Shown here one piece after another: positions 1 through 64,000 of a DNA stretch of 64,000 nucleotides. Position numbers and translations under genes: made by a program. Positions within the stretch are counted from its first letter, which is position 1; each line of letters starts with the position of its first letter. The DNA is from Elusimicrobiales bacterium. Lineage in GTDB: Bacteria; Elusimicrobiota; Elusimicrobia; Elusimicrobiales; UBA9959. The DNA lies in contig JAQTOU010000001.1 in NCBI GenBank assembly GCA_028713125.1, positions 204,273 through 268,272 on the forward strand, given 5' to 3'. The notes below the pieces were generated by a model. The model saw only the letters and a program-made list of their open reading frames with translations. It ran no database searches and had not been told where the DNA came from.

Positions 1-1355
1 GAGTCCGCCTCAAGGGTGACCCCGAAGGAAGGCTTTTCAACGGCGGCGCCGAAGAACGGAGAGGTCCGGGTACCGATATAGGCGCCCATGACGGCGTCCC
101 CGTCCTTTATATAAACTTGGTCCGCGTCGTTGACATTGCCGTTATTGTCCAATTCGCCCGCATGGAAATCGGTGAACCTTGGCATGGCCTTGGCGAAAGT
201 ATAATTTTTCGCCGACCAGGTATCCGGTACCGTGATGCTATAAGGATAAGCCTGGGTATAGGAAAAAGAAGGGGAATTGGAATAGGGATGGGGTGTCTGT
301 ACCACGGTGGTAGCCTGGTTCCATACGCCGCCGCCATTGTCGTAATGGGCGCTGGCGTTCCTGAAATTGGTTACCGCGAAATAAGGACCCTTGAGAGAGG
401 AATACATTTTCCCGGACTTTTGCGCGCAATAATCGCCCGAGGCGTTGGTGACGGTCATGCTGGAATAGTCCCGGACCCAGACATACTGGTCGCGCAGAGA
501 AACTTTTGCCGGCTGCACCCACAGGTCCTCTGTTTTTGTTACGCTCAGGCCGTCATAAACGGGCAGCGGGGAAATTGCGTAGACCGTGCCTGAAGATGTC
601 CCGTACGTAGTGTAGGCATTATTGTCACAGTAGCGGCGCAGATCGTCGTATTTAAGGAGAACGGCCCCGTCCGCGGCGTTTATATAATAGACCCAGAGGC
701 CGTTGCCGCGGCCGCGCAGTTTCCAGGCCAATTTAAGAGCGCCGTCGTTCTCGTCGGGATAGATGACCAGCTCGGCCCTGGTAACGCTTAGCTGGCGGCC
801 CAGGTCCGCGGCGGCGGCCTGGACGGCGGCCTCGGCGGTAATGGAGGGAGTGGTGTTTAAAGATATTTCGGGTTCGAACTTGCCCTGGTAGCCGGACACC
901 TGCCCGTTCGCGGCCACGTGCACGCGGGCATAAGAAAATTCTACCGGGATGCCATCCTTGTACTGCTGGTACTGGAGATGTGTGATTCCTGCGAACTCTT
1001 TATTAAGGACCAGGCGCAGCGCTGAAGGCTCTACTTTAAGGAAAGCTTTGTTTTCTTCCAGAAAAGCGGCGGCGGCTTGCTCAGGGGTTCCGGGGTAGCG
1101 CGCAGTGCGCCCGCCGGTCAAAGCCTCGGGGAGGGCCGTGCGGGGATTATAGCGGACGTTCCAGCCTTTGCCCTGCTTCCTGGAAAATTCGCGGAAGGCC
1201 TCGCGCGCCGCCAGGGCGGGCGTCTTGCGGACCTGGCGCATCGAATCCGCCAGCGGGGAAGGGCGGCGGGCGCCGGCTTTAGGGGCCGCCAACAACTCCC
1301 CCGCCCAGGAGGAAAGCAGCAGCGCGGCGGATAAAAGGATATATTTCCTGTTCAT
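1..1355 (-). CDS. Secreted FTP/PepSY propeptide-type protein, partial (runs off left edge)
   Basis: This reading frame is open from its ATG to the window edge, giving 451 visible codons. The N-terminus (residues 1-23, MNRKYILLSAALLLSSWAG) is a signal peptide. Around residues 85-152 there is an FTP-like region (HLQYQQYKDGIPVEFSYARV) as in fungalysin/thermolysin propeptides. A PepSY-like stretch follows at about 170-240 (ITAEAAVQAAAADLG, then LAWKLRGRGNGLWVYYINAADG). In the known families these domains precede an M4 or M36 metalloprotease domain. No HExxH is visible in the part present here, so protease activity is not shown. The stop of the upstream HEAT-repeat gene lies 5 bases before this ATG, so the two are probably cotranscribed. 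The missing C-terminal part would decide the function. Confidence 0.75.
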   Translation of the reverse strand, partial: MNRKYILLSAALLLSSWAGELLAAPKAGARRPSPLADSMRQVRKTPALAAREAFREFSRKQGKGWNVRYNPRTALPEALTGGRTARYPGTPEQAAAAFLEENKAFLKVEPSALRLVLNKEFAGITHLQYQQYKDGIPVEFSYARVHVAANGQVSGYQGKFEPEISLNTTPSITAEAAVQAAAADLGRQLSVTRAELVIYPDENDGALKLAWKLRGRGNGLWVYYINAADGAVLLKYDDLRRYCDNNAYTTYGTSSGTVYAISPLPVYDGLSVTKTEDLWVQPAKVSLRDQYVWVRDYSSMTVTNASGDYCAQKSGKMYSSLKGPYFAVTNFRNASAHYDNGGGVWNQATTVVQTPHPYSNSPSFSYTQAYPYSITVPDTWSAKNYTFAKAMPRFTDFHAGELDNNGNVNDADQVYIKDGDAVMGAYIGTRTSPFFGAAVEKPSFGVTLEAD

Positions 1356-1360
1356 AATTA

Positions 1361-2452
1361 TCATTTCTTGGCAGCTCTTTTAAGCGTCTGCAGGGCGCCT
1401 GCCAGCTTTACGCCGGTGTCCGGGTCTTCCAAAGCCTGGGCCAGCAGCGGCAGGGCCTCGGCATCGCTGAAAGCGGCCGCCACTTCCACCGCCTCAAGCC
1501 GTATTTCAGGGGTGGCCGCGCTCATCGCGTCCTGGGCGACCTTCAGGTCAGCCGGGACGCCGGAAAGTATCAGCCCCCTCTGCACGGTAATTTTCGTCCT
1601 TATATCGGAAGCCCCCGCGGCGAGGGCGGCCAGTTTCTCTTTTACCCCGGCGCTCTTGATCCCGCAGAGCGCGGAAACGGCCTTGTATTTTATGGTCGGG
1701 TTCTGGTCGTCCGCAAGCTGGATGAGCACTTCCGCGGCCTCATCCTTTGAAGGCGAGCACTTAAGCGCGTCCAGCGCGGCCATACGCACCCTTACGGATT
1801 TCTCCGCGGAAAGCAATTTGGCCAGGGGCCCGGCCGCGGCCCCGCTGCAGATCTTCGACAGGCCGCTCGCTCCTTCGTAGCGGATCGCCTCGTCCTCGGC
1901 TCCCAGGGCCTCTATGAACTGTGAGAGCTCCTCGCCGTGCCCGAGGCGGGCCAGCTCCCTGGCGGCGGCGTCGCGCACGGGCCCGTAATTGTCGTTCTTA
2001 AGCTTGTAAAGCAGGTCCGCGCCCTTTTCCCCCTTGATCCCGGCATAGCTCTCGATGGCCTTCTCCCGGATCTTGTTCTGAGAAATTATTTTAAGCTCGA
2101 CGAGGGGGGTGTTCGTCAGCGTTATGGGCCCCTGGGCCGGGACATCGTTTATGATCCCCAGCAGGACTTTCATCCCGACGGGGCTGCCCAGCTCCCACAG
2201 CGCGCGGGCGGCGGCGATGCGCACGTATTTATCGCGGTCCTCCAGCATGGTCTTGAGCACGCCCGTCGCGGCCTGGTTCCCGGCCCCCCCCAGGATCTCG
2301 GCGGCCAGGGCGCGCACATCGGAGTCGTCGCTCTTCAGGTGGCTGACCACGGTCTGCAAAGCCTTGCGGCCCAGGTCCTTTTTGGAAAGAGGCTGGGTGT
2401 GGCCGGGCAGGGCCGGGAAAGCGATGAGCAGGGCAACGAACAATGCGACCAT
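1361..2452 (-). CDS. Secreted HEAT-repeat protein
   Basis: This 363-aa protein begins with a hydrophobic signal peptide (residues 1-19, ending near GHTQ). The rest is a run of HEAT-like alpha-helical repeats of roughly 30-35 residues, seen as recurring VRxxAAxxLxxLG-type units, for example DVRALAAEILGGAG, YVRIAAARALWELG and PVRDAAARELARLG. Such solenoids mediate protein-protein contacts; no catalytic motif is visible. It is the first gene of a two-gene unit with the FTP/PepSY protein. There is no convincing ribosome binding site. A TAGAAT box at 2464-2459 lies 6 bases before the ATG, which suggests a leaderless transcript. The partner and role are unknown. Confidence 0.8.
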   Translation of the reverse strand: MVALFVALLIAFPALPGHTQPLSKKDLGRKALQTVVSHLKSDDSDVRALAAEILGGAGNQAATGVLKTMLEDRDKYVRIAAARALWELGSPVGMKVLLGIINDVPAQGPITLTNTPLVELKIISQNKIREKAIESYAGIKGEKGADLLYKLKNDNYGPVRDAAARELARLGHGEELSQFIEALGAEDEAIRYEGASGLSKICSGAAAGPLAKLLSAEKSVRVRMAALDALKCSPSKDEAAEVLIQLADDQNPTIKYKAVSALCGIKSAGVKEKLAALAAGASDIRTKITVQRGLILSGVPADLKVAQDAMSAATPEIRLEAVEVAAAFSDAEALPLLAQALEDPDTGVKLAGALQTLKRAAKK

Positions 2453-2532
2453 ATATAAATTCTAATCTATCCTGTTTGCGGTAAGGTTAAGTTTTAGTTA
2501 CAAAAAGATTACGCCGCCGGCCGCCAAGAACA

Positions 2533-2550
2533 TGCCCCCTAGAGGACTCG
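2533..2550 (-). repeat. Degenerate second copy of the tRNA-Arg 3' end
   Basis: These 18 bases match the 3' end of the tRNA-Arg gene (2690-2707) at 16 of 18 positions, in the same orientation and 157 bp away. A separate T-arm-like TTCGAATCC occurs at 2636-2644 on the plus strand. Duplicated tRNA 3' ends are the usual scar of tRNA-targeted integration, but tRNA gene decay would look the same. No integrase is nearby. Confidence 0.5.
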
Positions 2551-2689
2551 GTCACAACTCTTTGGCTCGCCGCCGCTCGCCAAAGGTCGCGACCCCGGCT
2601 CGCTTCTGCGCCTGCTGGCTCCGAAGCTCCGCCTTTCGAATCCTCGCGCGAGCCAAATTGTTGGCTCGCTCAGCGTGCACGCTAAAGCG
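2551..2689. other. Intergenic spacer with a 9-bp perfect hairpin
   Basis: The spacer between the tRNA-Arg gene and its degenerate end repeat holds no supported gene. It contains a perfect 9-bp inverted repeat, GCGAGCCAA at 2648-2656 and TTGGCTCGC at 2661-2669, with a 4-base loop (ATTG). No T-run follows on either strand, so a simple intrinsic terminator is not supported. Confidence 0.45.
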
Positions 2690-2763
2690 TGCCCCCTGGA
2701 GGATTCGAACCTCCAACCTACTGCTTCGAAGGCAGGCGCTCTATCCAGTTGAGCTAAGGGGGC
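2690..2763 (-). tRNA. tRNA-Arg (anticodon TCG)
   Basis: A full cloverleaf can be drawn on the minus strand. It has a 7-bp acceptor stem (GCCCCCT with AGGGGGC), a D stem GCTC/GAGC, an anticodon loop CTTCGAA giving anticodon TCG (codon CGA, Arg), and a T arm GGAGG-TTCGAAT-CCTCC. The discriminator is A and CCA is not encoded. The top pair of the anticodon stem (position 27-43) is mismatched. The gene is 74 nt long and is followed downstream by a partial repeat of its 3' end. Confidence 0.93.
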
Positions 2764-2784
2764 GGTTGTGCATTCAGCCGTATT

Positions 2785-2790
2785 ATTATA
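2785..2790 (-). promoter_or_regulatory. Candidate -10 box for tRNA-Arg
   Basis: A perfect TATAAT on the minus strand lies 21 bases before the mature tRNA-Arg 5' end, a normal distance for a tRNA promoter. No good -35 element is evident. Confidence 0.5.
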
Positions 2791-2863
2791 GAATTTATTT
2801 AAGCGCGGGCATAATTGCGGCGGAACTGATTTAAATTCTTCAGGCGTTTCCAAGGAGTCTATC

Positions 2864-3619
2864 ATGGGCGGACATTCTCACTGGGCAGGCATTAAACACA
2901 AGAAGGCCATAACCGACGCCAAAAGAGGCAAGGTCTGGACCAAGATCATCAAGGAAATAGCCATTGCGGCAAAGGCCGGCGGCGGCAACCCCGACGACAA
3001 TCCCCGGCTGCGCTCGGCCATACAGGACGCGAAAGGCAGCAATATGCCGCTGGATAACGTCAAACGCGCCATCAGGCGCGGCACGGGGCAGGAACCCGGC
3101 GTCGTGTACGAAGAGATCACCTACGAGGCTTACGGCCCGGGCGGCATAGCCATAATAATAAATGTCACTACCGACAACAAGAACCGCGCCGCCAGCGAGA
3201 TCCGCAAGATCCTGGACACCCGCGGCGGCAATATGGGCTCCACCGGCGCCGTCGGCTGGATGTTCGAGCAGAAAGGCTATCTCACCGTCAAGAAAACCGA
3301 CGCCAAGGAGGACGAGCTGATGTCCCTGGCCCTCGAAATAGGCGCCGACGATTTCCGCTCCGTGCCCGAGTCCGACGAATTCGAGATAATCACCTCCCCG
3401 GCCGAGTTCGACTCGGTAAAGACGAAACTGGAAGAGAAGAAAGTCCCCATAGTCGCCGGCGAGATCACGATGCTCCCCAAGAACGAAGTTAACATCGGCG
3501 AGGATAAAGCGGAAGCGGTCCTTAAGCTGATGGACGAGCTGGAAGACCACGAGGACGTGCAGAAAGTCTATTCCAACTTCAACATCCCCGACGCGGTGAT
3601 GGCAAAGATGGATAAGTAG
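2864..3619 (+). CDS. yebC: YebC/PmpR family protein
   Basis: The 251-aa product opens with the family signature (GGHSHWAGIKHKKAITDAKR) and has the expected length for YebC/TACO1 proteins. Members have been described both as DNA-binding transcriptional regulators and as factors that help ribosomes through difficult peptide stretches; the sequence alone cannot decide. The gene starts the plus-strand run yebC-ruvC-ruvA-ruvB, an arrangement common in bacteria, with only 13 bases before ruvC. An AAGGAG-type ribosome binding site lies just upstream of the ATG. Confidence 0.95.
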   Translation: MGGHSHWAGIKHKKAITDAKRGKVWTKIIKEIAIAAKAGGGNPDDNPRLRSAIQDAKGSNMPLDNVKRAIRRGTGQEPGVVYEEITYEAYGPGGIAIIINVTTDNKNRAASEIRKILDTRGGNMGSTGAVGWMFEQKGYLTVKKTDAKEDELMSLALEIGADDFRSVPESDEFEIITSPAEFDSVKTKLEEKKVPIVAGEITMLPKNEVNIGEDKAEAVLKLMDELEDHEDVQKVYSNFNIPDAVMAKMDK

Positions 3620-3632
3620 TTTTAAGTGCCTG

Positions 3633-4151
3633 ATGAAAATCCTCGGCATAGATCCCGGGCTGGACAGGACCGGCTGGGCCGTACTTGAAAAAGACGGCGC
3701 CGCCCCCCCGAAACTGGCCGCCTCCGGGCTTGTACACACCCCCAAGAACACGCCGCTCGAGAAGCGCCTCGCCTCCATTTTCGACGAGCTCTCCGCGCTG
3801 ATAAAGGCCCATTCGCCCGATGAGGCGGCTATCGAGGAGGTCTTTTTCTCGAAGCGGGCCGACACCCAGGCGAACACGACCCACGCGCGCGGGGTCATCC
3901 TGCTGGCCTGCGAAAAGGGCGGTCTGCCCATAAGCTCCTATAATCCCAAAGTCATTAAGAAGACCATCTCGGGGAACGGCGCCGCCGAGAAGAAGCAGAT
4001 GCAGCGCGTGGTCCAGATAACCCTCAATCTCGTGTCCATTCCGGAACCCGACGACATAGCCGACGCCATGGCCGCCGCGCTGTGCCATCTCCGCCTCGCC
4101 CCCCTGGCCAGGGCGCTGGCTAAAGCGAAAGCGAAGGCCGGGATAGCATGA
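3633..4151 (+). CDS. ruvC: Holliday junction endonuclease RuvC
   Basis: RuvC cuts Holliday junctions symmetrically during recombinational repair. The 172-aa product carries the four acidic active-site residues of the family: D7 (in GIDPGLDRTG), E68 (in AAIEEVFF), and D141 and D144 (in PDDIADAMAAALCH). Its length is normal. The stop codon overlaps the ruvA start (ATGA), indicating translational coupling. The C-terminus is rich in Ala and Lys. Confidence 0.96.
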   Translation: MKILGIDPGLDRTGWAVLEKDGAAPPKLAASGLVHTPKNTPLEKRLASIFDELSALIKAHSPDEAAIEEVFFSKRADTQANTTHARGVILLACEKGGLPISSYNPKVIKKTISGNGAAEKKQMQRVVQITLNLVSIPEPDDIADAMAAALCHLRLAPLARALAKAKAKAGIA

Positions 4152-4756
4152 TCGCCTACCTGAGGGGAAGGATCGTTATGAAATCCGGCGAGAGCGCCGT
4201 CATCGAAACCAACGGCCTCGGCTATGAAGTTTTTTTCTGCGAGCCCTCTCTCGACGCCCTGGGGCCGGAGGGAGCCACCGTCGAAGTTTTTATCGCCGAA
4301 TCCATCAGCATGTACGGCGGCACGGCCCTTTACGGGTTCCGGTCGCAGGAAGAAAAGCGCCTCTTCGACATGCTGCGCGACGCGGTTCCGAACACCGGCG
4401 CGAAGAAAGCCATGGACTACCTCGGCAAAGCCGTCAAATCCATGCAGGACTTCAAGAGCGCGGTGGCGGCGAAGGATGCCAAGCGCCTCACGGCCATCTT
4501 CGGCTTTACGGCCAAGACCGCGGATAAGCTTATCTCGGCCCTCAAAGACAAGCTTCCCGCCGCAAGCGAGGCCGCCGCGGCCGGTTTCAGCGCGGCTTCC
4601 GGGGTCTACACACAGGCCCTGACCGCCCTTACCGCCCTGGGATTCAGGGCCGGAGAAGCCCGCTCGGCCCTCGAGGACGCGGCGGCCGAAGCCGGCCCGT
4701 CAGCCGGCACGGAAGCGATAGTAAGGCTGGCGCTCAGGCGCCTCTCCCCGAAGTAG
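4148..4756 (+). CDS. ruvA: Holliday junction branch migration protein RuvA
   Basis: RuvA is the junction-binding subunit of the RuvAB branch-migration complex. The 202-aa protein has the N-terminal OB-fold region (MIAYLRGRIVMKSGESAVIETNGLGYEVF), two helix-hairpin-helix segments around residues 75-125, and a C-terminal three-helix domain (ALTALTALGFRAGEARSAL). Both hairpins depart from the usual GxG loop: they read VPNTGAKKA and FGFTAKTAD. The gene overlaps ruvC by 4 bases and ends 7 bases before ruvB, so context supports the call strongly. Confidence 0.93.
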   Translation: MIAYLRGRIVMKSGESAVIETNGLGYEVFFCEPSLDALGPEGATVEVFIAESISMYGGTALYGFRSQEEKRLFDMLRDAVPNTGAKKAMDYLGKAVKSMQDFKSAVAAKDAKRLTAIFGFTAKTADKLISALKDKLPAASEAAAAGFSAASGVYTQALTALTALGFRAGEARSALEDAAAEAGPSAGTEAIVRLALRRLSPK

Positions 4757-4763
4757 AACGCCA

Positions 4764-5789
4764 ATGCCTAAAGACGAAGAAATACTTTCAGCCCGGCCCG
4801 CCTCCGACGAAACCGCGCGCATGGAATCCGCCCTGCGCCCCACCTCTCTCGACGAGTTCGTGGGGCAGGCGCGGCTGAAGGAAAACCTGAACGTTTTCAT
4901 CCAGGCCGCCCGAAAGAGGAAGGAATCCCTGGACCACTGCCTCTTCTATTCCCCCCCGGGGCTCGGCAAAACCACCCTTTCCTATATACTGGCCCGCGAA
5001 ATGGGCGTCAACATCAAGGTTACCTCCGGCCCCGTACTCTCGAAGCCCGGCGACCTGGCTGCGATGCTGACCACGGAGCTGGCCGAGGGCGATATCCTTT
5101 TCATCGACGAGATCCACCGACTCAACGCCGCGGTGGAAGAAGCGCTTTACCCGGTGATGGAGGACTTCGTGTTCTTCATCAATACCGGCCAGGGCCCAGG
5201 CTCCACCACCCTAAAGCTCGCCGTCCCCCGCTTCACTCTGGTCGGCGCCACTACCCGCAGCGGCCTGCTTACCGGCCCCCTCCGCGACCGCTTCGGCATC
5301 GTTTTCAACCTCGGCTTCTACGGCGAGGACGAGATAGCGCAGATACTGCTCCGCTCGGCCGGGATACTAGGCAGCCAGGCGGAGAAAGCCGCGCTCCGGC
5401 TTATTGCCCGCCGCTCCCGGGGCACCCCGCGCATAGCCAACCGCCTGCTCAAGCGGGTAAGGGACTTCGCCGACGTTAAAGCCAGCGGAATAATCACCTC
5501 CGAGGTCACCGAGGCCGCAATGACCTCCCTTGAAATAGACGCCGAAGGCCTCGACAACCTGGACCGGCGCATACTGCTGGCCATAGCCGAAAAGTTCGGC
5601 GGCGGGCCGGTCGGGATCGAGACCCTGGCCGTGGCCGTTTCCGAAGAGGCAGACACACTTACTGACGTTATAGAGCCTTTCCTCATGCAGGCGGGCTTCC
5701 TGAAGCGGACCACGCGCGGCCGCGTGATAACCGCGAAAGCAGCCGCCCACCTGGGCCTCAAGCTGCCGCGACAGGCCGAGCTTCTCTGA
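4764..5789 (+). CDS. ruvB: Holliday junction ATP-dependent helicase RuvB
   Basis: RuvB is the AAA+ motor that drives branch migration with RuvA. The 341-aa product shows Walker A at residues 64-71 (PPGLGKTT), Walker B at about 111-118 (ILFIDEIH), a sensor/arginine-finger segment (GPLRDRFGI), and the winged-helix C-terminus with GGGPVGIETLA. Its length is normal. It is the last ruv gene; an exported SpoIID-like protein follows 11 bases later. Confidence 0.97.
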   Translation: MPKDEEILSARPASDETARMESALRPTSLDEFVGQARLKENLNVFIQAARKRKESLDHCLFYSPPGLGKTTLSYILAREMGVNIKVTSGPVLSKPGDLAAMLTTELAEGDILFIDEIHRLNAAVEEALYPVMEDFVFFINTGQGPGSTTLKLAVPRFTLVGATTRSGLLTGPLRDRFGIVFNLGFYGEDEIAQILLRSAGILGSQAEKAALRLIARRSRGTPRIANRLLKRVRDFADVKASGIITSEVTEAAMTSLEIDAEGLDNLDRRILLAIAEKFGGGPVGIETLAVAVSEEADTLTDVIEPFLMQAGFLKRTTRGRVITAKAAAHLGLKLPRQAELL

Positions 5790-5800
5790 TCTTCCCGACA

Positions 5801-6937
5801 ATGAAACGCTTCCTCGCGATACTTATTCTTTTTGCCTGCCCAGGACCCTCCGCGGGCGCCGACGGCGCCTCCGACGACGCCCCGCGGATAAGGGTGGCCA
5901 TCTCGCGGAACGTTCCCTCGCTGAAGCTCAGGACCGCCTCCCAGATCTACGCCCAGGAAGTCAAGAGCGGGCAGAAATACATGCTGCTGGAGAACGCGTC
6001 CTACGAAGTCAAGGCCTCCGGGAAATGGATCACCGTGGCCGGGCAGGAGCTTATCTCCCCGATCAAGCTCCTCGCTTCCGACGGGCAGGAGCGGATACGC
6101 CTCGGCGGCAATCTTTACAAGGGAGACATACTCCTGCGGGCCACCCCGGAGGGCGGGCTGGACATAATAGAATATCTTTCGCTGGAGGAATATCTCTACG
6201 GCGTGCTGCCGTCCGAGATGAGCCCGGACTGGCCGCTGGAGGCGCTCAAGGCCCAGGCCGTGGCCTCGCGCACTTACGCGATGAAATTCATAAACCCGGC
6301 GCGCGATTACGATATCACCAACGGCGTCGAGATGCAGGTCTATAACGGCACGAACAAGATCAATTCCCGCATAATGGAGGCGGTGAACTCCACCCGCGGA
6401 GAAGTGCTTAAGTATAAAGGAAAGCTTATAACCGCTTTCTTTCACGCCTGCTGCGGCGGGCACACGGCCAGCGTCAAATCCGCCTGGGGCGAGGACGTGA
6501 TAAAGCCGCTTTACGGCGTGCCGGACCCGTTCTGTACCACTTCCCGCCACTACCGCTGGGAGTTTTTCCTTTCTTCCGCCGACCTCCTCAAGGCCATACA
6601 GGCGCAAGGCTCCACCGCCCTCAGGATAAAGAGCATGAAGATCCACCAGAAGGACCGCTCCGGGCGGGCGGTCTCTTTCCGGTTCACCACCGACAAGGAC
6701 TCGATGGTGATAAAGACCACGGACCTGCGAAAGCGGTTCGGGACCTTCGAGTTCCGCAGCACGTTTATCACCAGGATCAGCCCCGTAAAGGGCGGCTATG
6801 AACTGGCCGGCCGGGGCTGGGGACACGGCGTGGGCATGTGCCAGGAGGGCGCCAAATTCATGGCTTATAAGGGCAGGACCTATAAAAAAATACTCCGCCA
6901 CTATTACCCGAGCGCGGCCATCATCGATTATGAGTGA
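5801..6937 (+). CDS. SpoIID/LytB domain secreted protein
   Basis: The 378-aa product has a signal peptide (residues 1-20) and a SpoIID/LytB domain. Hallmarks are LPSEMSPDWPLEALKAQAVASRTYA around residues 139-163, a Cys-rich HACCGGHTASV segment, and GRGWGHGVGMCQEGA near the C-terminus. In the family SpoIID is a lytic transglycosylase acting on denuded peptidoglycan and LytB is an amidase enhancer, so a cell-wall role in the periplasm is likely. Its stop overlaps the queA start by 8 bases. The exact activity is not settled by the sequence. Confidence 0.88.
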   Translation: MKRFLAILILFACPGPSAGADGASDDAPRIRVAISRNVPSLKLRTASQIYAQEVKSGQKYMLLENASYEVKASGKWITVAGQELISPIKLLASDGQERIRLGGNLYKGDILLRATPEGGLDIIEYLSLEEYLYGVLPSEMSPDWPLEALKAQAVASRTYAMKFINPARDYDITNGVEMQVYNGTNKINSRIMEAVNSTRGEVLKYKGKLITAFFHACCGGHTASVKSAWGEDVIKPLYGVPDPFCTTSRHYRWEFFLSSADLLKAIQAQGSTALRIKSMKIHQKDRSGRAVSFRFTTDKDSMVIKTTDLRKRFGTFEFRSTFITRISPVKGGYELAGRGWGHGVGMCQEGAKFMAYKGRTYKKILRHYYPSAAIIDYE

Positions 6938-7976
6938 AGAATCCCTTTCCGAGTTTTCAGCCCTCGAGATAGAACCGCTTATAGCGGACAGCCCCGCCGA
7001 GCCGCGCGACTCCTCGCGCCTTATCGCGGTCAACCGCCGTGACGGCTCGCTGCTTCACCGCAATTTCCGCGACCTGCCCGAATTCCTCGGGCCGGGCGAT
7101 ATGCTTGTGCTAAACCGGAGCAAGGTGTGGAAAGCCAGGCTCTGGACGAAGAAGCAGACCGGCGGGAAGTCGGAAATTCTCCTCATGGCCCCCTCGACGG
7201 AGGACAAGACCGTCTGGACCGGGCTGTGCCGGAAGATCAGCGACGGCCAGATCCTCTCCTGCCCGGCCGGTATTACCGCTGAGTGCCTGAACCGCAATCC
7301 CGACGGCAGCTTCACTTTTAAATTCTCGGGCCCGGTCGACGAGGCCTACCTGGCCGTGAACGGCGAAGTCCCGCTCCCCACTTATATACTCAAAGCCCGG
7401 AAGCGCAGGGGCGTTGATGCCCCTCCCGACGAGCCGAATTACCAGACCGTATACGCGAAAGAGGCGGGTTCGATAGCGGCACATACCGCGGGCTTCCATT
7501 TTACCCCTGACCTTCTCGCCCGGCTCGAAGCCGCCGGGGTGAAAACTGTCTTTGTGACGCTTCATATCGGCTGGGGAACTTTCAGGCCGGTCCGCAACGA
7601 GGATCCCGCCGCCCACGTGATGATGGAAGAAGCCTGCGAGGTTTCCCCGGAGACCGCGGCCGCTATCAACGCGCACAAGGCCGCCGGCGGCAGGATAGTC
7701 GCGGTGGGAACCTCCTCCATGCGCACCCTCGAGACTTTCTCCGACGAAAAAGGCGTGGTTTCGTCCGGCTCCGGCAAAGCCGGCCTGTTCATCCGGCCGG
7801 GTTACAAGTTTAAAGTCGCAGGCGCCTTCATCACCAATCTGCACGTCCCCGAATCCGCCCCCCTCTACATGACCGCCGCCTTCGCCGGCCGCGACCTCCT
7901 CTTCAAAGCCTACTCCGAAGCCGTAAAAGAAAAATACCGCTTCTACTCCTACGGCGACTCGATGCTCATATGTTAA
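6930..7976 (+). CDS. queA: S-adenosylmethionine:tRNA ribosyltransferase-isomerase QueA
   Basis: QueA converts preQ1-tRNA to epoxyqueuosine-tRNA using the ribosyl part of SAM. The 348-aa product contains family segments such as NRSKVWKARL, YQTVYAKEAGSIAAHTAGFHFT, HIGWGTFRPV and GTSSMRTLE. The reading frame is open further upstream, but the ATG at 6930 matches the normal family N-terminus and overlaps the end of the SpoIID-like gene. The partner enzyme gene tgt follows, separated by a large structured repeat whose 5' boundary lies 6 bases after the queA stop. Confidence 0.95.
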   Translation: MSEESLSEFSALEIEPLIADSPAEPRDSSRLIAVNRRDGSLLHRNFRDLPEFLGPGDMLVLNRSKVWKARLWTKKQTGGKSEILLMAPSTEDKTVWTGLCRKISDGQILSCPAGITAECLNRNPDGSFTFKFSGPVDEAYLAVNGEVPLPTYILKARKRRGVDAPPDEPNYQTVYAKEAGSIAAHTAGFHFTPDLLARLEAAGVKTVFVTLHIGWGTFRPVRNEDPAAHVMMEEACEVSPETAAAINAHKAAGGRIVAVGTSSMRTLETFSDEKGVVSSGSGKAGLFIRPGYKFKVAGAFITNLHVPESAPLYMTAAFAGRDLLFKAYSEAVKEKYRFYSYGDSMLIC

Positions 7977-7982
7977 AAGACA

Positions 7983-8330
7983 ATAAAAGACCGCGAGATG
8001 CCCAGTCGGGGCCTACCACAGGGGCAGGAACGAAAAACACGTTCGGCCACACCGTGGCCTCACTCGGTATTCGCCCGCCGGGCTATGCAACCGGCGGGCT
8101 CAACGACGGTTTTTCTTATCCTGCCCCTGTGGTCTCCCCTCCGCTCACTTTCTCAGCAAGTTCGTTTTCCGTTAAGCCGTGCAACTCGGGCGGAGACCGT
8201 GCCGACCGGGTTAGCAAAAGCCTGTCGGAGGACGAGGCTTGCGTAAGCGCCGAGTCCGAGACCGGCAGGCGCGCGCACGGTGTGCGCGACGCCGGTTTTG
8301 CGTTCCGGTCGGCACGGTAGGCCGCCCCAG
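7983..8330 (+). repeat. Four-way-junction intergenic element, copy 1
   Basis: This 348-bp element of unknown family opens with a 19-base box (7983-8001) also present in copy 2. Five strand segments then fit a closed four-way junction with no unpaired base between helices. P1 is 8010-8017 with 8316-8323. P2 is 8018-8029 with 8119-8130. P3 is 8131-8137 with 8192-8198. P4 is 8199-8209 with 8305-8315. The P2 arm carries an inverted class I module with hairpins capped by ATGC and ACC. The P4 arm carries a class II module with a CACGGTGTG-capped hairpin. Reading frames crossing it look spurious. It could be a structured RNA made from the queA-tgt transcript or a mobile palindromic DNA repeat. A TTTTT run follows at 8331. 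Confidence 0.85.
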
Positions 8331-8363
8331 TTTTTAGAAATTATTCAGTTACTAAGGATCAAA

Positions 8364-9515
8364 ATGCCTCATTTCAAGGTTTTACATAATGACAAAGAAA
8401 CCGCGGCGCGGGCGGCGGTGGTGAAGACTAACCGGGGGCTGATACATACCCCGGTGTTCATGCCGGTGGCCACGCAGGGCTCGGTGAAGGCCGTCTCGCA
8501 GCGGGACCTGGCCGAGATGGAGACCGAATGCCTGCTCTCCAATACCTACCACCTTTATCTCCGCCCCGGCCTGGGCACCATGGAGAAATACGGCGGGCTC
8601 AACAACTTCATGAACCACCCCGGCCCCGTCCTTACCGACTCCGGCGGCTACCAGGTCTACAGCCTCAGCAAGCTGCGCAAGATCACCGACAACGGCGTCC
8701 ACTTCTCCTCCCATATCGACGGCAGCCCCCATTTCTTCACCCCGGAGAAAGTCATAGACTACCAGTCCTCCATAAACTCTTCCATCTGGACCTGCCTGGA
8801 CGTCTGCGTGAAGAACCCGGCCTCCCGCGAAGACGCGATAGATGCCCTGAAGAAGACGCAGCATTGGGCCGAGCGGTCCAAGGCGCATTTCATCGAGAAG
8901 ACGAAGGATATAGAACCGGCTAAACGCCCGCTGCTCTTCGGAATCATACAGGGCTCCATCTATACCGACCTCCGGGCCGACGCCGCCAAGCATATGGCGG
9001 ACCTCAACCCCGACGGCTTCGCCCTGGGCGGTCTCTGCGTAGGAGAGAGCAAGGCCCAGATGATGGACTCGCTCGGGGCCATCATGGAGAACCTGCCGAA
9101 GAACAAGCCGGTGTACTTCATGGGGCTCGGCTCCCCCCTCGACATCTGGAACTCGGTCGAGCTTGGCGTGGACATGTTCGACTGCGTCCTGCCCACCAGG
9201 AACGCCCGCAACGGCCAGGCCCTCACCTCGCGCGGCCGGTTCTACGTCAAGAACGCGGCATACAAGAACGACGACACCCCCCTCGACCCGGACTGCGACT
9301 GCCACTGCTGCCGCAATTACTCGCGCGGCTACCTGTCCCACCTCTTCAAGGCCAGCGAGCTGCTGGTAAACCAGCTGATCTCCATCCATAACCTGCGCTT
9401 CCTTATAAAGCAGACCAAGATAATGCGGCTGGCGGCCGCCGCCGGCACGTTCAAGCAGGCCAAGAAAGACTTCCAGAACGCGTATAGCGAGGAATGTGTG
9501 AAGAAAGACAAGTAG
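8364..9515 (+). CDS. tgt: Queuine tRNA-ribosyltransferase (tRNA-guanine transglycosylase)
   Basis: Tgt swaps guanine-34 for preQ1 in tRNAs with GUN anticodons, the step before QueA. The 383-aa product has the substrate-binding DSGGYQVYSL segment, the nucleophile loop FDCVLPTRNARNG, and a zinc site CDCHCC followed by a downstream His. The ATG at 8364, preceded by AAGGATC, gives the normal N-terminus; the longer open frame extends back into the structured repeat and is rejected. It starts 33 bases after the repeat ends. Confidence 0.96.
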   Translation: MPHFKVLHNDKETAARAAVVKTNRGLIHTPVFMPVATQGSVKAVSQRDLAEMETECLLSNTYHLYLRPGLGTMEKYGGLNNFMNHPGPVLTDSGGYQVYSLSKLRKITDNGVHFSSHIDGSPHFFTPEKVIDYQSSINSSIWTCLDVCVKNPASREDAIDALKKTQHWAERSKAHFIEKTKDIEPAKRPLLFGIIQGSIYTDLRADAAKHMADLNPDGFALGGLCVGESKAQMMDSLGAIMENLPKNKPVYFMGLGSPLDIWNSVELGVDMFDCVLPTRNARNGQALTSRGRFYVKNAAYKNDDTPLDPDCDCHCCRNYSRGYLSHLFKASELLVNQLISIHNLRFLIKQTKIMRLAAAAGTFKQAKKDFQNAYSEECVKKDK

Positions 9516-9520
9516 GATTA

Positions 9521-9531
9521 TTTGCTATAAT
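9521..9531 (+). promoter_or_regulatory. Extended -10 promoter of yajC-secD-secF
   Basis: TTTGCTATAAT contains an extended -10 (TGC-TATAAT, TATAAT at 9526-9531). It lies 31 bases before the yajC ATG, with a GGAGG ribosome binding site at 9554-9558. No clear -35 is seen, which fits an extended -10 promoter. Confidence 0.65.
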
Positions 9532-9562
9532 AATTTTTTAATAAGTATACGACGGAGGAATA

Positions 9563-9847
9563 ATGAACCCGAACCCAGCCTTCATGCAGCTCGTCCCTTT
9601 TGTGGCCGTAGCCATAATATTTTATTTCCTGCTTATCCGCCCCCAGCAGAAGCAGCTGAAGGAAACGAACCTGATGCTCGCTGCCCTCAAGCCCGGAGAT
9701 AAAGTCGTCACCCGCGGCGGCATGATAGGCGTTATCGCTTCCGTTAAGGAAGACGAGGTGGAAGTCAAGATCGCCGAAGGCGTAAAAGCGGTCTTCACCC
9801 GCAGCGCGGTGGGCGCGGTTCTGAACCAGTCCAAGCAACTTAAATAA
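9563..9847 (+). CDS. yajC: Preprotein translocase accessory subunit YajC
   Basis: This 94-aa protein has one N-terminal membrane segment (about residues 8-24, ending in LLIRPQQKQ) and the typical cytoplasmic YajC fold region with LKPGDKVVTRGGMIGVI. YajC associates with SecD and SecF at the SecYEG translocon. It has a strong GGAGG ribosome binding site and is followed 12 bases later by secD, as in many bacteria. Confidence 0.96.
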   Translation: MNPNPAFMQLVPFVAVAIIFYFLLIRPQQKQLKETNLMLAALKPGDKVVTRGGMIGVIASVKEDEVEVKIAEGVKAVFTRSAVGAVLNQSKQLK

Positions 9848-9859
9848 GGAGCATCGGAA

Positions 9860-11296
9860 ATGAATAAATTACACTGGAAGATAGGCACCATTTTGGGCCT
9901 CCTTATCCTTTCCTTCTGGCTGCTGTACCCCAGCGTGGAATGGTATACCAAGACCAACGACGACCGGGCCAAGACCGAGGCCATGCGCATGCGCCCCAAG
10001 CGCATCCTCAACCTGGGCCTGGACCTGCGCGGCGGAACGCACATGCTGCTGGAGCTTGACGTAGAGAAGCTCGACAAGAAAGAAAAAGTTTACGACGCCA
10101 TGACCCGCGCCATAGAGATCATCCGCAACAGGATCGACCAGTACGGCGTCGGAGAAACCCCCATCTCCCGCCAAGGCGACCGCTGGATCTCCGTGGACCT
10201 CCCCGGCATCTCCAACACCGAAGAGGCCGAGAACCTCATCGGCAAGACCGCCCTGCTCGAGTTCCGCCTGGTCAACACCTCCAACGAGGCGCAGGCCGTG
10301 CTGTCCAAGATAGACGGCATGGACAATCCGCCCTTCGACAAGGCCGGCGCCCTGGCCCCCGAGATCGCCAAGATGATGCCCAAGAGCACCATCCTGTGCA
10401 AGGCGGCCGCAGGCTCCGAAGGCGACACCAGGGCCCGCTATTACGTCCTGGAAGCCACAGTTCCAGTGACAGGGGCTTACCTTGAGAACGCCCGCGTTTC
10501 CACCGACCAGCAGTTCGGCACGCCCAGCATCAGCTTCACCTTCAATAAGGAAGGCGGCAGGCTGTTCGAACAGTTCACCGGCGCCAACGTCAACAAGTTC
10601 CTCGCCATCGTCCTTGACGGCGTAGTTCACTCCGCTCCCGTCATCAAGAGCCGCATAGGCGGCGGTTCCGGCGTGATCGAAGGCTCCTTCACCATGGAGG
10701 AGGCCCGCAACCTGGCTATCATACTGCGCGCCGGCGCGCTGCCCGCTCCCGTCAACATAATAGAGAAGCGGGTTGTAGGCCCCGGCCTCGGCGAGGATTC
10801 CATAAAGAAAGGCCTCGGCGCCTCGCTGGCCGGCTTCATCATCGTTGTCGTGTTCATGATGATCTACTACAAGGGCGGCGGGTTTATCGCCGACGTTGCG
10901 CTCGGGCTCAACTTCGTCCTTCTTATGGCGGCCATGAGCTATTTCTCGGCGACCCTTACTCTCCCCGGCATAGCCGGCATGATCCTGGCGATGGCCATGG
11001 CCATCGACGCGAACGTCCTGATACTCGAGCGCATGCGCGAAGAGCTCCACCTCTCCAAGCCTGTGGCCATGGTCATCCCCACCGGCTACGATAAGGCTTG
11101 GAGCGCCATACTGGATTCGAACGTCACCACCTGGATAGCGGCCATATTCCTCTTCCAGTTCGGCTCGGGCCCGGTTAAAGGCTTCGCCGTCACTCTGACC
11201 ATAGGTCTTCTGATAGGTATGTTCACCTCTGTATTCGTGACCAGGGCCATCTACGAGTTCTGGCTCACCTCAAATCCCAAGGAGCTCAGCATATGA
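9860..11296 (+). CDS. secD: Protein translocase subunit SecD
   Basis: SecD, with SecF, uses the proton-motive force to finish protein export on the periplasmic side. The 478-aa product has an N-terminal membrane helix, the periplasmic P1 domain beginning with LDLRGGTHMLLE, and five C-terminal helices containing the conserved AMAMAIDANVLILERMREE motif. Length is at the short end of the family. The stop overlaps the secF start (ATGA), so the two are translationally coupled. Confidence 0.96.
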   Translation: MNKLHWKIGTILGLLILSFWLLYPSVEWYTKTNDDRAKTEAMRMRPKRILNLGLDLRGGTHMLLELDVEKLDKKEKVYDAMTRAIEIIRNRIDQYGVGETPISRQGDRWISVDLPGISNTEEAENLIGKTALLEFRLVNTSNEAQAVLSKIDGMDNPPFDKAGALAPEIAKMMPKSTILCKAAAGSEGDTRARYYVLEATVPVTGAYLENARVSTDQQFGTPSISFTFNKEGGRLFEQFTGANVNKFLAIVLDGVVHSAPVIKSRIGGGSGVIEGSFTMEEARNLAIILRAGALPAPVNIIEKRVVGPGLGEDSIKKGLGASLAGFIIVVVFMMIYYKGGGFIADVALGLNFVLLMAAMSYFSATLTLPGIAGMILAMAMAIDANVLILERMREELHLSKPVAMVIPTGYDKAWSAILDSNVTTWIAAIFLFQFGSGPVKGFAVTLTIGLLIGMFTSVFVTRAIYEFWLTSNPKELSI

Positions 11297-12180
11297 TCAC
11301 ACTGCTTCCAAAGACCAACATCGACTTCGTGAAGAAGCGATTTATATTCTTCACTATCTCCGGAATTGTATCCCTTATCGGCATCATTTCCCTCGCCACG
11401 AAAGGACTCGACCTCGGGCTGGACTTCACCGGCGGCACGCTGGTGCAGGTCAAGTTCGAGAAGCCGATAGAGATCTCCGCTATCAGGAAGGCTCTCGAGG
11501 CCTCCGGGATGGAGGCCGGGATCCAGACCTTCACCGGGGAGAATTCCTACGCCCTGAAGATCAAAGGCGCGCAGCAGAACGTGAACGAGATCGCCGACAA
11601 GATGGGCGCGGCGCTCAAGGCGATCCCCGGCAATTCCTTCACCGAAGAGAAGCGGGACTTCGTCGGACCTGTCGTCGGGCGCGACCTGAGCAAGAAAGCC
11701 ATCTTCGCTATCCTGCTCTCCATGTTCGGGATCATTATCTACATCGCGTTCCGCTTCTCCAACCCTGTCTGGGGCGCGGCCGGCGTCGTAGGCATCCTGC
11801 ATGACGTCTTCGTCACCCTGACCGCGATGTCCCTGGCCAACCGCGAGGTGGACCTGGTGGTGGTGGCGGCCTTCCTCACGATAGCCGGTTACTCCATCAA
11901 CGACACCATCGTTATCTTCGACCGCATGCGCGAGAATATGAGGAACTTCCCCAAGATGCCTATGGGTCAGCTCATAAACATGAGCATCAACGAGTGCCTC
12001 TCCAGGACCATTATCACCACGTTCACGGTCTTCATCACCGTGCTGATACTGTACCTCTTCGGCGGGACCGGGATTAACAATTTCGCTTTCGCCATGCTCA
12101 TCGGGACGATCACCGGCGTGTACTCGACCATCTTCATCTGCTCGCCAATCGTCTACCAGTGGGAGCACCGCCCGAAGTAG
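11293..12180 (+). CDS. secF: Protein translocase subunit SecF
   Basis: The 295-aa product has the first membrane helix, the LGLDFTGGTLVQVKF segment, and the conserved transmembrane motif AGYSINDTIVIFDRMREN. It is the SecD partner in the export complex of the inner membrane. The length is typical. It overlaps secD by 4 bases and is followed 20 bases later by an unknown gene on the same strand. Confidence 0.96.
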   Translation: MITLLPKTNIDFVKKRFIFFTISGIVSLIGIISLATKGLDLGLDFTGGTLVQVKFEKPIEISAIRKALEASGMEAGIQTFTGENSYALKIKGAQQNVNEIADKMGAALKAIPGNSFTEEKRDFVGPVVGRDLSKKAIFAILLSMFGIIIYIAFRFSNPVWGAAGVVGILHDVFVTLTAMSLANREVDLVVVAAFLTIAGYSINDTIVIFDRMRENMRNFPKMPMGQLINMSINECLSRTIITTFTVFITVLILYLFGGTGINNFAFAMLIGTITGVYSTIFICSPIVYQWEHRPK

Positions 12181-12200
12181 CAGGCCGATACGGAGCTGAA

Positions 12201-12824
12201 GTGAGAAAGATAAAAAGATTCAGGATCCCGGTATACTCCTATGAGGTGCTGGTCAAGGCCCGGAAGCATAAGCTGGACCTTGCCGCGGCCGGCCTGCCGG
12301 ACGAGCAGGCCGTGCGCGAGCACGCCTCGACCCTGGCCGCCGCCCTGGAGCCTGCCGTGGTCTTCGAATACCTTCCGCCCGAAGACGAGGCCGCTGCAAG
12401 GATAAGCGGTTCCCCCCGCCAGCCGCTCACGGCCGCGATACTCACCCTCGGCAAAAGCTTCGAAGAGAAGCTGGCTAACCCTGTCGACGAGACCTACAAG
12501 CGCCTTGGGCGCATAGCGGCGCAGGTTTTCATGAAGACGGCGGTAAGCATCACCGCCGAGCTTGCCGTGAGGGAAGCCGACCCGGAAGGTTTCGAGCTGG
12601 GCTCCGCCATCTATATCGCTTCCTGCCCCGAGCCGGAGCTCCCTCAACAGGAGGCCACCTCCGTCCCACTTTACGAGAACGAGCTTATCAAGGGCCTGTG
12701 CGAGCGCCTGGAGGCCTCGAAGATAGGCGTCACTTTCGACGGGGTTTTCTCGCCCAAATATTCAGCCGTCTTCGCCCTGCCCTGGCTCTCCAAGAAAAAG
12801 AAAAAGGCCGCGGCGAAGAAATAG
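12201..12824 (+). CDS. Unknown protein, possibly related to the MetH reactivation domain
   Basis: This 207-aa protein is not securely recognised. I start it at GTG 12201 (GGAG upstream); a longer frame opens inside secF and is unlikely. Two stretches recall stand-alone relatives of the cobalamin-dependent methionine synthase activation domain: an AAILTLGKSFEEKLA segment mid-protein and IGVTFDGVFSPKYSAVFAL near the end. That resemblance is weak and the RxxxG-type SAM-binding motif is not clear. The C-terminus is a Lys/Ala tail. It sits between secF and waaA, which does not suggest a function. Confidence 0.6.
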   Translation: MRKIKRFRIPVYSYEVLVKARKHKLDLAAAGLPDEQAVREHASTLAAALEPAVVFEYLPPEDEAAARISGSPRQPLTAAILTLGKSFEEKLANPVDETYKRLGRIAAQVFMKTAVSITAELAVREADPEGFELGSAIYIASCPEPELPQQEATSVPLYENELIKGLCERLEASKIGVTFDGVFSPKYSAVFALPWLSKKKKKAAAKK

Positions 12825-12890
12825 GGGTTAAGCACGGGGCCTGATTCCCGCGCACCGCCCCCCGCAGTTCGCCTCCCGATCCTTTACAGC

Positions 12891-14171
12891 ATGGGACATT
12901 TACTATTATTCGTTTACAGCGCGCTCGCGCCGGTCATCGCCGGGCTCTACGCCGTATTTTTCTTTTTCTCGCCGCGCAGGTCGCTGATGAAAGCCCTGGG
13001 CGGGGAGCTCGGAGAGCGCCTCGCTTCTAACCCGCCATCTTTTCCCGCCAGGCCGGTCTGGATCCACGCGGCCTCGATGGGCGAGGTCAAAGCCGTCGCG
13101 AAGCTGGCCCCGGAGCTGGCCGCCCTGCTCAAAGCCCCGCTCCTGATGACCTCCTCCACCGCCGCCGGGCGCGCCGAAGCCGCCCGCCTTGGCGCCGAAG
13201 CGCGCCTCGCCCCCCTTGATTTTTACCCGCTCGCCGCCGCCTTCATAAAACGCGCCACCCCCCTGATGCTCGTCCTGGTCGAGACCGAGATCTGGCCGGC
13301 CACGCTCTACGCCGCCGCAAATGCCGGCATTCCCGTCTTCATGGTGAACGCCAGGCTCTCCCCCCGTACGGCCGCTCTGTACAGAGCGCTCGGGCCGCTC
13401 TCCAGGCTGGCCTTCTCAGGAGTAAAGCAGGTTCTCGCCCAGACCGAGCAGGACGCCGAAAGGTTCCGGCTGCTTCCCGGTCTTAAAGACAAGGTTTCGG
13501 TCACTGGCAATTTAAAGTACGACCTGCTGGGCGCGTCCGCAGCCGGGCAGGATAAAGCCAGGGAGTTCCTTGAGGCCTCGGACTGGGGAACTTCCCCTAT
13601 CTTTACCGCGGGCAGCACCCACCCCCCCGAGGAACCGATAGTGATTTCCGCCTGGCTTGAGGCGAAAAGAAGGATCCCGGCGCTCAAGCTGGTGCTGGTC
13701 CCCCGCCACCCGGAGAAACTTTCCGGGACCGAAGCCGTTTTGAAAAGCCTCGGCGCCCCCTATATGCGCTGGACGGACACCGTGGTCCCGGAGCAGACAG
13801 ACTGCCTGCTGGTGGACGCTATGGGCCTGCTCCAGGCCTTCTACGCTATCTCCACCGTCTGCTTCGTGGGCGGAACCCTTGACGACACCGGCGGGCACAA
13901 CCTTCTTGAGCCGGCCCTCTTCGTAAAACCCGCACTGTTCGGGCCGAACTACAGGAACGCCCGCCATGCCGGCGAAACGCTTATAAACAAGAAAGGCGGC
14001 TTCCTTACGGAAACCGCCCCTCAAATGGCTGAAACCATCAGCCTGCTCTTAACCGATCACGCCGCTCTTAACGACGCCCGCGTCAACTCCGCCAAAGCCC
14101 TCTTCTCCCTGCAGGGCGCTACCCAAAAAACTATCCAGGCGATAGCCCAGATGTTAACTCCGGACAAATAG
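12891..14171 (+). CDS. waaA: 3-deoxy-D-manno-octulosonic acid (Kdo) transferase
   Basis: WaaA transfers Kdo from CMP-Kdo to lipid A precursor at the inner membrane. The 426-aa product has the N-terminal membrane anchor, WIHAASMGEVKA with the family's catalytic Glu, VLVETEIWPATLYAAANAGIP and the ARLSPRTAALYRALG segment. The C-terminal GT-B half contains GGTLDDTGGHNLLEPALF. The length is normal. It lies upstream of the main LPS region and is convergent with the giant fibre-like gene, whose stop is only 14 bases away. Confidence 0.95.
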   Translation: MGHLLLFVYSALAPVIAGLYAVFFFFSPRRSLMKALGGELGERLASNPPSFPARPVWIHAASMGEVKAVAKLAPELAALLKAPLLMTSSTAAGRAEAARLGAEARLAPLDFYPLAAAFIKRATPLMLVLVETEIWPATLYAAANAGIPVFMVNARLSPRTAALYRALGPLSRLAFSGVKQVLAQTEQDAERFRLLPGLKDKVSVTGNLKYDLLGASAAGQDKAREFLEASDWGTSPIFTAGSTHPPEEPIVISAWLEAKRRIPALKLVLVPRHPEKLSGTEAVLKSLGAPYMRWTDTVVPEQTDCLLVDAMGLLQAFYAISTVCFVGGTLDDTGGHNLLEPALFVKPALFGPNYRNARHAGETLINKKGGFLTETAPQMAETISLLLTDHAALNDARVNSAKALFSLQGATQKTIQAIAQMLTPDK

Positions 14172-14185
14172 TCTGCACGTTCTCA

Positions 14186-17100
14186 TCAATAGCAGTTGTG
14201 ATCTGCGCTAAGCGCAGAAACCATTCCATTGGTTACGGTCATAGTCTTACAAGTTCCGGCGCCCTGCGTAGAGGTTATTACCTCGAAAGCCGCCGCAGTG
14301 CCGCCCGAAGTGTAATTGGAATTGATGGTCCCGAAATCCGGGGCCGCGCCAGCGCCGTTTCCACGAAGCACGGTATTAGCCGCCCCGGCCGCTGTGTCCT
14401 GTACAGCGCCGGTCCCGTTGCCGTATAATACCCCGTTGGACGTAAAGGTCGCCACACCGGTTCCGCCTTTGGTAACCAAAACGGTGCCCGTGACATTAGC
14501 CGCGGTTCCGCTTACATTCCCGGTCACATTGCCAGTCACATTGCCGGTCAGGTCGGCGGTTATAGTTCCGGCCGAGAAATTCCCGGAAGCGTCCCTTCTG
14601 ACTATCATATTCCCGGTGTTCGCGCTGACCGCGCCATGCACGCCCCCCGCAACATCGCTGATATGGGTAGTGGCGTTAGTCGCGGTCGCAGCATTACCGG
14701 TAATAGCGGTTTCACAGTTTTCCCCGTTTCCGGAGGCGTCTATACCCCGGGCGAAACTCCCGACCGGACAGTTTGTTCCGTTGGCGGCCAGGGCAGTTGC
14801 TTTCCCTACAGTGACGTTCGCGGGCGTTATGTAGCGCAGGAATTTGTCGGAGCTCCATTCCCCCACCAGGTACTCGGGGTTGGTGGCCACGACGTCGGCG
14901 GTCGTATTGAAATACTGCGCGTAGACATAGCCGGGGAAGGAAGTATGACCGCTGGCGTCAAGCAAAGTGGCGGTTCTGGCCGGCGTCACAAAGTCGTCGG
15001 AATACTGCCTTACATAGATCGGCTCGTCACCGTTATTAGAAGTCGCTATTTCCAGCCAGCCCGCGTTGAATCCGCCTCCGCCCTTGACCCTGATCCCGTC
15101 ATTGCTTCCGACGACGTCCTGGATATAACTCGAGCCGCCGGCGATGGTGCCGCTGAAGCTGTTTGCGGTGATGACATTGGCGGATAAATTTCCGCTGCCG
15201 TCGCGTCTGACAATAGTGTCCGGCAAGTTGGCGCTGGTGGACTGGATCCAGGTAGGCGCCGCGGCGCCGTTAGCCTGCAGAAGATAATTGGCCGTACCGG
15301 CTGCGAGGGTGCTCATCACACCGGCCCCCGAGAAATACGGAACCGCGCCGATGGCCCCCGCGCTCAAATTCGCGCCGGTGCCGCCCTTGGCGGACGGCAG
15401 TATCCCGCTTACTCCGTTAGTAAGCTCGACCTGGTCCCATACCGGGGCGTTACTGACGCCGGTGTTAGCGAGATACCTTGTGGCATTGGTATCCTTGGCC
15501 AGAGCGGCCATAGTGTTCGCGGCGGAGCCGTAGACCAGGTCGCCCTGCGCTAGAGTTGCCAGCCCGGTTCCGCCCTTGGTCACTATCAGGGGGTCGATTA
15601 TCCCGATAGTTAGCGTTCCTACGCCATGCGTGATATCGGTCTCGTTTGCCACGCCGACTATATTCTTATATTCCCAGGCGCCCGCGCCGCCGTTGACTCC
15701 GACGACGTAATTGGCCGTTCCGAGAGAGTTGAGGCCGCCTACGGAGAAAGTCCTGTTGGCGGAAAGATCGCCGCCGCCGGCCAGCGGGGAGGTGGTGGTT
15801 ATAGTTTCCGTGGTCCTTGCTATAGTGCCGGGAAGTTCGGCCGCCACTATCAGGGAAGAAGAGAACCTGGTCCCGTCGCCGCGCAGGTACTGGCCGGACG
15901 GCGCCGCGTTATTGATGCGCAGTCCGGAACCGGTCTCTATATTTATATCTCCCGCGACCTGCAGGCGCTGCAGGGGGGTTTCCGTACCGATGCCCGTCCT
16001 TTTACCGGGGCCGGTGGAAAGGTAAACGTCTCCTCCTACCAGTAGGCCGGAGAGCTTTACCTGGGACGCCGAGCGCTGCAGAAGTTCGCCGTCGAAAACT
16101 ATATTTCCGCCGACTACGAGGTCCTCGACAGAATCGGCGCCATAAGGATTTACCGGCGTCCCGAGCACGAGATCTCCGCCGCGGATATTCAGTTTGGACA
16201 CCGGGTTTACGGTACCTACGCCGATATTGCCGCCGGATTTAAGTACGAGCCCGTCCACGGCGCCCGCGCGAAGTATCACGTCGCCGCCGGAGGCCTGGTC
16301 CGCGTCGGATTGCACTACCGCGTCGCTGTTATTCGAAACGTTGCCGACGGAAAGCGCGCCGAGATTGCCGCTCACCAGGCTGGTTCCGTCCGGGAAGATA
16401 AGACCTTTCCCCGAGCCGGATATGCGGATATTGCCGTCCACGGTCAGGCGCCAGTTAGGGTCCAGGACCGTGGTGCCCATGCCCACGTTCCCCATGGAGG
16501 AACTGACGAAGATCGAGGGAGTCCCGGCATAGCCGGTCGAGATCCAGACCACGCTGTTCTGTATGCGGTGATAGGTCGAGTCGGTCAGGGTCTTTACCTG
16601 GCCGTTAACCACCAGAGCCAAATTGGGCATGAGATTCCCGCTCTGCGTTTCCAGCCGGGCCATTTCAATGGGAGGGTTGGTCCCTGATACGGTCCCCCTA
16701 TAGAAGCCTATCTTGGCTTCTGCGGAGGAGCCGGCTACCAGGTAGACCAGGGAATTGTCGTAGGCGAAGGGCGTCTTATTGTCGCCCACCTGCAGATATT
16801 TAGAACCGGCGAAGTCGAAATCCATCACTCCGGCCCCCAGGCGGTTGGAGACGGCGGCGTCGCTTGAAACCGCGACCTGGCCGAGGAAGGTGTTCCCGCC
16901 GCTGAAGGTCTGCGTCGAAGCTATATAGGCGGGCATCCCGGCCATGGAACCTATTCCGCCGGTGATCAGAAGGTCGCCATAGATCTTGCTGTTGCCGTAA
17001 ATGGTAGTGCTGGTCAGGAAGACTTCTTTGTAATTGCCGAGGGCCCTGAAGTCCCCGGTTACGCTGACATCCCCGGAAAAGGCCCCGGTGGCAGCGATAA

Positions 17101-18340
17101 CCCCGTAGTCTGAGCGGATGCTGCCGCGCACATGCAGCTTCTCGCGCGGTGTGTCGGTGCCTATGCCCACATTGAAAGGAGTGCTTTGCTGAAGCAGCAA
17201 ATTGTAGCCGTTCTCGGCCATGATCTCATTGAGCCGGTTGGTCCAGCTGGAATAGTCGCCTATCGAAACCCGCCCGCCGCGCACCCCGCCTTCCGCGGCG
17301 ATATCGGCGCCGGAATGGATCATCGAAGTGGGAGCCGCGATCCCGACCCCGAAGAAATCGTTGCTGTGTATCCTGGCCCTCTCCCCCCCGTTAGAGTTGA
17401 AAGTTATAACATTGTCTGTTTCGCCCAGGGAAATGTTTTCCGAATTAGAACCGGTGACCTTCCCCCCCTCCACGATCAGGTCCTGCTTGATATTAAGCTC
17501 GCCATCGGTACGGTCGTATATACCTTCGTTACCGACGTAAAGAGACCCGTTAACGTCAAGCCTGCCCATTGGCACAGGGGCCCCTATCCCGACATTGCCG
17601 GCGTTCGTGATACGCATTTTCTCGCCAGCTCCGACCACATTGGGAAGCCCGAACAGGATATTATCAGATCCTATGCTGTCAGTATTAGCCACTATCGTGG
17701 CGTCGGCGGAGCTGGTAATACCGCCGACCACGCCGCCGATAAGAGCGGAGGGTTGGGAGCTGCCGTCGGGGTATCTTATTACACCGCCGTTGATCATTTC
17801 GATGTCGCCGTCCACAGTCAGCTTGGTCCCCGGCTTTATGGTCCCGCCTATCCCCACGCTCGCGCCGGTATTAGTGGCGAGGTAGACCTGGTAGCCCGCC
17901 GTGATAGAGGTGACTATGACGGCGGAGCCGTCCTCCAGCTTCTTCGCGACATGCGCGTAGGCGACGCTGTTGAGCGGCTCGCGCGGGCTCAGGGTATCGC
18001 TCTCCACCTGCACCTCGATATAAAGCTTCTGTCCGCCGGTAAAGATCGATATGGGCGGGGTCAGGTCAGCGCTGAAAATACCCTGCGCCGCCTGCACTGT
18101 GATCTCCGGGCTCTCCCACAGGCAGGGCTGGCCCGGGGAGCCGCACGCCCCGCCGTTGGTCGCCAGCGTATTGAAGAGGCGGAAATGGAGATGGACCGGC
18201 CCGGTGATGGGGGCATTGTCCCGCTCCAGGCGGCCCTGGTAGCTTATGTTGCCGGGGACGCTCCCGGGGGTGATCTCTCCGGCGAGCGCCGCCGCCGGCA
18301 GCCACAGCGCCGCCGCGGTTAGGAAGATAAATTTTTTCAT
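14186..18340 (-). CDS. Giant secreted tail-fibre-like repeat protein
   Basis: The product is about 1384 aa with a signal peptide (MKKFIFLTAAALWLPAAALA). An N-terminal beta domain (GNISYQGRLERDNAPITGP) is followed by more than 1000 residues of Gly/Asn/Thr-rich repeats. These include units like VGIGT(D/E)TPxxKLxVxG, as in phage tail fibres and large bacterial adhesins, and later VTKGGTGxAT units. No C-terminal autoproteolytic S74 chaperone or transmembrane barrel is visible. I choose ATG 18340, which has an AAGGTGA site; a GTG at 18349 is possible. It is preceded by a small sorting-domain protein and probably forms an extracellular fibre or adhesin, which is inference. Confidence 0.8.
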   Translation of the reverse strand: MKKFIFLTAAALWLPAAALAGEITPGSVPGNISYQGRLERDNAPITGPVHLHFRLFNTLATNGGACGSPGQPCLWESPEITVQAAQGIFSADLTPPISIFTGGQKLYIEVQVESDTLSPREPLNSVAYAHVAKKLEDGSAVIVTSITAGYQVYLATNTGASVGIGGTIKPGTKLTVDGDIEMINGGVIRYPDGSSQPSALIGGVVGGITSSADATIVANTDSIGSDNILFGLPNVVGAGEKMRITNAGNVGIGAPVPMGRLDVNGSLYVGNEGIYDRTDGELNIKQDLIVEGGKVTGSNSENISLGETDNVITFNSNGGERARIHSNDFFGVGIAAPTSMIHSGADIAAEGGVRGGRVSIGDYSSWTNRLNEIMAENGYNLLLQQSTPFNVGIGTDTPREKLHVRGSIRSDYGVIAATGAFSGDVSVTGDFRALGNYKEVFLTSTTIYGNSKIYGDLLITGGIGSMAGMPAYIASTQTFSGGNTFLGQVAVSSDAAVSNRLGAGVMDFDFAGSKYLQVGDNKTPFAYDNSLVYLVAGSSAEAKIGFYRGTVSGTNPPIEMARLETQSGNLMPNLALVVNGQVKTLTDSTYHRIQNSVVWISTGYAGTPSIFVSSSMGNVGMGTTVLDPNWRLTVDGNIRISGSGKGLIFPDGTSLVSGNLGALSVGNVSNNSDAVVQSDADQASGGDVILRAGAVDGLVLKSGGNIGVGTVNPVSKLNIRGGDLVLGTPVNPYGADSVEDLVVGGNIVFDGELLQRSASQVKLSGLLVGGDVYLSTGPGKRTGIGTETPLQRLQVAGDINIETGSGLRINNAAPSGQYLRGDGTRFSSSLIVAAELPGTIARTTETITTTSPLAGGGDLSANRTFSVGGLNSLGTANYVVGVNGGAGAWEYKNIVGVANETDITHGVGTLTIGIIDPLIVTKGGTGLATLAQGDLVYGSAANTMAALAKDTNATRYLANTGVSNAPVWDQVELTNGVSGILPSAKGGTGANLSAGAIGAVPYFSGAGVMSTLAAGTANYLLQANGAAAPTWIQSTSANLPDTIVRRDGSGNLSANVITANSFSGTIAGGSSYIQDVVGSNDGIRVKGGGGFNAGWLEIATSNNGDEPIYVRQYSDDFVTPARTATLLDASGHTSFPGYVYAQYFNTTADVVATNPEYLVGEWSSDKFLRYITPANVTVGKATALAANGTNCPVGSFARGIDASGNGENCETAITGNAATATNATTHISDVAGGVHGAVSANTGNMIVRRDASGNFSAGTITADLTGNVTGNVTGNVSGTAANVTGTVLVTKGGTGVATFTSNGVLYGNGTGAVQDTAAGAANTVLRGNGAGAAPDFGTINSNYTSGGTAAAFEVITSTQGAGTCKTMTVTNGMVSALSADHNCY

Positions 18341-18350
18341 AAGTGTCACC

Positions 18351-18884
18351 TTACCTGACTATGACTATTTTCCCTGTCTTGGTCGTGCCCTCGCCGGTCG
18401 CCACATAGAGGTACAGGCCGCTGGCCACCATCGAACCCGTCTCGTTGCGGAGGTTCCAGCCTACGCTGTCGATATTACTGTTCTTGTCTATGGTCCGGAC
18501 TTTCTCGCCGGAAACCGTGAAGATCTTTACGGTGGCGCGCAAGGTGAGGCGGGTGATAGTGACGCCCGTGCATCCTTTCGCCAAGGAACAGGGATTAGGG
18601 TAGACGTGGGCGGTAGAGACGCTCATCTGGGCCGGCCGCCAGGAATTCACTATGCCCGTGTTCACGGTGTAGCGCCCCCCGGACAGAGAGCCCGAACCGA
18701 GCTGGCCGGTGCTGCCTAAAAGCGAATAGGCCCCCCCGGTTTTCGGAGCGCTGTTGCCCACGGTAGCCAGCTCGCTTATCATTATGCGGTAAACACGCGA
18801 ACTGATGAACGCGGAAGTGTAGCTGTACAGCCCGGCCAGGACCAGGAAAGTCAAAAAAACTATGCCGGCGGCTTTTATCCTCAT
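18351..18884 (-). CDS. Exported protein with C-terminal sorting-type (FlgD-like) beta domain
   Basis: This 177-aa protein has an N-terminal hydrophobic segment (residues 5-27) and a C-terminal Ig-like domain. That domain runs from YPNPC through VKIFTVSGEKVRTI and WNLRNETGSMVASGLYLYV to TKTGKIVIVR. This pattern matches the FlgD-like/type IX-type C-terminal domain family used for surface attachment in several phyla. No secretion system of that type is in the window, so the name describes the fold only. A run of alternating TA directly abuts the ATG and may hold a promoter for a leaderless transcript. The giant fibre-like gene follows 10 bases downstream. Confidence 0.75.
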   Translation of the reverse strand: MRIKAAGIVFLTFLVLAGLYSYTSAFISSRVYRIMISELATVGNSAPKTGGAYSLLGSTGQLGSGSLSGGRYTVNTGIVNSWRPAQMSVSTAHVYPNPCSLAKGCTGVTITRLTLRATVKIFTVSGEKVRTIDKNSNIDSVGWNLRNETGSMVASGLYLYVATGEGTTKTGKIVIVR

Positions 18885-19004
18885 TATATATATATACGTG
18901 AAAACCCGCGTCGCGTCAAGGACATTTAAGTTAACTTATTGTTACAGACCTTTACGGGCGCCGCCGCGGCCTGCCCCTTGCGCAGGGCCGTCAACACCGC
19001 TAAA

Positions 19005-19013
19005 TGATATAAT
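19005..19013 (+). promoter_or_regulatory. Extended -10 promoter with leaderless geometry
   Basis: TGATATAAT (extended -10) ends only 6 bases before the GTG at 19020 and 9 before ATG 19023. Transcription would begin at or within the start codon. No ribosome binding site is present. Confidence 0.6.
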
Positions 19014-19019
19014 TTTTTA

Positions 19020-20543
19020 GTGATGCTGGAAATAACAAAGCCCGACCCCAGGATACTGGTGATCAGGATGTCGTCGCTGGGCGACATCATCCTGACGGCC
19101 CCCGTTTTCCGCAATCTCAAGGCCAGGTGGCCGGGCTCGCGCCTGGATATACTGGTCAAACCGCAGTTCCTGGAGGCGGTCTCGAAGAACGCTTTCCTGA
19201 ACCGGGCTATCCCGTTTACCGGGCTGGGAGCCGCGCTCCGGGAGATAAACGCCGCCTCTTATGACGCGATAATCGACCTGCACGATACCCCCCGCAGCCG
19301 CCTGCTCTGCGCCCTGGCGCGCGCTCCGGTAAAGCTGCGCTACCGCAAAGCGTCGACCGCGCGCCGGCTTTTCGTCGGGCTCCGCATACCTAGCCCGGCG
19401 CTGGAAAAGCACACCCTGGACCGCTACCTCGAGCCGCTGGCCGAGCTCGGCGTCCCGCTCGTGCACAGGGGGCCGGAACTCGGGGATTGGGTTCCGGGGG
19501 CCCGGAAGCCGGCTTTTAAACCGGGTCCGCTTAAGATCTGCCTGCTCCAAACCGCCTTCCTGGGCGACTGCGTCCTTACGCTTCCGCTGCTCAAGAAACT
19601 CCGGGAGGTGTTCCCGGATGCCGCCGTCTCGGTGGTCACCAGGCCGGAGACGGCCGACATCTTTTCCGCCGCCGGGCTCGCCGCGGAAATTATCGTGGAC
19701 CGGAAAAAAACCGCTCCGCGCCTGGCCGAATTCGGACGCCTGGCCCGGGAGCTGCGCTCGCGCGATTTCGACGCCGTAATAATACCCCACCGCTCCCTGC
19801 GCAGCGCCCTGCTGGCCTGGCGCGCCGGCATACCGGTTCGGGTAGGCTTCTCCTCCAGCGCGGGCAGCTTCCTGCTTACGCACAAGGTGCCTTTCTCCTG
19901 GCTGCTGCACGACGTGGAGCGCAATCTCGCCCTCCTTTCCCCCCTGGCTGAAAATCTTAAGGCTTCCTCTCCCGGGCTGCCGGCGGGGCCGGGGTCCGAC
20001 AGCGGCTCCCCGGTCCTCCCGGCGCAGCTCCCTGCCGGCACGTACAAGGCGGTAGCGGGGATAAACGCCGGCTCCGCCTGGCCCACCAAGCGCTGGCCGG
20101 CGCAGAAATGGGCCCGCCTCATAAAAAAGCTCGCCGCGGCCCATACAGGAAAAGTCCTCATGGTGGGCGGCCCCGGCGAACGCGAATGGAACGCCGAAAT
20201 AGAGCGCCTCGCCGGGCCGGAGAACTGCTTCAACCTCACCGGCAAAACCACCATGCCGGAGCTGATGGAAGCCATCCGTCCGCTTAAAGTTTTCATCTCG
20301 AACGACTCGGGCCCGATGCACATAGCCGCGGCCCTGGGCGTCCCCGCAGTAGGCGTCTTCGGGCCGACTACCCGCGAACTTGGCTTCTTCCCCTACGGCC
20401 CGGGCCACAAGGTGGTCGAGACGCCCCTGGCCTGCAGGCCCTGCGCGCTGCACGGCTCTAAAAAATGTCCGCGAGGGCACTTCCTCTGCATGCGCCTGCT
20501 GACCGTAGAAGAAGTATTTGAAGCTGCTAAAGGAGCTCTATGA
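19020..20543 (+). CDS. Heptosyltransferase (GT9) with an extra N-terminal Rossmann half
   Basis: The 507-aa product is about 150 residues longer than a normal GT9 LPS heptosyltransferase. Residues 10-150 resemble a GT9 N-terminal domain (ILVIRMSSLGDIILTAPVF). Residues 171-505 form a complete enzyme that starts again with ICLLQTAFLGDCVLTLPLL. The second unit contains the nucleotide-sugar site NDSGPMHIAAALGVPAVGVFGPT and a Cys-containing C-terminus. The second unit is probably the catalytic one, transferring heptose to the LPS core. A GTG at 19020 and an ATG at 19023 are both possible starts and no ribosome binding site is visible. The downstream deacetylase overlaps by 4 bases. Confidence 0.88.
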   Translation: MMLEITKPDPRILVIRMSSLGDIILTAPVFRNLKARWPGSRLDILVKPQFLEAVSKNAFLNRAIPFTGLGAALREINAASYDAIIDLHDTPRSRLLCALARAPVKLRYRKASTARRLFVGLRIPSPALEKHTLDRYLEPLAELGVPLVHRGPELGDWVPGARKPAFKPGPLKICLLQTAFLGDCVLTLPLLKKLREVFPDAAVSVVTRPETADIFSAAGLAAEIIVDRKKTAPRLAEFGRLARELRSRDFDAVIIPHRSLRSALLAWRAGIPVRVGFSSSAGSFLLTHKVPFSWLLHDVERNLALLSPLAENLKASSPGLPAGPGSDSGSPVLPAQLPAGTYKAVAGINAGSAWPTKRWPAQKWARLIKKLAAAHTGKVLMVGGPGEREWNAEIERLAGPENCFNLTGKTTMPELMEAIRPLKVFISNDSGPMHIAAALGVPAVGVFGPTTRELGFFPYGPGHKVVETPLACRPCALHGSKKCPRGHFLCMRLLTVEEVFEAAKGAL

Positions 20544-21358
20544 TCCTGGCCATATCGATCTCTGCGGCCGTCCTGTTCCTGGTTTTCGCGCTCAGCGCGC
20601 GCTGGACCTGGTGGCGCGCCCCGAAACCGGGCCTTAAGGCTCTCTGCTACCACAAGGTCGGCATCCCCCCGCGCGGCTCAAAGCTGAAAGAGCTCTGGGT
20701 CAGCCCGGAAAAATTCCGCGCGCAGGTAAAATACCTGCTGGATAACGGCTACTCCACGCTCCTTTTCTCCGACCTGAAAAAAATATATGAGTCAGGAGCC
20801 CAGCTCCCGGAAAAAGCTGTGCTCATAACTTTCGACGACGGCTACGAGAACAATTATACGCAGGCCTGGCCCATCCTTAAGGAGCTGGGCGCCAAAGCGA
20901 ACGTCTTCGTCGTGTTCAATACGATGGGCAAGGTTAATCTCTGGCATAACCCGGCCTCCGAGCCCTGGGTGAACATGGCAACGCGGGAACAATTGAAGGA
21001 GATGCAGGACAGCGGCGTGATAGAATACGGCTCCCATACGATGAACCACCCGCACCTTTCCGCGCTAAAACTGGAGGACGCCGCCTGGGAGATAGCGGAA
21101 TCCAAACGCCAGCTCGAGGCCGCCTTCGGGCGGGAAATGTGCGCCTTCGCCTATCCCTACGGCGACGGGGCCTATGCGCCCGCCATACGGGGGAAAGTGC
21201 TGGAGGCCGGCTATACTTTCGACTTCAGCTTCAGGCAGGGGAAGACCGCCTGGCCCTGGGACAGGAAGAACTCAACGCTCGACAGGCTCTTTATCCGCGG
21301 CGGCGACAATAACTGGGACCTGGCCCTGCAGCTCAGCCGCGGCGCTTCGCGGCTTTAG
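20540..21358 (+). CDS. Polysaccharide deacetylase family protein
   Basis: The 272-aa product has an N-terminal membrane anchor (residues 1-22) and a NodB-type carbohydrate esterase 4 domain. It shows the metal/base motif TFDDGYENN, the SHTMNHPHLS metal-binding motif, and AYPYGDGAYA. Such enzymes remove N-acetyl or similar groups from glycans, so a lipid A or core sugar in the periplasm is a plausible substrate given the LPS neighbours. The true substrate is not shown. It overlaps the GT9 gene by ATGA. Confidence 0.9.
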   Translation: MILAISISAAVLFLVFALSARWTWWRAPKPGLKALCYHKVGIPPRGSKLKELWVSPEKFRAQVKYLLDNGYSTLLFSDLKKIYESGAQLPEKAVLITFDDGYENNYTQAWPILKELGAKANVFVVFNTMGKVNLWHNPASEPWVNMATREQLKEMQDSGVIEYGSHTMNHPHLSALKLEDAAWEIAESKRQLEAAFGREMCAFAYPYGDGAYAPAIRGKVLEAGYTFDFSFRQGKTAWPWDRKNSTLDRLFIRGGDNNWDLALQLSRGASRL

Positions 21359-21389
21359 GCGCGGGCCCCGTCAGCCGCAGTTCCGCTAT

Positions 21390-21398
21390 TGCTATAAT
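21390..21398 (+). promoter_or_regulatory. Extended -10 promoter before the split DUF4254 genes
   Basis: TGCTATAAT (TATAAT at 21393-21398) lies 21 bases before the ATG at 21420. GAGAGGTG at 21406-21413 serves as ribosome binding site. No obvious -35 is present. Confidence 0.6.
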
Positions 21399-21419
21399 AT
21401 CTTCTGAGAGGTGCTGAAT

Positions 21420-21644
21420 ATGGACGACTTAGGAATAGGCAAGCTGGTCAGCGAACTGGCCATGACAAATACGGAGCTCTGGCACGAAGAGGACAAGGCC
21501 CGGGTGGGCGACGTGCCCGCGATCGCCGCGGCCAAGAAAAACATAGACAAGCTCAACCAGAAGCGCAACGACCTGATCGAGCGCATCGACGAGAAAGCCC
21601 TGGAGGCCATAAATGGCGGAAACAATAGGCAGCCTGGCCGATAA
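21420..21644 (+). CDS. DUF4254 N-terminal half, separate small protein
   Basis: This 74-aa protein matches the N-terminal part of DUF4254: [17 protein letters not shown] and [21 protein letters not shown] correspond to the family's WHxED and NQxRxDLVExID signatures. The C-terminal half is encoded by the next overlapping frame, shifted by one base, which starts 32 bases before this stop. DUF4254 proteins are single chains of about 200 aa in Bacteroidetes and often lie near LPS glycosyltransferases. Function is unknown. ATG 21420 is preferred over GTG 21411 because of the spacing to GAGAGG. Confidence 0.78.
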
Positions 21645-21894
21645 GATCAGCATCATCCAGCTGAAAATTTTCCATATGCGCGAGCAGCTGCAGCGCGCCG
21701 ACGCCGCGGCGGAGCACAAAGCCGCCTGCGCCTCGCGCCTGGAAGTGATGGGCGTGCAGATAAAAGACCTGGAGGAGGAGCTGACAAAGCTCGTCTCCGA
21801 CGTGGCCGCCGGCCGCGTGCAGCTTAAGATCTACCGCCAGTACAAGATGTACAACGATCCGCGCTACCGCGCCAAAACCGCGGCGGCCGAATAA
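21613..21894 (+). CDS. DUF4254 C-terminal half, separate small protein
   Basis: This 93-aa protein continues DUF4254: [20 protein letters not shown] matches the family's DRLSILALKIYHMEE region. The end [20 protein letters not shown] matches the conserved YRQFKMYNDP. It is in the +1 frame relative to the first half and has its own good ribosome binding site (GGAGG at 21602-21606, 6 bases before the ATG). This argues for two coupled polypeptides rather than a sequencing frameshift. The middle is likely coiled coil. A GT9 gene follows after 2 bases. Confidence 0.8.
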
Positions 21895-21896
21895 AA

Positions 21897-22844
21897 ATGG
21901 GCCCGGGCATACTGATAATAGTCTTCAAGGGCATAGGCGACGTGATCCTTACTACGCCGCTCCTGCGCGCCCTTAAGACGGGCATGCCCGACTCCAGGCT
22001 TTATTTCCTCACGCGGCGGCCCTCGCTCAAGGTTCTCAAGCACAACCCGCACCTCGACGGGATCTTCTGCCGGGAGGACGGCCCGCTTTCAGCGATACGC
22101 GCCGCGGGCATAGATATCTCTTTCGACTTCATGCGCTCCTCCTCTTCCGGTTTCTACGCTCTTTTCTCCGGCGCGAAAAAGCGCCTGGCCTTCAAATACC
22201 CGGCCGGGCGGATCTTCCACAATCTCCTTCCCGAGAAGAAGACAGGCGGAGGGTATACGGTCTTCGACCGCTTGGAGCTGCTGGAGCCGCTTGGGATCCC
22301 GCAAGCCGGGCCGCAGCCGGAACTGTTCTTCGGGCCGGAGAACGCCGCCAGGGCGGACGCTTTCCTTTCAGGCGCCGGGATCGGGCCCGCTGCGTTCACC
22401 GTCACGCTCGATATAACGAGTCCCCGCGAACATCGGCGCTGGGCCCCGGAAAATTTTGCGCTGCTGGCCGACCGCCTCTCCGAAGAATACGGGGCGAAGG
22501 TGGTCTTCCTGTGGGGCCCGGGCGAGCAGAACTATGTAAAGGCCGCGATGGCCGCCGCCGCCGGAAAACATCTGCTCTGCCCCGACTTCGACCTGCTGGA
22601 CCTGGCCGCGCTGATGAAAAGGTCCGGTCTCCACGTCGGGACCAGCTCCGGCCCGATGCACGTCGCCGTCAGCCAGGGCCTCCCGACCTTTACCGTCTAT
22701 TCCCCCCAGAATTCCCCGGTCAGCTGGAGCCCACCCGGCCCCCTCCACGCCTGGGCGCAGGGCGAGCTCTCTTCGCTTCCTTTCGAAACCGTCTGGTCGC
22801 GCCTCGACTCCCATATAAAGTCCCTCAAGGGGGTCCCGGCATGA
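21897..22844 (+). CDS. Glycosyltransferase family 9 (heptosyltransferase-like)
   Basis: The 315-aa product is a normal-length GT9 enzyme. It has an N-terminal Rossmann motif ILIIVFKGIGDVILTTPLLRAL and the ADP-heptose site GTSSGPMHVAVSQGLPTFTVY near residue 245. It probably adds a sugar to the LPS core on the cytoplasmic face. Which acceptor it uses cannot be told. Its stop overlaps the lpxK start (ATGA). Confidence 0.9.
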   Translation: MGPGILIIVFKGIGDVILTTPLLRALKTGMPDSRLYFLTRRPSLKVLKHNPHLDGIFCREDGPLSAIRAAGIDISFDFMRSSSSGFYALFSGAKKRLAFKYPAGRIFHNLLPEKKTGGGYTVFDRLELLEPLGIPQAGPQPELFFGPENAARADAFLSGAGIGPAAFTVTLDITSPREHRRWAPENFALLADRLSEEYGAKVVFLWGPGEQNYVKAAMAAAAGKHLLCPDFDLLDLAALMKRSGLHVGTSSGPMHVAVSQGLPTFTVYSPQNSPVSWSPPGPLHAWAQGELSSLPFETVWSRLDSHIKSLKGVPA

Positions 22845-23932
22845 GCCCCGAACAACTGCGGGACCGGCTCCAGAGCGGCGTAGCGGGCCGCCTGCTCCTT
22901 AATACCTTGTCGGGCGCCTACCTGGCAGGCATGGCCGCCAGGAAAACTCTTTACGATATGGGCGTCCTGCGGCGCAGGCGCCTGCCGGTGCCGGTGATCT
23001 GCTTCGGAAATATTTCGGCCGGCGGGACCGGCAAAACCTCCACCGTGGTAACGACGGCGCTTGAGCTGGCCAGGTCCGGGCGCAGACCGGCGGTGCTCCT
23101 GCGCGGCTATAAGCGCAAGAACGCCTCCGGCGTGACCGTTCTCGCCAAAGGCAAGCCGGTCAGCCTCGAAGACGCCGGCGACGAGGCATTGATGCTGTAC
23201 CGCCTGCTCGAGCCGGCCGGTGTCCCGGTGCTGGTCTCCACCGACCGCTTCGCCTCCGGCATGATAGCCGCGAAGGAGCTTGGCGCCGACATAATATTGA
23301 TGGACGACGGCTTCCAGCATTTCGCCATCGAGCGCGACCTGGATATCGCGCTGGTGAACGCCACTTCCCCCTTCTCGTCCGATCACGCCCTGCCCCGGGG
23401 CAACCTGAGGGAGCCGGCCTCGGCCCTGGCGCGGGCCTCCGCCGTCATCATCACGCACTGCGAGCAGGTCCAGCAGGACGCGATCGACTCCCTCCACGCC
23501 GAGATCTCCAGGCTCGCGCCGAAAGCCGCGATAATAGAGAGCATGCACGCCCCTGAAACTTTCATAGATCCCGCCACCGCAGAGAAAGTGGACCTTAACG
23601 CGCTCAAAGGAAGGGAAGCCGTCGCTCTTTCCGGCATCGGCGATCCCGCTTCTTTCGAAGGCGCGCTGACCAAGATGAGGATAGCCCTTAGGCAGATCTG
23701 GCGCTACCCTGACCACCATGTTTTTACCGCGAAAGAGCTTGCCGCGGCGCAGCAGACGCGCGAGGGCCTGCCGGTCATAACCACCTACAAGGACTTCGCC
23801 CGCTTTCCCGAGGGGTGGCAGGAGCTGCTCGAAGGCGGGGTGCTGATTCTTTCGGTGAAGATAGTGTTCCTCTGCAATGGCTGGAAAACGCTTATGCGGC
23901 TGGTCGACGGGGCCGGAAGGAAAAGGGACTGA
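22841..23932 (+). CDS. lpxK: Tetraacyldisaccharide 4'-kinase LpxK
   Basis: LpxK phosphorylates the 4' position of the lipid A disaccharide. The 363-aa product contains the N-terminal hydrophobic anchor, PVPVICFGNISAGGTGKTS with the Walker A motif at about residues 53-61, LLRGYKRK, and DDGFQHFAIERDLDI. The frame is open well upstream, but ATG 22841 gives the usual N-terminus and overlaps the preceding GT9 gene. The stop overlaps the gmhB start (TGATG). Confidence 0.95.
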   Translation: MSPEQLRDRLQSGVAGRLLLNTLSGAYLAGMAARKTLYDMGVLRRRRLPVPVICFGNISAGGTGKTSTVVTTALELARSGRRPAVLLRGYKRKNASGVTVLAKGKPVSLEDAGDEALMLYRLLEPAGVPVLVSTDRFASGMIAAKELGADIILMDDGFQHFAIERDLDIALVNATSPFSSDHALPRGNLREPASALARASAVIITHCEQVQQDAIDSLHAEISRLAPKAAIIESMHAPETFIDPATAEKVDLNALKGREAVALSGIGDPASFEGALTKMRIALRQIWRYPDHHVFTAKELAAAQQTREGLPVITTYKDFARFPEGWQELLEGGVLILSVKIVFLCNGWKTLMRLVDGAGRKRD

Positions 23933-24537
23933 TGCGCGCCTGGCCCGTAAACATAAGAAAAGGTCCTGCCGTCCCCACCGCTTTCCTGGACCGCGACGGG
24001 ACCCTCAACCGCGACCGCGCCGGGGCCTACGTGACCCGTCCCTCCCAGCTTAAGATCTACGCCTCCGCGCCGGCCGCGCTCAGGATTATCTCGGGAAAGG
24101 GCTACCGCATAGTGGTGATAACCAACCAGTCCGGCATCGCCCGCGGGTATATGACCATGGCCGGCTCCGGCGCCATTAACCTGAAGCTCGTCCGGGAGCT
24201 CCGCCGCGAAGGCGCCGCCGTGGACGCGGTCTATTTCTGCCCCCACGGCCCGGATGAGAAGTGCGCCTGCCGCAAACCCGAGCCGGGGCTCATAAAAGAA
24301 GCGGTAAAGGACCGGCCGGCGGACATGGCACGCTCTTTCGTGGTCGGTGATAAACAATGCGACCTGCTGCTGGCGAAAAGGGCCGGGCTGAAAAGTTTTC
24401 TGGTGCTTACCGGCCAGGGAAAGGCCGCAGCGGCGGGCCGCGCCCCGGCGTACAAGAACCTCCTTGCCGTGGCCAGGGCCCTGCCGGACCTGCGCGCTGA
24501 CAAAGCCGGCCCGGCAGCAAAAAGGAAAAAAACATGA
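23932..24537 (+). CDS. gmhB: D-glycero-D-manno-heptose 1,7-bisphosphate 7-phosphatase-like HAD enzyme
   Basis: The 201-aa protein is a HAD phosphatase of the HisB-N/GmhB family. It has the nucleophile motif FLDRDGTLN, motif II VITNQSGIARGY, the zinc loop CPHGPDEKCACRKPEPG, and a C-terminal FVVGDKQCDLLLAKRAG. GmhB removes the 7-phosphate during ADP-heptose synthesis; neighbours in LPS core synthesis support that over histidine biosynthesis. The Lys-rich C-terminal tail extends beyond the domain. It overlaps lpxK by 1 base and the next gene by 4. Confidence 0.9.
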   Translation: MRAWPVNIRKGPAVPTAFLDRDGTLNRDRAGAYVTRPSQLKIYASAPAALRIISGKGYRIVVITNQSGIARGYMTMAGSGAINLKLVRELRREGAAVDAVYFCPHGPDEKCACRKPEPGLIKEAVKDRPADMARSFVVGDKQCDLLLAKRAGLKSFLVLTGQGKAAAAGRAPAYKNLLAVARALPDLRADKAGPAAKRKKT

Positions 24538-25085
24538 AAAAAAGAATTTTAGTTTCGCAGATAGTAACGCTTGTGCTGCTGATAGCGGCCCGGCCCGAAA
24601 GCTGGACGCTCTACTGGGCCGGCCTCGCCGTAATGGCCCTCGGCCAGGCGGTGCGCCTCGCCGCCAGCGCGGCGATAGTTAAATCCAAGACCCTTACGGT
24701 GACCGGCCCCTACGCCGCCGTACGAAACCCGCTTTACCTCGGGACCATGGCGATGACGGCCGGCCTCCTGGTAATGCTTTCCTCCCCCTCGCGCCCTCTC
24801 CTGACCGCCGCGATCTGGCTCTTCGCCGCGGCGGCCTTCGGCTGGATCTATTATGTGACCATCAAGGCCGAGGAAGTCTACCTCCTCTCCATTTACGGCG
24901 CGGATTTTGAGAAATACATGGCGGCCGCGCCGGCTATTCTTCCCTGTCCGCGCGGCCTGGCCGGTTTCTTCGACGTTTCCGCCTACTCCGGAGAGGTCTT
25001 CCGGAAAAATAAAGAGTGGCGCGGGATGACCGCCGCTTTAGCCCTCGCCATCTTCGTAGCCGCCCGCATCAAATATGGTTTTTAA
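24534..25085 (+). CDS. Isoprenylcysteine carboxyl methyltransferase-type membrane methyltransferase
   Basis: The 183-aa protein has several membrane segments and the signature TGPYAAVRNPLYLGTM of the ICMT/phospholipid methyltransferase family, followed by EEVYLLSIYGADFEKY. Bacterial members methylate small or lipid substrates with SAM, mostly of unknown identity. Its place between gmhB and a DUF3108 gene suggests an envelope role, which is inference. It overlaps gmhB by 4 bases and the next gene by 11. Confidence 0.85.
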   Translation: MKKRILVSQIVTLVLLIAARPESWTLYWAGLAVMALGQAVRLAASAAIVKSKTLTVTGPYAAVRNPLYLGTMAMTAGLLVMLSSPSRPLLTAAIWLFAAAAFGWIYYVTIKAEEVYLLSIYGADFEKYMAAAPAILPCPRGLAGFFDVSAYSGEVFRKNKEWRGMTAALALAIFVAARIKYGF

Positions 25086-25887
25086 CTCCCTCCTCATCCT
25101 GGCGCTGACCGCCAGCCTGCCCGCTTCGGCGGGCGAGCCACTGCTCGAACACCCCTATCGTGCCCTGCCCCAGTCGACCTCTTCGGCTCCGGCCGCCATG
25201 GCGGGGATGGTAAACGGCGAAACGCTGGATTACGACATCTACTGGGGGGCCATCTACGTCGGCAGGTCCTACCTTAAGATAGAGAGCACCGTGGATATCT
25301 CCTCCCGCCCGGCCTGGCACATAGTCTCGGAGACCAAGTCCGGCTCTTTCCTGGCGAATTTCTACAAGGTGGACGACCGCAACGAAAGCTGGATGGACGC
25401 CGCCGGGCTCCATTCCTACGGCTACTACAAGAAAATTTCCGAGGGCGGCCACTTCTTCAACGAATGGGTCATTTTCGACAGCGCAGCCGGAAAATTCTAC
25501 GGGATGAAGATGAACCGCAAGCGCCAGATCTCCAGTTTCGAAGGCCCGCTTGACAGGACCGTGAACGACATGCTCTCGGCGGTCTACCGCGTGCGCGCCA
25601 TGCAGGCGACCCCGGACTCGAAGATCGAGATGGACGTTAACACGAAGCGGAACTGGAAGCTCCAGATCAGGTACGGGAAGCGCGAAAAGATCTCGACCGG
25701 GTACGGCAAAAAGAAATGCATTATGGTCGAGCCCATGGCCGGGGAGGAAGGCCTTTTCGTGGCCAAAGCGGGCCGGCGTATGTTCGTCTGGATCACGGAC
25801 GATGAGCTTAAAGTCCCGATGATGCTTAAAGCCGAGATCTCCATAGGCTCCGTAACCGCAAAACTCGTCCGCCGCACCGTTCAATAA
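25075..25887 (+). CDS. DUF3108 domain exported protein
   Basis: This 270-aa protein has a signal peptide (residues 1-19) and the DUF3108 pattern: GETLDYDIYWGAIYVGRSYLKIE, SGSFLANFYKVDDRNESWMD, and the late GRRMFVWITDDELKVPMMLKAE. DUF3108 proteins are periplasmic beta-rich proteins of unknown function, often next to envelope-lipid genes as here. The start overlaps the membrane methyltransferase gene. It is the last gene before a fresh promoter at 25954. Confidence 0.85.
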   Translation: MVFNSLLILALTASLPASAGEPLLEHPYRALPQSTSSAPAAMAGMVNGETLDYDIYWGAIYVGRSYLKIESTVDISSRPAWHIVSETKSGSFLANFYKVDDRNESWMDAAGLHSYGYYKKISEGGHFFNEWVIFDSAAGKFYGMKMNRKRQISSFEGPLDRTVNDMLSAVYRVRAMQATPDSKIEMDVNTKRNWKLQIRYGKREKISTGYGKKKCIMVEPMAGEEGLFVAKAGRRMFVWITDDELKVPMMLKAEISIGSVTAKLVRRTVQ

Positions 25888-25953
25888 CCATAGAATTTCA
25901 TCCGGGCCGCCGCTGTTTGCTTCCCCCAAAACCCCTCCCGCCCGACCGCTTTT

Positions 25954-25962
25954 TGTTATAAT
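25954..25962 (+). promoter_or_regulatory. Extended -10 promoter of the heptose/Kdo operon
   Basis: TGTTATAAT (TATAAT at 25957-25962) ends 9 bases before the ATG at 25972, so the transcript would have almost no leader. No ribosome binding site is present before the ATG. It heads the unit from the heptose kinase to lptB. Confidence 0.62.
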
Positions 25963-25971
25963 ATTTATATT

Positions 25972-26988
25972 ATGACAAAGGCAGGATTTAAGCGGCTTTC
26001 CTCTATAGCTGCGGGCTTCCGCGGGCGAAAGATCGCCGTCTTCGGCGACCTGATGCTCGACCGCTACATAAAAGGCTCCGTAAAAAGAATTTCCCCCGAG
26101 GCGCCCGTGCCGGTGGTCCGGGTTACTTCGGAATCCGCCGTATGCGGCGGCTCCGCCAACGTTGCGGTGAACCTTTCGACCCTCGGCGCCTCCGCGGTGC
26201 TGATCTCCGTGGCCGGCCGCGACGCAGCGGCCGAGGAGGTTTCCGGCCTTCTGCTCGCCGCCGGTGTGAGCCCCGACGCTTTAGTGCGCGACGCCGCGTT
26301 CCGGACCATCGAAAAGACCCGCGTCATCGCCGAGCACCAGCAGGTCGTCCGCTTCGACCGCGAGCACCCGGCGCTCCTGGGCCATGCCGCCCGCAAGGCC
26401 GCGCTGGCGGCCCTGGAAGCCGCCCTTAAAGGCGGCTGCGAAGCCCTTATACTTTCCGACTACGGGAAAGGCCTCCTCGAACCAGCCACCATAAGATCGG
26501 CGATGGCGCTGGCAGCGAAGCGCGGCGTCCCGGTTTTCGTCGACCCTAAAGTGGAGCATTTCCAGCTTTACCGCGGAGCGTCGTGCATCACCCCCAACAC
26601 CCTGGAGGCGTTCGGCGGGATGCGCCTGACCCACCGGGACGGCCAGGAGGCCGCCGAGCTGCTGGGCCGCGACATAATGCGCAGGCTGGCGCTGAAGTCC
26701 CTGCTGATAACCCAGGGCGAACACGGGATGACCCTTTTCACCCGGAAGGGTTCCGCGATCACGCCGAACCATATTCCGACCCTCGCGCGCGAAGTGTACG
26801 ACGTTACCGGCGCGGGAGACACCGTTATCTCGGTGCTGGCCCTTACCTGGGCCTCCGGTGCCGCCCCGGAAGAGGCCGCCCTGGCCGCCAACTTCGCCGC
26901 CGGCATAGTAGTGGGCAAGCTCGGCACGGCTTCAGTTACGGTAGAAGAGCTTCTCGACAGCGCTAAATCATGGATAAAGACTGCCTGA
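25972..26988 (+). CDS. rfaE1: D-glycero-beta-D-manno-heptose-7-phosphate kinase (HldE kinase domain)
   Basis: The 338-aa PfkB-fold kinase has FGDLMLDRYIKGSVKRISPEAPVPVV, a glycine-rich GGSANVAVNLSTLGA, and the catalytic DVTGAGDTVI loop near the C-terminus. It matches the N-terminal half of bifunctional HldE; the C-terminal adenylyltransferase domain is absent, so a separate rfaE2 is expected elsewhere. It acts in the cytosol in ADP-heptose synthesis for LPS. It overlaps kdsB by 19 bases and is probably leaderless. Confidence 0.93.
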   Translation: MTKAGFKRLSSIAAGFRGRKIAVFGDLMLDRYIKGSVKRISPEAPVPVVRVTSESAVCGGSANVAVNLSTLGASAVLISVAGRDAAAEEVSGLLLAAGVSPDALVRDAAFRTIEKTRVIAEHQQVVRFDREHPALLGHAARKAALAALEAALKGGCEALILSDYGKGLLEPATIRSAMALAAKRGVPVFVDPKVEHFQLYRGASCITPNTLEAFGGMRLTHRDGQEAAELLGRDIMRRLALKSLLITQGEHGMTLFTRKGSAITPNHIPTLAREVYDVTGAGDTVISVLALTWASGAAPEEAALAANFAAGIVVGKLGTASVTVEELLDSAKSWIKTA

Positions 26989-27716
26989 TAGTAATACCGG
27001 CCCGCTACGGGTCGCAGCGTTTTCCCGGCAAGGTGCTCGCGCCTATAGCCGGGAAGCCCGTCATCCAGTGGTGCTGGGAAGCGGCGGTAAAGACCGGTCT
27101 CGGCGAGGTGATCATCGCCACCGAGCATAAAGCCGTTCTGCGGTTCGCCCTTTCCATAGGCGCGCGCGCCGTGATGACCAGCCCGCGCTGCCAGTCCGGC
27201 ACCGACCGCGTTTACGAAGCGTCACGCGGGACAAAAGCGAAATTCATAATAAACATACAGGGCGACGAACCGTTCATGAAGGCTTCAACTTTGGTAAAGG
27301 CCTTTAAGAAGCTCAGGGCTTCCCCCCTCTGCGACATAGGCACCGCGTGTTCCCGCATAGAGGACAGGAAGGACATAGAGAATCCGAACTGCGTGAAAGT
27401 GGCGATGAACGCCGCGGGGCAGGCCCTCTATTTCTCCCGCTCCGCCATCCCGTTCCACCACCCGCTTTCGGACCTGAAGAACTACCCTTACTACAAGCAC
27501 TGCGGCTTTTATATCTACCGCCGCGAAGCCCTGGAAAAATTCGTAAAACTCAAGCCCAGCCCCCTCGAGAGGCTGGAGCGCCTGGAGCAGCTGCGCGCGC
27601 TTGAAAACGGCATGAAGATAGCAGTGGCGGAGGTGCCCGCGCTAGGCCCCGCTATCGACGTGCCGGCCGACATCAGGACGGCTGCGGCATTCCTGAAAAA
27701 AAAGGCTAAAAAATGA
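26970..27716 (+). CDS. kdsB: 3-deoxy-manno-octulosonate cytidylyltransferase (CMP-Kdo synthetase)
   Basis: KdsB activates Kdo with CTP to CMP-Kdo. The 248-aa product shows the family N-terminus [18 protein letters not shown], the [14 protein letters not shown] motif, NIQGDEPF, and a [15 protein letters not shown] segment. The length is normal. It overlaps the kinase gene upstream and pyrG downstream, so the CTP-making enzyme is coupled to the CTP user. Confidence 0.96.
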
Positions 27717-29326
27717 CCCGATACATCTTCGTCACCGGCGGCGTCGTAAGTTCTCTCGGCAAGGGCATAACTGCGGCTTCCATAGGCCGCCTCCTTAAAG
27801 CCCACGGTCTTTCGGTCACTATCGTAAAATGCGACCCTTACATCAACGTCGACGCCGGGACCATGGCCCCGCTCCAGCACGGCGAGGTCTTCGTCACGGA
27901 CGACGGCGCGGAGACCGACCTGGACCTGGGCTACTACGAGCGTTTTCTCGGCATAGACACCAGCCGCATAAACATCGTGACGGCCGGGCAGATCTACCAG
28001 ACGGTGATCGCCCGCGAGAGGGCCGGCGGCTACCTCGGGCAGACCGTGCAGGTCATCCCGCATATCACCGACGAGATCAAGCGCCGCTTCGTGAAAGCCG
28101 CCGAGGGCTTCGACATTACCATCGTGGAGATAGGCGGGACCGTAGGCGACATAGAGAGCCTGCCCTTCCTCGAGGCCGCGCGCCAGATGCGCCCCGACCG
28201 CACCCGCAACGACGTCCTTTACCTCCATGTCACCCTGGTGCCCTACCTCAGCGCCTCCGACGAGCTCAAGACCAAACCGACGCAGCACTCCGTCAATAAG
28301 CTGCGCGAGATAGGTATAGACCCCGACATCATCGTCTGCCGCGCCGAGAAGCCGCTGGCGAAAGACATAAAGAACAAGATAGCCCTTTTCACCAGCGTCC
28401 CCAGGGAAGCCGTGATCGACGCGCCGGACGCGCCCTCCATCTACGACGTGCCGCTGATCCTCAAGAAGCAGGGCCTCGACGAGCAGATCATGATGCTCCT
28501 CCGCCTGCGCAGCGGCAAGTGGGATTTCGACGAGTGGACCGATTTCGTGCAGCGCCTTAAAGCCGCGGACAAGGCCGCGCCGGTGCGCATTGCCATAGCC
28601 GGCAAGTACACCAAGCTGAAAGATTCCTACAAATCCCTGGTGGAGGCCGTGCAGCACGGCGCCATAGCCAACGGCGTAAAAGCCGAGTTCGACTACGTAG
28701 ACGTCGAGGACGAGAATTTTGAGGAACACCTGGCTAAAGCGGACGGGCTGATAGTCCCCGGCGGCTTCGGCGACCGCGGGATAGAGGGCAAGATAGCGGC
28801 CGTACGCTACGCGCGCGAGAACGGCCTGCCTTTCCTCGGCATCTGCCTGGGGATGCAGTGCGCCACCATAGAATTCGCCAGGAACGTGCTGGGGCTCAAA
28901 GGCGCCCATTCGTCGGAATTCGACCAGAAGACCAAGCACCCCGTCGTGGACCTGATGGCGGAGCAGAAAGGCGTCACGGACAAGGGCGGGACCATGCGGC
29001 TCGGCGCCTGGCCCTGCGAGATCAAGGCCGGCACGCTCGCCCACAGGATCTACGGCGCGTCCTCCATCTCGGAGCGCCACCGCCACCGCTACGAGTTCAA
29101 TTCCAGATACACTCCCCAATATGAAAAGAAAGGTATGATCGTGAGCGGAATGAACCGCAGGATAAAGCTTCCCGAGATGGTGGAGATCAAGGGCCATCCC
29201 TGGTTCGTGGGCGTGCAGTTCCACCCGGAATTCAAATCAAAACCGCTTATGCCCCACCCGCTGTTCTTCAGCTTCGTCGCGGCGGCGGTCAAGAACAAGA
29301 AGAAAGAGCCCGCGGCCAGCCGCTGA
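27713..29326 (+). CDS. pyrG: CTP synthase PyrG
   Basis: PyrG aminates UTP to CTP using glutamine. The 537-aa product has the N-terminal synthetase domain ([16 protein letters not shown]-type start, residues 3-18, then [12 protein letters not shown]) and the C-terminal class I glutaminase. In the glutaminase, GICLGMQ holds the nucleophile Cys and HPEF holds the catalytic His and Glu. The length is typical. It overlaps kdsB by 4 bases; the pairing is common and fits CTP demand for CMP-Kdo. Confidence 0.98.
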
Positions 29327-29354
29327 CTGCGGCGCCGGGCCCCAAGGAGCGCGC

Positions 29355-30200
29355 GTGAAACAGAAAGAAGTAAAGGTAAAGAACGTAGTTTTCTCTAATG
29401 ACAGGCCGCTTGTCTACCTGGCCGGCCCCTGTGTAATAGAGACGCCTAAAGCCTATGAGGCGGAAGCGATAAAACTCAAAAGCATCTTCGCGGCCCTGAA
29501 AACCCCGTTCGTGCTGAAAGCTTCTTTTGACAAGGCCAACCGCACTTCGCATAATTCCTTCCGGGGCATAGGGATGGAGTCCGCGCTCGACTTCCTGAAG
29601 GACCTTAAGAACAGGCTCTGCGTCCCGCTGCTGGTGGACGTGCACGAGGCCGCGCAGGCCTCGCGCGTGGCCGAAGTGGCGGATATCCTGCAGATCCCTG
29701 CCTTCATGTGCCGCCAGACGGACCTGCTTTTCGCCTGCGCCGATACGGGCCGGGCGGTCAACGTGAAAAAAGGCCAGTTCCTTTCCCCTTGGGACACGGA
29801 AAATATCGTTAGAAAGCTAGAGAGCCGCGGCGCGAAGGATATCATGCTCACCGAGCGCGGCTCCTCCTTCGGCTACGGGAACCTGGTCGTGGACATGCGC
29901 GGGCTGGAGATCATGAAGGACTTCGGCTACCCGGTTATTTTCGACGCTACCCATTCCGTACAGAAACCCGGCGGGCTGGGCACGGCCACGGGCGGGGACA
30001 GGCGCTTCATAATGCCGCTGGCCAAGGCGGCCGCGGCCCTGAAGATAGCCGGGGTCTTTTTCGAGGCCCATCCCGATCCGGCCAAGGCGCTTTCCGACGG
30101 CCCGAATTCGCTTAAGCTGGACGCGGTCAAGCCCGTAGTCGCGGCCCTTAACCGCGTGGACAGACTGGCGCGGGAGATTTCAGGCGTCAGTTCGAACTAA
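29355..30200 (+). CDS. kdsA: 3-deoxy-8-phosphooctulonate synthase (Kdo-8-phosphate synthase)
   Basis: KdsA condenses phosphoenolpyruvate with arabinose 5-phosphate. The 281-aa product has LAGPCVIE, LKASFDKANRTS, QIPAFMCRQTDLL, LTERGSSFGYGNLVVDMR and the FEAHPDP motif. The Cys in AGPCVIE suggests the metal-dependent class. It starts with GTG at 29355 behind AAGGAG. A small zinc-ribbon gene separates it from kdsD, the supplier of its substrate. Confidence 0.96.
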   Translation: MKQKEVKVKNVVFSNDRPLVYLAGPCVIETPKAYEAEAIKLKSIFAALKTPFVLKASFDKANRTSHNSFRGIGMESALDFLKDLKNRLCVPLLVDVHEAAQASRVAEVADILQIPAFMCRQTDLLFACADTGRAVNVKKGQFLSPWDTENIVRKLESRGAKDIMLTERGSSFGYGNLVVDMRGLEIMKDFGYPVIFDATHSVQKPGGLGTATGGDRRFIMPLAKAAAALKIAGVFFEAHPDPAKALSDGPNSLKLDAVKPVVAALNRVDRLAREISGVSSN

Positions 30201-30231
30201 CTGGAGAGAATTACCGGACAGAGGAAATCAT

Positions 30232-30495
30232 ATGAAATGTACTAACTGCGGCCAGGAAAACCGGCCTACTCTTAAATTCTGCAAGAAGTGCAATACCGAC
30301 CTCACTCTGCCGCCGGCCTGGTTCCCGGACTGGAAGTGGCATTTAAAAACACTTTCCTGGATCTACCTCACGCTGATAGCCGGTTTCTTTACCGTCAGCT
30401 ACCTGCTCCACAAGCTGCCGCCGCCCTATGACCAGCGCCAGATCCCGCCGGAAATGACGCCCTGGCTCAACCCGCACAAAGTGCCGGCTAAATAA
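30232..30495 (+). CDS. Small zinc-ribbon membrane protein
   Basis: The 87-aa protein opens with a two-CxxC zinc ribbon (MKCTNCGQENRPTLKFCKKC), followed by one membrane helix (about residues 42-61, LSWIYLTLIAGFFTVSYLL) and a short Pro-rich tail. A GAGGAAATCAT ribosome binding site precedes the ATG. It lies between kdsA and kdsD with a 2-base gap to kdsD, so it is in the operon. I know no function for it. Confidence 0.8.
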   Translation: MKCTNCGQENRPTLKFCKKCNTDLTLPPAWFPDWKWHLKTLSWIYLTLIAGFFTVSYLLHKLPPPYDQRQIPPEMTPWLNPHKVPAK

Positions 30496-30497
30496 CC

Positions 30498-31478
30498 ATG
30501 ACCGCAAAAGACGCGCTTGTACTTAAGACAGCACGCGGCGTGATAGCCGCCGAGAGCCGCGCTGTTGCCGGCCTGTCGAAAACGCTGGACGCCTCCTTCC
30601 TCAAGGCAGTGCGCCTCCTCGAGGCCTGCCCGGGGAAGGCCGTCCTGCTCGGAGTGGGAAAATCCGGCCTGATAGCCCGCAAGGTCGCCTCCACGCTGGC
30701 CTCTACCGGAACCCGGAGCGTCTACCTGCACCCCGTGGAATCGCTGCACGGAGACCTCGGGATGATCGCCGCCGGCGACGTGGCCGTGGCGCTCTCCTAT
30801 TCCGGTGAAACGGAAGAGACCACGAAGCTCCTGCCGATACTCAAAAAACAAGGCCTCCCCGTCATTTCGATCACCAACAACCCCGATTCCCGGATGGCCC
30901 GCTATTCCGACGTGACGCTGTGCCTGCACGTAAAAGCCGAGGCCTGCCCCTACGACATAGTCCCGACCTCTTCCACCACGGCCATGCTGGCGCTCGGCGA
31001 CGCGCTCGCCGTCACGCTGATGACGCTCAAAGGTTTCGACAAGACGGGTTTCGCCCGCCTGCACCCGGGCGGCAGCCTGGGGAAGCTCCTGAATCTTAAA
31101 GTCGGCGACCTTATGCACAAGGGCCGGGAAAACCCGGTGATCAAGGAAGGCGCCACCGTGCTCGACGCCCTTAAGGTCATGACAGCGACCAAGGCCGGCG
31201 CGGTCTCGGTCACCGGCGCGGACGGGAAGCTGACCGGCTATTTTACCGACGGAGACCTGCGGCGCAGGCTCCAGGACGGGCTCGCGGACCTGTATCTCCC
31301 CGTCAGGCTGGTGATGACCAGCCGCCCCCTGACCGTGCACCCCGAGACCATGGCCATGGAAGCAGCGCGCCTGATCTCGGAGAAAAAGATCGACAACCTC
31401 CCGGTGACCGACGCCAGGACAGGCCGCCCCGTGGGGATAATAGACGAGCGCGACCTCCTGAAAGAGGGCCTGGGTTGA
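30498..31478 (+). CDS. kdsD: Arabinose-5-phosphate isomerase KdsD/KpsF/GutQ
   Basis: The enzyme turns ribulose 5-phosphate into arabinose 5-phosphate for Kdo synthesis. The 326-aa product has a SIS domain (residues about 40-180, with GVGKSGLIARKVASTLASTG and ALSYSGETEETTKLL) and two CBS domains (about 200-326, starting LKVGDLMHKG and LVMTSRPLTVHPETMA). The length is normal. It overlaps lptC by 4 bases, tying precursor supply to LPS export. Confidence 0.95.
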   Translation: MTAKDALVLKTARGVIAAESRAVAGLSKTLDASFLKAVRLLEACPGKAVLLGVGKSGLIARKVASTLASTGTRSVYLHPVESLHGDLGMIAAGDVAVALSYSGETEETTKLLPILKKQGLPVISITNNPDSRMARYSDVTLCLHVKAEACPYDIVPTSSTTAMLALGDALAVTLMTLKGFDKTGFARLHPGGSLGKLLNLKVGDLMHKGRENPVIKEGATVLDALKVMTATKAGAVSVTGADGKLTGYFTDGDLRRRLQDGLADLYLPVRLVMTSRPLTVHPETMAMEAARLISEKKIDNLPVTDARTGRPVGIIDERDLLKEGLG

Positions 31479-31975
31479 AAAAATTCATCCCCCTCCTTTT
31501 GCTGTCCCTGGCCGGCTGCTCGGACGCCGGCGTGCGCGAGGCGGCGCCCGGGATCAGCCTGCTTAAGAATTTTTCCATGGCCGAGACGGCCTCGGGGGCG
31601 CTTACCTGGCGGCTGGACGCGGACATCGGCAGGCTGGACGAGAAGAAGGGCCTGATCACTTTCAGCGCGCCGCGCATCAAGTTCTACGACCAGGACAAGG
31701 TCTCCTCGGAGATCACAGCCCGCACGGGACTCCTGCGCATGCAGGAAAAAAGCGCCGACCTCAGCGACGAGGTAGAGGTAGACGCGAAGAAGGACGGGAT
31801 GCGGCTCAGGACCACCAGGCTTTATTACAGCTCCGCGCGCGCCAAGATCTGGACCGAAGAGCCGGTTACCATCTATAAAGGCCGGACGGTGATAAACGGC
31901 CGCGGATTTATCGCCAACCCCGATCTTTCAGAGATAGAAATACAACACCAGGAGACGCGGCTGACCGGCAAATGA
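31475..31975 (+). CDS. lptC: LPS export protein LptC-like, lipoprotein signal
   Basis: The 166-aa product begins with MKKFIPLLLLSLAGCSDAG, a lipobox-type signal peptide with Cys at residue 15. The rest is a beta-rich LptC/OstA-like domain of about 130 residues, including FSAPRIKFYDQDKVSSEITA and YKGRTVINGRGFIANPD. Classical LptC is anchored by a transmembrane helix; here lipidation is predicted. LptC passes LPS from LptBFG to LptA. It overlaps both kdsD and lptA by 4 bases. Confidence 0.85.
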   Translation: MKKFIPLLLLSLAGCSDAGVREAAPGISLLKNFSMAETASGALTWRLDADIGRLDEKKGLITFSAPRIKFYDQDKVSSEITARTGLLRMQEKSADLSDEVEVDAKKDGMRLRTTRLYYSSARAKIWTEEPVTIYKGRTVINGRGFIANPDLSEIEIQHQETRLTGK

Positions 31976-32703
31976 CACTATTTTTTTCTATTCTTCTGCT
32001 GGCCGCTTCAGCCCTGCCTTCCTTCAGCTCGGCGGCGGACTCCGTTAAGGGGTCCAGGGCCGAGGAAGATTTCCTGATGGGCTCCGTAGTAAAGAGCGAC
32101 AAGTGGAAGATGGACCGGACCAACGACAGGGAGATCTTCGAGGGAAACGTCTCCTTCCGCAACCCGCGCTACACGCTCAAGGCCGACTACGCCCAGTACA
32201 GCAGGCCCGCGCAGGCCTGGAACATCAACGGCTCGGTCTATATACTGCGCCTCTTGGAAGACAAGTCCACGGTAGAGATGAACTGCAGCAAGGCCGTTTA
32301 TCTCGATACCCTTGAGGAAGCCACCCTGGAGAGAGGGACCCTGCCGATAAGGATGAAATATACCGGTCCCGACGGGCGCGTCCTCAGGGGCCGCTCCGAC
32401 AAGACCTTCGCCGAGAACAAGAAGGGGCTTATGAGCTTCGACGGGAACTTTTCCCTCTCCACCGACAACCTGGATATGTACGCGCAGAAAGGCCTCTACA
32501 ACAACGCCGAAGGGACCTTCCTGATGTACGAGTCCACCCCCATGGCCGTCGGGAACCGCCAGGACTATGATTTCGCCATAAACTCGGAGCGGATAAAATT
32601 CTTCAAAGATAGCCGCGATATAAAGTTCTATAATAGGGTGACCGGCTGGGTAAAGGACGTCGCAGCAAGCACCCGGCCGGCAGCCGGCAGCGTCAGGCAA
32701 TAA
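31972..32703 (+). CDS. lptA: LPS transport periplasmic protein LptA-like (OstA domain)
   Basis: The 243-aa product has a signal peptide (residues 1-20) and an OstA-type beta-jellyroll: KWKMDRTNDREIFEGNVSF, LKADYAQYSRPAQAWNINGSVYI, and later repeats of the same strand pattern. LptA forms the periplasmic bridge that carries LPS to the outer membrane. It is longer than E. coli LptA (185 aa). Context between lptC and lptB makes the call firm. Confidence 0.87.
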   Translation: MTLFFSILLLAASALPSFSSAADSVKGSRAEEDFLMGSVVKSDKWKMDRTNDREIFEGNVSFRNPRYTLKADYAQYSRPAQAWNINGSVYILRLLEDKSTVEMNCSKAVYLDTLEEATLERGTLPIRMKYTGPDGRVLRGRSDKTFAENKKGLMSFDGNFSLSTDNLDMYAQKGLYNNAEGTFLMYESTPMAVGNRQDYDFAINSERIKFFKDSRDIKFYNRVTGWVKDVAASTRPAAGSVRQ

Positions 32704-32704
32704 C

Positions 32705-33424
32705 ATGAAACTGGAATGCAGCCTTCTTGAAAAGTCCTTCGGCCGCCGCCAGGTGGTCAACGGCATCTCGCTGTATGTGAATTCGGGCGAGGTCTGCGGC
32801 CTGCTGGGCCCCAACGGCGCCGGCAAAACCACCACTTTCCATATGCTCGTCGGCTTCCTGGAGCCGGACGCGGGCAAGGTTTTCCTCGACGGCCGCGACG
32901 CGACCATGGAACCGATGTACGAGCGGGCGCGCGGCGGCATAGGCTACCTGGCTCAGGAGCCGACCGTTTTCCGCGGCCTGACCGTAGCGCAGAACCTCGA
33001 GGCCATCCTGGAGCGGACCACCCCCGATAAAAAAAAGATGCGGGAGCGGGTGGACGCCCTGCTCGGCGAATTCGGCCTGCTGAAATTGAAGGACCAGAAA
33101 TCCTGGACCCTTTCCGGCGGCGAGAAGCGCCGGCTGGAAGTGGCGCGGGTTATGATAAACGATCCGAAGATCATCCTTCTCGACGAGCCTTTTGTCGGCA
33201 TCGACCCTATTACGGTGAGCGAGCTTAAAAAGATCATCCTTCACCTGAAAGAAAAAGGCATCGGCGTGCTCATCACCGACCACAACGTCCGCGAGACCCT
33301 TTCCATCACCGACCGCTCCTACCTGATCTACCAGGGCCAGATCCTCATCGAAGGCAACGCCGACACCCTCCTCAACGACCCCAAAGCCCGCGAGCTCTAC
33401 CTGGGCTGGGACTTCAAGCTGTAA
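32705..33424 (+). CDS. lptB: LPS export ABC transporter ATP-binding protein LptB
   Basis: The 239-aa ATPase has Walker A (GPNGAGKTTT, about residues 37-46), the Q-loop, the signature LSGGEKRRLEVARV, Walker B IILLDEPFVGIDP, and the H-loop ITDHNVRET. It powers LPS extraction with LptF/G, which are not in the window. The gene follows lptA by 1 base. The second four-way-junction element begins 11 bases after its stop. Confidence 0.96.
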   Translation: MKLECSLLEKSFGRRQVVNGISLYVNSGEVCGLLGPNGAGKTTTFHMLVGFLEPDAGKVFLDGRDATMEPMYERARGGIGYLAQEPTVFRGLTVAQNLEAILERTTPDKKKMRERVDALLGEFGLLKLKDQKSWTLSGGEKRRLEVARVMINDPKIILLDEPFVGIDPITVSELKKIILHLKEKGIGVLITDHNVRETLSITDRSYLIYQGQILIEGNADTLLNDPKARELYLGWDFKL

Positions 33425-33435
33425 AGCAACAACAG

Positions 33436-33780
33436 ATAAAAGACCGCGAGATGCGAAGTCGGGGTCTACCACAGGGGCCAGAACGCAAAACCGGCGTCGC
33501 GCACACCGTGCGCGCGCCTGCCGGTCTCGAGCTCGGCGCTTACGCAAGCCTCGCTCTCCGACGGGCTTTTGCTAACCTGGCCCCTGTGGTCTCCCCTCCA
33601 ATCACTTTGTTAGACGGCGCGTCTCCGTTAAGTCTGAAATCTGGGCGGAGACCGTGCGGGCCGGGTTAGCAAAACCCTCGGAGAGCCCGCCGGTTGCATA
33701 GCCCGGCGGGCGAACACGGAGTGAGGCCACGGTGTGGCCGAACGCGTTTTGCGTTCCGGCACGCACGGTAGGCCGCCCAG
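33436..33780 (+). repeat. Four-way-junction intergenic element, copy 2
   Basis: This 345-bp element shares the 19-base opening box (33436-33454) with copy 1 and the same junction. P1 is 33463-33470 with 33767-33774. P2 is 33471-33481 with 33577-33587. P3 is 33588-33594 with 33647-33653. P4 is 33654-33664 with 33756-33766, with one mismatch. Again there are no unpaired junction bases. Here the P2 arm carries an inverted class II module and P4 a forward class I module, the opposite of copy 1. P1 contains one G.T pair in place of a G-C pair. GCGAGA at 33446-33451 can also pair with TCTCGC at 33785-33790, extending the base stem. It lies between lptB and the convergent TPR gene. No gene is supported inside it. 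Confidence 0.85.
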
Positions 33781-33805
33781 CCGTCTCTCGCAATTGCGAA
33801 TTAAA

Positions 33806-34864
33806 CTAAGTGAATGTTTCCAGGTGCGTGTGAAGTCCGTGTGAACGGATGAATTTCATAGCTGTGTCGTGCTGGCGCTCGGCTTGGGCGGTTTGGCCCA
33901 TTAGGTAGTAGAGCGCGGAGAGGGAGAGCAGGGTGAGGGCTTCGCCGCGGGGCTCGGAGCGGCCTTTGAATAAACTGGCGGCTTTGCGGTAGTGGGCGAG
34001 GGCGGAGGTGAAATCTCCGTTCTTTTTTTTGATCTCGCCCATCCCCCACTCTACGAAACCGAGGTCGGCCCAGTCGGACAGGCCGGAGTAGAGCTTATGC
34101 GCGCGCGTATAGCCCGCGTAGGCGTCCTCGAGGCGGCCCAGCTGTCGCAGGACGTTCGCCGTGCCGCACTCGGCATAGGCCTTGGCGAAAGCGTCGTCCG
34201 TGCCCGCGAAGAGTTTCCTGGCCCGCACATAGCAGTCAAGGGCGCGGCCCATGAAGCCGGCCACGCGCAGGATGCCGCCCAGGCCGAACAGGGCGTAGCC
34301 GGAGGCGGCCTCGTCCTTGTCCTTATTGGCGAATTTAAGCGCCTCTTCAAAGGCGCTTATCCCCTCGGCGTAGCGGCCCTGCAGGCGGTAAAGCCCGCCC
34401 AGGGCCCAGAGGGTGAAGGCCGCTCCTCCACAATCCCGGGCCTTCCGGTAGCCCCTGAGGAGCTTTTCGAGCAGCCGGGCGGCCTCAGCCAGCCTGCCTA
34501 CCAGCCGCAGAGCCAGGGCCCATTCCAGCTCCGCGTCTTCCGCGGCGATTCCAAGCTTCTTAGAAAGCACCAAAGCTTTTTTAGCGGACTCTACCGCCGC
34601 CTTCTCGTTCCCAAGCGCCCGGCAGCAGCGCGCTTCACCGAGCAACGCCTCAAGTTCCAGCGCCCGGTCGCCTTTAGAGCCCTTCCGGGCCAAGGCATAT
34701 TCCCTGACCGCTTCTGCAAAAAGCCCCAGGCCGCGCAGCGCCTCGCCTTTCAGGAAAAACGTGCGGGCTTTCCCTCCCCCGCAGGTCGTTTTACCGAGGC
34801 AGGCCAGCGCCTTGGCGAATTCGCCGTCGTCGAGATGTTTTTCTATCCTTTCCGGGTTTTGCAT
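33806..34864 (-). CDS. TPR-repeat protein
   Basis: The 352-aa product is made of tetratricopeptide repeats through most of its length, visible as repeating units such as LFAEAVREYALARKG, RYAEGISAFEEALKFA, FMGRALDCYVRARKLF and RLEDAYAGYTRAHKLY. There is no signal peptide, so it is probably cytosolic and a protein-binding scaffold. Its stop lies 25 bases from the end of the structured repeat. A response regulator gene lies 10 bases upstream in the same direction, which suggests they work together. Confidence 0.85.
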   Translation of the reverse strand: MQNPERIEKHLDDGEFAKALACLGKTTCGGGKARTFFLKGEALRGLGLFAEAVREYALARKGSKGDRALELEALLGEARCCRALGNEKAAVESAKKALVLSKKLGIAAEDAELEWALALRLVGRLAEAARLLEKLLRGYRKARDCGGAAFTLWALGGLYRLQGRYAEGISAFEEALKFANKDKDEAASGYALFGLGGILRVAGFMGRALDCYVRARKLFAGTDDAFAKAYAECGTANVLRQLGRLEDAYAGYTRAHKLYSGLSDWADLGFVEWGMGEIKKKNGDFTSALAHYRKAASLFKGRSEPRGEALTLLSLSALYYLMGQTAQAERQHDTAMKFIRSHGLHTHLETFT

Positions 34865-34874
34865 ATATGATTTC

Positions 34875-35249
34875 TCAACTTTGCGGAAGCAGCCGCTTGA
34901 TCTCGCGGAGCAGGTCTTCCAGGTTATAGGGTTTCTTCATGAAATTGCGGGCGCCGCAGCTCTTCGCCTTTTCTATGCTTTCCGGCGTGTCGAGCGTCGA
35001 GATTATAAGGACCGGGGTATGCCTGGTAAGATTATCGCGCATGAGCGCATTGCACACGTCGTAGCCGTTCAGCTTCGGCAGCAGCAGGTCCAGCAGGACA
35101 AGGTCGGGCTTCTCCCGGCGCGCCAGCGCCAGGCCCGCGACCCCGTCGGCCGCGTGGAAGACCGTATGCCCTTCGGCTTCGAGCACCTCTTTAAGCACCG
35201 TCGAGGCGGCCTTGCTGTCCTCTATCATCACTATCCTGCGGCCGGTCAT
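34875..35249 (-). CDS. Single-domain response regulator (CheY-like receiver)
   Basis: The 124-aa protein is one receiver domain: acidic pair E10-D11, phospho-acceptor D54 in LVLLDLLLPKLNGYDV, switch S84/T85, and the conserved Lys at 106 in KKPYNLEDLL. There is no output domain, so it works by protein contact. The start overlaps the stop of the carbonic anhydrase-like gene by 4 bases. No histidine kinase is in the window. Confidence 0.92.
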   Translation of the reverse strand: MTGRRIVMIEDSKAASTVLKEVLEAEGHTVFHAADGVAGLALARREKPDLVLLDLLLPKLNGYDVCNALMRDNLTRHTPVLIISTLDTPESIEKAKSCGARNFMKKPYNLEDLLREIKRLLPQS

Positions 35250-35758
35250 CGGGCCGCCCCGCGTTTATACTCGGCGGACAGCGCTATGTACGTTTTTTCC
35301 GACTTGACCAGCCCGGCGCATTCCTCGTCGGTAAGCGGCCTCTTTACCTTGCCCGGCGCCCCCATCACCATGCTCCGGGCAGGGATAACGGAGCCCGGGG
35401 TAACGACCGCTCCGGCGGCGATCACGCAGTACTCCCCTATCTCGCAATCCATCACGACCGCGCCCATACCGACCAGGGAGTGCGCGCCTATCGCGGAACC
35501 GTGGATAATGGCCGAATGCCCTACGGTCACCCCTTCGCCGATAAGCACCGGCCTGCCGGTGTTAGGATGCAGGACGGCCAGGTCCTGTATGTTCGAGCCC
35601 CTCCCCACTTCTATGCGGTCCACATCGCCCCTGATCACCGAGCCCGGCCAGACGGAGACTTCGTCGGCTATCCTGACCCTGCCTATCAGGCAGGCGGACG
35701 GGTGAACCCAGGCTCCGGGCGATACCTCAGGGGAATAATCCAGGAATTTCTCGGTCAT
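35246..35758 (-). CDS. Gamma carbonic anhydrase-like left-handed beta-helix protein
   Basis: The 170-aa protein has hexapeptide repeats forming a left-handed beta helix (VWPGSVIRGDVDRIEVGRGSNIQDLAVLH) and the His-containing metal motif GVTVGHSAIIHGSAIGAHSLVGMGAVVMD. These match the gamma carbonic anhydrase/YrdA family, whose members are zinc proteins with or without carbonic anhydrase activity. I use ATG 35758, because the longer frame extends into the next gene. It overlaps that gene by 4 bases. Confidence 0.9.
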   Translation of the reverse strand: MTEKFLDYSPEVSPGAWVHPSACLIGRVRIADEVSVWPGSVIRGDVDRIEVGRGSNIQDLAVLHPNTGRPVLIGEGVTVGHSAIIHGSAIGAHSLVGMGAVVMDCEIGEYCVIAAGAVVTPGSVIPARSMVMGAPGKVKRPLTDEECAGLVKSEKTYIALSAEYKRGAAR

Positions 35759-36813
35759 TGCGCACCTCTCCCGTGGCGGCGATGCTCCGGGCCGGAAACC
35801 GGTTCGGAAGCATGCAGCGCCCAATAGATAAAAACACTGGCGAAGGCCGGCAGCAGATAATAGAAAAACCGGAAAAGCAGGCTGGCCGTAAGCGCCTGCG
35901 CCACCGGGATGCCCATCCCTGAGAAAGCGGCCGTCATCGCGGCCTCCATAGCCCCCAGCCCCCCGGGGAGGATGGGGATGATGGTCATCAGCATGCCGAA
36001 GGCGAAGCCCGCTACAAGCGTGGTCGCGCCGAGCGAAATGCCGACGGCCTTGAATGCGAAGTAGAGTATCAGCATATTGCTCACCCAGTCGCAGAAAACG
36101 TAGCCTACCACCTTAGGGAGTTCGTATTTGCGCCCATGTATCGTGCGTATGCCCTCATCGAGCTGGCGCTCGAACTTGTCGAAGTTCTCCCGCGGGATCT
36201 CCCTCTTCGAAAAAATAAAGATCACCCGGTTCACGGCCAGGAAAAGCTTCCGGGCCCAGGCGGCGCGGAGCTCGTGATGGAAGAACAGCAGAGTGAGCGT
36301 AAAAGCGAAACCGAGGACCGCCGCCACGCCTATCAGCGACTGAGTCATACTCCGGTTAAAATCGGGGGTCTGGATGAACTGAAGCACCGCGCCCTCAACT
36401 ACGATAACCGCAAGCGCCAGGTAAATAAGGACGGTTATGACTACGGAAGAAGTAACGCTCGCACCGTAAGGTACTCTGCGCTTCCCCAGCAGGTGCGCCC
36501 GGGTGGCAAAACCGCTGATGCCGGCCGAAGAGACAAAATAGTTTACGGTAGTAGAAACAAAAGCTATACCTGCTACCTCGAAGAATGGGAGGCGTATCCC
36601 GAGTATCCTAAGCACTTCCCAGAGCGTGAAGCCCATAAAGGTATAGCTTGATACGGCGAAAAAGAAGGAGATCAGGAGCCATTTGGGGTTGGAATTGAGT
36701 ACCGTGCTGGTAATATCTCCCAGGTTTGGATAGATCAGCCAGACGAGGATCCCCAGCGACAGCAGCAAAGGGGCATAAAGTGCCAATTTTTTCCGCGCTG
36801 AGACCTGTTTCAT
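35755..36813 (-). CDS. Lysylphosphatidylglycerol synthase TM region/YbhN-like membrane protein
   Basis: The 352-aa protein has about eight membrane segments with typical family patches: WLIYPNLGDI, YFVSSAGISGFATRAHLLGKRRVPYGASV, and PILPGGLGAMEAAMTAAFSGMGI. The family holds the flippase domain of MprF and stand-alone UPF0104 proteins, thought to move lipids across the inner membrane. The substrate is unknown. It heads the minus-strand group with the carbonic anhydrase-like and receiver genes. The aspartate oxidase gene diverges from it about 100 bases away. Confidence 0.85.
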   Translation of the reverse strand: MKQVSARKKLALYAPLLLSLGILVWLIYPNLGDITSTVLNSNPKWLLISFFFAVSSYTFMGFTLWEVLRILGIRLPFFEVAGIAFVSTTVNYFVSSAGISGFATRAHLLGKRRVPYGASVTSSVVITVLIYLALAVIVVEGAVLQFIQTPDFNRSMTQSLIGVAAVLGFAFTLTLLFFHHELRAAWARKLFLAVNRVIFIFSKREIPRENFDKFERQLDEGIRTIHGRKYELPKVVGYVFCDWVSNMLILYFAFKAVGISLGATTLVAGFAFGMLMTIIPILPGGLGAMEAAMTAAFSGMGIPVAQALTASLLFRFFYYLLPAFASVFIYWALHASEPVSGPEHRRHGRGAQ

Positions 36814-36913
36814 AATTTGTTAAAATTAGTTTATATTATTATCGGCGGCGATGAAAGCCCGGGAATCCAGGCCGCCGGCCTTCAGAAGCGTTCGGCTGCC
36901 GTCAGAGACAACC

Positions 36914-38524
36914 ATGGCCACATATAAGTTCGATTTTATAGTGGTGGGCAGCGGGGCTGCCGGCCTCCTGGCCGCGCATAAGCTGGCCAGATCCGGCCGC
37001 GTGGCCATAATAACCAAGCGCTCGCCGGAAATCTCCAACAGCAACCTCGCCCAGGGCGGCATAGCCGCGGTAACCGCCCCGAACGATAATTTTTCCCTGC
37101 ACATAGCCGACACCCTGCGAACCGGCGCAGGCCTTTCCGACCCGCGCGTGGTAAAGCTGGTCATAAGCGAGGCCCCCGCCAGGATACAGGAACTGGTGGA
37201 GATCGGAACCCGCTTCACGCTCAAGAACGGAACTTTCGAGCTTGGCCTCGAGGGCGGGCACTCCCGCCGCCGTATCCTCCATGCCGCCGACGCCACCGGC
37301 CGCGAAATAGAGCGCGCCCTGCTCGAGTCCTGCAGGAGCGACAGCAACATAACCTTCTTCCCCTACTTCTCAGCCGTAGACCTTATCCTTAAAAGCCGCC
37401 CGGCCCGGGTGCGACCGAAGAAGAACTCCTGTCTGGGCGTTTACGCGCTCGAGGAAGCGACCGGCCGCGTCCACAGTTTCATCGCCCCCGCCGTCCTGCT
37501 GGCCTCGGGCGGGGCCGGCAAGGTTTACCGCTACACCTCCAACCCCGACGTGACCACCGGGGACGGCATGGCCATGGCCTACCGGGCCGGGCTCAAGCTG
37601 GTGAACATGGAATTCGTGCAGTTCCATCCCACCTGCCTTTACCACCCTCAGGCCAAGTCGTTCCTGATCTCGGAGGCCCTCCGTGGCGAGGGCGGGATCC
37701 TGCGCGGCGGCGACGGGAAAGCCTTCATGAAGAACTACTCCCGCTACCTTGAGCTGGCCCCCAGGGATATCGTGGCGCGCGCGATAGACTCCGAGCTCAA
37801 GCGCACCGGCGCCGACTGCGTCTACCTGGACATGACGCATTTAAAGCCGGCTTTCCTGAAAAAGCGCTTCCCGACCATTTACGACAAATGCCTCGAGCTG
37901 GGGATAGACATAACAAAAGACCCCATCCCGGTAGTCCCGGCCGCCCACTTCTTCTGCGGCGGCGTCAGTTCCGACGAGCATGGGAAGACCCGGCTGCCCG
38001 GGCTCTACGCAATTGGCGAAGTAGCTCATAGCGGCCTGCACGGCGCCAACCGGCTCGCTTCTAATTCCCTGCTTGAAGCCTGTGTCTTCGCCCATCGCGC
38101 GGCAGAAGCCATAAAGAGCGGCTGCAAGCGCCGCCCCGCCGGAGAAAAGCCGGCGCGCTGGACCACCGGCAATGCCCGTCCCTCCGACGAGGCCGTCATC
38201 ATAACGCATAACTGGGACGAGATCCGCACGCTGATGTGGAACTACGTCGGCATAGTGCGCAGCGACAAGCGCCTGGCCCGCGCCAGCGCCCGGGTAAAGG
38301 TGATCTCGGAAGAGATAATAAAGTATTACTGGGACTTCCTGCTTACCCGCGACCTGCTCGAACTCAGGAACATAGCCTGTCTGGCGGACGTCATCATACG
38401 CTCCGCGCGCAGCCGGAAGGAAAGCCGCGGCCTGCACTACACCGTGGATTATCCGGAACAGTCCGGGAAATTCAGCAGGCCCACTTCGGTGGACAGGTAC
38501 CAGGGGCAAAAAAAACATGGATAA
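36914..38524 (+). CDS. nadB: L-aspartate oxidase NadB
   Basis: NadB oxidises aspartate to iminoaspartate in NAD synthesis. The 536-aa flavoprotein has the FAD dinucleotide motif [16 protein letters not shown] at about residues 10-25, [23 protein letters not shown], and [15 protein letters not shown] followed by [25 protein letters not shown]. The start at 36914 fits the family N-terminus better than the longer open frame from 36851. It overlaps uvrA by 8 bases. nadA and nadC are not in the window. Confidence 0.93.
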
Positions 38525-41333
38525 GCTCATTATCAGCGGCGCACGCTCCCACAACCTCAAGAACCTCAGCCTGGAAATACCCAAGCTGAAACTCATAGTC
38601 ATTACCGGCCTTTCCGGCTCGGGCAAGTCCACCCTCGCTTTCGACACGATTTACGCCGAGGGACAGCGCCGCTACGTAGAGTCCCTCTCCGCCTACGCCC
38701 GCCAGTTCCTGGAGCAGATGGACAAGCCCGACGTGGATTCCATAGAAGGCCTTTCCCCCGCCATAGCCATACAGCAGCACAGCCCGTCCAAGAACCCCCG
38801 GTCCACCGTCGGAACCGTTACCGAGGTTTACGACTACCTGCGCCTGCTTTACGCTAAGGCCGGCCGCCCCTATTGCCCCTCCTGCCATAAGCCTATCAAA
38901 GCGTGGTCGGCGCAGGGCATAACGGCCGAACTGCTTGCAAGATACGGCGGCAAAAAAACGCGCATATTCGCGCCCCTGGTCCGCGGCCGCAGCGGGACTT
39001 ACGAAGAGCTCTTCGCCCGCCTGCGCAAGGCCGGTTTTACGAAAGCGCGGGTCGACGGCAAGCTTTTCCCGCTGGAGACGCCGCCGGAGCTTAAGCGCTA
39101 TATCAAGCACGATATAGATCTTTTCGTCGATGAATTCACCGTCTCCAAGGACGACCGCGAGCGCCTCAGCGAGGCCGTAGCCCTGGCCCTAGCCCAATCG
39201 AAGGGGCTGCTTATCGCCGGAGAGGCCGCCGCTAAAGCCGCCGAAAGCCTCTACAGCGAAAAGAACGCCTGCCCCTCCTGCGGGATCAGTTTCCCCGAGC
39301 TCGAGCCGCGCCTGTTCTCCTTCAACTCCCCCCACGGCGCCTGCCCCGAATGCGACGGCCTCGGGATAAAGATAGAGATCGACCCGGACCTCGTAGTCCC
39401 GGACAAGACCAAGTCGGTCAACGGCGGCGCGCTCGAGGCCTGGGCCAACCCGGTGACCACCCGCACGCACAGGTGGAAGGGCTCCTGGTCCGGCTACTAC
39501 GCGGACATGCTCAATACCGCGGCCGAGGAGAACGGCATAGACCTGGACAAGCCCTGGAAGGATATGCCGAAGGCGCACCGGGAGATGCTCCTTAACGGGG
39601 CCGGGGATTTCGAAGGCGTGATGACCAATTTGAAGCGCCGCCATACCGAAAGCGAATCAGACTTCGTCAAGGAAGAGATCTACACGAAGTTCATGCGCGA
39701 AACGGTCTGCCCGAAATGCAAAGGCCTGCGGCTCAAGCCCGAAGGCTTAAGCGTTCTCGTCGGGGAAAAGAACATCGCGCAGGTCACCGCCCTGCCTATT
39801 GCCCAGGCAAAAGGCTTCATGGCCGCGCTGGACCTGAGCGAAAAAGAGCGGGCCATCGCCCGCTTGATACTTAAGGAGATAAACTCGCGGCTCTCCTTCC
39901 TGAACGACGTCGGGCTGGGCTACATCTCCCTCGACCGCCGCTCGGAAACGCTTTCGGGCGGAGAGGCGCAGCGCATACAGCTGGCCACGCAGATAGGCTC
40001 CGGCCTTACCGGCGTGCTCTACGTGCTGGACGAGCCGACCATAGGCCTGCACCAGCGCGACAATGCCCGGCTCATAAACACTTTAAAGTCCCTGCGGGAC
40101 ATAGGCAATACCCTGCTCGTAGTGGAGCATGACGAGGCCGTGATAAGGGCCGCCGACCATATCATAGACCTCGGCCCCGGCGCCGGGGCGGCGGGCGGCT
40201 ATATAGTGGCCCAGGGCTCCCTCGAGGAGCTTATCAGGAACAAGAAATCCGTGACTGGGCCATACCTCACCGGGGAACGCTCCTCCACCCTGGAGAGGGA
40301 ACCCCGCAGGCACGCCGGCAAGTTCCTGGAATTTACCGGGGCCAGCCAGTTCAACTTAAAGAACGTCGACGTGAAAATACCGCTCGGCCTGTTCGTCAGC
40401 ATCTGCGGCGTCTCCGGCTCCGGCAAATCCACGCTGCTCTACGAAATAGTCTACAAAGCGCTGGCTAGAGAACTCTATAAATCAAAAGAATTGCCGGGCG
40501 CTTTCCGTTCGATGAAAGGCGCGGGGCAGATAGACAAGGTAATAATAGTGGACCAGTCCCCCATAGGCCGCACGCCGCGCTCCAACCCCTCCACCTACAG
40601 CGGGGTCTTCAACCATATCAGGGACCTTTTCGCCGCCCTCCCCGAGGCCAAGCGGCGCGGCTATGAGCCCGGCCGCTTCTCCTTCAACGTCAAGGGCGGG
40701 CGCTGCGAGGCCTGCCAGGGCGACGGGACCATCAAGATCCAGATGCAGTTCCTACCCGACGTCTACGTGAAATGCGACGAATGCTCGGGTAGAAGGTTCA
40801 ACGACGATACCCTCGAGGTCCGCTTCAAGGGAAAAACCATCTCAGAGGTCCTGGACCTCTCGGTGGAGGAAGCCAGGGTCCTGTTCGCCGACATCCCGCG
40901 GATCGAGAAGATCCTGTCCACCATGAGCGAAGTCGGCCTGGATTACCTCAAGCTGGGGCAGAGCGCCACCACCCTGTCCGGCGGCGAAGCCCAGCGCCTC
41001 AAGCTGGCCGAGCAGCTCGCCCGCCGCGCCACCGGCCGCACCCTCTACATCCTCGACGAGCCCACCACCGGCCTCCACTTCTCCGACGTAGAAAAGCTCC
41101 TCAAAGTCCTGCACCGCCTCTCCGAAGCCGGCAACACCGTCCTCGTCATCGAGCACAACCTGGACGTCATAGCCGCCTCCGACTGGCTCATCGAGCTGGG
41201 CCCCGAGGGCGGCGATGCCGGCGGCAAGCTGGTCTATTCCGGCCCCGTCTGCGACGTCCTTAAAGTCAAAGCCTCCCACACCGGGACCTACCTCAAGGAG
41301 CACCTCGACATAAAAAAATCCGGCATCTGCTGA
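38517..41333 (+). CDS. uvrA: Excinuclease ABC subunit A UvrA
   Basis: UvrA finds bulky DNA damage in nucleotide excision repair. The 938-aa product has both ABC ATPase units: the first with [20 protein letters not shown], the second with [18 protein letters not shown]. Both have LSGGEAQR signatures and DEPT Walker B motifs. Zinc modules are present at [16 protein letters not shown]...CPEC, and CEACQGDG...CDECSGRRF. The length is normal. A solo arm of the structured repeat lies about 55 bases after its stop. Confidence 0.97.
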
Positions 41334-41387
41334 ACAGACAGCCGCGCCTATATCCCGGATTCTCCTTAGGCCCTCCTGCAGGGCGAC

Positions 41388-41500
41388 GCAGGGGCCGGGT
41401 TAGTAAAACCCTCGGAGAGCCCGCCGGTTGCATAGCCCGGCGGGCGAACACGGAGCGAGGCCACGGTGTGGCCGAGCGCGTTTTGCGTTCCGGCCCCTGT
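41388..41500 (+). repeat. Solo class I arm of the structured element (copy 3)
   Basis: The 99-base class I module (41395-41493) differs from the copy 2 arm at only 3 positions. It is closed by CAGGGGCCGG at 41389-41398 with CCGGCCCCTG at 41490-41499. Weaker outer pairing (CTGCA near 41376 with TGCAG near 41508) extends the stem. There is no P1, P3 or second arm. It lies between convergent uvrA and the metalloprotease-like gene, where it could also act as a transcript end structure. Confidence 0.82.
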
Positions 41501-41537
41501 GGCGCCATGCAGCCATCCACGCTAAACATTGTGTAAT

Positions 41538-42440
41538 CTATTTTTTAGAACCGAAGTTGCTGAAGGAAAAAGAGGAGAACTGCACCGGCTTGAAATCGAA
41601 GCTGGCCGAGCGGACGCCCGACGGCTGGCCTTTGAGGTCGGCCTGGGAGTAGTCCGCCAGCCACGCGGACCATTTGCGGCCGAAGTCTCCCCCCTCCCTG
41701 ACCCGGTACCCCTTCCAGAGAGCGTCCTCCACCTTTTCGCCGGAGCGCATCGCCTCGCAGAAAGCCTTGAACTGCACCCGCGTAGTAGGCTTGTAGAGAT
41801 AGAGCACCGTGCCGTAGGCCTGCAGGTACCAGTCGGCTATCTTCGAATCCGATTTAAGCCCTTCTATCTTCAAGTCGAAGAAACCGGGAAAAGGCGTCTG
41901 CCGGTCCGCCGGGAAATACGCCAGCGCCTTGCTCCAGGGCCCCCCCTCCGGAGTAACCGATTCCTCCAGGTAGACCGCGAGCCCCTCGTTAAGCCACTGC
42001 GGCGGATACTTGAGTTTCTCGCCGAAAAAGCCCTCGAAATAAAGATGGCTCAGCTCATGGGCGATAACCGCCTTCAGCTTCGTAATATCCCCCGTATCGT
42101 AGACCACGACGGTCTTCTTGGAAAAATAGGCCAGCCCCTTCGACCAGCGCGGCGGGTTGAACTCCCCGTTCACATAAGAGTCCTGGGATGAGTAAATATA
42201 GATCTTCGCCTTTTCCTTCACCATCCAGGGGGCGAACATGGACATCTTCAGGCGCATCGAGGAATAGATCTTCTCCAGCTCCAGCGAGATGGACGCGGGG
42301 GCCCAGGCGCCTTCGTGCAGTATCTCGAAGTGCGGGGAGGACTTGACGTTCCAATTGGAGACTTTAGGGGCGGTGGCCAGCTCGGCGCCGTAGGCGCCGG
42401 CGGCAAGGAACATGCAGGCTAGAGCGGTTATCAGGCGCAT
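41538..42440 (-). CDS. Secreted gluzincin metallopeptidase-like protein (MA family)
   Basis: The 300-aa protein has a signal peptide (residues 1-19) and a zinc-peptidase core: HELSH at residues 128-132, followed by WLNEGLAVYLEES in which E152 is the likely third ligand. This is the gluzincin arrangement of peptidase MA-like proteins. The substrate is unknown. It is the last gene of the minus-strand pilus cluster, 19 bases after the PilX-like gene, so a role near the pilus or surface is possible but not shown. Confidence 0.82.
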   Translation of the reverse strand: MRLITALACMFLAAGAYGAELATAPKVSNWNVKSSPHFEILHEGAWAPASISLELEKIYSSMRLKMSMFAPWMVKEKAKIYIYSSQDSYVNGEFNPPRWSKGLAYFSKKTVVVYDTGDITKLKAVIAHELSHLYFEGFFGEKLKYPPQWLNEGLAVYLEESVTPEGGPWSKALAYFPADRQTPFPGFFDLKIEGLKSDSKIADWYLQAYGTVLYLYKPTTRVQFKAFCEAMRSGEKVEDALWKGYRVREGGDFGRKWSAWLADYSQADLKGQPSGVRSASFDFKPVQFSSFSFSNFGSKK

Positions 42441-42459
42441 GATTAAAAGAAGACTCGGG

Positions 42460-42765
42460 CTACTGGTCTTCGTCAGAGGTCATGGTTATCCTGGTCGTCG
42501 TGCCCGCGGGCGCGGTCTGGTAAGTAATGCTCTTGCCGTCGGGAAGGGCCGGCATGACGGGCCCACCGCCGAAGTTCCAGGATGAAAAAACCGCCTGGGT
42601 ATACCCCCCGACGCGGGTGGTGGTAGCGGCGGAGCGGTAATTGCGCGCGGCTATCATGTAGCGCGCGAGCACCCACTTCATCAGCGAGACGGCGATCATG
42701 GAAAGCAGGATGGACATGACCAGCGTCTGCAGCAGTGCCGTGCCTTTTCTCCAGCGGGGTTTCAT
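42460..42765 (-). CDS. PilX/GspK-like minor pilin, short
   Basis: The 101-aa protein starts with a basic stretch and then GTALLQTLVMSILLSMIAVSLMKW, a hydrophobic helix like the N-terminus of PilX or GspK-type minor pilins. It lacks the canonical GFTLIE cleavage motif. The remainder is a small Thr/Gly-rich domain. It ends the set of four pilin-type genes downstream of pilC. The call rests mainly on position and the N-terminal helix. Confidence 0.6.
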   Translation of the reverse strand: MKPRWRKGTALLQTLVMSILLSMIAVSLMKWVLARYMIAARNYRSAATTTRVGGYTQAVFSSWNFGGGPVMPALPDGKSITYQTAPAGTTTRITMTSDEDQ

Positions 42766-42844
42766 CCTTATAGTCTAGCAGAGAAAGCCCCGTTTTTCAA
42801 TGGAGAGCGGGCTTGCCGCGCGAAGCGGAAATATTAGGGAGCGC

Positions 42845-43504
42845 CTATTTGGCGCAGTTGAACCTGACCGAGGTGTCCAGCCTGAAATCCACATCGCGCT
42901 GGTTCTTGCCGAGGCCGGCGTTCGCGGCGATCCATTGCGAGCGGATGAGCACGCGGACGATATCCGCCTCCCGCACATTGTCGTTGGAATGCCGGGAGAA
43001 GACAGTGGTTCCGGTCAGCATCGGAACTACATTTTCTACCAGCTTCTCACCGGCCGAGCAGCCGCCCGGCGCGGCATAAGCGGCGGCCCAGGGGAGGGCG
43101 CCGGCGGTCCCGCAGGCAGTGGCGTTGTTATAGCCGATATTCCCGGTAAAATAATAAAGGCTGCCGTTCTGCAGGCAGAAATAATGCCAGGAAGCCGGCG
43201 CCGCGATGGTTATGGGATAGCAGCCGGAGCCGTCTGGCAGGGCCTTGTCCACGTTCACGGCAAAGGCCAGCACATTGCCGGCGGTACCGGGAAGAGGGAG
43301 GTCTACCCGGGTGGCCGTTGAAAGGGTGTTCTGCACCTTCTTCATGGCCAGGAGCACATTGGTCTTGATAATGTTCTTCCGGTAGTTCTGGAACACATGG
43401 CGGTTGGTGGTGGCGACGATGGTAGCCAGCGAGGCGGCGATAAAGCTGAAGATAAAAACGGAGAGCACCAGCTCCGCCAGAGTAAAGCCTTCCCGTTCTT
43501 TCAT
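42845..43504 (-). CDS. Prepilin-type minor pilin (PilW/GspJ-like)
   Basis: The 219-aa protein starts MKEREGFTLAELVLSVFIFS, a type IV prepilin leader with cleavage after the Gly. A long hydrophobic helix and a beta-rich C-terminal domain with several Cys follow. I use ATG 43504; the longer open frame overlaps the previous gene. The size and place among the pilin genes suggest a PilW/GspJ-type minor pilin at the tip, which is inference. Confidence 0.8.
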   Translation of the reverse strand: MKEREGFTLAELVLSVFIFSFIAASLATIVATTNRHVFQNYRKNIIKTNVLLAMKKVQNTLSTATRVDLPLPGTAGNVLAFAVNVDKALPDGSGCYPITIAAPASWHYFCLQNGSLYYFTGNIGYNNATACGTAGALPWAAAYAAPGGCSAGEKLVENVVPMLTGTTVFSRHSNDNVREADIVRVLIRSQWIAANAGLGKNQRDVDFRLDTSVRFNCAK

Positions 43505-43505
43505 A

Positions 43506-43982
43506 TTAATCCGTATAGACCAGGCTGAAAGCCACCCGCTTGCAGGCATTGGCCCCGGTGCCGAAACCGCAATTATTATCAGTTACCGTGTATTTCAGCC
43601 CGCAGATGGAACTGCCGCCCGAGCAGGCGGCGCCGGTCGGGTTCAGCACCGGGTTATTGCCGCCGTTCATGAGAGAAGAAATATCATGGGTTCCGGCCGC
43701 CAGCGCCCAGCCGCCGGAGCTGTCCGCCGACCAGCAGCCTACGCAGCCGCCAGCCGAGACCGGGACATAGTTGGCGTCTCCGGGGAGCGCGCTGACATAG
43801 CTTTTAAGGGTGTCCTGGGCGCGCTTCAGCAGCATCGACGCGGCGTCCCGCTTGTCGGCCTTGGAATCGGAGACGTAGCTGGACAGCACCACGGAAAAAA
43901 CTGCGGTTGTGGTTATAGCCGCTATCATGGTGGCCATTGTCACCTCTATCAGGGTCTGGCCGGGCCTCTTCCGTGTTTTCAT
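43506..43982 (-). CDS. Prepilin-type minor pilin (PilV/GspI-like)
   Basis: The 158-aa protein starts with a basic leader and then GQTLIEVTMATMIAAITTTAVFS, a prepilin cleavage motif in which Gln replaces Phe after the Gly. The C-terminal domain is rich in Gly and Cys (GGCVGCWSAD, NNCGFGTGANACKR), so disulphides are likely. It sits between the major-type pilin and the PilW-like gene with 1-3-base gaps. Confidence 0.8.
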   Translation of the reverse strand: MKTRKRPGQTLIEVTMATMIAAITTTAVFSVVLSSYVSDSKADKRDAASMLLKRAQDTLKSYVSALPGDANYVPVSAGGCVGCWSADSSGGWALAAGTHDISSLMNGGNNPVLNPTGAACSGGSSICGLKYTVTDNNCGFGTGANACKRVAFSLVYTD

Positions 43983-43985
43983 AGC

Positions 43986-44450
43986 TCAGAACTTTGGACA
44001 GGGCGGGGCGCCGTTCAAAGCTGCGCAGCCGCCGACCGTATTGAAACTGTAGCCCCAGTTATCGTAAGGCCCGCCGGTGTCTACCCTGTCGACGCAGGCG
44101 GCGGCGCCGCCGCAGGAACCGCCGACGCTGAACTTATACGAAGCGTTAGTCCAATCCTGGGGGGCGACGTAATTGCATCGGACCAAATTGCAGGCGTTCC
44201 CGTCTCCGATATTGCAGCCGCCGGAATTACAGCTGGCCGTGATATCGCCGCTGAGGCTGTTATTCGGATTGTCGATCTTGAACATCCTGTAGGCCGAAGC
44301 CAGGAGCTGTCCTATCGCCAGGGCGTCGGTGGCCTTCGAACTTTCGATGGTCTTATAGTAATACGGCATACTCATCGAAGCGAGGATGCCCATGATAAGC
44401 ACCACCACCACCATCTCGATAAGCGTAAAGCCTCTTTTAATTCTTTTCAT
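43986..44450 (-). CDS. Type IV pilin / GspG-like major pilin
   Basis: The 154-aa protein starts MKRIKRGFTLIEMVVVVLIM, a textbook type IV prepilin N-terminus with cleavage at G-F and Glu5 of the mature chain. The mature domain begins with ESSKATDALAIGQLLASAYRMF and is followed by a Cys-rich region (six or more Cys). It is the first pilin gene after pilC (13-base gap). It is the most likely main fibre subunit. Confidence 0.88.
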   Translation of the reverse strand: MKRIKRGFTLIEMVVVVLIMGILASMSMPYYYKTIESSKATDALAIGQLLASAYRMFKIDNPNNSLSGDITASCNSGGCNIGDGNACNLVRCNYVAPQDWTNASYKFSVGGSCGGAAACVDRVDTGGPYDNWGYSFNTVGGCAALNGAPPCPKF

Positions 44451-44463
44451 TTTTTTCTCCCCC

Positions 44464-45687
44464 TCAGCCCGCGCCGATCTGCGACAGCTGGAAGATAGGC
44501 ATGAAGATGCTCATCACGATCACGCCCACCAGCCCGCCTACGCCGACGACCAGGATCGGGTCTATCATCGAAGAGAAGCGCCTGAGGAACTGGTCTATCT
44601 GCTCCTGGTAATATTTGGATAGCACGACGATGATGTCGGGCAGCTTGCCGGATTCCTCGCCCATCCACATCATTTCCGTGACCATCGGCGGGAAGATCCC
44701 GGTCTTCTTGAAGGACTCCGAGATCGAGCGGCCGCTGGCGATATCGTTCTTCGCCTTCCTCAGCGCGTTCTGGAAGATGAGGTTCTTCTTGAACGCGCCC
44801 TCGAGCACCGAGACGGCGTTCAGGATGCTGACGCCGGAACGGATCAGGGTGGCCATGGTCGTGAGCATGCGCTCGACCTGCATGGCCTTGATAAGCGTGC
44901 CGAAGAGCGGCATATTCATCTGGATATGGTTCCAGGTCAGCCGGCCCGGCGGGGTGGCGATATAGGCCCTGAAGGCGAAGAAACTGCCTATTATGCTCAC
45001 CAGGATCAGCACCAGGTACTTGCTCATTATAGCCGAGATGCCGACGATGGTCCGGGTAAGGATGGGCAGGGTGAGGTTGAAATCCTTGAAAATGTCGGCG
45101 AAGACCGGCACGATGTACATTACGAAGTAGATCAGCACGCCCATCGACATCGTCATCAGCACGGCCGGGTAGGAAACGGCGGTTATAATTTTGGACTTTA
45201 CGTTTTCCTGCGATTCGCTGTAGGCGGTGATCTGGCGCAGCACGGCCGGCAGCTGGCCGGAGACCTCGCCCGCCTGCACCAGCGAAACCCAGATCTCGTC
45301 GAAGACCTTGGGATGCTTCTCCAAAGCTTTATGGAAGGCGCCGCCGGCGGAGACTTCTTTGGTGATCGCGGAAAGCACCGCGCCGAGGTTCTTGTTCTCG
45401 GCGTGCTCGGAGAGCAGCGAAAGGGCGCGGACGAGCGGGATGCCGCCGCCGATAAGCGTGGCCATCTGCTCGCCGAAGAAGACCATCTCGCGGCCGGAGA
45501 CGCTGCCGCCGCTGAACTTCTTCAGGCTCATTATCCCCTTGGACTTGGTGTCCTCGGACTGGATGGATAGGATGAAGAGGCCCTTGGTCTGGAGCGACTG
45601 TACCGCGCCGTCTTCGTCGTCGGCGTCGAGGGCTCCGGTGGTTACCGTGCCCTGTGCGTCCTGAACCGTGTAAATGAATCGTCCCAT
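44464..45687 (-). CDS. pilC: Type IV pilus inner-membrane platform protein PilC/GspF
   Basis: The 407-aa protein has two tandem GspF domains, each with membrane segments: the first around FFGEQMATLIGGGIPLVRALSLL, the second around MLTTMATLIRSGVSILNAVSVLEGA. An N-terminal domain starts at FIYTVQDAQGTVTTG. The platform anchors PilB in the inner membrane. The length is typical. It lies between pilB and the pilins. Confidence 0.95.
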   Translation of the reverse strand: MGRFIYTVQDAQGTVTTGALDADDEDGAVQSLQTKGLFILSIQSEDTKSKGIMSLKKFSGGSVSGREMVFFGEQMATLIGGGIPLVRALSLLSEHAENKNLGAVLSAITKEVSAGGAFHKALEKHPKVFDEIWVSLVQAGEVSGQLPAVLRQITAYSESQENVKSKIITAVSYPAVLMTMSMGVLIYFVMYIVPVFADIFKDFNLTLPILTRTIVGISAIMSKYLVLILVSIIGSFFAFRAYIATPPGRLTWNHIQMNMPLFGTLIKAMQVERMLTTMATLIRSGVSILNAVSVLEGAFKKNLIFQNALRKAKNDIASGRSISESFKKTGIFPPMVTEMMWMGEESGKLPDIIVVLSKYYQEQIDQFLRRFSSMIDPILVVGVGGLVGVIVMSIFMPIFQLSQIGAG

Positions 45688-45804
45688 AGCTCCCTTCCGT
45701 GGATCAGATAAGCGCTCTATATATTATGCGTCGCGCTTCGCGAAAAAACAAGGCCTATTCCGGCGCCCCGCACAGGCGGCAGGAACTTTATCCGGGGCCC
45801 CAGG

Positions 45805-47559
45805 TCAGCGCTCTGAAACTGTGACCGACAGCATGTCTTCCACCGAGGTTATCCCGGCGAGCACCTTGCGCCAGCCGCTGGCGCGCAGGTTCCAGGCGCC
45901 GCCCTTGGCGGCCTCGAAAGCCAGCTTGTGCACGTCGGCGTCTTTATAGATTATCTGCTTCATCGCGTCGGTGTTGAAATAAACCTCGTAAATAGCTTTC
46001 CGGCCCTTGTAGCCCATGTTATTGCACTTCGGGCAGCCGACGGCCTTGTAGAAAGTCATCTTGGCCGGGTCCGGCGGAGGATTTATCATGCACTCGGCCA
46101 GGCACTGGTCGATCTCGCTCTGGGGCGGCTTGTAGGGAACCTTGCATAGCGGGCAGAGCTGCCGCACGAGGCGCTGGGCCGCCAGGAGCAGGAGGGTGCT
46201 GGCCAGCAGGTATTTCTCGATATTCATGTCCAGGAGGCGCGGGACGGCCTCGAGGGCGCTGTTGGTATGCAGCGTGGAAAGCACTAGGTGGCCGGTCATG
46301 GCGGCTTTCAGACAGGCCTCGGCGGTTTCGTTGTCGCGGACCTCGCCGACCAGGATGACGTCGGGGTCCTGCCGGAGGAAAGAGCGCAGGCCGGAGGCCA
46401 TGGTAAGGCCTATCGCGGGCTTCACCTGCACCTGGCTGATGCCCTCCATCTTGATTTCGACGGGATCCTCCAGCGTCATGATGTTCAGCTCGGGTGACTT
46501 GATCGTATTCAGCACGGCGTTGAGGGTTGTGGTCTTACCGGAACCGGTAGGACCGGTCAGGAAGATCAGGCCGTTGGGCGCGGAAGCCGCCTTAAGGAAG
46601 TCCTCCATCTGGCGCGGCTCGAAACCGATTATTTTGACGTTGAGCTCCACGGAACCCCTGTCCAGGATACGCATGACCAGCTTTTCGCCGAAGACCGTAG
46701 GGCAGATGCTTACGCGGATCTCGATGATGCGGTTCTGGTACTTGATGGAAAAGCTGCCGTCCTGCGGCAGGCGCCGCTCGGAGATGTCCAGCTTCGAAAG
46801 GATCTTCACGCGCGAGATCATCGCGTCCACCAGCTCCTTCGGGGGAGCGCTGCGCTCGTAAAGCACGCCGTCGATGCGCAGGCGCAGGGAGATCTTCTCG
46901 TCGAATTTCTCGAGGTGAATATCGCTGGTCCTCTCGGAGATCGCCTGCTTCATAATGGCGTTCACCAGCTTGATCGACTGGGCGCCCTTGGACTCGCCGA
47001 TGATGACCTTGTCCAGGTCCAGCTTCCCGTCTGGGGTTATGACGTCGGAGTCCGAGGTTTCGCCGCCCCCCCCGCCCTTCTCCATGGCCTTGTCCAGCAC
47101 CGTGTCGATCATGTTCGACTGGCCCTGGTAGAAAGCGTCTATAACTTTCAGGATCTGGGCCTTGGTGGAAATAAAAAGCTGTATCTCCATGCCGGAGACG
47201 AGCTTGATATTATCCAGCATCATTATATTGGTGGGATCGGTAAGGGCGATAGCCAGCGTGTTGTTCTCGATGAACAGCGGGATCACGGCGTTGTCGCGGG
47301 CGAACTTCTCGGGGATGTACCTTTCGAGCCCCTGGGTTTTCTCAGGGTTCAGGATCTGGTTCTCTTTGGATGCGTACGGGATGCCCAGCTGCTTGCCGAG
47401 GGCCTGGGCGACCTGCTCCTCGCTTACGTAATGCAGCTTCACCATGGCCTCGCCTATAAGGCAGCCCTGCTGCTGCTGGAACTTGAGGGCCTTGGCGAGC
47501 TTTTCTTCGTCGATCCACTTAGCCTGCAGCATTATTTCGCCGAGAAGTTTATGTGCCAT
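45805..47559 (-). CDS. pilB: Type IV pilus assembly ATPase PilB/GspE
   Basis: The 584-aa secretion ATPase has the N-terminal MshEN region (LGEIMLQAKWIDEEKLAKALKFQQ), Walker A GPTGSGKTTTLNAVLNTI, an Asp box, Walker B ILVGEVRDNETAE, a His box, and a tetra-Cys zinc site (CPLCK and CPKCN). It powers pilus extension. No PilT retraction ATPase is in the window. Gaps of 82 and 117 bases separate it from pilQ and pilC. Confidence 0.96.
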   Translation of the reverse strand: MAHKLLGEIMLQAKWIDEEKLAKALKFQQQQGCLIGEAMVKLHYVSEEQVAQALGKQLGIPYASKENQILNPEKTQGLERYIPEKFARDNAVIPLFIENNTLAIALTDPTNIMMLDNIKLVSGMEIQLFISTKAQILKVIDAFYQGQSNMIDTVLDKAMEKGGGGGETSDSDVITPDGKLDLDKVIIGESKGAQSIKLVNAIMKQAISERTSDIHLEKFDEKISLRLRIDGVLYERSAPPKELVDAMISRVKILSKLDISERRLPQDGSFSIKYQNRIIEIRVSICPTVFGEKLVMRILDRGSVELNVKIIGFEPRQMEDFLKAASAPNGLIFLTGPTGSGKTTTLNAVLNTIKSPELNIMTLEDPVEIKMEGISQVQVKPAIGLTMASGLRSFLRQDPDVILVGEVRDNETAEACLKAAMTGHLVLSTLHTNSALEAVPRLLDMNIEKYLLASTLLLLAAQRLVRQLCPLCKVPYKPPQSEIDQCLAECMINPPPDPAKMTFYKAVGCPKCNNMGYKGRKAIYEVYFNTDAMKQIIYKDADVHKLAFEAAKGGAWNLRASGWRKVLAGITSVEDMLSVTVSER

Positions 47560-47595
47560 AAGATATTGAAGAATCGAAAGTCTGGAATCAGGGAT

Positions 47596-47629
47596 CGGGA
47601 GTCAGCGTTCAGTTATCAGCCGACTCCCG
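47596..47629 (-). other. Stem-loop between pilQ and pilB
   Basis: A perfect 8-bp stem (CGGGAGTC at 47596-47603 with GACTCCCG at 47622-47629) with an 18-base loop lies in the 82-base gap between pilQ and pilB. No T-run follows in the direction of transcription. It may be a processing or attenuation site, or chance. Confidence 0.35.
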
Positions 47630-47641
47630 TCAGCAGCCGAA

Positions 47642-49378
47642 TTAGTCCACCAGTATCGTCGGCGTTATGAAGATCACCAGGTCGGTATTAGTGCGCCTGG
47701 AACTGACGCTGGTGAACAGCCAGCCGAGTATGGGAATATAGCCGAGCAGAGGGACCTTCTTTATGGTCTTCGCCTCGGTGGAGGCCAGCATGCCGCCGAT
47801 AACCACCGTCTGGCCGTTCTTGACGCGTACCATCGTCGAGGCGCCGCGGCTGACCGGGTCATAGACCGCCTGGCCCTGGACCGTGATAGCGGAAGCTATA
47901 GCGTCGGAGTAGGAGGGCTGCACTATCATGGTGATGAAGCCTTCCTTGTTCACCTGCGGGGTCACCTTGAGCACCAGGCCTATACGGCGGCGCTCGACGC
48001 CGGTCGAGGAGGAGCCGGAAGCTCCGCCCGCCGAGGAGACCGTGCTCTGCGTGCCCATCGCGGCGTCCTTCGAGATCGCTATCAGGGCGGTCTTGTTGTT
48101 CATGGCCACTATCTTGGGCTTGCCCAGGTAGCGCCCTTCGCCCTTCGAGATCAGGGCGCGGAAAATAGCCTGCAGCTGGGAGAGGCTGAAGACGCCGTAG
48201 TAAACGCCCTTCGAGCTCTGTTGGCCGGAGGAGAAGATGGGGTCGATGCTGCCGCCGCCGCCGCCGCTGCTGCTGCTCGCGGCCGCGCCGATGTCGGTGG
48301 TCTTCGGGAAGAATTTCTTCCACTCGTCGCCTGAGAAGAAGCCGGGGCGCAGGCCGTAGTCGGTCAGGCGGGCGGGGCCGGCGAAATAGGCCATCTCGCC
48401 GCGGGAGCCGCCCCACTCGATGCCCAGCTCGTTCATGCGGTCGGTGTTGATCTCTACTATCTGGGCCTCGATCAGTATCTGTGGGGCCTTTTTATCCAGC
48501 TCCGAGATGATCTGCTCCACCTGGGGGAAGACTTCGGGGACGTCGGTCACGATAAGAGTATTGGTACGGGGGTCGGTTTCCAGCTTGCCGTTCTTCTTCG
48601 AGAGCACGCTGCGCACGATATTTATGATGGAGATCGGGCTTTCTTTCTGCCCGCCGCCCTGCTGGCCGCCCTGCTGGCCGCCCTGCTGGCCGCCGCCGCC
48701 GCTGCCGCCGCCGCTGCTGCCGCCGCCGCTGCCGGCTGACACGTCCTGGGCGGTGATGGAAGCTATTTCCTCGCCGATGGACCCTATCGGGATGAGCGGA
48801 ATATAGTTCAGGGTGTAGATCTTGGTTATCAGGTTCGGCATGTCGGCCGAGCGCTTCTGGACCACGTAGGTGTTGCTTTTTCCTATGCGCTGGTAGGTGA
48901 GGCCTTTAACGCGCAGCAGCAGTTCCAGGGCTTCGCGCACCGTGGTCTTGCGCAGGAAGACGGTTATGGTCTTGGCCTCGAGGCCTTCCGTGATGATGAA
49001 GTTCACCTTCGACTGGGCGGAAACCACGTCCAGGAAAGTGGAGAGCGGGGCGCCCTTAAGCCGTATCGGGCCTATCCTCCGGTCGAGCGGGGAGACGGAC
49101 TCCGCGTCCTCGTACATCGGGGCGTCCTTCGGGGGCGTATTGGCGATCTGCACGGATTCGATCGGCGAGCCGGGGGTCTGCCCCTGCGGCATGGTGGAGG
49201 GAGGAGGCGAATCGGAGCCGCCGTCCAGTATCGGGCCTCCGTCTTCCCCCCCGGGGCCCTGCAGGTCCTGGGCGAAATCCTTCTCCCCGCCGGCGTCCTG
49301 GGCGAAAAGCCCGGCCACCGGGAAAAGCAGCTGTTCGAATGTCAGGGTGACCACAAGCAAAATTCTCAAGATCTTCAT
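47642..49378 (-). CDS. pilQ: Type IV pilus secretin PilQ/GspD
   Basis: The 578-aa protein has a signal peptide and an N0/STN domain (LSTFLDVVSAQSKVNFIITEGLEAKTITV). A secretin N1 domain follows, interrupted by a Gly/Gln/Ser low-complexity stretch around residues 220-260, and then the C-terminal secretin beta-barrel with VRVKNGQTVVIGGMLAS and VPLLGYIPILGWLF. It forms the outer-membrane pore for the pilus. TATAAT and GGACGGAGG boxes precede the ATG at 49378. The protein is shorter than PilQ with AMIN domains. Confidence 0.95.
   Translation of the reverse strand: MKILRILLVVTLTFEQLLFPVAGLFAQDAGGEKDFAQDLQGPGGEDGGPILDGGSDSPPPSTMPQGQTPGSPIESVQIANTPPKDAPMYEDAESVSPLDRRIGPIRLKGAPLSTFLDVVSAQSKVNFIITEGLEAKTITVFLRKTTVREALELLLRVKGLTYQRIGKSNTYVVQKRSADMPNLITKIYTLNYIPLIPIGSIGEEIASITAQDVSAGSGGGSSGGGSGGGGQQGGQQGGQQGGGQKESPISIINIVRSVLSKKNGKLETDPRTNTLIVTDVPEVFPQVEQIISELDKKAPQILIEAQIVEINTDRMNELGIEWGGSRGEMAYFAGPARLTDYGLRPGFFSGDEWKKFFPKTTDIGAAASSSSGGGGGSIDPIFSSGQQSSKGVYYGVFSLSQLQAIFRALISKGEGRYLGKPKIVAMNNKTALIAISKDAAMGTQSTVSSAGGASGSSSTGVERRRIGLVLKVTPQVNKEGFITMIVQPSYSDAIASAITVQGQAVYDPVSRGASTMVRVKNGQTVVIGGMLASTEAKTIKKVPLLGYIPILGWLFTSVSSRRTNTDLVIFITPTILVD
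48656..48691 (-). repeat. Three tandem 12-bp repeats in pilQ
   Basis: Three perfect copies of a 12-bp unit (GCCCTGCTGGCC on the plus strand) encode GQQG-type residues in the secretin's low-complexity loop. Copy number could vary by slippage without shifting the frame. Confidence 0.8.
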
Positions 49379-49443
49379 AACGCCTCCGTCCTTATACTAT
49401 TATATACTAATCCGCCCGAGTTAAACCGCCGCCGTGCGGGCGG

Positions 49444-50196
49444 CTATTTCAGCACTTTTTTAAATTTCTTGCCTTTGTATTCGGCGATGATATAGTCGGT
49501 GCCGATCTTAAGTATCTTCACGCCCCGAACGGTCTGCCCCACGGAATACATATCGCCGTTGATGATGGCGGCGCTGCCGACTATCCCCTGCAGGCTAATG
49601 CGTACTTCGGGCCCCGGGTCCCTCGGCTTGCGGGACTCCGCCTCCCGCCGCATCCGCTCCGCCTCCTCGCGCTGCTGCTGCTCTTCCTTGAGGCGGCGGT
49701 AATCGTCGGGGGTAAAAGTGGGGTCCCTGGTGCTTTGAGGGTTGAAATAGGAAGCCAGCTTCACGGCCGTCGAGACCGCCACGGCCTGCTGCGCCGAGGT
49801 GGAAACAGCCGGCGCCTGCGCCGGCTGGGCGGCCGCCGCGGGCGGGTTGGAAGAAGCTGAAGGGGGCTGGTCGTCCATCGGCCCGTCGAGCTCGGCCGCG
49901 GCCTGCGCCGCGGGGGCCGCTTTGGCCGGCGCCGGCTCCCCGGCGACGGGTTGGGCGGCGGGCTTGGGCGCTTCCGGCTTCGCTGCCTGCTGCGACGGCG
50001 CGGGCGTGTTCTGGCCCGCGGCCGCGGCCTGGCTGGTTTTTTCCGACGGGAAAACGCTCCCAGCCATGGGCTCGTGCGCCAGCTCGGCCTGGTTCTGCAG
50101 CTTGCTCTTGCTCAGCCAGTTGTAGAACAGGAAAGAGGGCACAGCGAGCACCGCGATGAGGAGCAGCCAGCCGAGGATGGAGGTAAAATTCTTCAT
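49444..50196 (-). CDS. pilP: Type IV pilus PilP-like protein
   Basis: The 250-aa protein has one N-terminal membrane helix (about residues 8-26), a long Ala/Pro/Gln-rich linker (residues 55-165), and a small C-terminal domain. That domain (VRISLQGIVGSAAIINGDMYSVGQTVRGVKILKIGTDYIIAEYKGK) matches the PilP/GspC HR fold. It connects the inner-membrane PilN-PilO complex to the secretin. Classical PilP is a lipoprotein; here a helix replaces it. It starts 1 base after pilO ends. Confidence 0.8.
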   Translation of the reverse strand: MKNFTSILGWLLLIAVLAVPSFLFYNWLSKSKLQNQAELAHEPMAGSVFPSEKTSQAAAAGQNTPAPSQQAAKPEAPKPAAQPVAGEPAPAKAAPAAQAAAELDGPMDDQPPSASSNPPAAAAQPAQAPAVSTSAQQAVAVSTAVKLASYFNPQSTRDPTFTPDDYRRLKEEQQQREEAERMRREAESRKPRDPGPEVRISLQGIVGSAAIINGDMYSVGQTVRGVKILKIGTDYIIAEYKGKKFKKVLK

Positions 50197-50197
50197 T

Positions 50198-50794
50198 TTA
50201 TTTAGCCCCCCCCAGGCGCGGGAATACGGTGGAAAGCGTAAAAGTAACCTTTATCGCGCCGCGGGTGTTCTCGTCGCGATGCAGGTTCATCTCGGTAACC
50301 CTGAGGAAAATAGGGGAATTTTCGATCTCGGCCAGCCATTTGCCGAAGAGGCCGTAATTCGTCGTGGCGCTGACCTCGCGGGAGACCAGTATATAATTGC
50401 CTACTTCGGTTTCCCGCTGCGCGCCGAGCGAATCCACGGACACCCCGGTATTCTTGGCCGAGGTGGTAATAAGGTAGTTGAGCCAGTCGTCCTTGTCCTT
50501 GAGGAGCGGCAGCCTGCGCTGGTAGCCGGCCATTTTAGTCTTGGCGTTCTCATAGTCGCCGGCGTACTGGGCCACCACCTTCATGTTCCGCTGCTCCGCG
50601 ATCGACCGCTTCAGCTTGGCGCCTGTGGGGCTGTAAACCAGGGCGTACAGGCAGAGCAGCGAGGGGAGCGCTATCATCAGCGGTTTCTTGAACGGCTCGA
50701 TGCCTTTCTCGCCATAGATGACGAGGATAGTGTCCGACATTTCCTTAAAGGCGGATTTTATCTTTTCAAGCAGGGCGGCTATCAGCGGTGGCAT
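50198..50794 (-). CDS. pilO: Type IV pilus PilO-like protein
   Basis: The 198-aa protein has one membrane helix near residues 38-55 (PLMIALPSLLCLYALVY), a coiled-coil stretch (KRSIAEQRNMKVVAQYAGDY), and a C-terminal ferredoxin-like region (YGLFGKWLAEIENSPIFLRVTEMNL) typical of PilO. It pairs with PilN in the inner membrane. It lies 3 bases from the PilM-PilN fusion gene and 1 base from pilP. Confidence 0.8.
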   Translation of the reverse strand: MPPLIAALLEKIKSAFKEMSDTILVIYGEKGIEPFKKPLMIALPSLLCLYALVYSPTGAKLKRSIAEQRNMKVVAQYAGDYENAKTKMAGYQRRLPLLKDKDDWLNYLITTSAKNTGVSVDSLGAQRETEVGNYILVSREVSATTNYGLFGKWLAEIENSPIFLRVTEMNLHRDENTRGAIKVTFTLSTVFPRLGGAK

Positions 50795-50797
50795 AGT

Positions 50798-52360
50798 TTA
50801 TTTCCTCTTGAACGTACAGATAATAGTGTAGCCGCTCGTCTTCTTCTTCGGGACGCCGACTTCCCCAAGTACGGAAGCCTGGCCGCCTTCCTCGGTGGTA
50901 TTGCCGATGCTGCCGAAGGGCGGAGAGAAAGTCTTGAATTCCGGGGCCGCCTTGAGCGATTTCGTAAAGCCGTCCACGAGAAGCAGCTTCCGCTCGCCCC
51001 GCAGGTAAGTTTCCCCGAGGAGCCGCATTTCTTTCGCCCCGCTCTGCACTTCGGAGAGGGCGAAAGGGTTGGAATAGGTCACGTTGGTCAGCCAGAGGTC
51101 GGGCGAGATACGGTCCGCTATGGCCGCCAGCTTCGGGGCGATAGGGTCGACGTCGCTTACCAGCCCGTTCAGTATCTGGGAGTTGGTCTGCAGGACCGCG
51201 ATCTTTTTCTGTATGCTCTCAGCGTCCATGCCGTCCAGCTCGGGCACGTTGATGCCCTTGGCCCTGAGCGAGGAGATCTCGGAGCCGAGCATCAGGACGC
51301 GCGACTGCGCTATGAGGGAGAAGAACAGCATCAGCCCGCCGAGGACGAAAGTTATGAGCCAGACGTAATTCTGGACCTGCTTTTCCAGCACCGCGGCCGT
51401 GCTTATCCCGGAGATGTCCAGGGTGACCGGACAGTTGGCGCGCCCCCGCAGGGCGGCCGCGGTAGCGAAAAGCGCGGCGGCGTCATTATTCTTCAGCCCG
51501 GAAGCGCCGGCGCTGTCCCAGACCTGGACGGGTATCGGCGCGGCTTCCTTCTCGGCCAGGGGCTGCCAGATATCGGTCCCGTCGCCGCTGATGGCGATGG
51601 CCTTGTACTCCTTGCCCCCGACGTAGCGGTCCACGAACTGCATTGCGCCCTTGACGTCGAGGCGTTTGCGCTCGCTCATCGTCCCGCCGGAGTCGCTTTC
51701 CGTCTCGCGGTAAAGGACCGGGTAGCCGCCGTGCGAGAAAAGCATGTAGGTGGAATTATCGCTGAAATGGATATAGCCCTTGGAGTCGTGCTCCTTGACG
51801 TCCAGGAAGCCGAAAAGCCGTTCCATGGAGACGGGCGTTATTTCTATGGCCGCCAGGGTAAGGCCGCATTCTTTAAGGGTCTCCGTGATAAATTCAACGC
51901 TCTTTCGCTGCGTCAGGCCGAACAGCACGCCGAGCTTCTTCCCCCCCTCGGCCGGCACGGGGTTGAAGTCGTAGACCACCTCTTCGAAAGAGACAGGGAT
52001 GTATTTCTTGGACTCAAGCGGTATCGACTTGTTCCAGAACCTGCGGTCTATGGCCGGCATCACGAAATAGCGCAGGATGGCGAACTGCGGGGAAAGAGTT
52101 ATAACTACGGAAGTGGTATCCCAGCTCACTTTCTTCACGGCCTGCTTGAAAGAGGATATCCAGGGGGCCTTCTCGCTGAAGAAATCGTGGTTGAGGGAAA
52201 GAGGGCGCATCATGCCCTCCTTCACCGGGAAATCGGTGGGGAATTTGATCAGGTGCTCGGGCTCCGGCTTGGAATCCTTGCCTATCCTGACCTGGGAGAA
52301 GCATATCTCCTTCGGGGAGATATAGATGCCCAGGTGCTTGTTTCCCTCTGTTTTAGCCAT
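50798..52360 (-). CDS. PilM-PilN fusion protein (type IV pilus)
   Basis: The 520-aa product joins two normally separate pilus proteins. Residues 8-310 have the PilM actin-like pattern (KHLGIYISPKEICFSQVRIG start, AIEITPVSMERLFGFL, AIAISGDG late). Residues 332-351 form a membrane helix. The rest, with a coiled coil and the LAAIADRISPDLWLTNVTYS segment, matches PilN. In standard systems PilM binds the PilN cytoplasmic N-terminus, so a fusion would fix that contact 1:1. It heads the pilus genes and an AT-rich region lies upstream. Confidence 0.82.
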   Translation of the reverse strand: MAKTEGNKHLGIYISPKEICFSQVRIGKDSKPEPEHLIKFPTDFPVKEGMMRPLSLNHDFFSEKAPWISSFKQAVKKVSWDTTSVVITLSPQFAILRYFVMPAIDRRFWNKSIPLESKKYIPVSFEEVVYDFNPVPAEGGKKLGVLFGLTQRKSVEFITETLKECGLTLAAIEITPVSMERLFGFLDVKEHDSKGYIHFSDNSTYMLFSHGGYPVLYRETESDSGGTMSERKRLDVKGAMQFVDRYVGGKEYKAIAISGDGTDIWQPLAEKEAAPIPVQVWDSAGASGLKNNDAAALFATAAALRGRANCPVTLDISGISTAAVLEKQVQNYVWLITFVLGGLMLFFSLIAQSRVLMLGSEISSLRAKGINVPELDGMDAESIQKKIAVLQTNSQILNGLVSDVDPIAPKLAAIADRISPDLWLTNVTYSNPFALSEVQSGAKEMRLLGETYLRGERKLLLVDGFTKSLKAAPEFKTFSPPFGSIGNTTEEGGQASVLGEVGVPKKKTSGYTIICTFKRK

Positions 52361-52414
52361 AACTTTATAATCTTATTATATTTATAATTATCTTGCCAGC
52401 CCCGGCCGGGCCCG

Positions 52415-54277
52415 CTACTCTTTACCGGTCATCTTTATCTCCACCGCTCTCTTGGTGGCTTCCGTGACTTTGGACTGCAGGTCCATGCGCGAGCGGTCTA
52501 TCTTGTATTTCTCGCTCAGGCGCGTCGCCACCAGGTTGACGCGGCTCTCCGCGACGGCTTCGGCGTTGGGCTCGCCGGAATAAGCGTAGCCGATAAGCTG
52601 GATATTGGCCATCGGATAATAGCCCATGGTCTCGGCCACCTGCGCCAGCCTTTTCTCGCTGCCGCTGGTGAGAGTGAGCGTATTGGACTCGGTAAAATAA
52701 ACCTTATAACTGACCTGACCAGACGGCTCGCCCGGGGGGGCGGATTCTCCGGCGGGCGCCGCGGCTTCGCCGGCGGCAGAATCGGCGTCCGCGGTTTCGG
52801 CGTCCACGGCCGCGGTCCTGGGCTTCTTTTTCAAAGACGCGCCTGCTTTTTTAGGAAGAGCTTTTTTCGAGAGTTTTCCTTTGGGCAGCTTGCCTTTTTT
52901 CCCGGCGGCGCCCTTCAGCATCTTGCCCGCGCCCAGCCCGGTGCCCTTCGCGCCGAGGGAGCGCGTCTTCAGTCCAGATTTCGTGACGGTTTCTTTTTCC
53001 GCCGCCCGCTGCGAGGCGGTCCTTGACTGCTGGGCCAGCTCCTCCTCCTTCGTGGGGCGGACGAGCAGCAGGCGGCTCAGGGAGGTCTCGCGCCCTTCCA
53101 CGTCGGTAGCGGTAACGGTGAACATGTAGCGGCCGGAGGGATAGGGCTCGCCGAAGAATTTTTTACGGCCATTCCAGAAGCTCTGGTTATACTGGGGCCC
53201 CGAGCCGGAGATCTCCTGGAGCATCAGCCTGCTCCCGTCCTTCTGGATCTCGAAGACCTGGAACTTCCAGCTGGGGATGCCGATAGGCGACTCGAAGGCG
53301 GAGAATTCTACGATGGACCCTTCGTTATTCTGCACCGAGATCGCGGTGGGATAGATGCCCAGGGACACCTTGGGACCCTTGGTCTGCAGGTCCTCGATGT
53401 CCTTGAGCCGCGGCTGCTTATCATAGTCAAAGAGAATTATCAATCCGCTTATATTAGTAAGTTCCTTAGGGAACCGCACGTCGGTCCCTGTCAGGTTCAC
53501 CTCGAGCCTGGACTTGGAAACGCCGCGGGATTCGAGATAGGAATTGAGCGCCAGCGCACGGCGGATGCTCTTGATCTTGACGTCCCCCTCCGCCGAGCCT
53601 TCAGGCAGGATGAGGCAGTTCGCTTTGCCGAGAGTGAAGACCAGCCCGGAGATGTTGGAAAGCATCTTGTCCGTGCCGGGGCGGAAGGTGGCCTCGTTGG
53701 CGAAAAAATAATTGGGGTCCAGCGTCAGCGCCTTGGGAACGCCGTCGCCCATATAGATCTTGACTGCGTCGGAGCGGCCCATCTCCAAAAGCAGGTCGCG
53801 GCGCATCTGGTCTATCTTAGAGGCTATCTTGTCGCTGACGCGCGCTTTCTGGCTCTCGGCGTCGTCCTGCTGCCCGCGCTCCTCCATCATATCCGCCTGC
53901 CGGTTTTCTTTAATGCCCAGCGGGACGGCGCGCGGGGAAACACCGGACCTCGGCTGAGAGACCTCCGTAAGGGTGGTAGGTTCTGCGCCGCGGTCCTTGG
54001 CGCTGTTGACGCCGGTGTTCATGCGGAGGGTTATCTTGGTTATGTACTCGTTGGCCAAAGCCTTTTCGGAGGGAGTCCCCTTCACCAGGATCTGCATGAA
54101 CCGGTCCATGGCCTCGGTATCCTCTCCCTCGTGGTAAAGCCGTATAGCCTGCTCCATGGAGCGGCTGATCCCGCCTTTCGAGGCCTGGGCCGAAAGGTCC
54201 GGCAGCGGCCCGGAGGCGCAGAAGAGCAGGACCAGGAGCCAGGGGACGGCGAATTTAAAAACGGTTTGTTTTTTCAT
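52415..54277 (-). CDS. OmpA-like envelope protein with two OmpA-type regions
   Basis: The 620-aa protein has a signal peptide (residues 1-30) and a TPR-like N-terminus (AIRLYHEGEDTEAMDRFMQIL). An OmpA-like region follows (about residues 180-290; RRALALNSYLESRGVSKSRLEV). A beta domain with FSAFESPIGIPSWKFQV comes next, then a Lys/Ala-rich linker, and a C-terminal OmpA domain (IQLIGYAYSGEPNAEAVAESRVNLVATRLSEKY). Such domains bind peptidoglycan. It is upstream of the pilus genes and may tether the pilus or envelope; that is inference. Confidence 0.78.
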   Translation of the reverse strand: MKKQTVFKFAVPWLLVLLFCASGPLPDLSAQASKGGISRSMEQAIRLYHEGEDTEAMDRFMQILVKGTPSEKALANEYITKITLRMNTGVNSAKDRGAEPTTLTEVSQPRSGVSPRAVPLGIKENRQADMMEERGQQDDAESQKARVSDKIASKIDQMRRDLLLEMGRSDAVKIYMGDGVPKALTLDPNYFFANEATFRPGTDKMLSNISGLVFTLGKANCLILPEGSAEGDVKIKSIRRALALNSYLESRGVSKSRLEVNLTGTDVRFPKELTNISGLIILFDYDKQPRLKDIEDLQTKGPKVSLGIYPTAISVQNNEGSIVEFSAFESPIGIPSWKFQVFEIQKDGSRLMLQEISGSGPQYNQSFWNGRKKFFGEPYPSGRYMFTVTATDVEGRETSLSRLLLVRPTKEEELAQQSRTASQRAAEKETVTKSGLKTRSLGAKGTGLGAGKMLKGAAGKKGKLPKGKLSKKALPKKAGASLKKKPRTAAVDAETADADSAAGEAAAPAGESAPPGEPSGQVSYKVYFTESNTLTLTSGSEKRLAQVAETMGYYPMANIQLIGYAYSGEPNAEAVAESRVNLVATRLSEKYKIDRSRMDLQSKVTEATKRAVEIKMTGKE

Positions 54278-54382
54278 GGCATAATTCCGAAAAACATTTT
54301 ATAGCCCGGTATATTTAACCTTTTCCTGTTTGCCTAAATATTACAGGATTGTTACGAAATAGCGGCGGCAGTCCCGCCCGCG

Positions 54383-56995
54383 TCAGCGCAGCGCTTTGAG
54401 CCGCTGCTCCGCGGCCTGGTTGCCCGGCTCGAATTTCAGGAAGCGCTCCCACTCGGCGCGGGCCTTCGGCAGATTCCCCTCTTTTTCGTAGATAACCGCC
54501 AGGCCGTACCGGGCCTGGTTATCGTTTTCCTTCTCTTTCAGGAGCCCCTCGAGGGCCGCTTTGGCCTCCGGGAGGCGGCCGGCCTTGAAATATATCCTGG
54601 CGCGCAGCATGCGCGCCTTCGGGTTGGCCGGGTCCATGGCGAGCAGGGCGTCGGCGGCCTTCAGCTCGTCAGGAGCCGCCCCGCCGGAAGCGGCCGAAAG
54701 TCTTTCGAGCCTGGCGTAGGCGGCCAGCCAGGCCAGGTCAGGATCGTTCTTAATGCCTAGCTGGCGCGAAACTCCGGCAAGGTTCTCGGCGAGCATTGAA
54801 TTCGCGGGGTCGGCTTTTACGCCGCGGCCGTAGGCCTTCCTGGCCGCCTCGTAGTTTTTCATGAGGGTATAAAAATAGCCCAGGGTGTTCCACATGCCGG
54901 GGTCTTCAGGGAAGATCCGGACGGCCTCTTCAAAATCCGCCGCAGCGCGCGGGGCCGCCGCCTCCCTGTCCGGCCTCGCCAGGTACACCTCGGCCAGGGC
55001 CTGCCAGGTGGTCAGGTTAAGCGGGTTTATGACCGAAGAGACCTGCAGGTTCCTCAGCGCCTCCTCGGCGCGCCCCAGGCGCTTCTGGATGATGGCGAGG
55101 TTGAAATAGATCTCGTCGTAGCCGGAGTTGGATTTAAGCGCTTCGGAGTAAGCCCAGGCGCCTTTTTCCAGTTCCCCCGCCCGCACGTAGGCGTTGCCGA
55201 ACTCGTAGTTGCCGTTAACTTCGCGGGAGTTAGCCTCCCAGGCCGCGCGAAGCTGGGATACCGCCGCCTGGAAATTGTTCGCGCGCATCGCCCTGAAACC
55301 GTTGAAATAGTGGAACTCCCGGGTGAACTGCCGCTCCCAGAGCCAGGCGCCTCCTAAGCAGCACAGCAGAAGGACCCACGCCGAGGCGGCGGCCAAAGCC
55401 GCGCGGGCGGGCTTCCAGGGCGGGCAGGTCCCCGCGCCGCAGGTCTTAAGGGCCAGGGCGCCGGCGACCCACCAGAAAGCCAGGGCGGGCACGGCAAAGT
55501 GGATGGAAACGTTAAGGAGGTTGTCGGCCAGCGCCCCGGCGAGCCCGGCGGCCAGCGGCACGGCCTCGTAGCGGGCTTCCGGTGGCGCGGAAAGGTAGAA
55601 GCGCCGGAAGCCGTAAAAAAGCACAGTGAGGAACCACAGGTAGGCGCCGAGGCCCAGGAGCCCGGCCTGGGACCACTGCTCCAGCACTTCATTGTGCGCG
55701 TTATTGGCGTGGGTGCGCAGGCCCCGCATCACGGGATAGCTGGCCATCAGGCGGCCCTGGAAAAACGGGTAGAAGAGCTCGAATTGCCCCCAGCCATTGC
55801 CGAGCAGCGGGTTTTCAAGGCCCATCTGCCAGGCGCTGGTCCAGATAAGCAGGCGCTGGTGGAAAGAGGAATAGATCCTGCCATTATCGCCGGAAAGGCT
55901 GAAAGCGGACGGGGACCTGATGCCGGTGACGGCCTCTCCCACTCGATCCACCAGGCCGGACCGGGAAAGGTCCTTCGAGTTCACCGGCCAGAGAAAACAC
56001 AGGAGCAGCGCGGCGAAAAAGAACGGGTAAAGAAATTTCTTGTTGGCTTTCAGCTGTCCCCTGTGCGAAGCGAAGGCGAAGAGGAAAGCGAAAGCCGCCG
56101 CCGCCCCCAGCCATGAGGAGCGCGTCATGCTGCACATCAGCATGCATTCGAAAGAGAGGAAGACCAGGCCGTAGTAAAACCGCTTCACGCGGGTATCGGC
56201 CTTCATAAGCAGGGAGGCGGCCAGGGGAAGGAAGATAACGACGTAGGTGGAAATAAAGTTGGGGTTGCCGAAGGTGGAAACCGAGCGGTTGCCGTAGGGA
56301 GTAAGCAGCTTGGCCCAGACCAGCTCTATGCTGAAATACTCGAGGATCCCGTATAACGACGCTATCGCGCCTGCGGAAAGCGCGAGGTGCAGGATGTCTT
56401 CCTGGCGGCAGCGGCGGATAAGCAGGTAAACGGCGGCGAAGCCGGAAACCCAGACCAGCGCGCCATAGGGATCGAAGAGCCGCTCGAAAAGACCGTCGCC
56501 GGAGAGCGGCATCCTGAGCCACTGGAACAGGAACCAGAGCGCGCCCCAGCCGAGGATAAAAGCCAGCCACTTTCCCGCCGGGACCTCCGCGTCCCTCCCG
56601 GCGTAAGGCACGCTGAGCGCGAGGTAGAAGACCGCGAGGCAGTTGACAAGGAAGAACATTCCCGCCTTCAGGCCCTCCGACGCCATGGCCGGCCTGAAAA
56701 AGGGCGCGTGGCCGAACCAGGACCAGGCGAAAGAGGCGAGATAGATCAGCGCGAGCGCGGCCAGCGGCCTGGTCAGCGGCGTCACCGGAATGAGCCAGGC
56801 CCCCGCCTTAAGGGAGGCGCGCAGGAAAAGGGCCGCCGCGGCAAGTATGGCGACGTTCAGAATCGTTATCTGCAGGTAGTAGGGGTTGCGGGTAAGCCCG
56901 GTGAAAAAAAGCAGCGGCGCCACAAAGAACGCCGTCGTAAGCAGGAAGACCAGCGGGGCGCGCGGCACGCGGATATTGTTTTCTTGGTCTGGCAT
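54383..56995 (-). CDS. O-antigen ligase-like membrane protein with C-terminal TPR repeats
   Basis: The 870-aa protein has about 11-12 membrane segments in its first 530 residues with the Wzy_C/WaaL pattern: GNPNFISTYVVIFLPLAASLL, the periplasmic segment HNEVLEQWSQAGLLGLGAYLW, and LLGNGWGQFELFYP. After residue 550 come TPR repeats such as DEIYFNLAIIQKRLGRAEEALRNLQ. Such proteins ligate O-antigen or glycosylate pilins (PglL-type), so a substrate in the adjacent pilus is possible. No other O-antigen genes are seen. Confidence 0.83.
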   Translation of the reverse strand: MPDQENNIRVPRAPLVFLLTTAFFVAPLLFFTGLTRNPYYLQITILNVAILAAAALFLRASLKAGAWLIPVTPLTRPLAALALIYLASFAWSWFGHAPFFRPAMASEGLKAGMFFLVNCLAVFYLALSVPYAGRDAEVPAGKWLAFILGWGALWFLFQWLRMPLSGDGLFERLFDPYGALVWVSGFAAVYLLIRRCRQEDILHLALSAGAIASLYGILEYFSIELVWAKLLTPYGNRSVSTFGNPNFISTYVVIFLPLAASLLMKADTRVKRFYYGLVFLSFECMLMCSMTRSSWLGAAAAFAFLFAFASHRGQLKANKKFLYPFFFAALLLCFLWPVNSKDLSRSGLVDRVGEAVTGIRSPSAFSLSGDNGRIYSSFHQRLLIWTSAWQMGLENPLLGNGWGQFELFYPFFQGRLMASYPVMRGLRTHANNAHNEVLEQWSQAGLLGLGAYLWFLTVLFYGFRRFYLSAPPEARYEAVPLAAGLAGALADNLLNVSIHFAVPALAFWWVAGALALKTCGAGTCPPWKPARAALAAASAWVLLLCCLGGAWLWERQFTREFHYFNGFRAMRANNFQAAVSQLRAAWEANSREVNGNYEFGNAYVRAGELEKGAWAYSEALKSNSGYDEIYFNLAIIQKRLGRAEEALRNLQVSSVINPLNLTTWQALAEVYLARPDREAAAPRAAADFEEAVRIFPEDPGMWNTLGYFYTLMKNYEAARKAYGRGVKADPANSMLAENLAGVSRQLGIKNDPDLAWLAAYARLERLSAASGGAAPDELKAADALLAMDPANPKARMLRARIYFKAGRLPEAKAALEGLLKEKENDNQARYGLAVIYEKEGNLPKARAEWERFLKFEPGNQAAEQRLKALR

Positions 56996-57113
56996 TATAG
57001 ACAGATATGTTAAAAGCCGAAGTCGTTCAGCCCGCAGGCCTGAAGGCCGCCGCCGCGCACCTGTCCCTTACATCGCAGCCTTACTCTCCAGCCCGCCCGG
57101 CTTGAGCGTTCTC

Positions 57114-59519
57114 TTAATTCTTTGCCGGCTGCTGCATCCCGCCGGGCACCCGGCCGGCCGCTATGGGCAGGTTCCGGCGCGCCTGTTCGAAGTTCGGGTC
57201 CAGTTCGAGGGCCTTCCTGTAGTTCACTACGGCCTCAGCGAACCTCCCCAGGGCGTACTGCACGTTCGCCAGGGTGGTATACGCCTCGGCCGAACCGTGA
57301 TTGTGCCCGGGAACATAACACTTCCAGGCGTCGATATTGTTCAGGTACTCCCTCTCGGCCGACTTCAGGTCATTGCGCATTATGTAGATCTGCGCCTTGC
57401 GGAAATAATTGACCGGGTAAACCGGGTCCAGGTTCTCGTAGAGATTGAAGCGGGCCAGCGCCTTGTCCAGGAACTCCTCCGCCTCCTTGGGCTTTCCCTG
57501 CTTCATCATGTAGTCGTGCATCTTCATGTAAAGAGTGCCCACCTGGTGGTGCATCTGCACGTAATTGGGGGCCATCGCGCGCACGGCCTCGTAGGAGTCC
57601 ATCGCGCGGTCGTAGTCGTTGCGCGGCTCGTCTTTCTTGTCCCCCCATTCCGGCCGGTAGGATTTCTCCATGTTGAAGCGGTCGTTAAAGACATTGCCCG
57701 TGAAATAGTAGGGCATGATGAAGAACCGGTTAAGCTTGTTGACCTTGGTGTAGTAGCTTATGGCGTCTTCCCATTTTCCCTGCTTCGAGAAGTAGATGGC
57801 CATGTTATGGTAGACGTCGCCCTTGAACCAGCCCCAGAAATAATACATCGGGAAAAGGGTCAGCAGAACCACGACCGGCACGGCCGCGGAAACGCCTTTG
57901 AGCATGGTGCCGCAGAAAGCGTAGACCGCGTACCCGACGCAGAGCAGCATGACCGCCCAGGCGATATACCACTGCAGGATCTCTCCGCTGGCCACGTAGT
58001 TGCGCAGGGGGCCCTGCAGGCCGGAGAACTCGCTGACTACAAGGTAGGCCGCATAGAGGACGCCGGTCACGCCCGCCGCGCGGGCGAGCCAGACAACCCA
58101 GACGAAGACCCCGTCCGCGCCGGCGTTCTTTTCGGACTCAGTGCGGGCGGGCTGCACCTCTTCCTTGTAATGGAGCTCCCACAAAGCGCGGCCGCGCGCC
58201 AGGTTTATTATCACCCCCGGCAGCAGGCCGAAAAAGATGCCCGACGAAACGAAGCGCATGCTGACGTCGGTGCAATTATGCGCCAGCATGCCCAGCAGCG
58301 AAGTGAGATAGCCCAGCAGGTCGTAGGCCAGCGGCGGCGGGCGCGAGCCCTTGAGATTTTCCGTAAGCGTGGAGAGGCCTCTCAGGCCCACGACGGTCAC
58401 GAACATTATCACCCAGAGGTAGAGGCCCATCCCTATCAGGCCGTTGTCCATCCACTGCTCGAGGTGCTCCTCTTCGGCGTGGTCCGTCTCGGTATTGTGC
58501 TTGCCCTCAATATGGAAAATTGCCGGGCGGCGGTAAGCCGGGTAGATCACCTTGAAACTGCCGACGCCGACCCCGGTCAAAGGGTGCGACTCCACCATTT
58601 CCCAGGTGGATAGCCAGGTGTTTATGCGGAAGCTGTAGGAGACCGGGTTTCCCAGGTGGTAAACGACGCTTATGGCTATGATAGGCAAGATCGACGCCAG
58701 GCTTAAGAACGCGGTCCTGCTTATTTTCAGCCTGTCGCGCAGGAAGAAATAGCCGTAGAAAACCGCGAAAATGAAGGAGGAAATGCCGAAGCCCAGCCAG
58801 GCGCCCTTCGTCTGCGTCGCGTAGAGGCAGAGCAGGTTCATGAAGATCAGCGGCAGCAGGAAAACGGATTTGCGCTTCAGCCACTGCGTAACTATTATCG
58901 GCAGTATCAGCACCAGGAAATTGCCGAAGAAATTGGGGTTGCCGTAGGTGGAGAAAACGCGCGGGCCGAAGGCCCAGCGCCAGATGAAAGGGTCGATGCC
59001 AGGCCCGATGTCCTTGGGCGGAAAGAACCGCGTATCGAGGAACTGGACCACTCCGTAAAGGATGGAGATATAAGCCGTGACGATCAGGATCTTGGTCAGC
59101 TTGTCGATAGCCTCCGAAGTGAACTCCCTGATGATGATGAGCGTGACCGACATATAGAGCACGTAGCGCACGAAATCGTCGACGCTGGGGCCCCTGTACG
59201 GCGCGCTGAGAAAGGAAATTATGACATAGAGCAGGTAAGCGAAGAACGGCGCGAGGAAAACGAAGTCCTCGCGGCGGAAGGCCCTGCGGCCCTCGAGCAC
59301 CAGCAGCGACACCCACATGCCGAGCATCCCGATGCCCCCCATCTGGAGCATGGTGATCTTGACCTGGGCGGAATCGTAGGTGCGCAGGTAGAAGGTGTCG
59401 GAGACGAGGAGGTAAAGTATCGGGAGCCACCACCAGATGGCCTTGCGGGCGAAACTGACACCTGGCGCGAAATTTATTTCTTCATATTCCGTAGCGGGAG
59501 TGATTATTTTTTTTGCCAT
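57114..59519 (-). CDS. Second O-antigen ligase-like membrane protein with C-terminal TPR repeats
   Basis: The 801-aa protein has about 11-12 membrane segments with the same family motifs as its neighbour: GNPNFFGNFLVLILPIIVTQWL, GVGVGSFKVIYPAYRR, and EEHLEQWMDNGLIGMGLYLW. TPR units follow from about residue 600, ending in RFAEAVVNYRKALELDPNFEQARRNL. I use ATG 59519 as the start; the longer frame runs toward tRNA-Thr. It resembles the adjacent gene in layout, so the pair may come from an old duplication. Confidence 0.83.
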   Translation of the reverse strand: MAKKIITPATEYEEINFAPGVSFARKAIWWWLPILYLLVSDTFYLRTYDSAQVKITMLQMGGIGMLGMWVSLLVLEGRRAFRREDFVFLAPFFAYLLYVIISFLSAPYRGPSVDDFVRYVLYMSVTLIIIREFTSEAIDKLTKILIVTAYISILYGVVQFLDTRFFPPKDIGPGIDPFIWRWAFGPRVFSTYGNPNFFGNFLVLILPIIVTQWLKRKSVFLLPLIFMNLLCLYATQTKGAWLGFGISSFIFAVFYGYFFLRDRLKISRTAFLSLASILPIIAISVVYHLGNPVSYSFRINTWLSTWEMVESHPLTGVGVGSFKVIYPAYRRPAIFHIEGKHNTETDHAEEEHLEQWMDNGLIGMGLYLWVIMFVTVVGLRGLSTLTENLKGSRPPPLAYDLLGYLTSLLGMLAHNCTDVSMRFVSSGIFFGLLPGVIINLARGRALWELHYKEEVQPARTESEKNAGADGVFVWVVWLARAAGVTGVLYAAYLVVSEFSGLQGPLRNYVASGEILQWYIAWAVMLLCVGYAVYAFCGTMLKGVSAAVPVVVLLTLFPMYYFWGWFKGDVYHNMAIYFSKQGKWEDAISYYTKVNKLNRFFIMPYYFTGNVFNDRFNMEKSYRPEWGDKKDEPRNDYDRAMDSYEAVRAMAPNYVQMHHQVGTLYMKMHDYMMKQGKPKEAEEFLDKALARFNLYENLDPVYPVNYFRKAQIYIMRNDLKSAEREYLNNIDAWKCYVPGHNHGSAEAYTTLANVQYALGRFAEAVVNYRKALELDPNFEQARRNLPIAAGRVPGGMQQPAKN

Positions 59520-59595
59520 GATAGCTGGAGGAAGCTGCCGGAGGTAGTCAGGAAAGCGGCCTGAACTGCGCCAAACCCCTATGTGCAAAATATTC

Positions 59596-59668
59596 AGCCG
59601 AGGATGGGACTTGAACCCACAACCCTTCGCTTACGAAGCGAATGCTCTACCAATTGAGCTACCTCGGC
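59596..59668 (-). tRNA. tRNA-Thr (anticodon CGT)
   Basis: The minus strand folds into a 73-nt tRNA. It has acceptor GCCGAGG/CCTCGGC, D stem GCTC/GAGC, anticodon stem TTCGC/GCGAA with loop TTCGTAA giving anticodon CGT (codon ACG, Thr), and T arm GTGGG-TTCAAGT-CCCAT with a wobble pair. The discriminator is T and CCA is not encoded. All stems close. Confidence 0.94.
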
Positions 59669-59697
59669 ATTTATGACGACGATATATATAATAGTAA

Positions 59698-59727
59698 ATT
59701 ATAGGGAACTTACAAACCCCTATGTAA
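59698..59727 (-). promoter_or_regulatory. tRNA-Thr promoter
   Basis: On the minus strand TTACAT (59727-59722) and TATAAT (59703-59698) are 18 bases apart. The -10 lies 29 bases before the tRNA 5' end. Confidence 0.6.
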
Positions 59728-59746
59728 CGCAGGCGGAAGCCCGGGG

Positions 59747-60277
59747 TCAGCGCGGAACGGCCCATAGCCCGACGGCGCGCTGCCGGGCCGCCCGATAAGA
59801 GCTCAGGAACCGCTCCTGGTACCGGACATTGGGCGGGATGGTCATGACCGAGGCGTAGCCGGCGGCGATGATCTCCTCGTTCAGCATCTTCCCGGATTTT
59901 AAATAGACGTAGGCCAGTATCCTGCCGTAGCGGTCGCGCGGCTGGACGTCCTGCTCGATAGTGATAAGATCCCCCGGCTTGACGAGGGACTTCGTGAAAG
60001 CGGCCGCGGCCTTCCCGAGACCGACGATCGCTTTAAGATCGCTGCCTGACCGCGCGGCGTCCTTCCTGGCCTTTTTGTTCGCCTTGCTCTCGGGCGTGTC
60101 TATGCCGATAAGCCGGATGCTCTCTTTGTTGCCGGCCATGAGGACTTTGATCGTATCGCCGTCGATAACATAGAGAACCTTCAGCGCTTCGGAGCTGGCG
60201 GCGGCGCCGGAGAGTACGGCCGCGAACATCAGCCCGCAGAAACATAATATCCTGGATCCCGAGTAAATTATTCTCAT
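59747..60277 (-). CDS. Secreted thermonuclease (SNase-like)
   Basis: The 176-aa protein has a signal peptide (residues 1-26) and the staphylococcal nuclease fold with YVIDGDTIKV, RLIGIDTPES (catalytic Arg and acidic residue), and PRDRYGRILAYVYL (second catalytic Arg). It cuts DNA or RNA in the periplasm or outside the cell. I use ATG 60277, behind AGGAAGGAA; a longer frame starts at 60337. It is the first of a run of nucleic acid enzymes on this strand. Confidence 0.88.
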   Translation of the reverse strand: MRIIYSGSRILCFCGLMFAAVLSGAAASSEALKVLYVIDGDTIKVLMAGNKESIRLIGIDTPESKANKKARKDAARSGSDLKAIVGLGKAAAAFTKSLVKPGDLITIEQDVQPRDRYGRILAYVYLKSGKMLNEEIIAAGYASVMTIPPNVRYQERFLSSYRAARQRAVGLWAVPR

Positions 60278-60340
60278 CAATAGAAGTTCCTTCCTGAAGC
60301 ATGGGATGCCGCGGAAGCGGCGATCCGGAATAATCAACCG

Positions 60341-60916
60341 TTAGAATTTGATGACGCCCAGTTTTTTCAATTCCCTGAAGCATCTTATCGTCGCCTTGAC
60401 GTCGGCGGCCGCGTCGTGCTCGCCCTCGAAGCCTGTCTGGAACAACTTGGAATACAACTCCGCGAGCTTCGGCCACTTGTAGCCGTAGGGGCCGGGGATG
60501 GCGCAGAAATTGGTGGAGCTCTGCATGGTGCAGATCCTGGTCTTGGCGGGGAGGGTGTCCGGCATCTGGCTGCGCAGGAATTCGGCGCCGACGATCTTCT
60601 CGTCAAAGCTGATATTGTGCGCGATAAGGCAGCCGGCGCGGCTGACAGCGTCCTGGAACCCGCCGAGAACGGCCTTAAGGTCGCTTCCCTCTTTTTCCGC
60701 CCGCTCGGTAGAGATGCCGTGTATCCGCGCCGCCTCGGCGGGGATCGTAAAGCCGGCCGGCTTGATTATTGAATTAACGTTGGAGATCTCGTTCCATTCT
60801 GAGTCGAAAAGAACGTACGCGAGCTGGACCAGCCGGGGCCAGTTGGCCAGGTCGGTCACGGGGGCTTTCCAGTTCCGGGGCAGGCCGGTCGTTTCGGTGT
60901 CGAAAAATAAATACAT
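60341..60916 (-). CDS. DnaQ-like 3'-5' exonuclease (DEDDh)
   Basis: The 191-aa protein has the DEDDh exonuclease motifs: FFDTETTGLP with D6 and E8, LIAHNISFDEKIV (second Asp), and EGEHDAAADVKAT with the His and last Asp. It is a stand-alone exonuclease of the DNA polymerase III epsilon type, probably acting in repair or RNA turnover. It lies 5 bases from the uracil-DNA glycosylase-like gene in the same direction. Confidence 0.9.
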   Translation of the reverse strand: MYLFFDTETTGLPRNWKAPVTDLANWPRLVQLAYVLFDSEWNEISNVNSIIKPAGFTIPAEAARIHGISTERAEKEGSDLKAVLGGFQDAVSRAGCLIAHNISFDEKIVGAEFLRSQMPDTLPAKTRICTMQSSTNFCAIPGPYGYKWPKLAELYSKLFQTGFEGEHDAAADVKATIRCFRELKKLGVIKF

Positions 60917-60921
60917 GTTCT

Positions 60922-61563
60922 TTATTTGATCTCTTTTATCGCCGGATGGTCCGCGATAAGCGACATGGCTTTGGCGAGGAGCGGCTTGCCCGCGGCCGAG
61001 TAGCGCCAGGGAGAGGCGCCCGAAGAATGCGGCAGCGGGATCAGGTCGAAGGATATCCCGCCGCGGTTAAGATGAAAAACTTTTCCGACGACCTCGTCGA
61101 GCTTTTCCACTTCCATGAACTGGGCGATGGCCAGCTTCCCGATGGGGATGATCAAAGCGGGCCGGAGTATTTCCAGCTCGCGGTCCAGCCAGGCGGAACA
61201 GGTTTTGACCTCTTCTGGGGCGGGGACCCTGTCCCCCCCGGACGCTTTCTTCCCCGGGAAGCAGCGGCAGACGGCCGCCATATAGATCGAAGAACGGAAT
61301 TTAGCCTCGTCGATGCCGGCGGCTTCTTTGAACCAGCGGAAAAGCGTCTTACCGGCGGTCCAGGCGAAAGGGCGCCCGAACTTGGGCTCTTTATCGCCCG
61401 GGGCCTGGCCCACGGACATGACCCGGCTCACTACCGGCCCGCCGCTCACCGGCGGCGGAATCATCTCCGGGCAGCGGCGGCATTTCAGGAGCGCGGAGAC
61501 ATGCCTGACAAGTTTCTCTTTAGTCCCCCCGGGCGGGAGGCTGGGCTTAAGTTTGTTGCTCAT
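60922..61563 (-). CDS. Uracil-DNA glycosylase superfamily protein, Fe-S type
   Basis: The 213-aa protein has motif A as VGQAPGDKEPKFGRPF at about residues 51-66, the C-terminal motif PLPHSSGAS, and Cys residues at 28, 31, 99 or 101, and 122 that fit a 4Fe-4S cluster as in family 4/5 enzymes. It would remove uracil from DNA. The Asp in PGD resembles family 4/5 rather than Ung. It is 7 bases from the RNase HI gene. Confidence 0.87.
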   Translation of the reverse strand: MSNKLKPSLPPGGTKEKLVRHVSALLKCRRCPEMIPPPVSGGPVVSRVMSVGQAPGDKEPKFGRPFAWTAGKTLFRWFKEAAGIDEAKFRSSIYMAAVCRCFPGKKASGGDRVPAPEEVKTCSAWLDRELEILRPALIIPIGKLAIAQFMEVEKLDEVVGKVFHLNRGGISFDLIPLPHSSGASPWRYSAAGKPLLAKAMSLIADHPAIKEIK

Positions 61564-61570
61564 TCCTGGT

Positions 61571-62302
61571 TCAGACGGCTCCCCACTGTTTCAGGACTTC
61601 CTGCTCCTCGCCGGTGGAAGAGACCTTCTTGAACTTCGCGCCGGATACGCCGTGCACGCGGGCCTGGCATTGGGGCCAGGTAATATGGCGCTCTACGCTC
61701 CCGCCTACGAAGCTGAGATAGTAGCCGCCGGCTTTGGATCTTGATCTGGACGGGGAAGAGGATTTTTGCCGCGGGGCCGGTTCGCGCAGGTGCCCGGCCT
61801 CCGGCTCCAGCAGGGAGTAGCCGCAGCCGACCGCCGGCCCGTCGTAAAGACTTATCTTTACGCCCTTGGAGAAAGCCACCGCTATCACGTCGCAGCGCTC
61901 GTTGAGCTCGTGTCCGGCGTGACCCTTTACGTGGCCCCAGGTCAGCCTGCCTTTCCGCGCCTGGACCAGGGAGTCGAGGCGCTCCCAGAGGTCCTGGTTG
62001 ACCACCGGCTTGCCGGCCGCCGTCTGCCAGCCATTGCGCTTCCAGCCGTGTATCCAGCCGTTGATGCCGTTTATGAGCAGACCGGAATCGGTGTAGAGCT
62101 TGACCGGCTCAGGCCGGTGCCGCACGGCGCCGAGCGCCTCTATGGCGCCCAGCATCTCCATGCGGTTATTGGTGGAAGGGCGTTCGCCGCCCCCTAATTC
62201 GAGGACGCGGTTCTCGGGGAAGATAATGACAGCCGCCCAGCCGCCCGGCCCGGGATTTCCCGAGCAGGCGCCGTCGCTGTAGATGAAGATAGTCTTATCC
62301 AT
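61571..62302 (-). CDS. rnhA: Ribonuclease HI with a C-terminal extra domain
   Basis: The 243-aa protein has an RNase HI domain (residues 1-150) with active-site D10 (DGACSGNPGPGGW), E49, D72 and D138. A linker rich in Ser/Arg follows at about 178-192. Residues 193-240 (GGYYLSFVG, TWPQCQARVHGVSGAKFKKV) resemble the caulimovirus viroplasmin/RNase H N-terminal hybrid-binding domain, here at the C-terminus. It degrades RNA in RNA-DNA hybrids. Confidence 0.9.
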   Translation of the reverse strand: MDKTIFIYSDGACSGNPGPGGWAAVIIFPENRVLELGGGERPSTNNRMEMLGAIEALGAVRHRPEPVKLYTDSGLLINGINGWIHGWKRNGWQTAAGKPVVNQDLWERLDSLVQARKGRLTWGHVKGHAGHELNERCDVIAVAFSKGVKISLYDGPAVGCGYSLLEPEAGHLREPAPRQKSSSPSRSRSKAGGYYLSFVGGSVERHITWPQCQARVHGVSGAKFKKVSSTGEEQEVLKQWGAV

Positions 62303-62350
62303 CCTGAAAGATGAATTGTGCGGCTCCGCTCTCCCGCAGCCGGGAGTGTA

Positions 62351-62605
62351 TTACCTGATCTTCCTTTCGTAGCCTTCTTTCAGGTTGGCGTCGATGAAAG
62401 TTCCCAGACCTTTCCCGGTAATAGCCAGGGCCTTCATCTGGTTCACATTGAGCCGGCCCGCGCTCTGGTTGGAATAGATGTAGACGGAGTGATCGGCAAA
62501 CCTGACGGTCACCGAATCTTTTATGATCTTGTAGGAGACGACATTGGATTTGCCGCTGAGATTCTGATATTTTTCCGCCGGTACCTTTAAAGGTTTTTTA
62601 GCCAT
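62351..62605 (-). CDS. Small protein, KTSC-like
   Basis: The 84-aa protein has one compact domain: VVSYKIIKDSVTVRFADHSVYIYSNQSAG, then ALAITGKGLGTFIDANLKEGYERKIR. The pattern of short beta strands with an F.DHSVYIYS core recalls the KTSC domain, with low certainty. ATG 62605 fits better than the upstream start at 62722. No function is known. Confidence 0.6.
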   Translation of the reverse strand: MAKKPLKVPAEKYQNLSGKSNVVSYKIIKDSVTVRFADHSVYIYSNQSAGRLNVNQMKALAITGKGLGTFIDANLKEGYERKIR

Positions 62606-62815
62606 GATTAGTAATCCTCTTGCACTTATAATCTTAAATAGTCCAAGCGTAAAAAGGCGATTAAGGCCTTTTCTCTGCAAAACCCGGCCAGTGAACTTAA
62701 GGGAGTTTTGGGCTCGCGACACCTATATCTTAACAAATCCCGCCCGCCCGAAAAAATAAAAAACGGCGTTCCCGTCGTGCCGCCCCCCGCCCGAAAGCGC
62801 GGGGAGCGCTCCGGA

Positions 62816-63967
62816 TTATTCCCCCGCGGGGCCAAGGCCGGCTTCGTATTTATCCAGCGCTTTAAAGATCTCCATGGCCCTCCCCGTAGGGTCCTGGGCC
62901 TTGCCGGCCCTGTCCAGCGCTCCGGAGAACCACCCGTGAGCCCACCTGGCGCGCGGATATTTCTCCCATCCGGGCGGGAAGGAGGCCAGCATTTTCCGGA
63001 TGGCCTGCTCTACTTTATCTCCAGTATCTTTGTGCCGGGAGGGGTCGGACGAAAAGCTAAGCGTTGAAATAGTCTTGTTGCACTGCCCGGCCAGGTCCCG
63101 CAGGAACTGCTCCCATTTGGCGTCCTTCGCCGCGCCCGCCACCGGAGCGGAGGCCAGGACCGCGCCGCCAGCCGCCTCGGTCTGCGGCGCGCGCGGGTCG
63201 AATTTGCGCACACGCGCTATTATCTTGTAATAGCGCCGTTTCTCCGCTTCGGTAACCCCGGACATCCCCCCGGCCAGCCGCCCGCCGACGCGCTCCGCCC
63301 AGAGCATGGACCTGTAGTCCGGGATATATTCGCCCCTCTTGTACAATTCCGGAAGAAGTATTTTTACGCGCGCCTCCAGCCCTTCGAGAGGGCGGTCGGA
63401 GCTGTCGACCGTTTCCGCAAGGTAAAAAAGCGGGACGTCTTCTTTTACGAAAGTCTGAGCGCTCTCCAGCACCTTCACCCTTTCTGCCCCGGACGTTCTT
63501 CCAGACTCGCAGGCGTTTATCGCCCGCTGAAAAAAACCAAAATTCTCCAACCACAGGCCGTAGCGGGACATATCGCTCGCCCGCCTGGCCGCCTCGAGCT
63601 CTTCGGCGGACTCTTTTTCTTTCTTCGCCGTCCCCGCAAGCAGCGGGTCGGCTTCTTCGTCGGTGAGTTCGCCGGCCCTGACCTCGGGCCGCTCCAGGTA
63701 TTTTTCCTTCGGTACCGGGCGCGGGTCGGGCCACGGAATTTTTTTAAGCCCGGCCAGCAGCTGGCCGGCTACCACGGGCTCCGCCTCCGGCTGGGCGTCC
63801 CAGTAGCTTTCCATCTCCTGTTCGCGGATCTCCTCCTCTTTAGCTAGATCGGCCTGCATCTTATCGGCCAGGCCCGTAGAGTCGGCGATGACCGCTTCCG
63901 GGGACTTCTTTCCTGAGGACCAGACCGGGGCGGACAGGAACAGGGCTGCGAGCGCGAGGGTCTTCAT
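62816..63967 (-). CDS. Unknown secreted protein
   Basis: The 383-aa protein has a signal peptide (residues 1-18) and is then mostly helical and charged, including an acidic coiled-coil-like stretch (ADLAKEEEIREQEMESYW). I see no known domain or catalytic motif. The region at 250-300 includes an Ala-rich linker. It starts 33 bases from the right edge, so its promoter is not visible. Confidence 0.65.
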   Translation of the reverse strand: MKTLALAALFLSAPVWSSGKKSPEAVIADSTGLADKMQADLAKEEEIREQEMESYWDAQPEAEPVVAGQLLAGLKKIPWPDPRPVPKEKYLERPEVRAGELTDEEADPLLAGTAKKEKESAEELEAARRASDMSRYGLWLENFGFFQRAINACESGRTSGAERVKVLESAQTFVKEDVPLFYLAETVDSSDRPLEGLEARVKILLPELYKRGEYIPDYRSMLWAERVGGRLAGGMSGVTEAEKRRYYKIIARVRKFDPRAPQTEAAGGAVLASAPVAGAAKDAKWEQFLRDLAGQCNKTISTLSFSSDPSRHKDTGDKVEQAIRKMLASFPPGWEKYPRARWAHGWFSGALDRAGKAQDPTGRAMEIFKALDKYEAGLGPAGE

Positions 63968-64000
63968 TTCAATACTCCATTATGGCGTTAATTTTTTCTT

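Follow-up and report, generated by a model that had tools for sequence, protein, structure and literature searches.

The GC clusters of yeast mitochondria (GC42 family) are short, palindromic, intergenic mobile repeats which, at one homologous site, stand alone in some strains and are merged in others, and related palindromes shuffle in these mitochondria (PMC4478555). They differ from the hairpins described below in being simple hairpins of 42 nt flanked by short direct repeats; they lack a long, branched arm that is exchanged while the stem, which is free in sequence and covaries, is retained. The organelle palindromes of Volvox carteri (PMC2670323) and the double-hairpin elements of Allomyces cited therein are, like the Elusimicrobiota hairpins, selfish and often nested into large structures. 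They reside, however, in eukaryotic organelles and feature short stems and TAAA loops, and they are not known for orthologous arm swaps. The bacterial REP, BIME and REPIN sequences with their RAYT (TnpA_REP) transposases share with the present family the intergenic position, the palindromic nature and the arrangement as inverted dimers around a spacer of 20-100 bp (PMC3733652, PMC3116915, PMC8266576); the likeness extends to heterodimers of differing stems or loops, to some dimers lying within other palindromes and to a conserved G.A mismatch in some stems. In contrast, they are units of 20-40 bp with an unpaired GTAG/CGTC tag, whereas here the units measure ~130 nt and carry a branched arm, the solo copies are untagged and there is no association with RAYT. 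Template switching and quasipalindrome correction (PMC8794818, PMC7202029) resemble the present case in that stems are created and repaired and multi-base compensatory changes arise in a single event. Yet, known template switching acts within one hairpin or on short segments, while here whole arms appear to derive from other loci.

The window, i.e. the whole analysed stretch of 64,000 nucleotides, is part of a 735-kb contig from an Elusimicrobiota genome of 3.48 Mb (G000). The element under study is a non-coding, folded DNA hairpin found in many intergenic gaps, the tip of which is a cassette of ~94-95 bases that has been replaced repeatedly by cassettes of other types, with the stem below remaining in position and paired. 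Copies 1 and 2 are 25 kb apart on this one contig and possess different, locally paired stems. Together with the solo copy 3 they are composed as follows.

7983..8007, plus strand: opening box of copy 1, between a queA-like and a tgt-like gene
8025..8123, minus strand: P2 arm of copy 1, class I'
8140..8187, plus strand: P3 spacer of copy 1
8203..8311, plus strand: P4 arm of copy 1, class II
8312..8327, plus strand: right half of the P4 stem of copy 1 (closing box)
33436..33460, plus strand: opening box of copy 2, ATAAAAGACCGCGAGATGCGAAGTC (19-base box plus 6), a direct repeat with 7983-8007; the box is conserved genus-wide
33461..33477, plus strand: left half of the P2 stem of copy 2
33478..33580, minus strand: P2 arm of copy 2, class II in minus polarity, reverse complement of the P4 arm of copy 1
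33581..33596, plus strand: right half of the P2 stem of copy 2
33597..33642, plus strand: P3 spacer of copy 2, ~46 nt, not inverted with respect to copy 1
33643..33657, plus strand: left half of the P4 stem of copy 2
33658..33762, plus strand: P4 arm of copy 2, class I in plus polarity, reverse complement of the P2 arm of copy 1
33763..33778, plus strand: right half of the P4 stem of copy 2, which is the closing box GCACGGTAGGCCGCCC
41376..41398, plus strand: left stem of copy 3, a solo hairpin, CTGCAGGGCGACGCAGGGGCCGG
41399..41489, plus strand: class I arm of copy 3, alone on its own stem after a uvrA-like gene, 97% identical to the class I arm
41490..41512, plus strand: right stem of copy 3, CCGGCCCCTGTGGCGCCATGCAG, bearing the recurrent A.G mismatch

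Upon reverse complementation the P2 arm of copy 2 (33478-33580) is identical to the P4 arm of copy 1 (8203-8311) at 97 of 103 aligned core positions (88% once the overhanging ends are counted), while the reverse-complemented P2 arm of copy 1 (8025-8123) matches the P4 arm of copy 2 (33658-33762) at 87 of 99 aligned positions (83% with ends). Shuffled controls do not exceed 59%, and arms occupying the same position in the two copies share 66% (P2/P2) and 71% (P4/P4). The sequence-only reading, which had described the arms as exchanged and reverse-complemented between these copies, is borne out in this respect; its figure of about 95% identity applies to the first match, whereas the second amounts to 88% and is weaker since subclass I' is compared with I. 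It had also stated that P3 is not inverted and that one inversion of the inner region is insufficient to explain the pair. Indeed, for P3 and the stem halves next to it the identity between the copies is 80% in direct and 54% in inverted orientation, which rules out a single inner inversion linking them. The P2 stem (GGGGAGACC..GGTAGGCCCCGACT) and the P4 stem (GGGCGGAGACC..GGTAGGCCGCCC) are homologous in opposite orientation and, hence, each arm has the same orientation relative to its own stem in both copies. As left and right stems represent one hairpin unit in opposite orientations, the strand of an arm changes automatically along with its position.

Such a unit consists of a stem of ~17 bp (10 bp, the recurrent A.G mismatch, ~6 bp) and a branched arm of ~94 nt, adding up to ~130 nt. 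In the "cross" of copies 1 and 2, two such units are arranged head to head on either side of a spacer of ~45 nt, accompanied by a single opening box. The minimum free energies of the folds lie 7.6 and 8.9 standard deviations below those of dinucleotide shuffles (z = -7.6 and -8.9). Among 33 solos 12.3 of 14 stem positions pair when both halves are taken from one copy, compared to 8.0 of 14 for halves combined across copies, and 19 of the 33 show a purine-purine mismatch at stem position 11 (A.G in 15, G.A in 4). Left-stem positions 5-17 are shared to 54% in pairs whose arms are at least 97% identical and to 56% in pairs whose arms are less than 90% identical; accordingly, arm and stem identity are uncorrelated over these solos (Spearman 0.06, permutation p = 0.22), as separate histories of arms and frames, a check proposed with the initial description, would lead one to expect. 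The stem sequence is nearly free while its geometry is constant. The presence of identical arms on unrelated, fully paired stems rules out slow compensatory drift of whole duplicated elements as their source. In the consensus folds, double pair changes are found at 21 of 45 pairs for class II and at 19 of 39 for class I.

Some elements depart from this layout. L046 (G000:C11:362126-366238) is a single hairpin made of a left half of P2 type and a right half of P4 type which do not pair with each other; it seems that both arms of a double have fused here. The opening box is present at both ends, in inverted orientation, of L095 (G000:C35) and of the element at the tgt locus of G001 (L179), which suggests that it is the true outer terminus and that copies 1 and 2 are one-sided derivatives. 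Smaller hairpins (GTGGAGCGAAGCGACAC; GCAAGAAAGTGGCG..) inserted in boxes or arm tips of L034, L039, L041 and L082 as well as of the G026 orthologues of L079 and L080 constitute a third nesting level.

With copy 2 and the arms of class I and class II as queries, at least 68 merged loci were obtained in G000, the class I arm occurring at no fewer than 40 places. The pattern of copies 1 and 2 is, therefore, very probably neither a misassembly nor a one-off, nor is an exchange peculiar to them: many arms are found solo, each on a stem of its own, and 18 loci bear two arms on a recognisable frame. With arm classes assigned from alignments, partly by eye, these doubles include, in frame orientation, (I',II), (II,I), (III,I), (II,II), (I',III) and (III,II), so that the one fixed arm order which would have contradicted the initial description is not found. 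No doubles with class I on both sides were seen in G000 (0/7 with class I at P2 versus 8/11 otherwise, Fisher p = 0.004, the copies not being phylogenetically independent), i.e. the pairing of arms in doubles is not free. Identical inverted arms would form a long palindrome, the instability of which is a likely reason for the absence of I/I doubles. At L054 (G000:C15:116208-120280) a small GIY-YIG-like ORF has a truncated class II arm on one side and a class III hairpin on the other. Among the genomes compared, which appear to be MAGs or drafts, arms are present in 32 of 32 of the genus and in 0 of 29 of other genera. In GTDB the opening box was located in 38 contigs, each of them labelled as Elusimicrobia/Elusimicrobiota or as a "bacterium" MAG; it was not found in viral contigs, and a plasmid and phage search gave no match. 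The family is specific to one genus of groundwater Elusimicrobiota.

The fate of individual hairpins can be followed in the sister genome G026, which is ~92% identical to G000 and syntenic; both flanks were found for 18 loci. At 10 of them, 12 hairpins carry a replaced arm class or subclass: L033, L034 (P2 and P4), L035 (P2), L036, L048b, L051, L065 (P2 and P4), L066 (P4), L080 and L081. At L033, for instance, class I in G000 corresponds to class II in G026 on the stem GGAGGTYGCCTGGCTGACCGG. At solo and P4 hairpins the stem is recognisably kept beneath the replaced arm, with the exception of L081 where it has changed as well; at P2 swap sites the inner stem has changed along with the arm and the outer box is retained. 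Polarity is flipped at L036, L051 and L081. Changes are confined to the tip at L035 (P4), L066 (P2), L079 and L082, and at L078 the whole hairpin is missing in G026. At L037, L048a, L050, L062 and L075 (the latter read from the alignment) the arms are 99-100% identical within flanks of 84-96%. L060, which shows a gross length difference between the two genomes, was left out of interpretation. The exchange borders fall at paired positions, symmetrically about the hairpin, and at several nesting levels, L048b keeping GACGAGG..CCTTGGC outside, and the swaps at L034-P4 and L048b are accompanied by compensatory stem changes. The replacing arm is usually 94-100% identical to another arm of the same genome as opposed to 63-83% to the orthologous arm. 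Judged from these alignments, the comparison shows that arms were replaced on pre-existing stems by arms resembling others in the same genome. Class IV copies of 98-100% identity are present in G026 at several loci that bear I, I' or II in G000, suggesting a lineage-specific spread of the class onto stems that were already there.

Further species give a similar view. At the tgt locus, with the same closing box and flank, G000, G012 and G027 carry class II and G021 carries class I, while copy 1 is inherited in G012 with the same arms. In the pair G024/G028 arms and spacers are replaced at both comparable loci. For L051 the upstream synteny is gone beyond G026. Depending on the species, the slot orthologous to L036 (L366-L377), located after an ABC transporter gene, is either empty or occupied by class II, by class I or by large hairpins of an unrelated kind, and is an apparent hot spot. 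In G021, 3' of lptB (L131), an insert of ~250 bp splits the P2 hairpin of the copy 2 orthologue; this insert terminates in long inverted ends (TCAGAAAACGGAAAAAATCGTACGC..GCGTACGATTTTTTCCGTTTCCTGAGG) and is apparently a further repeat of MITE-like type. Of the initial picture of plug-in arms on a fixed frame, the modules stand, given their varied combinations and the different arm classes at orthologous hairpins of sister species; the fixity does not, as P3, the P2 stem and whole elements turn over between species.

Compared with the described classes of repeats, the P2 and P4 units form an inverted dimer around a ~45-nt spacer, within the 20-100 bp typical of REPINs. No GTAG tag is present at the stem foot of 33 solos, GGTAGGCC occurs in frames where it lies partly inside the stem, and an association with RAYT is seen neither at 20 RAYT loci nor in four arm-bearing genomes which lack a Y1_Tnp hit. 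The constant terminal inverted repeats of classical MITEs are absent, the stem sequences of solos varying from copy to copy, and at L078, the sole filled/empty pair and thus a single case, no direct repeat indicative of a target-site duplication is observed. By eye, the arm ends GTTAGC / GCGTTCC misfit the integron attC core sites RYYYAAC / GTTRRRY. With its nested modules and the exchange at orthologous loci the family agrees with the modular, nested selfish palindromes, as a kind and not by homology.

We consider it probable, if not strongly so, that these are selfish intergenic hairpin repeats built of nested modules, in which template switching or gene conversion, guided by structure, copies arms from one hairpin to another. 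The hairpin would become single-stranded or extruded, most likely at the replication fork, and a growing or broken strand would switch to another hairpin copy, with microhomology provided either by the inner stem (GACCGG/GGCCGG) or by the ends which the arms have in common (GGTTAGCAAAA..TTTTGCGTTCC). The other hairpin's arm would then be copied, with the return occurring via the complementary half-stem. Homology confined to the palindromic inner stem would permit either polarity, whereas homology reaching the asymmetric arm ends would preserve it, and template switching within a hairpin, a process documented as creating, repairing and maintaining hairpin stems (PMC8794818), would keep the stems paired while their sequence drifts. 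Symmetric borders, several nesting levels and either polarity together limit the choice of mechanism: a site-specific recombinase cutting at one place would be expected to leave a single border and, as a rule, a single polarity, while copying guided by base pairing predicts all three facts. Against template switching speaks that the purine-purine mismatch at stem position 11 persists although stem-to-stem correction should erase it, which hints at recognition by a protein. Also, exchange between distant loci via a microhomology of just 6-10 bp would be unusual. Moreover, template switching would account for the exchange of arms and not for the arrival of whole hairpins at new sites.

The persisting mismatch, the main fact left over by template switching, is what secures an appreciable though minor share of probability to a possible alternative, namely that arms are pasted onto stems by a single-strand nuclease or transposase (HUH/Y1, RAYT-like or another structure-specific recombinase) which reads the folded stem with its A.G mismatch. 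Such an enzyme would agree with a stem of fixed geometry, free sequence and recurrent mismatch. RAYT-like Y1_Tnp genes were detected in 24 of 28 genomes tested of the genus as opposed to 2 of 18 from another family of the order, and REP stems of P. aeruginosa likewise possess a conserved G.A mismatch (PMC3733652). However, the exchange borders vary instead of falling at a single fixed position, the 20 RAYT loci, from 20 genomes of the genus, are devoid of arm or frame save two chance-level matches, and G003, G016, G023 and G025, which are at least 90% complete and contain arms, are those without a Y1_Tnp hit. As the RAYT of G000 is flanked by a different small palindrome, CTATTGAGGTTGAGCCTCAATAG, the RAYT/Y1 transposase, although present, was rejected as the mobiliser. 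This sole Y1_Tnp/RAYT-like gene of G000 (L129, G000:C11:518091-521318) lies between copies of the CTATTGAGGTTGAGCCTCAATAG palindrome and near CGACACGCCCTTGTCGGGTT, both of which are also found beside some hairpin elements (L052, L054, L071); G000 appears to harbour a second, conventional REP-RAYT system. Somewhat more doubtful still is the specific proposal that the arms are autonomous hairpin-tip parasites which home onto occupied stems and replace the resident arm in either polarity via a dedicated structure-reading enzyme, which would recognise the fixed geometry of the stem and its A.G mismatch irrespective of the stem sequence. If true, it would mean a mobile cassette system targeting a DNA shape.

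Strong covariation and the fold energies far below those of shuffles would also suit a structured RNA family under selection, with the arm classes as functional RNA variants. We regard this as improbable. An RNA made from one strand would favour G.U pairs, whereas in the solo stems, read on the plus strand of the arm, G.T pairs (15, 10 of them at one position) do not exceed A.C mismatches (13), so that the signature of an RNA strand is absent. The flipped polarity of orthologous hairpins and the arm classes differing between sister species are likewise at variance with an RNA family, as is the placement of the elements, which by rough ORF calls is random with respect to gene direction (38 tandem, 15 convergent, 14 divergent) and, together with the fast turnover, seems to fit selfish DNA better than a regulatory element. 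Over the window Rfam 15 reports two tRNAs only, with one chance-level hit at the element and none there above the gathering score.

Equally improbable as a complete account is the existence of two subfamilies, (I',II) and (II,I), duplicated as whole units with few and old exchanges. Occasionally a double has been duplicated in its entirety, the frame along with its arms (L040 and L069), and the P2 stem is repeatedly accompanied by arms of class I' and II, which, together with the inheritance of copy 1 in G012, leaves this explanation valid for part of the doubles. The 12 hairpins with a new arm since the split of G000 and G026, the class I arm of G021 at the tgt locus and the lack of correlation between arm and stem similarity largely refute it otherwise.

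That short-read assembly misfilled the repeated arms is hardly credible: some draft contigs do start or end within arms (G026:C33, G026:C27, G021:C28, G021:C69), but copies 1 and 2 with their different stems share one contig, a misfill would require class-specific sequence joined to a unique stem inside one k-mer, compensatory stem changes accompany swaps, and G024/G028 offer the same picture.

Selfish, modular hairpins exchanging their arms would have several implications. Strong covariation, usually taken to prove a functional RNA, can arise in fast-changing DNA repeats without strand preference. Dozens of natural, datable tip replacements on inherited stems are available, by which the spread and the pairing of palindromic repeats become directly testable via sister genomes. 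Finally, similar modular palindromes are known mainly from organelles, whereas here they extend across a whole bacterial genus.
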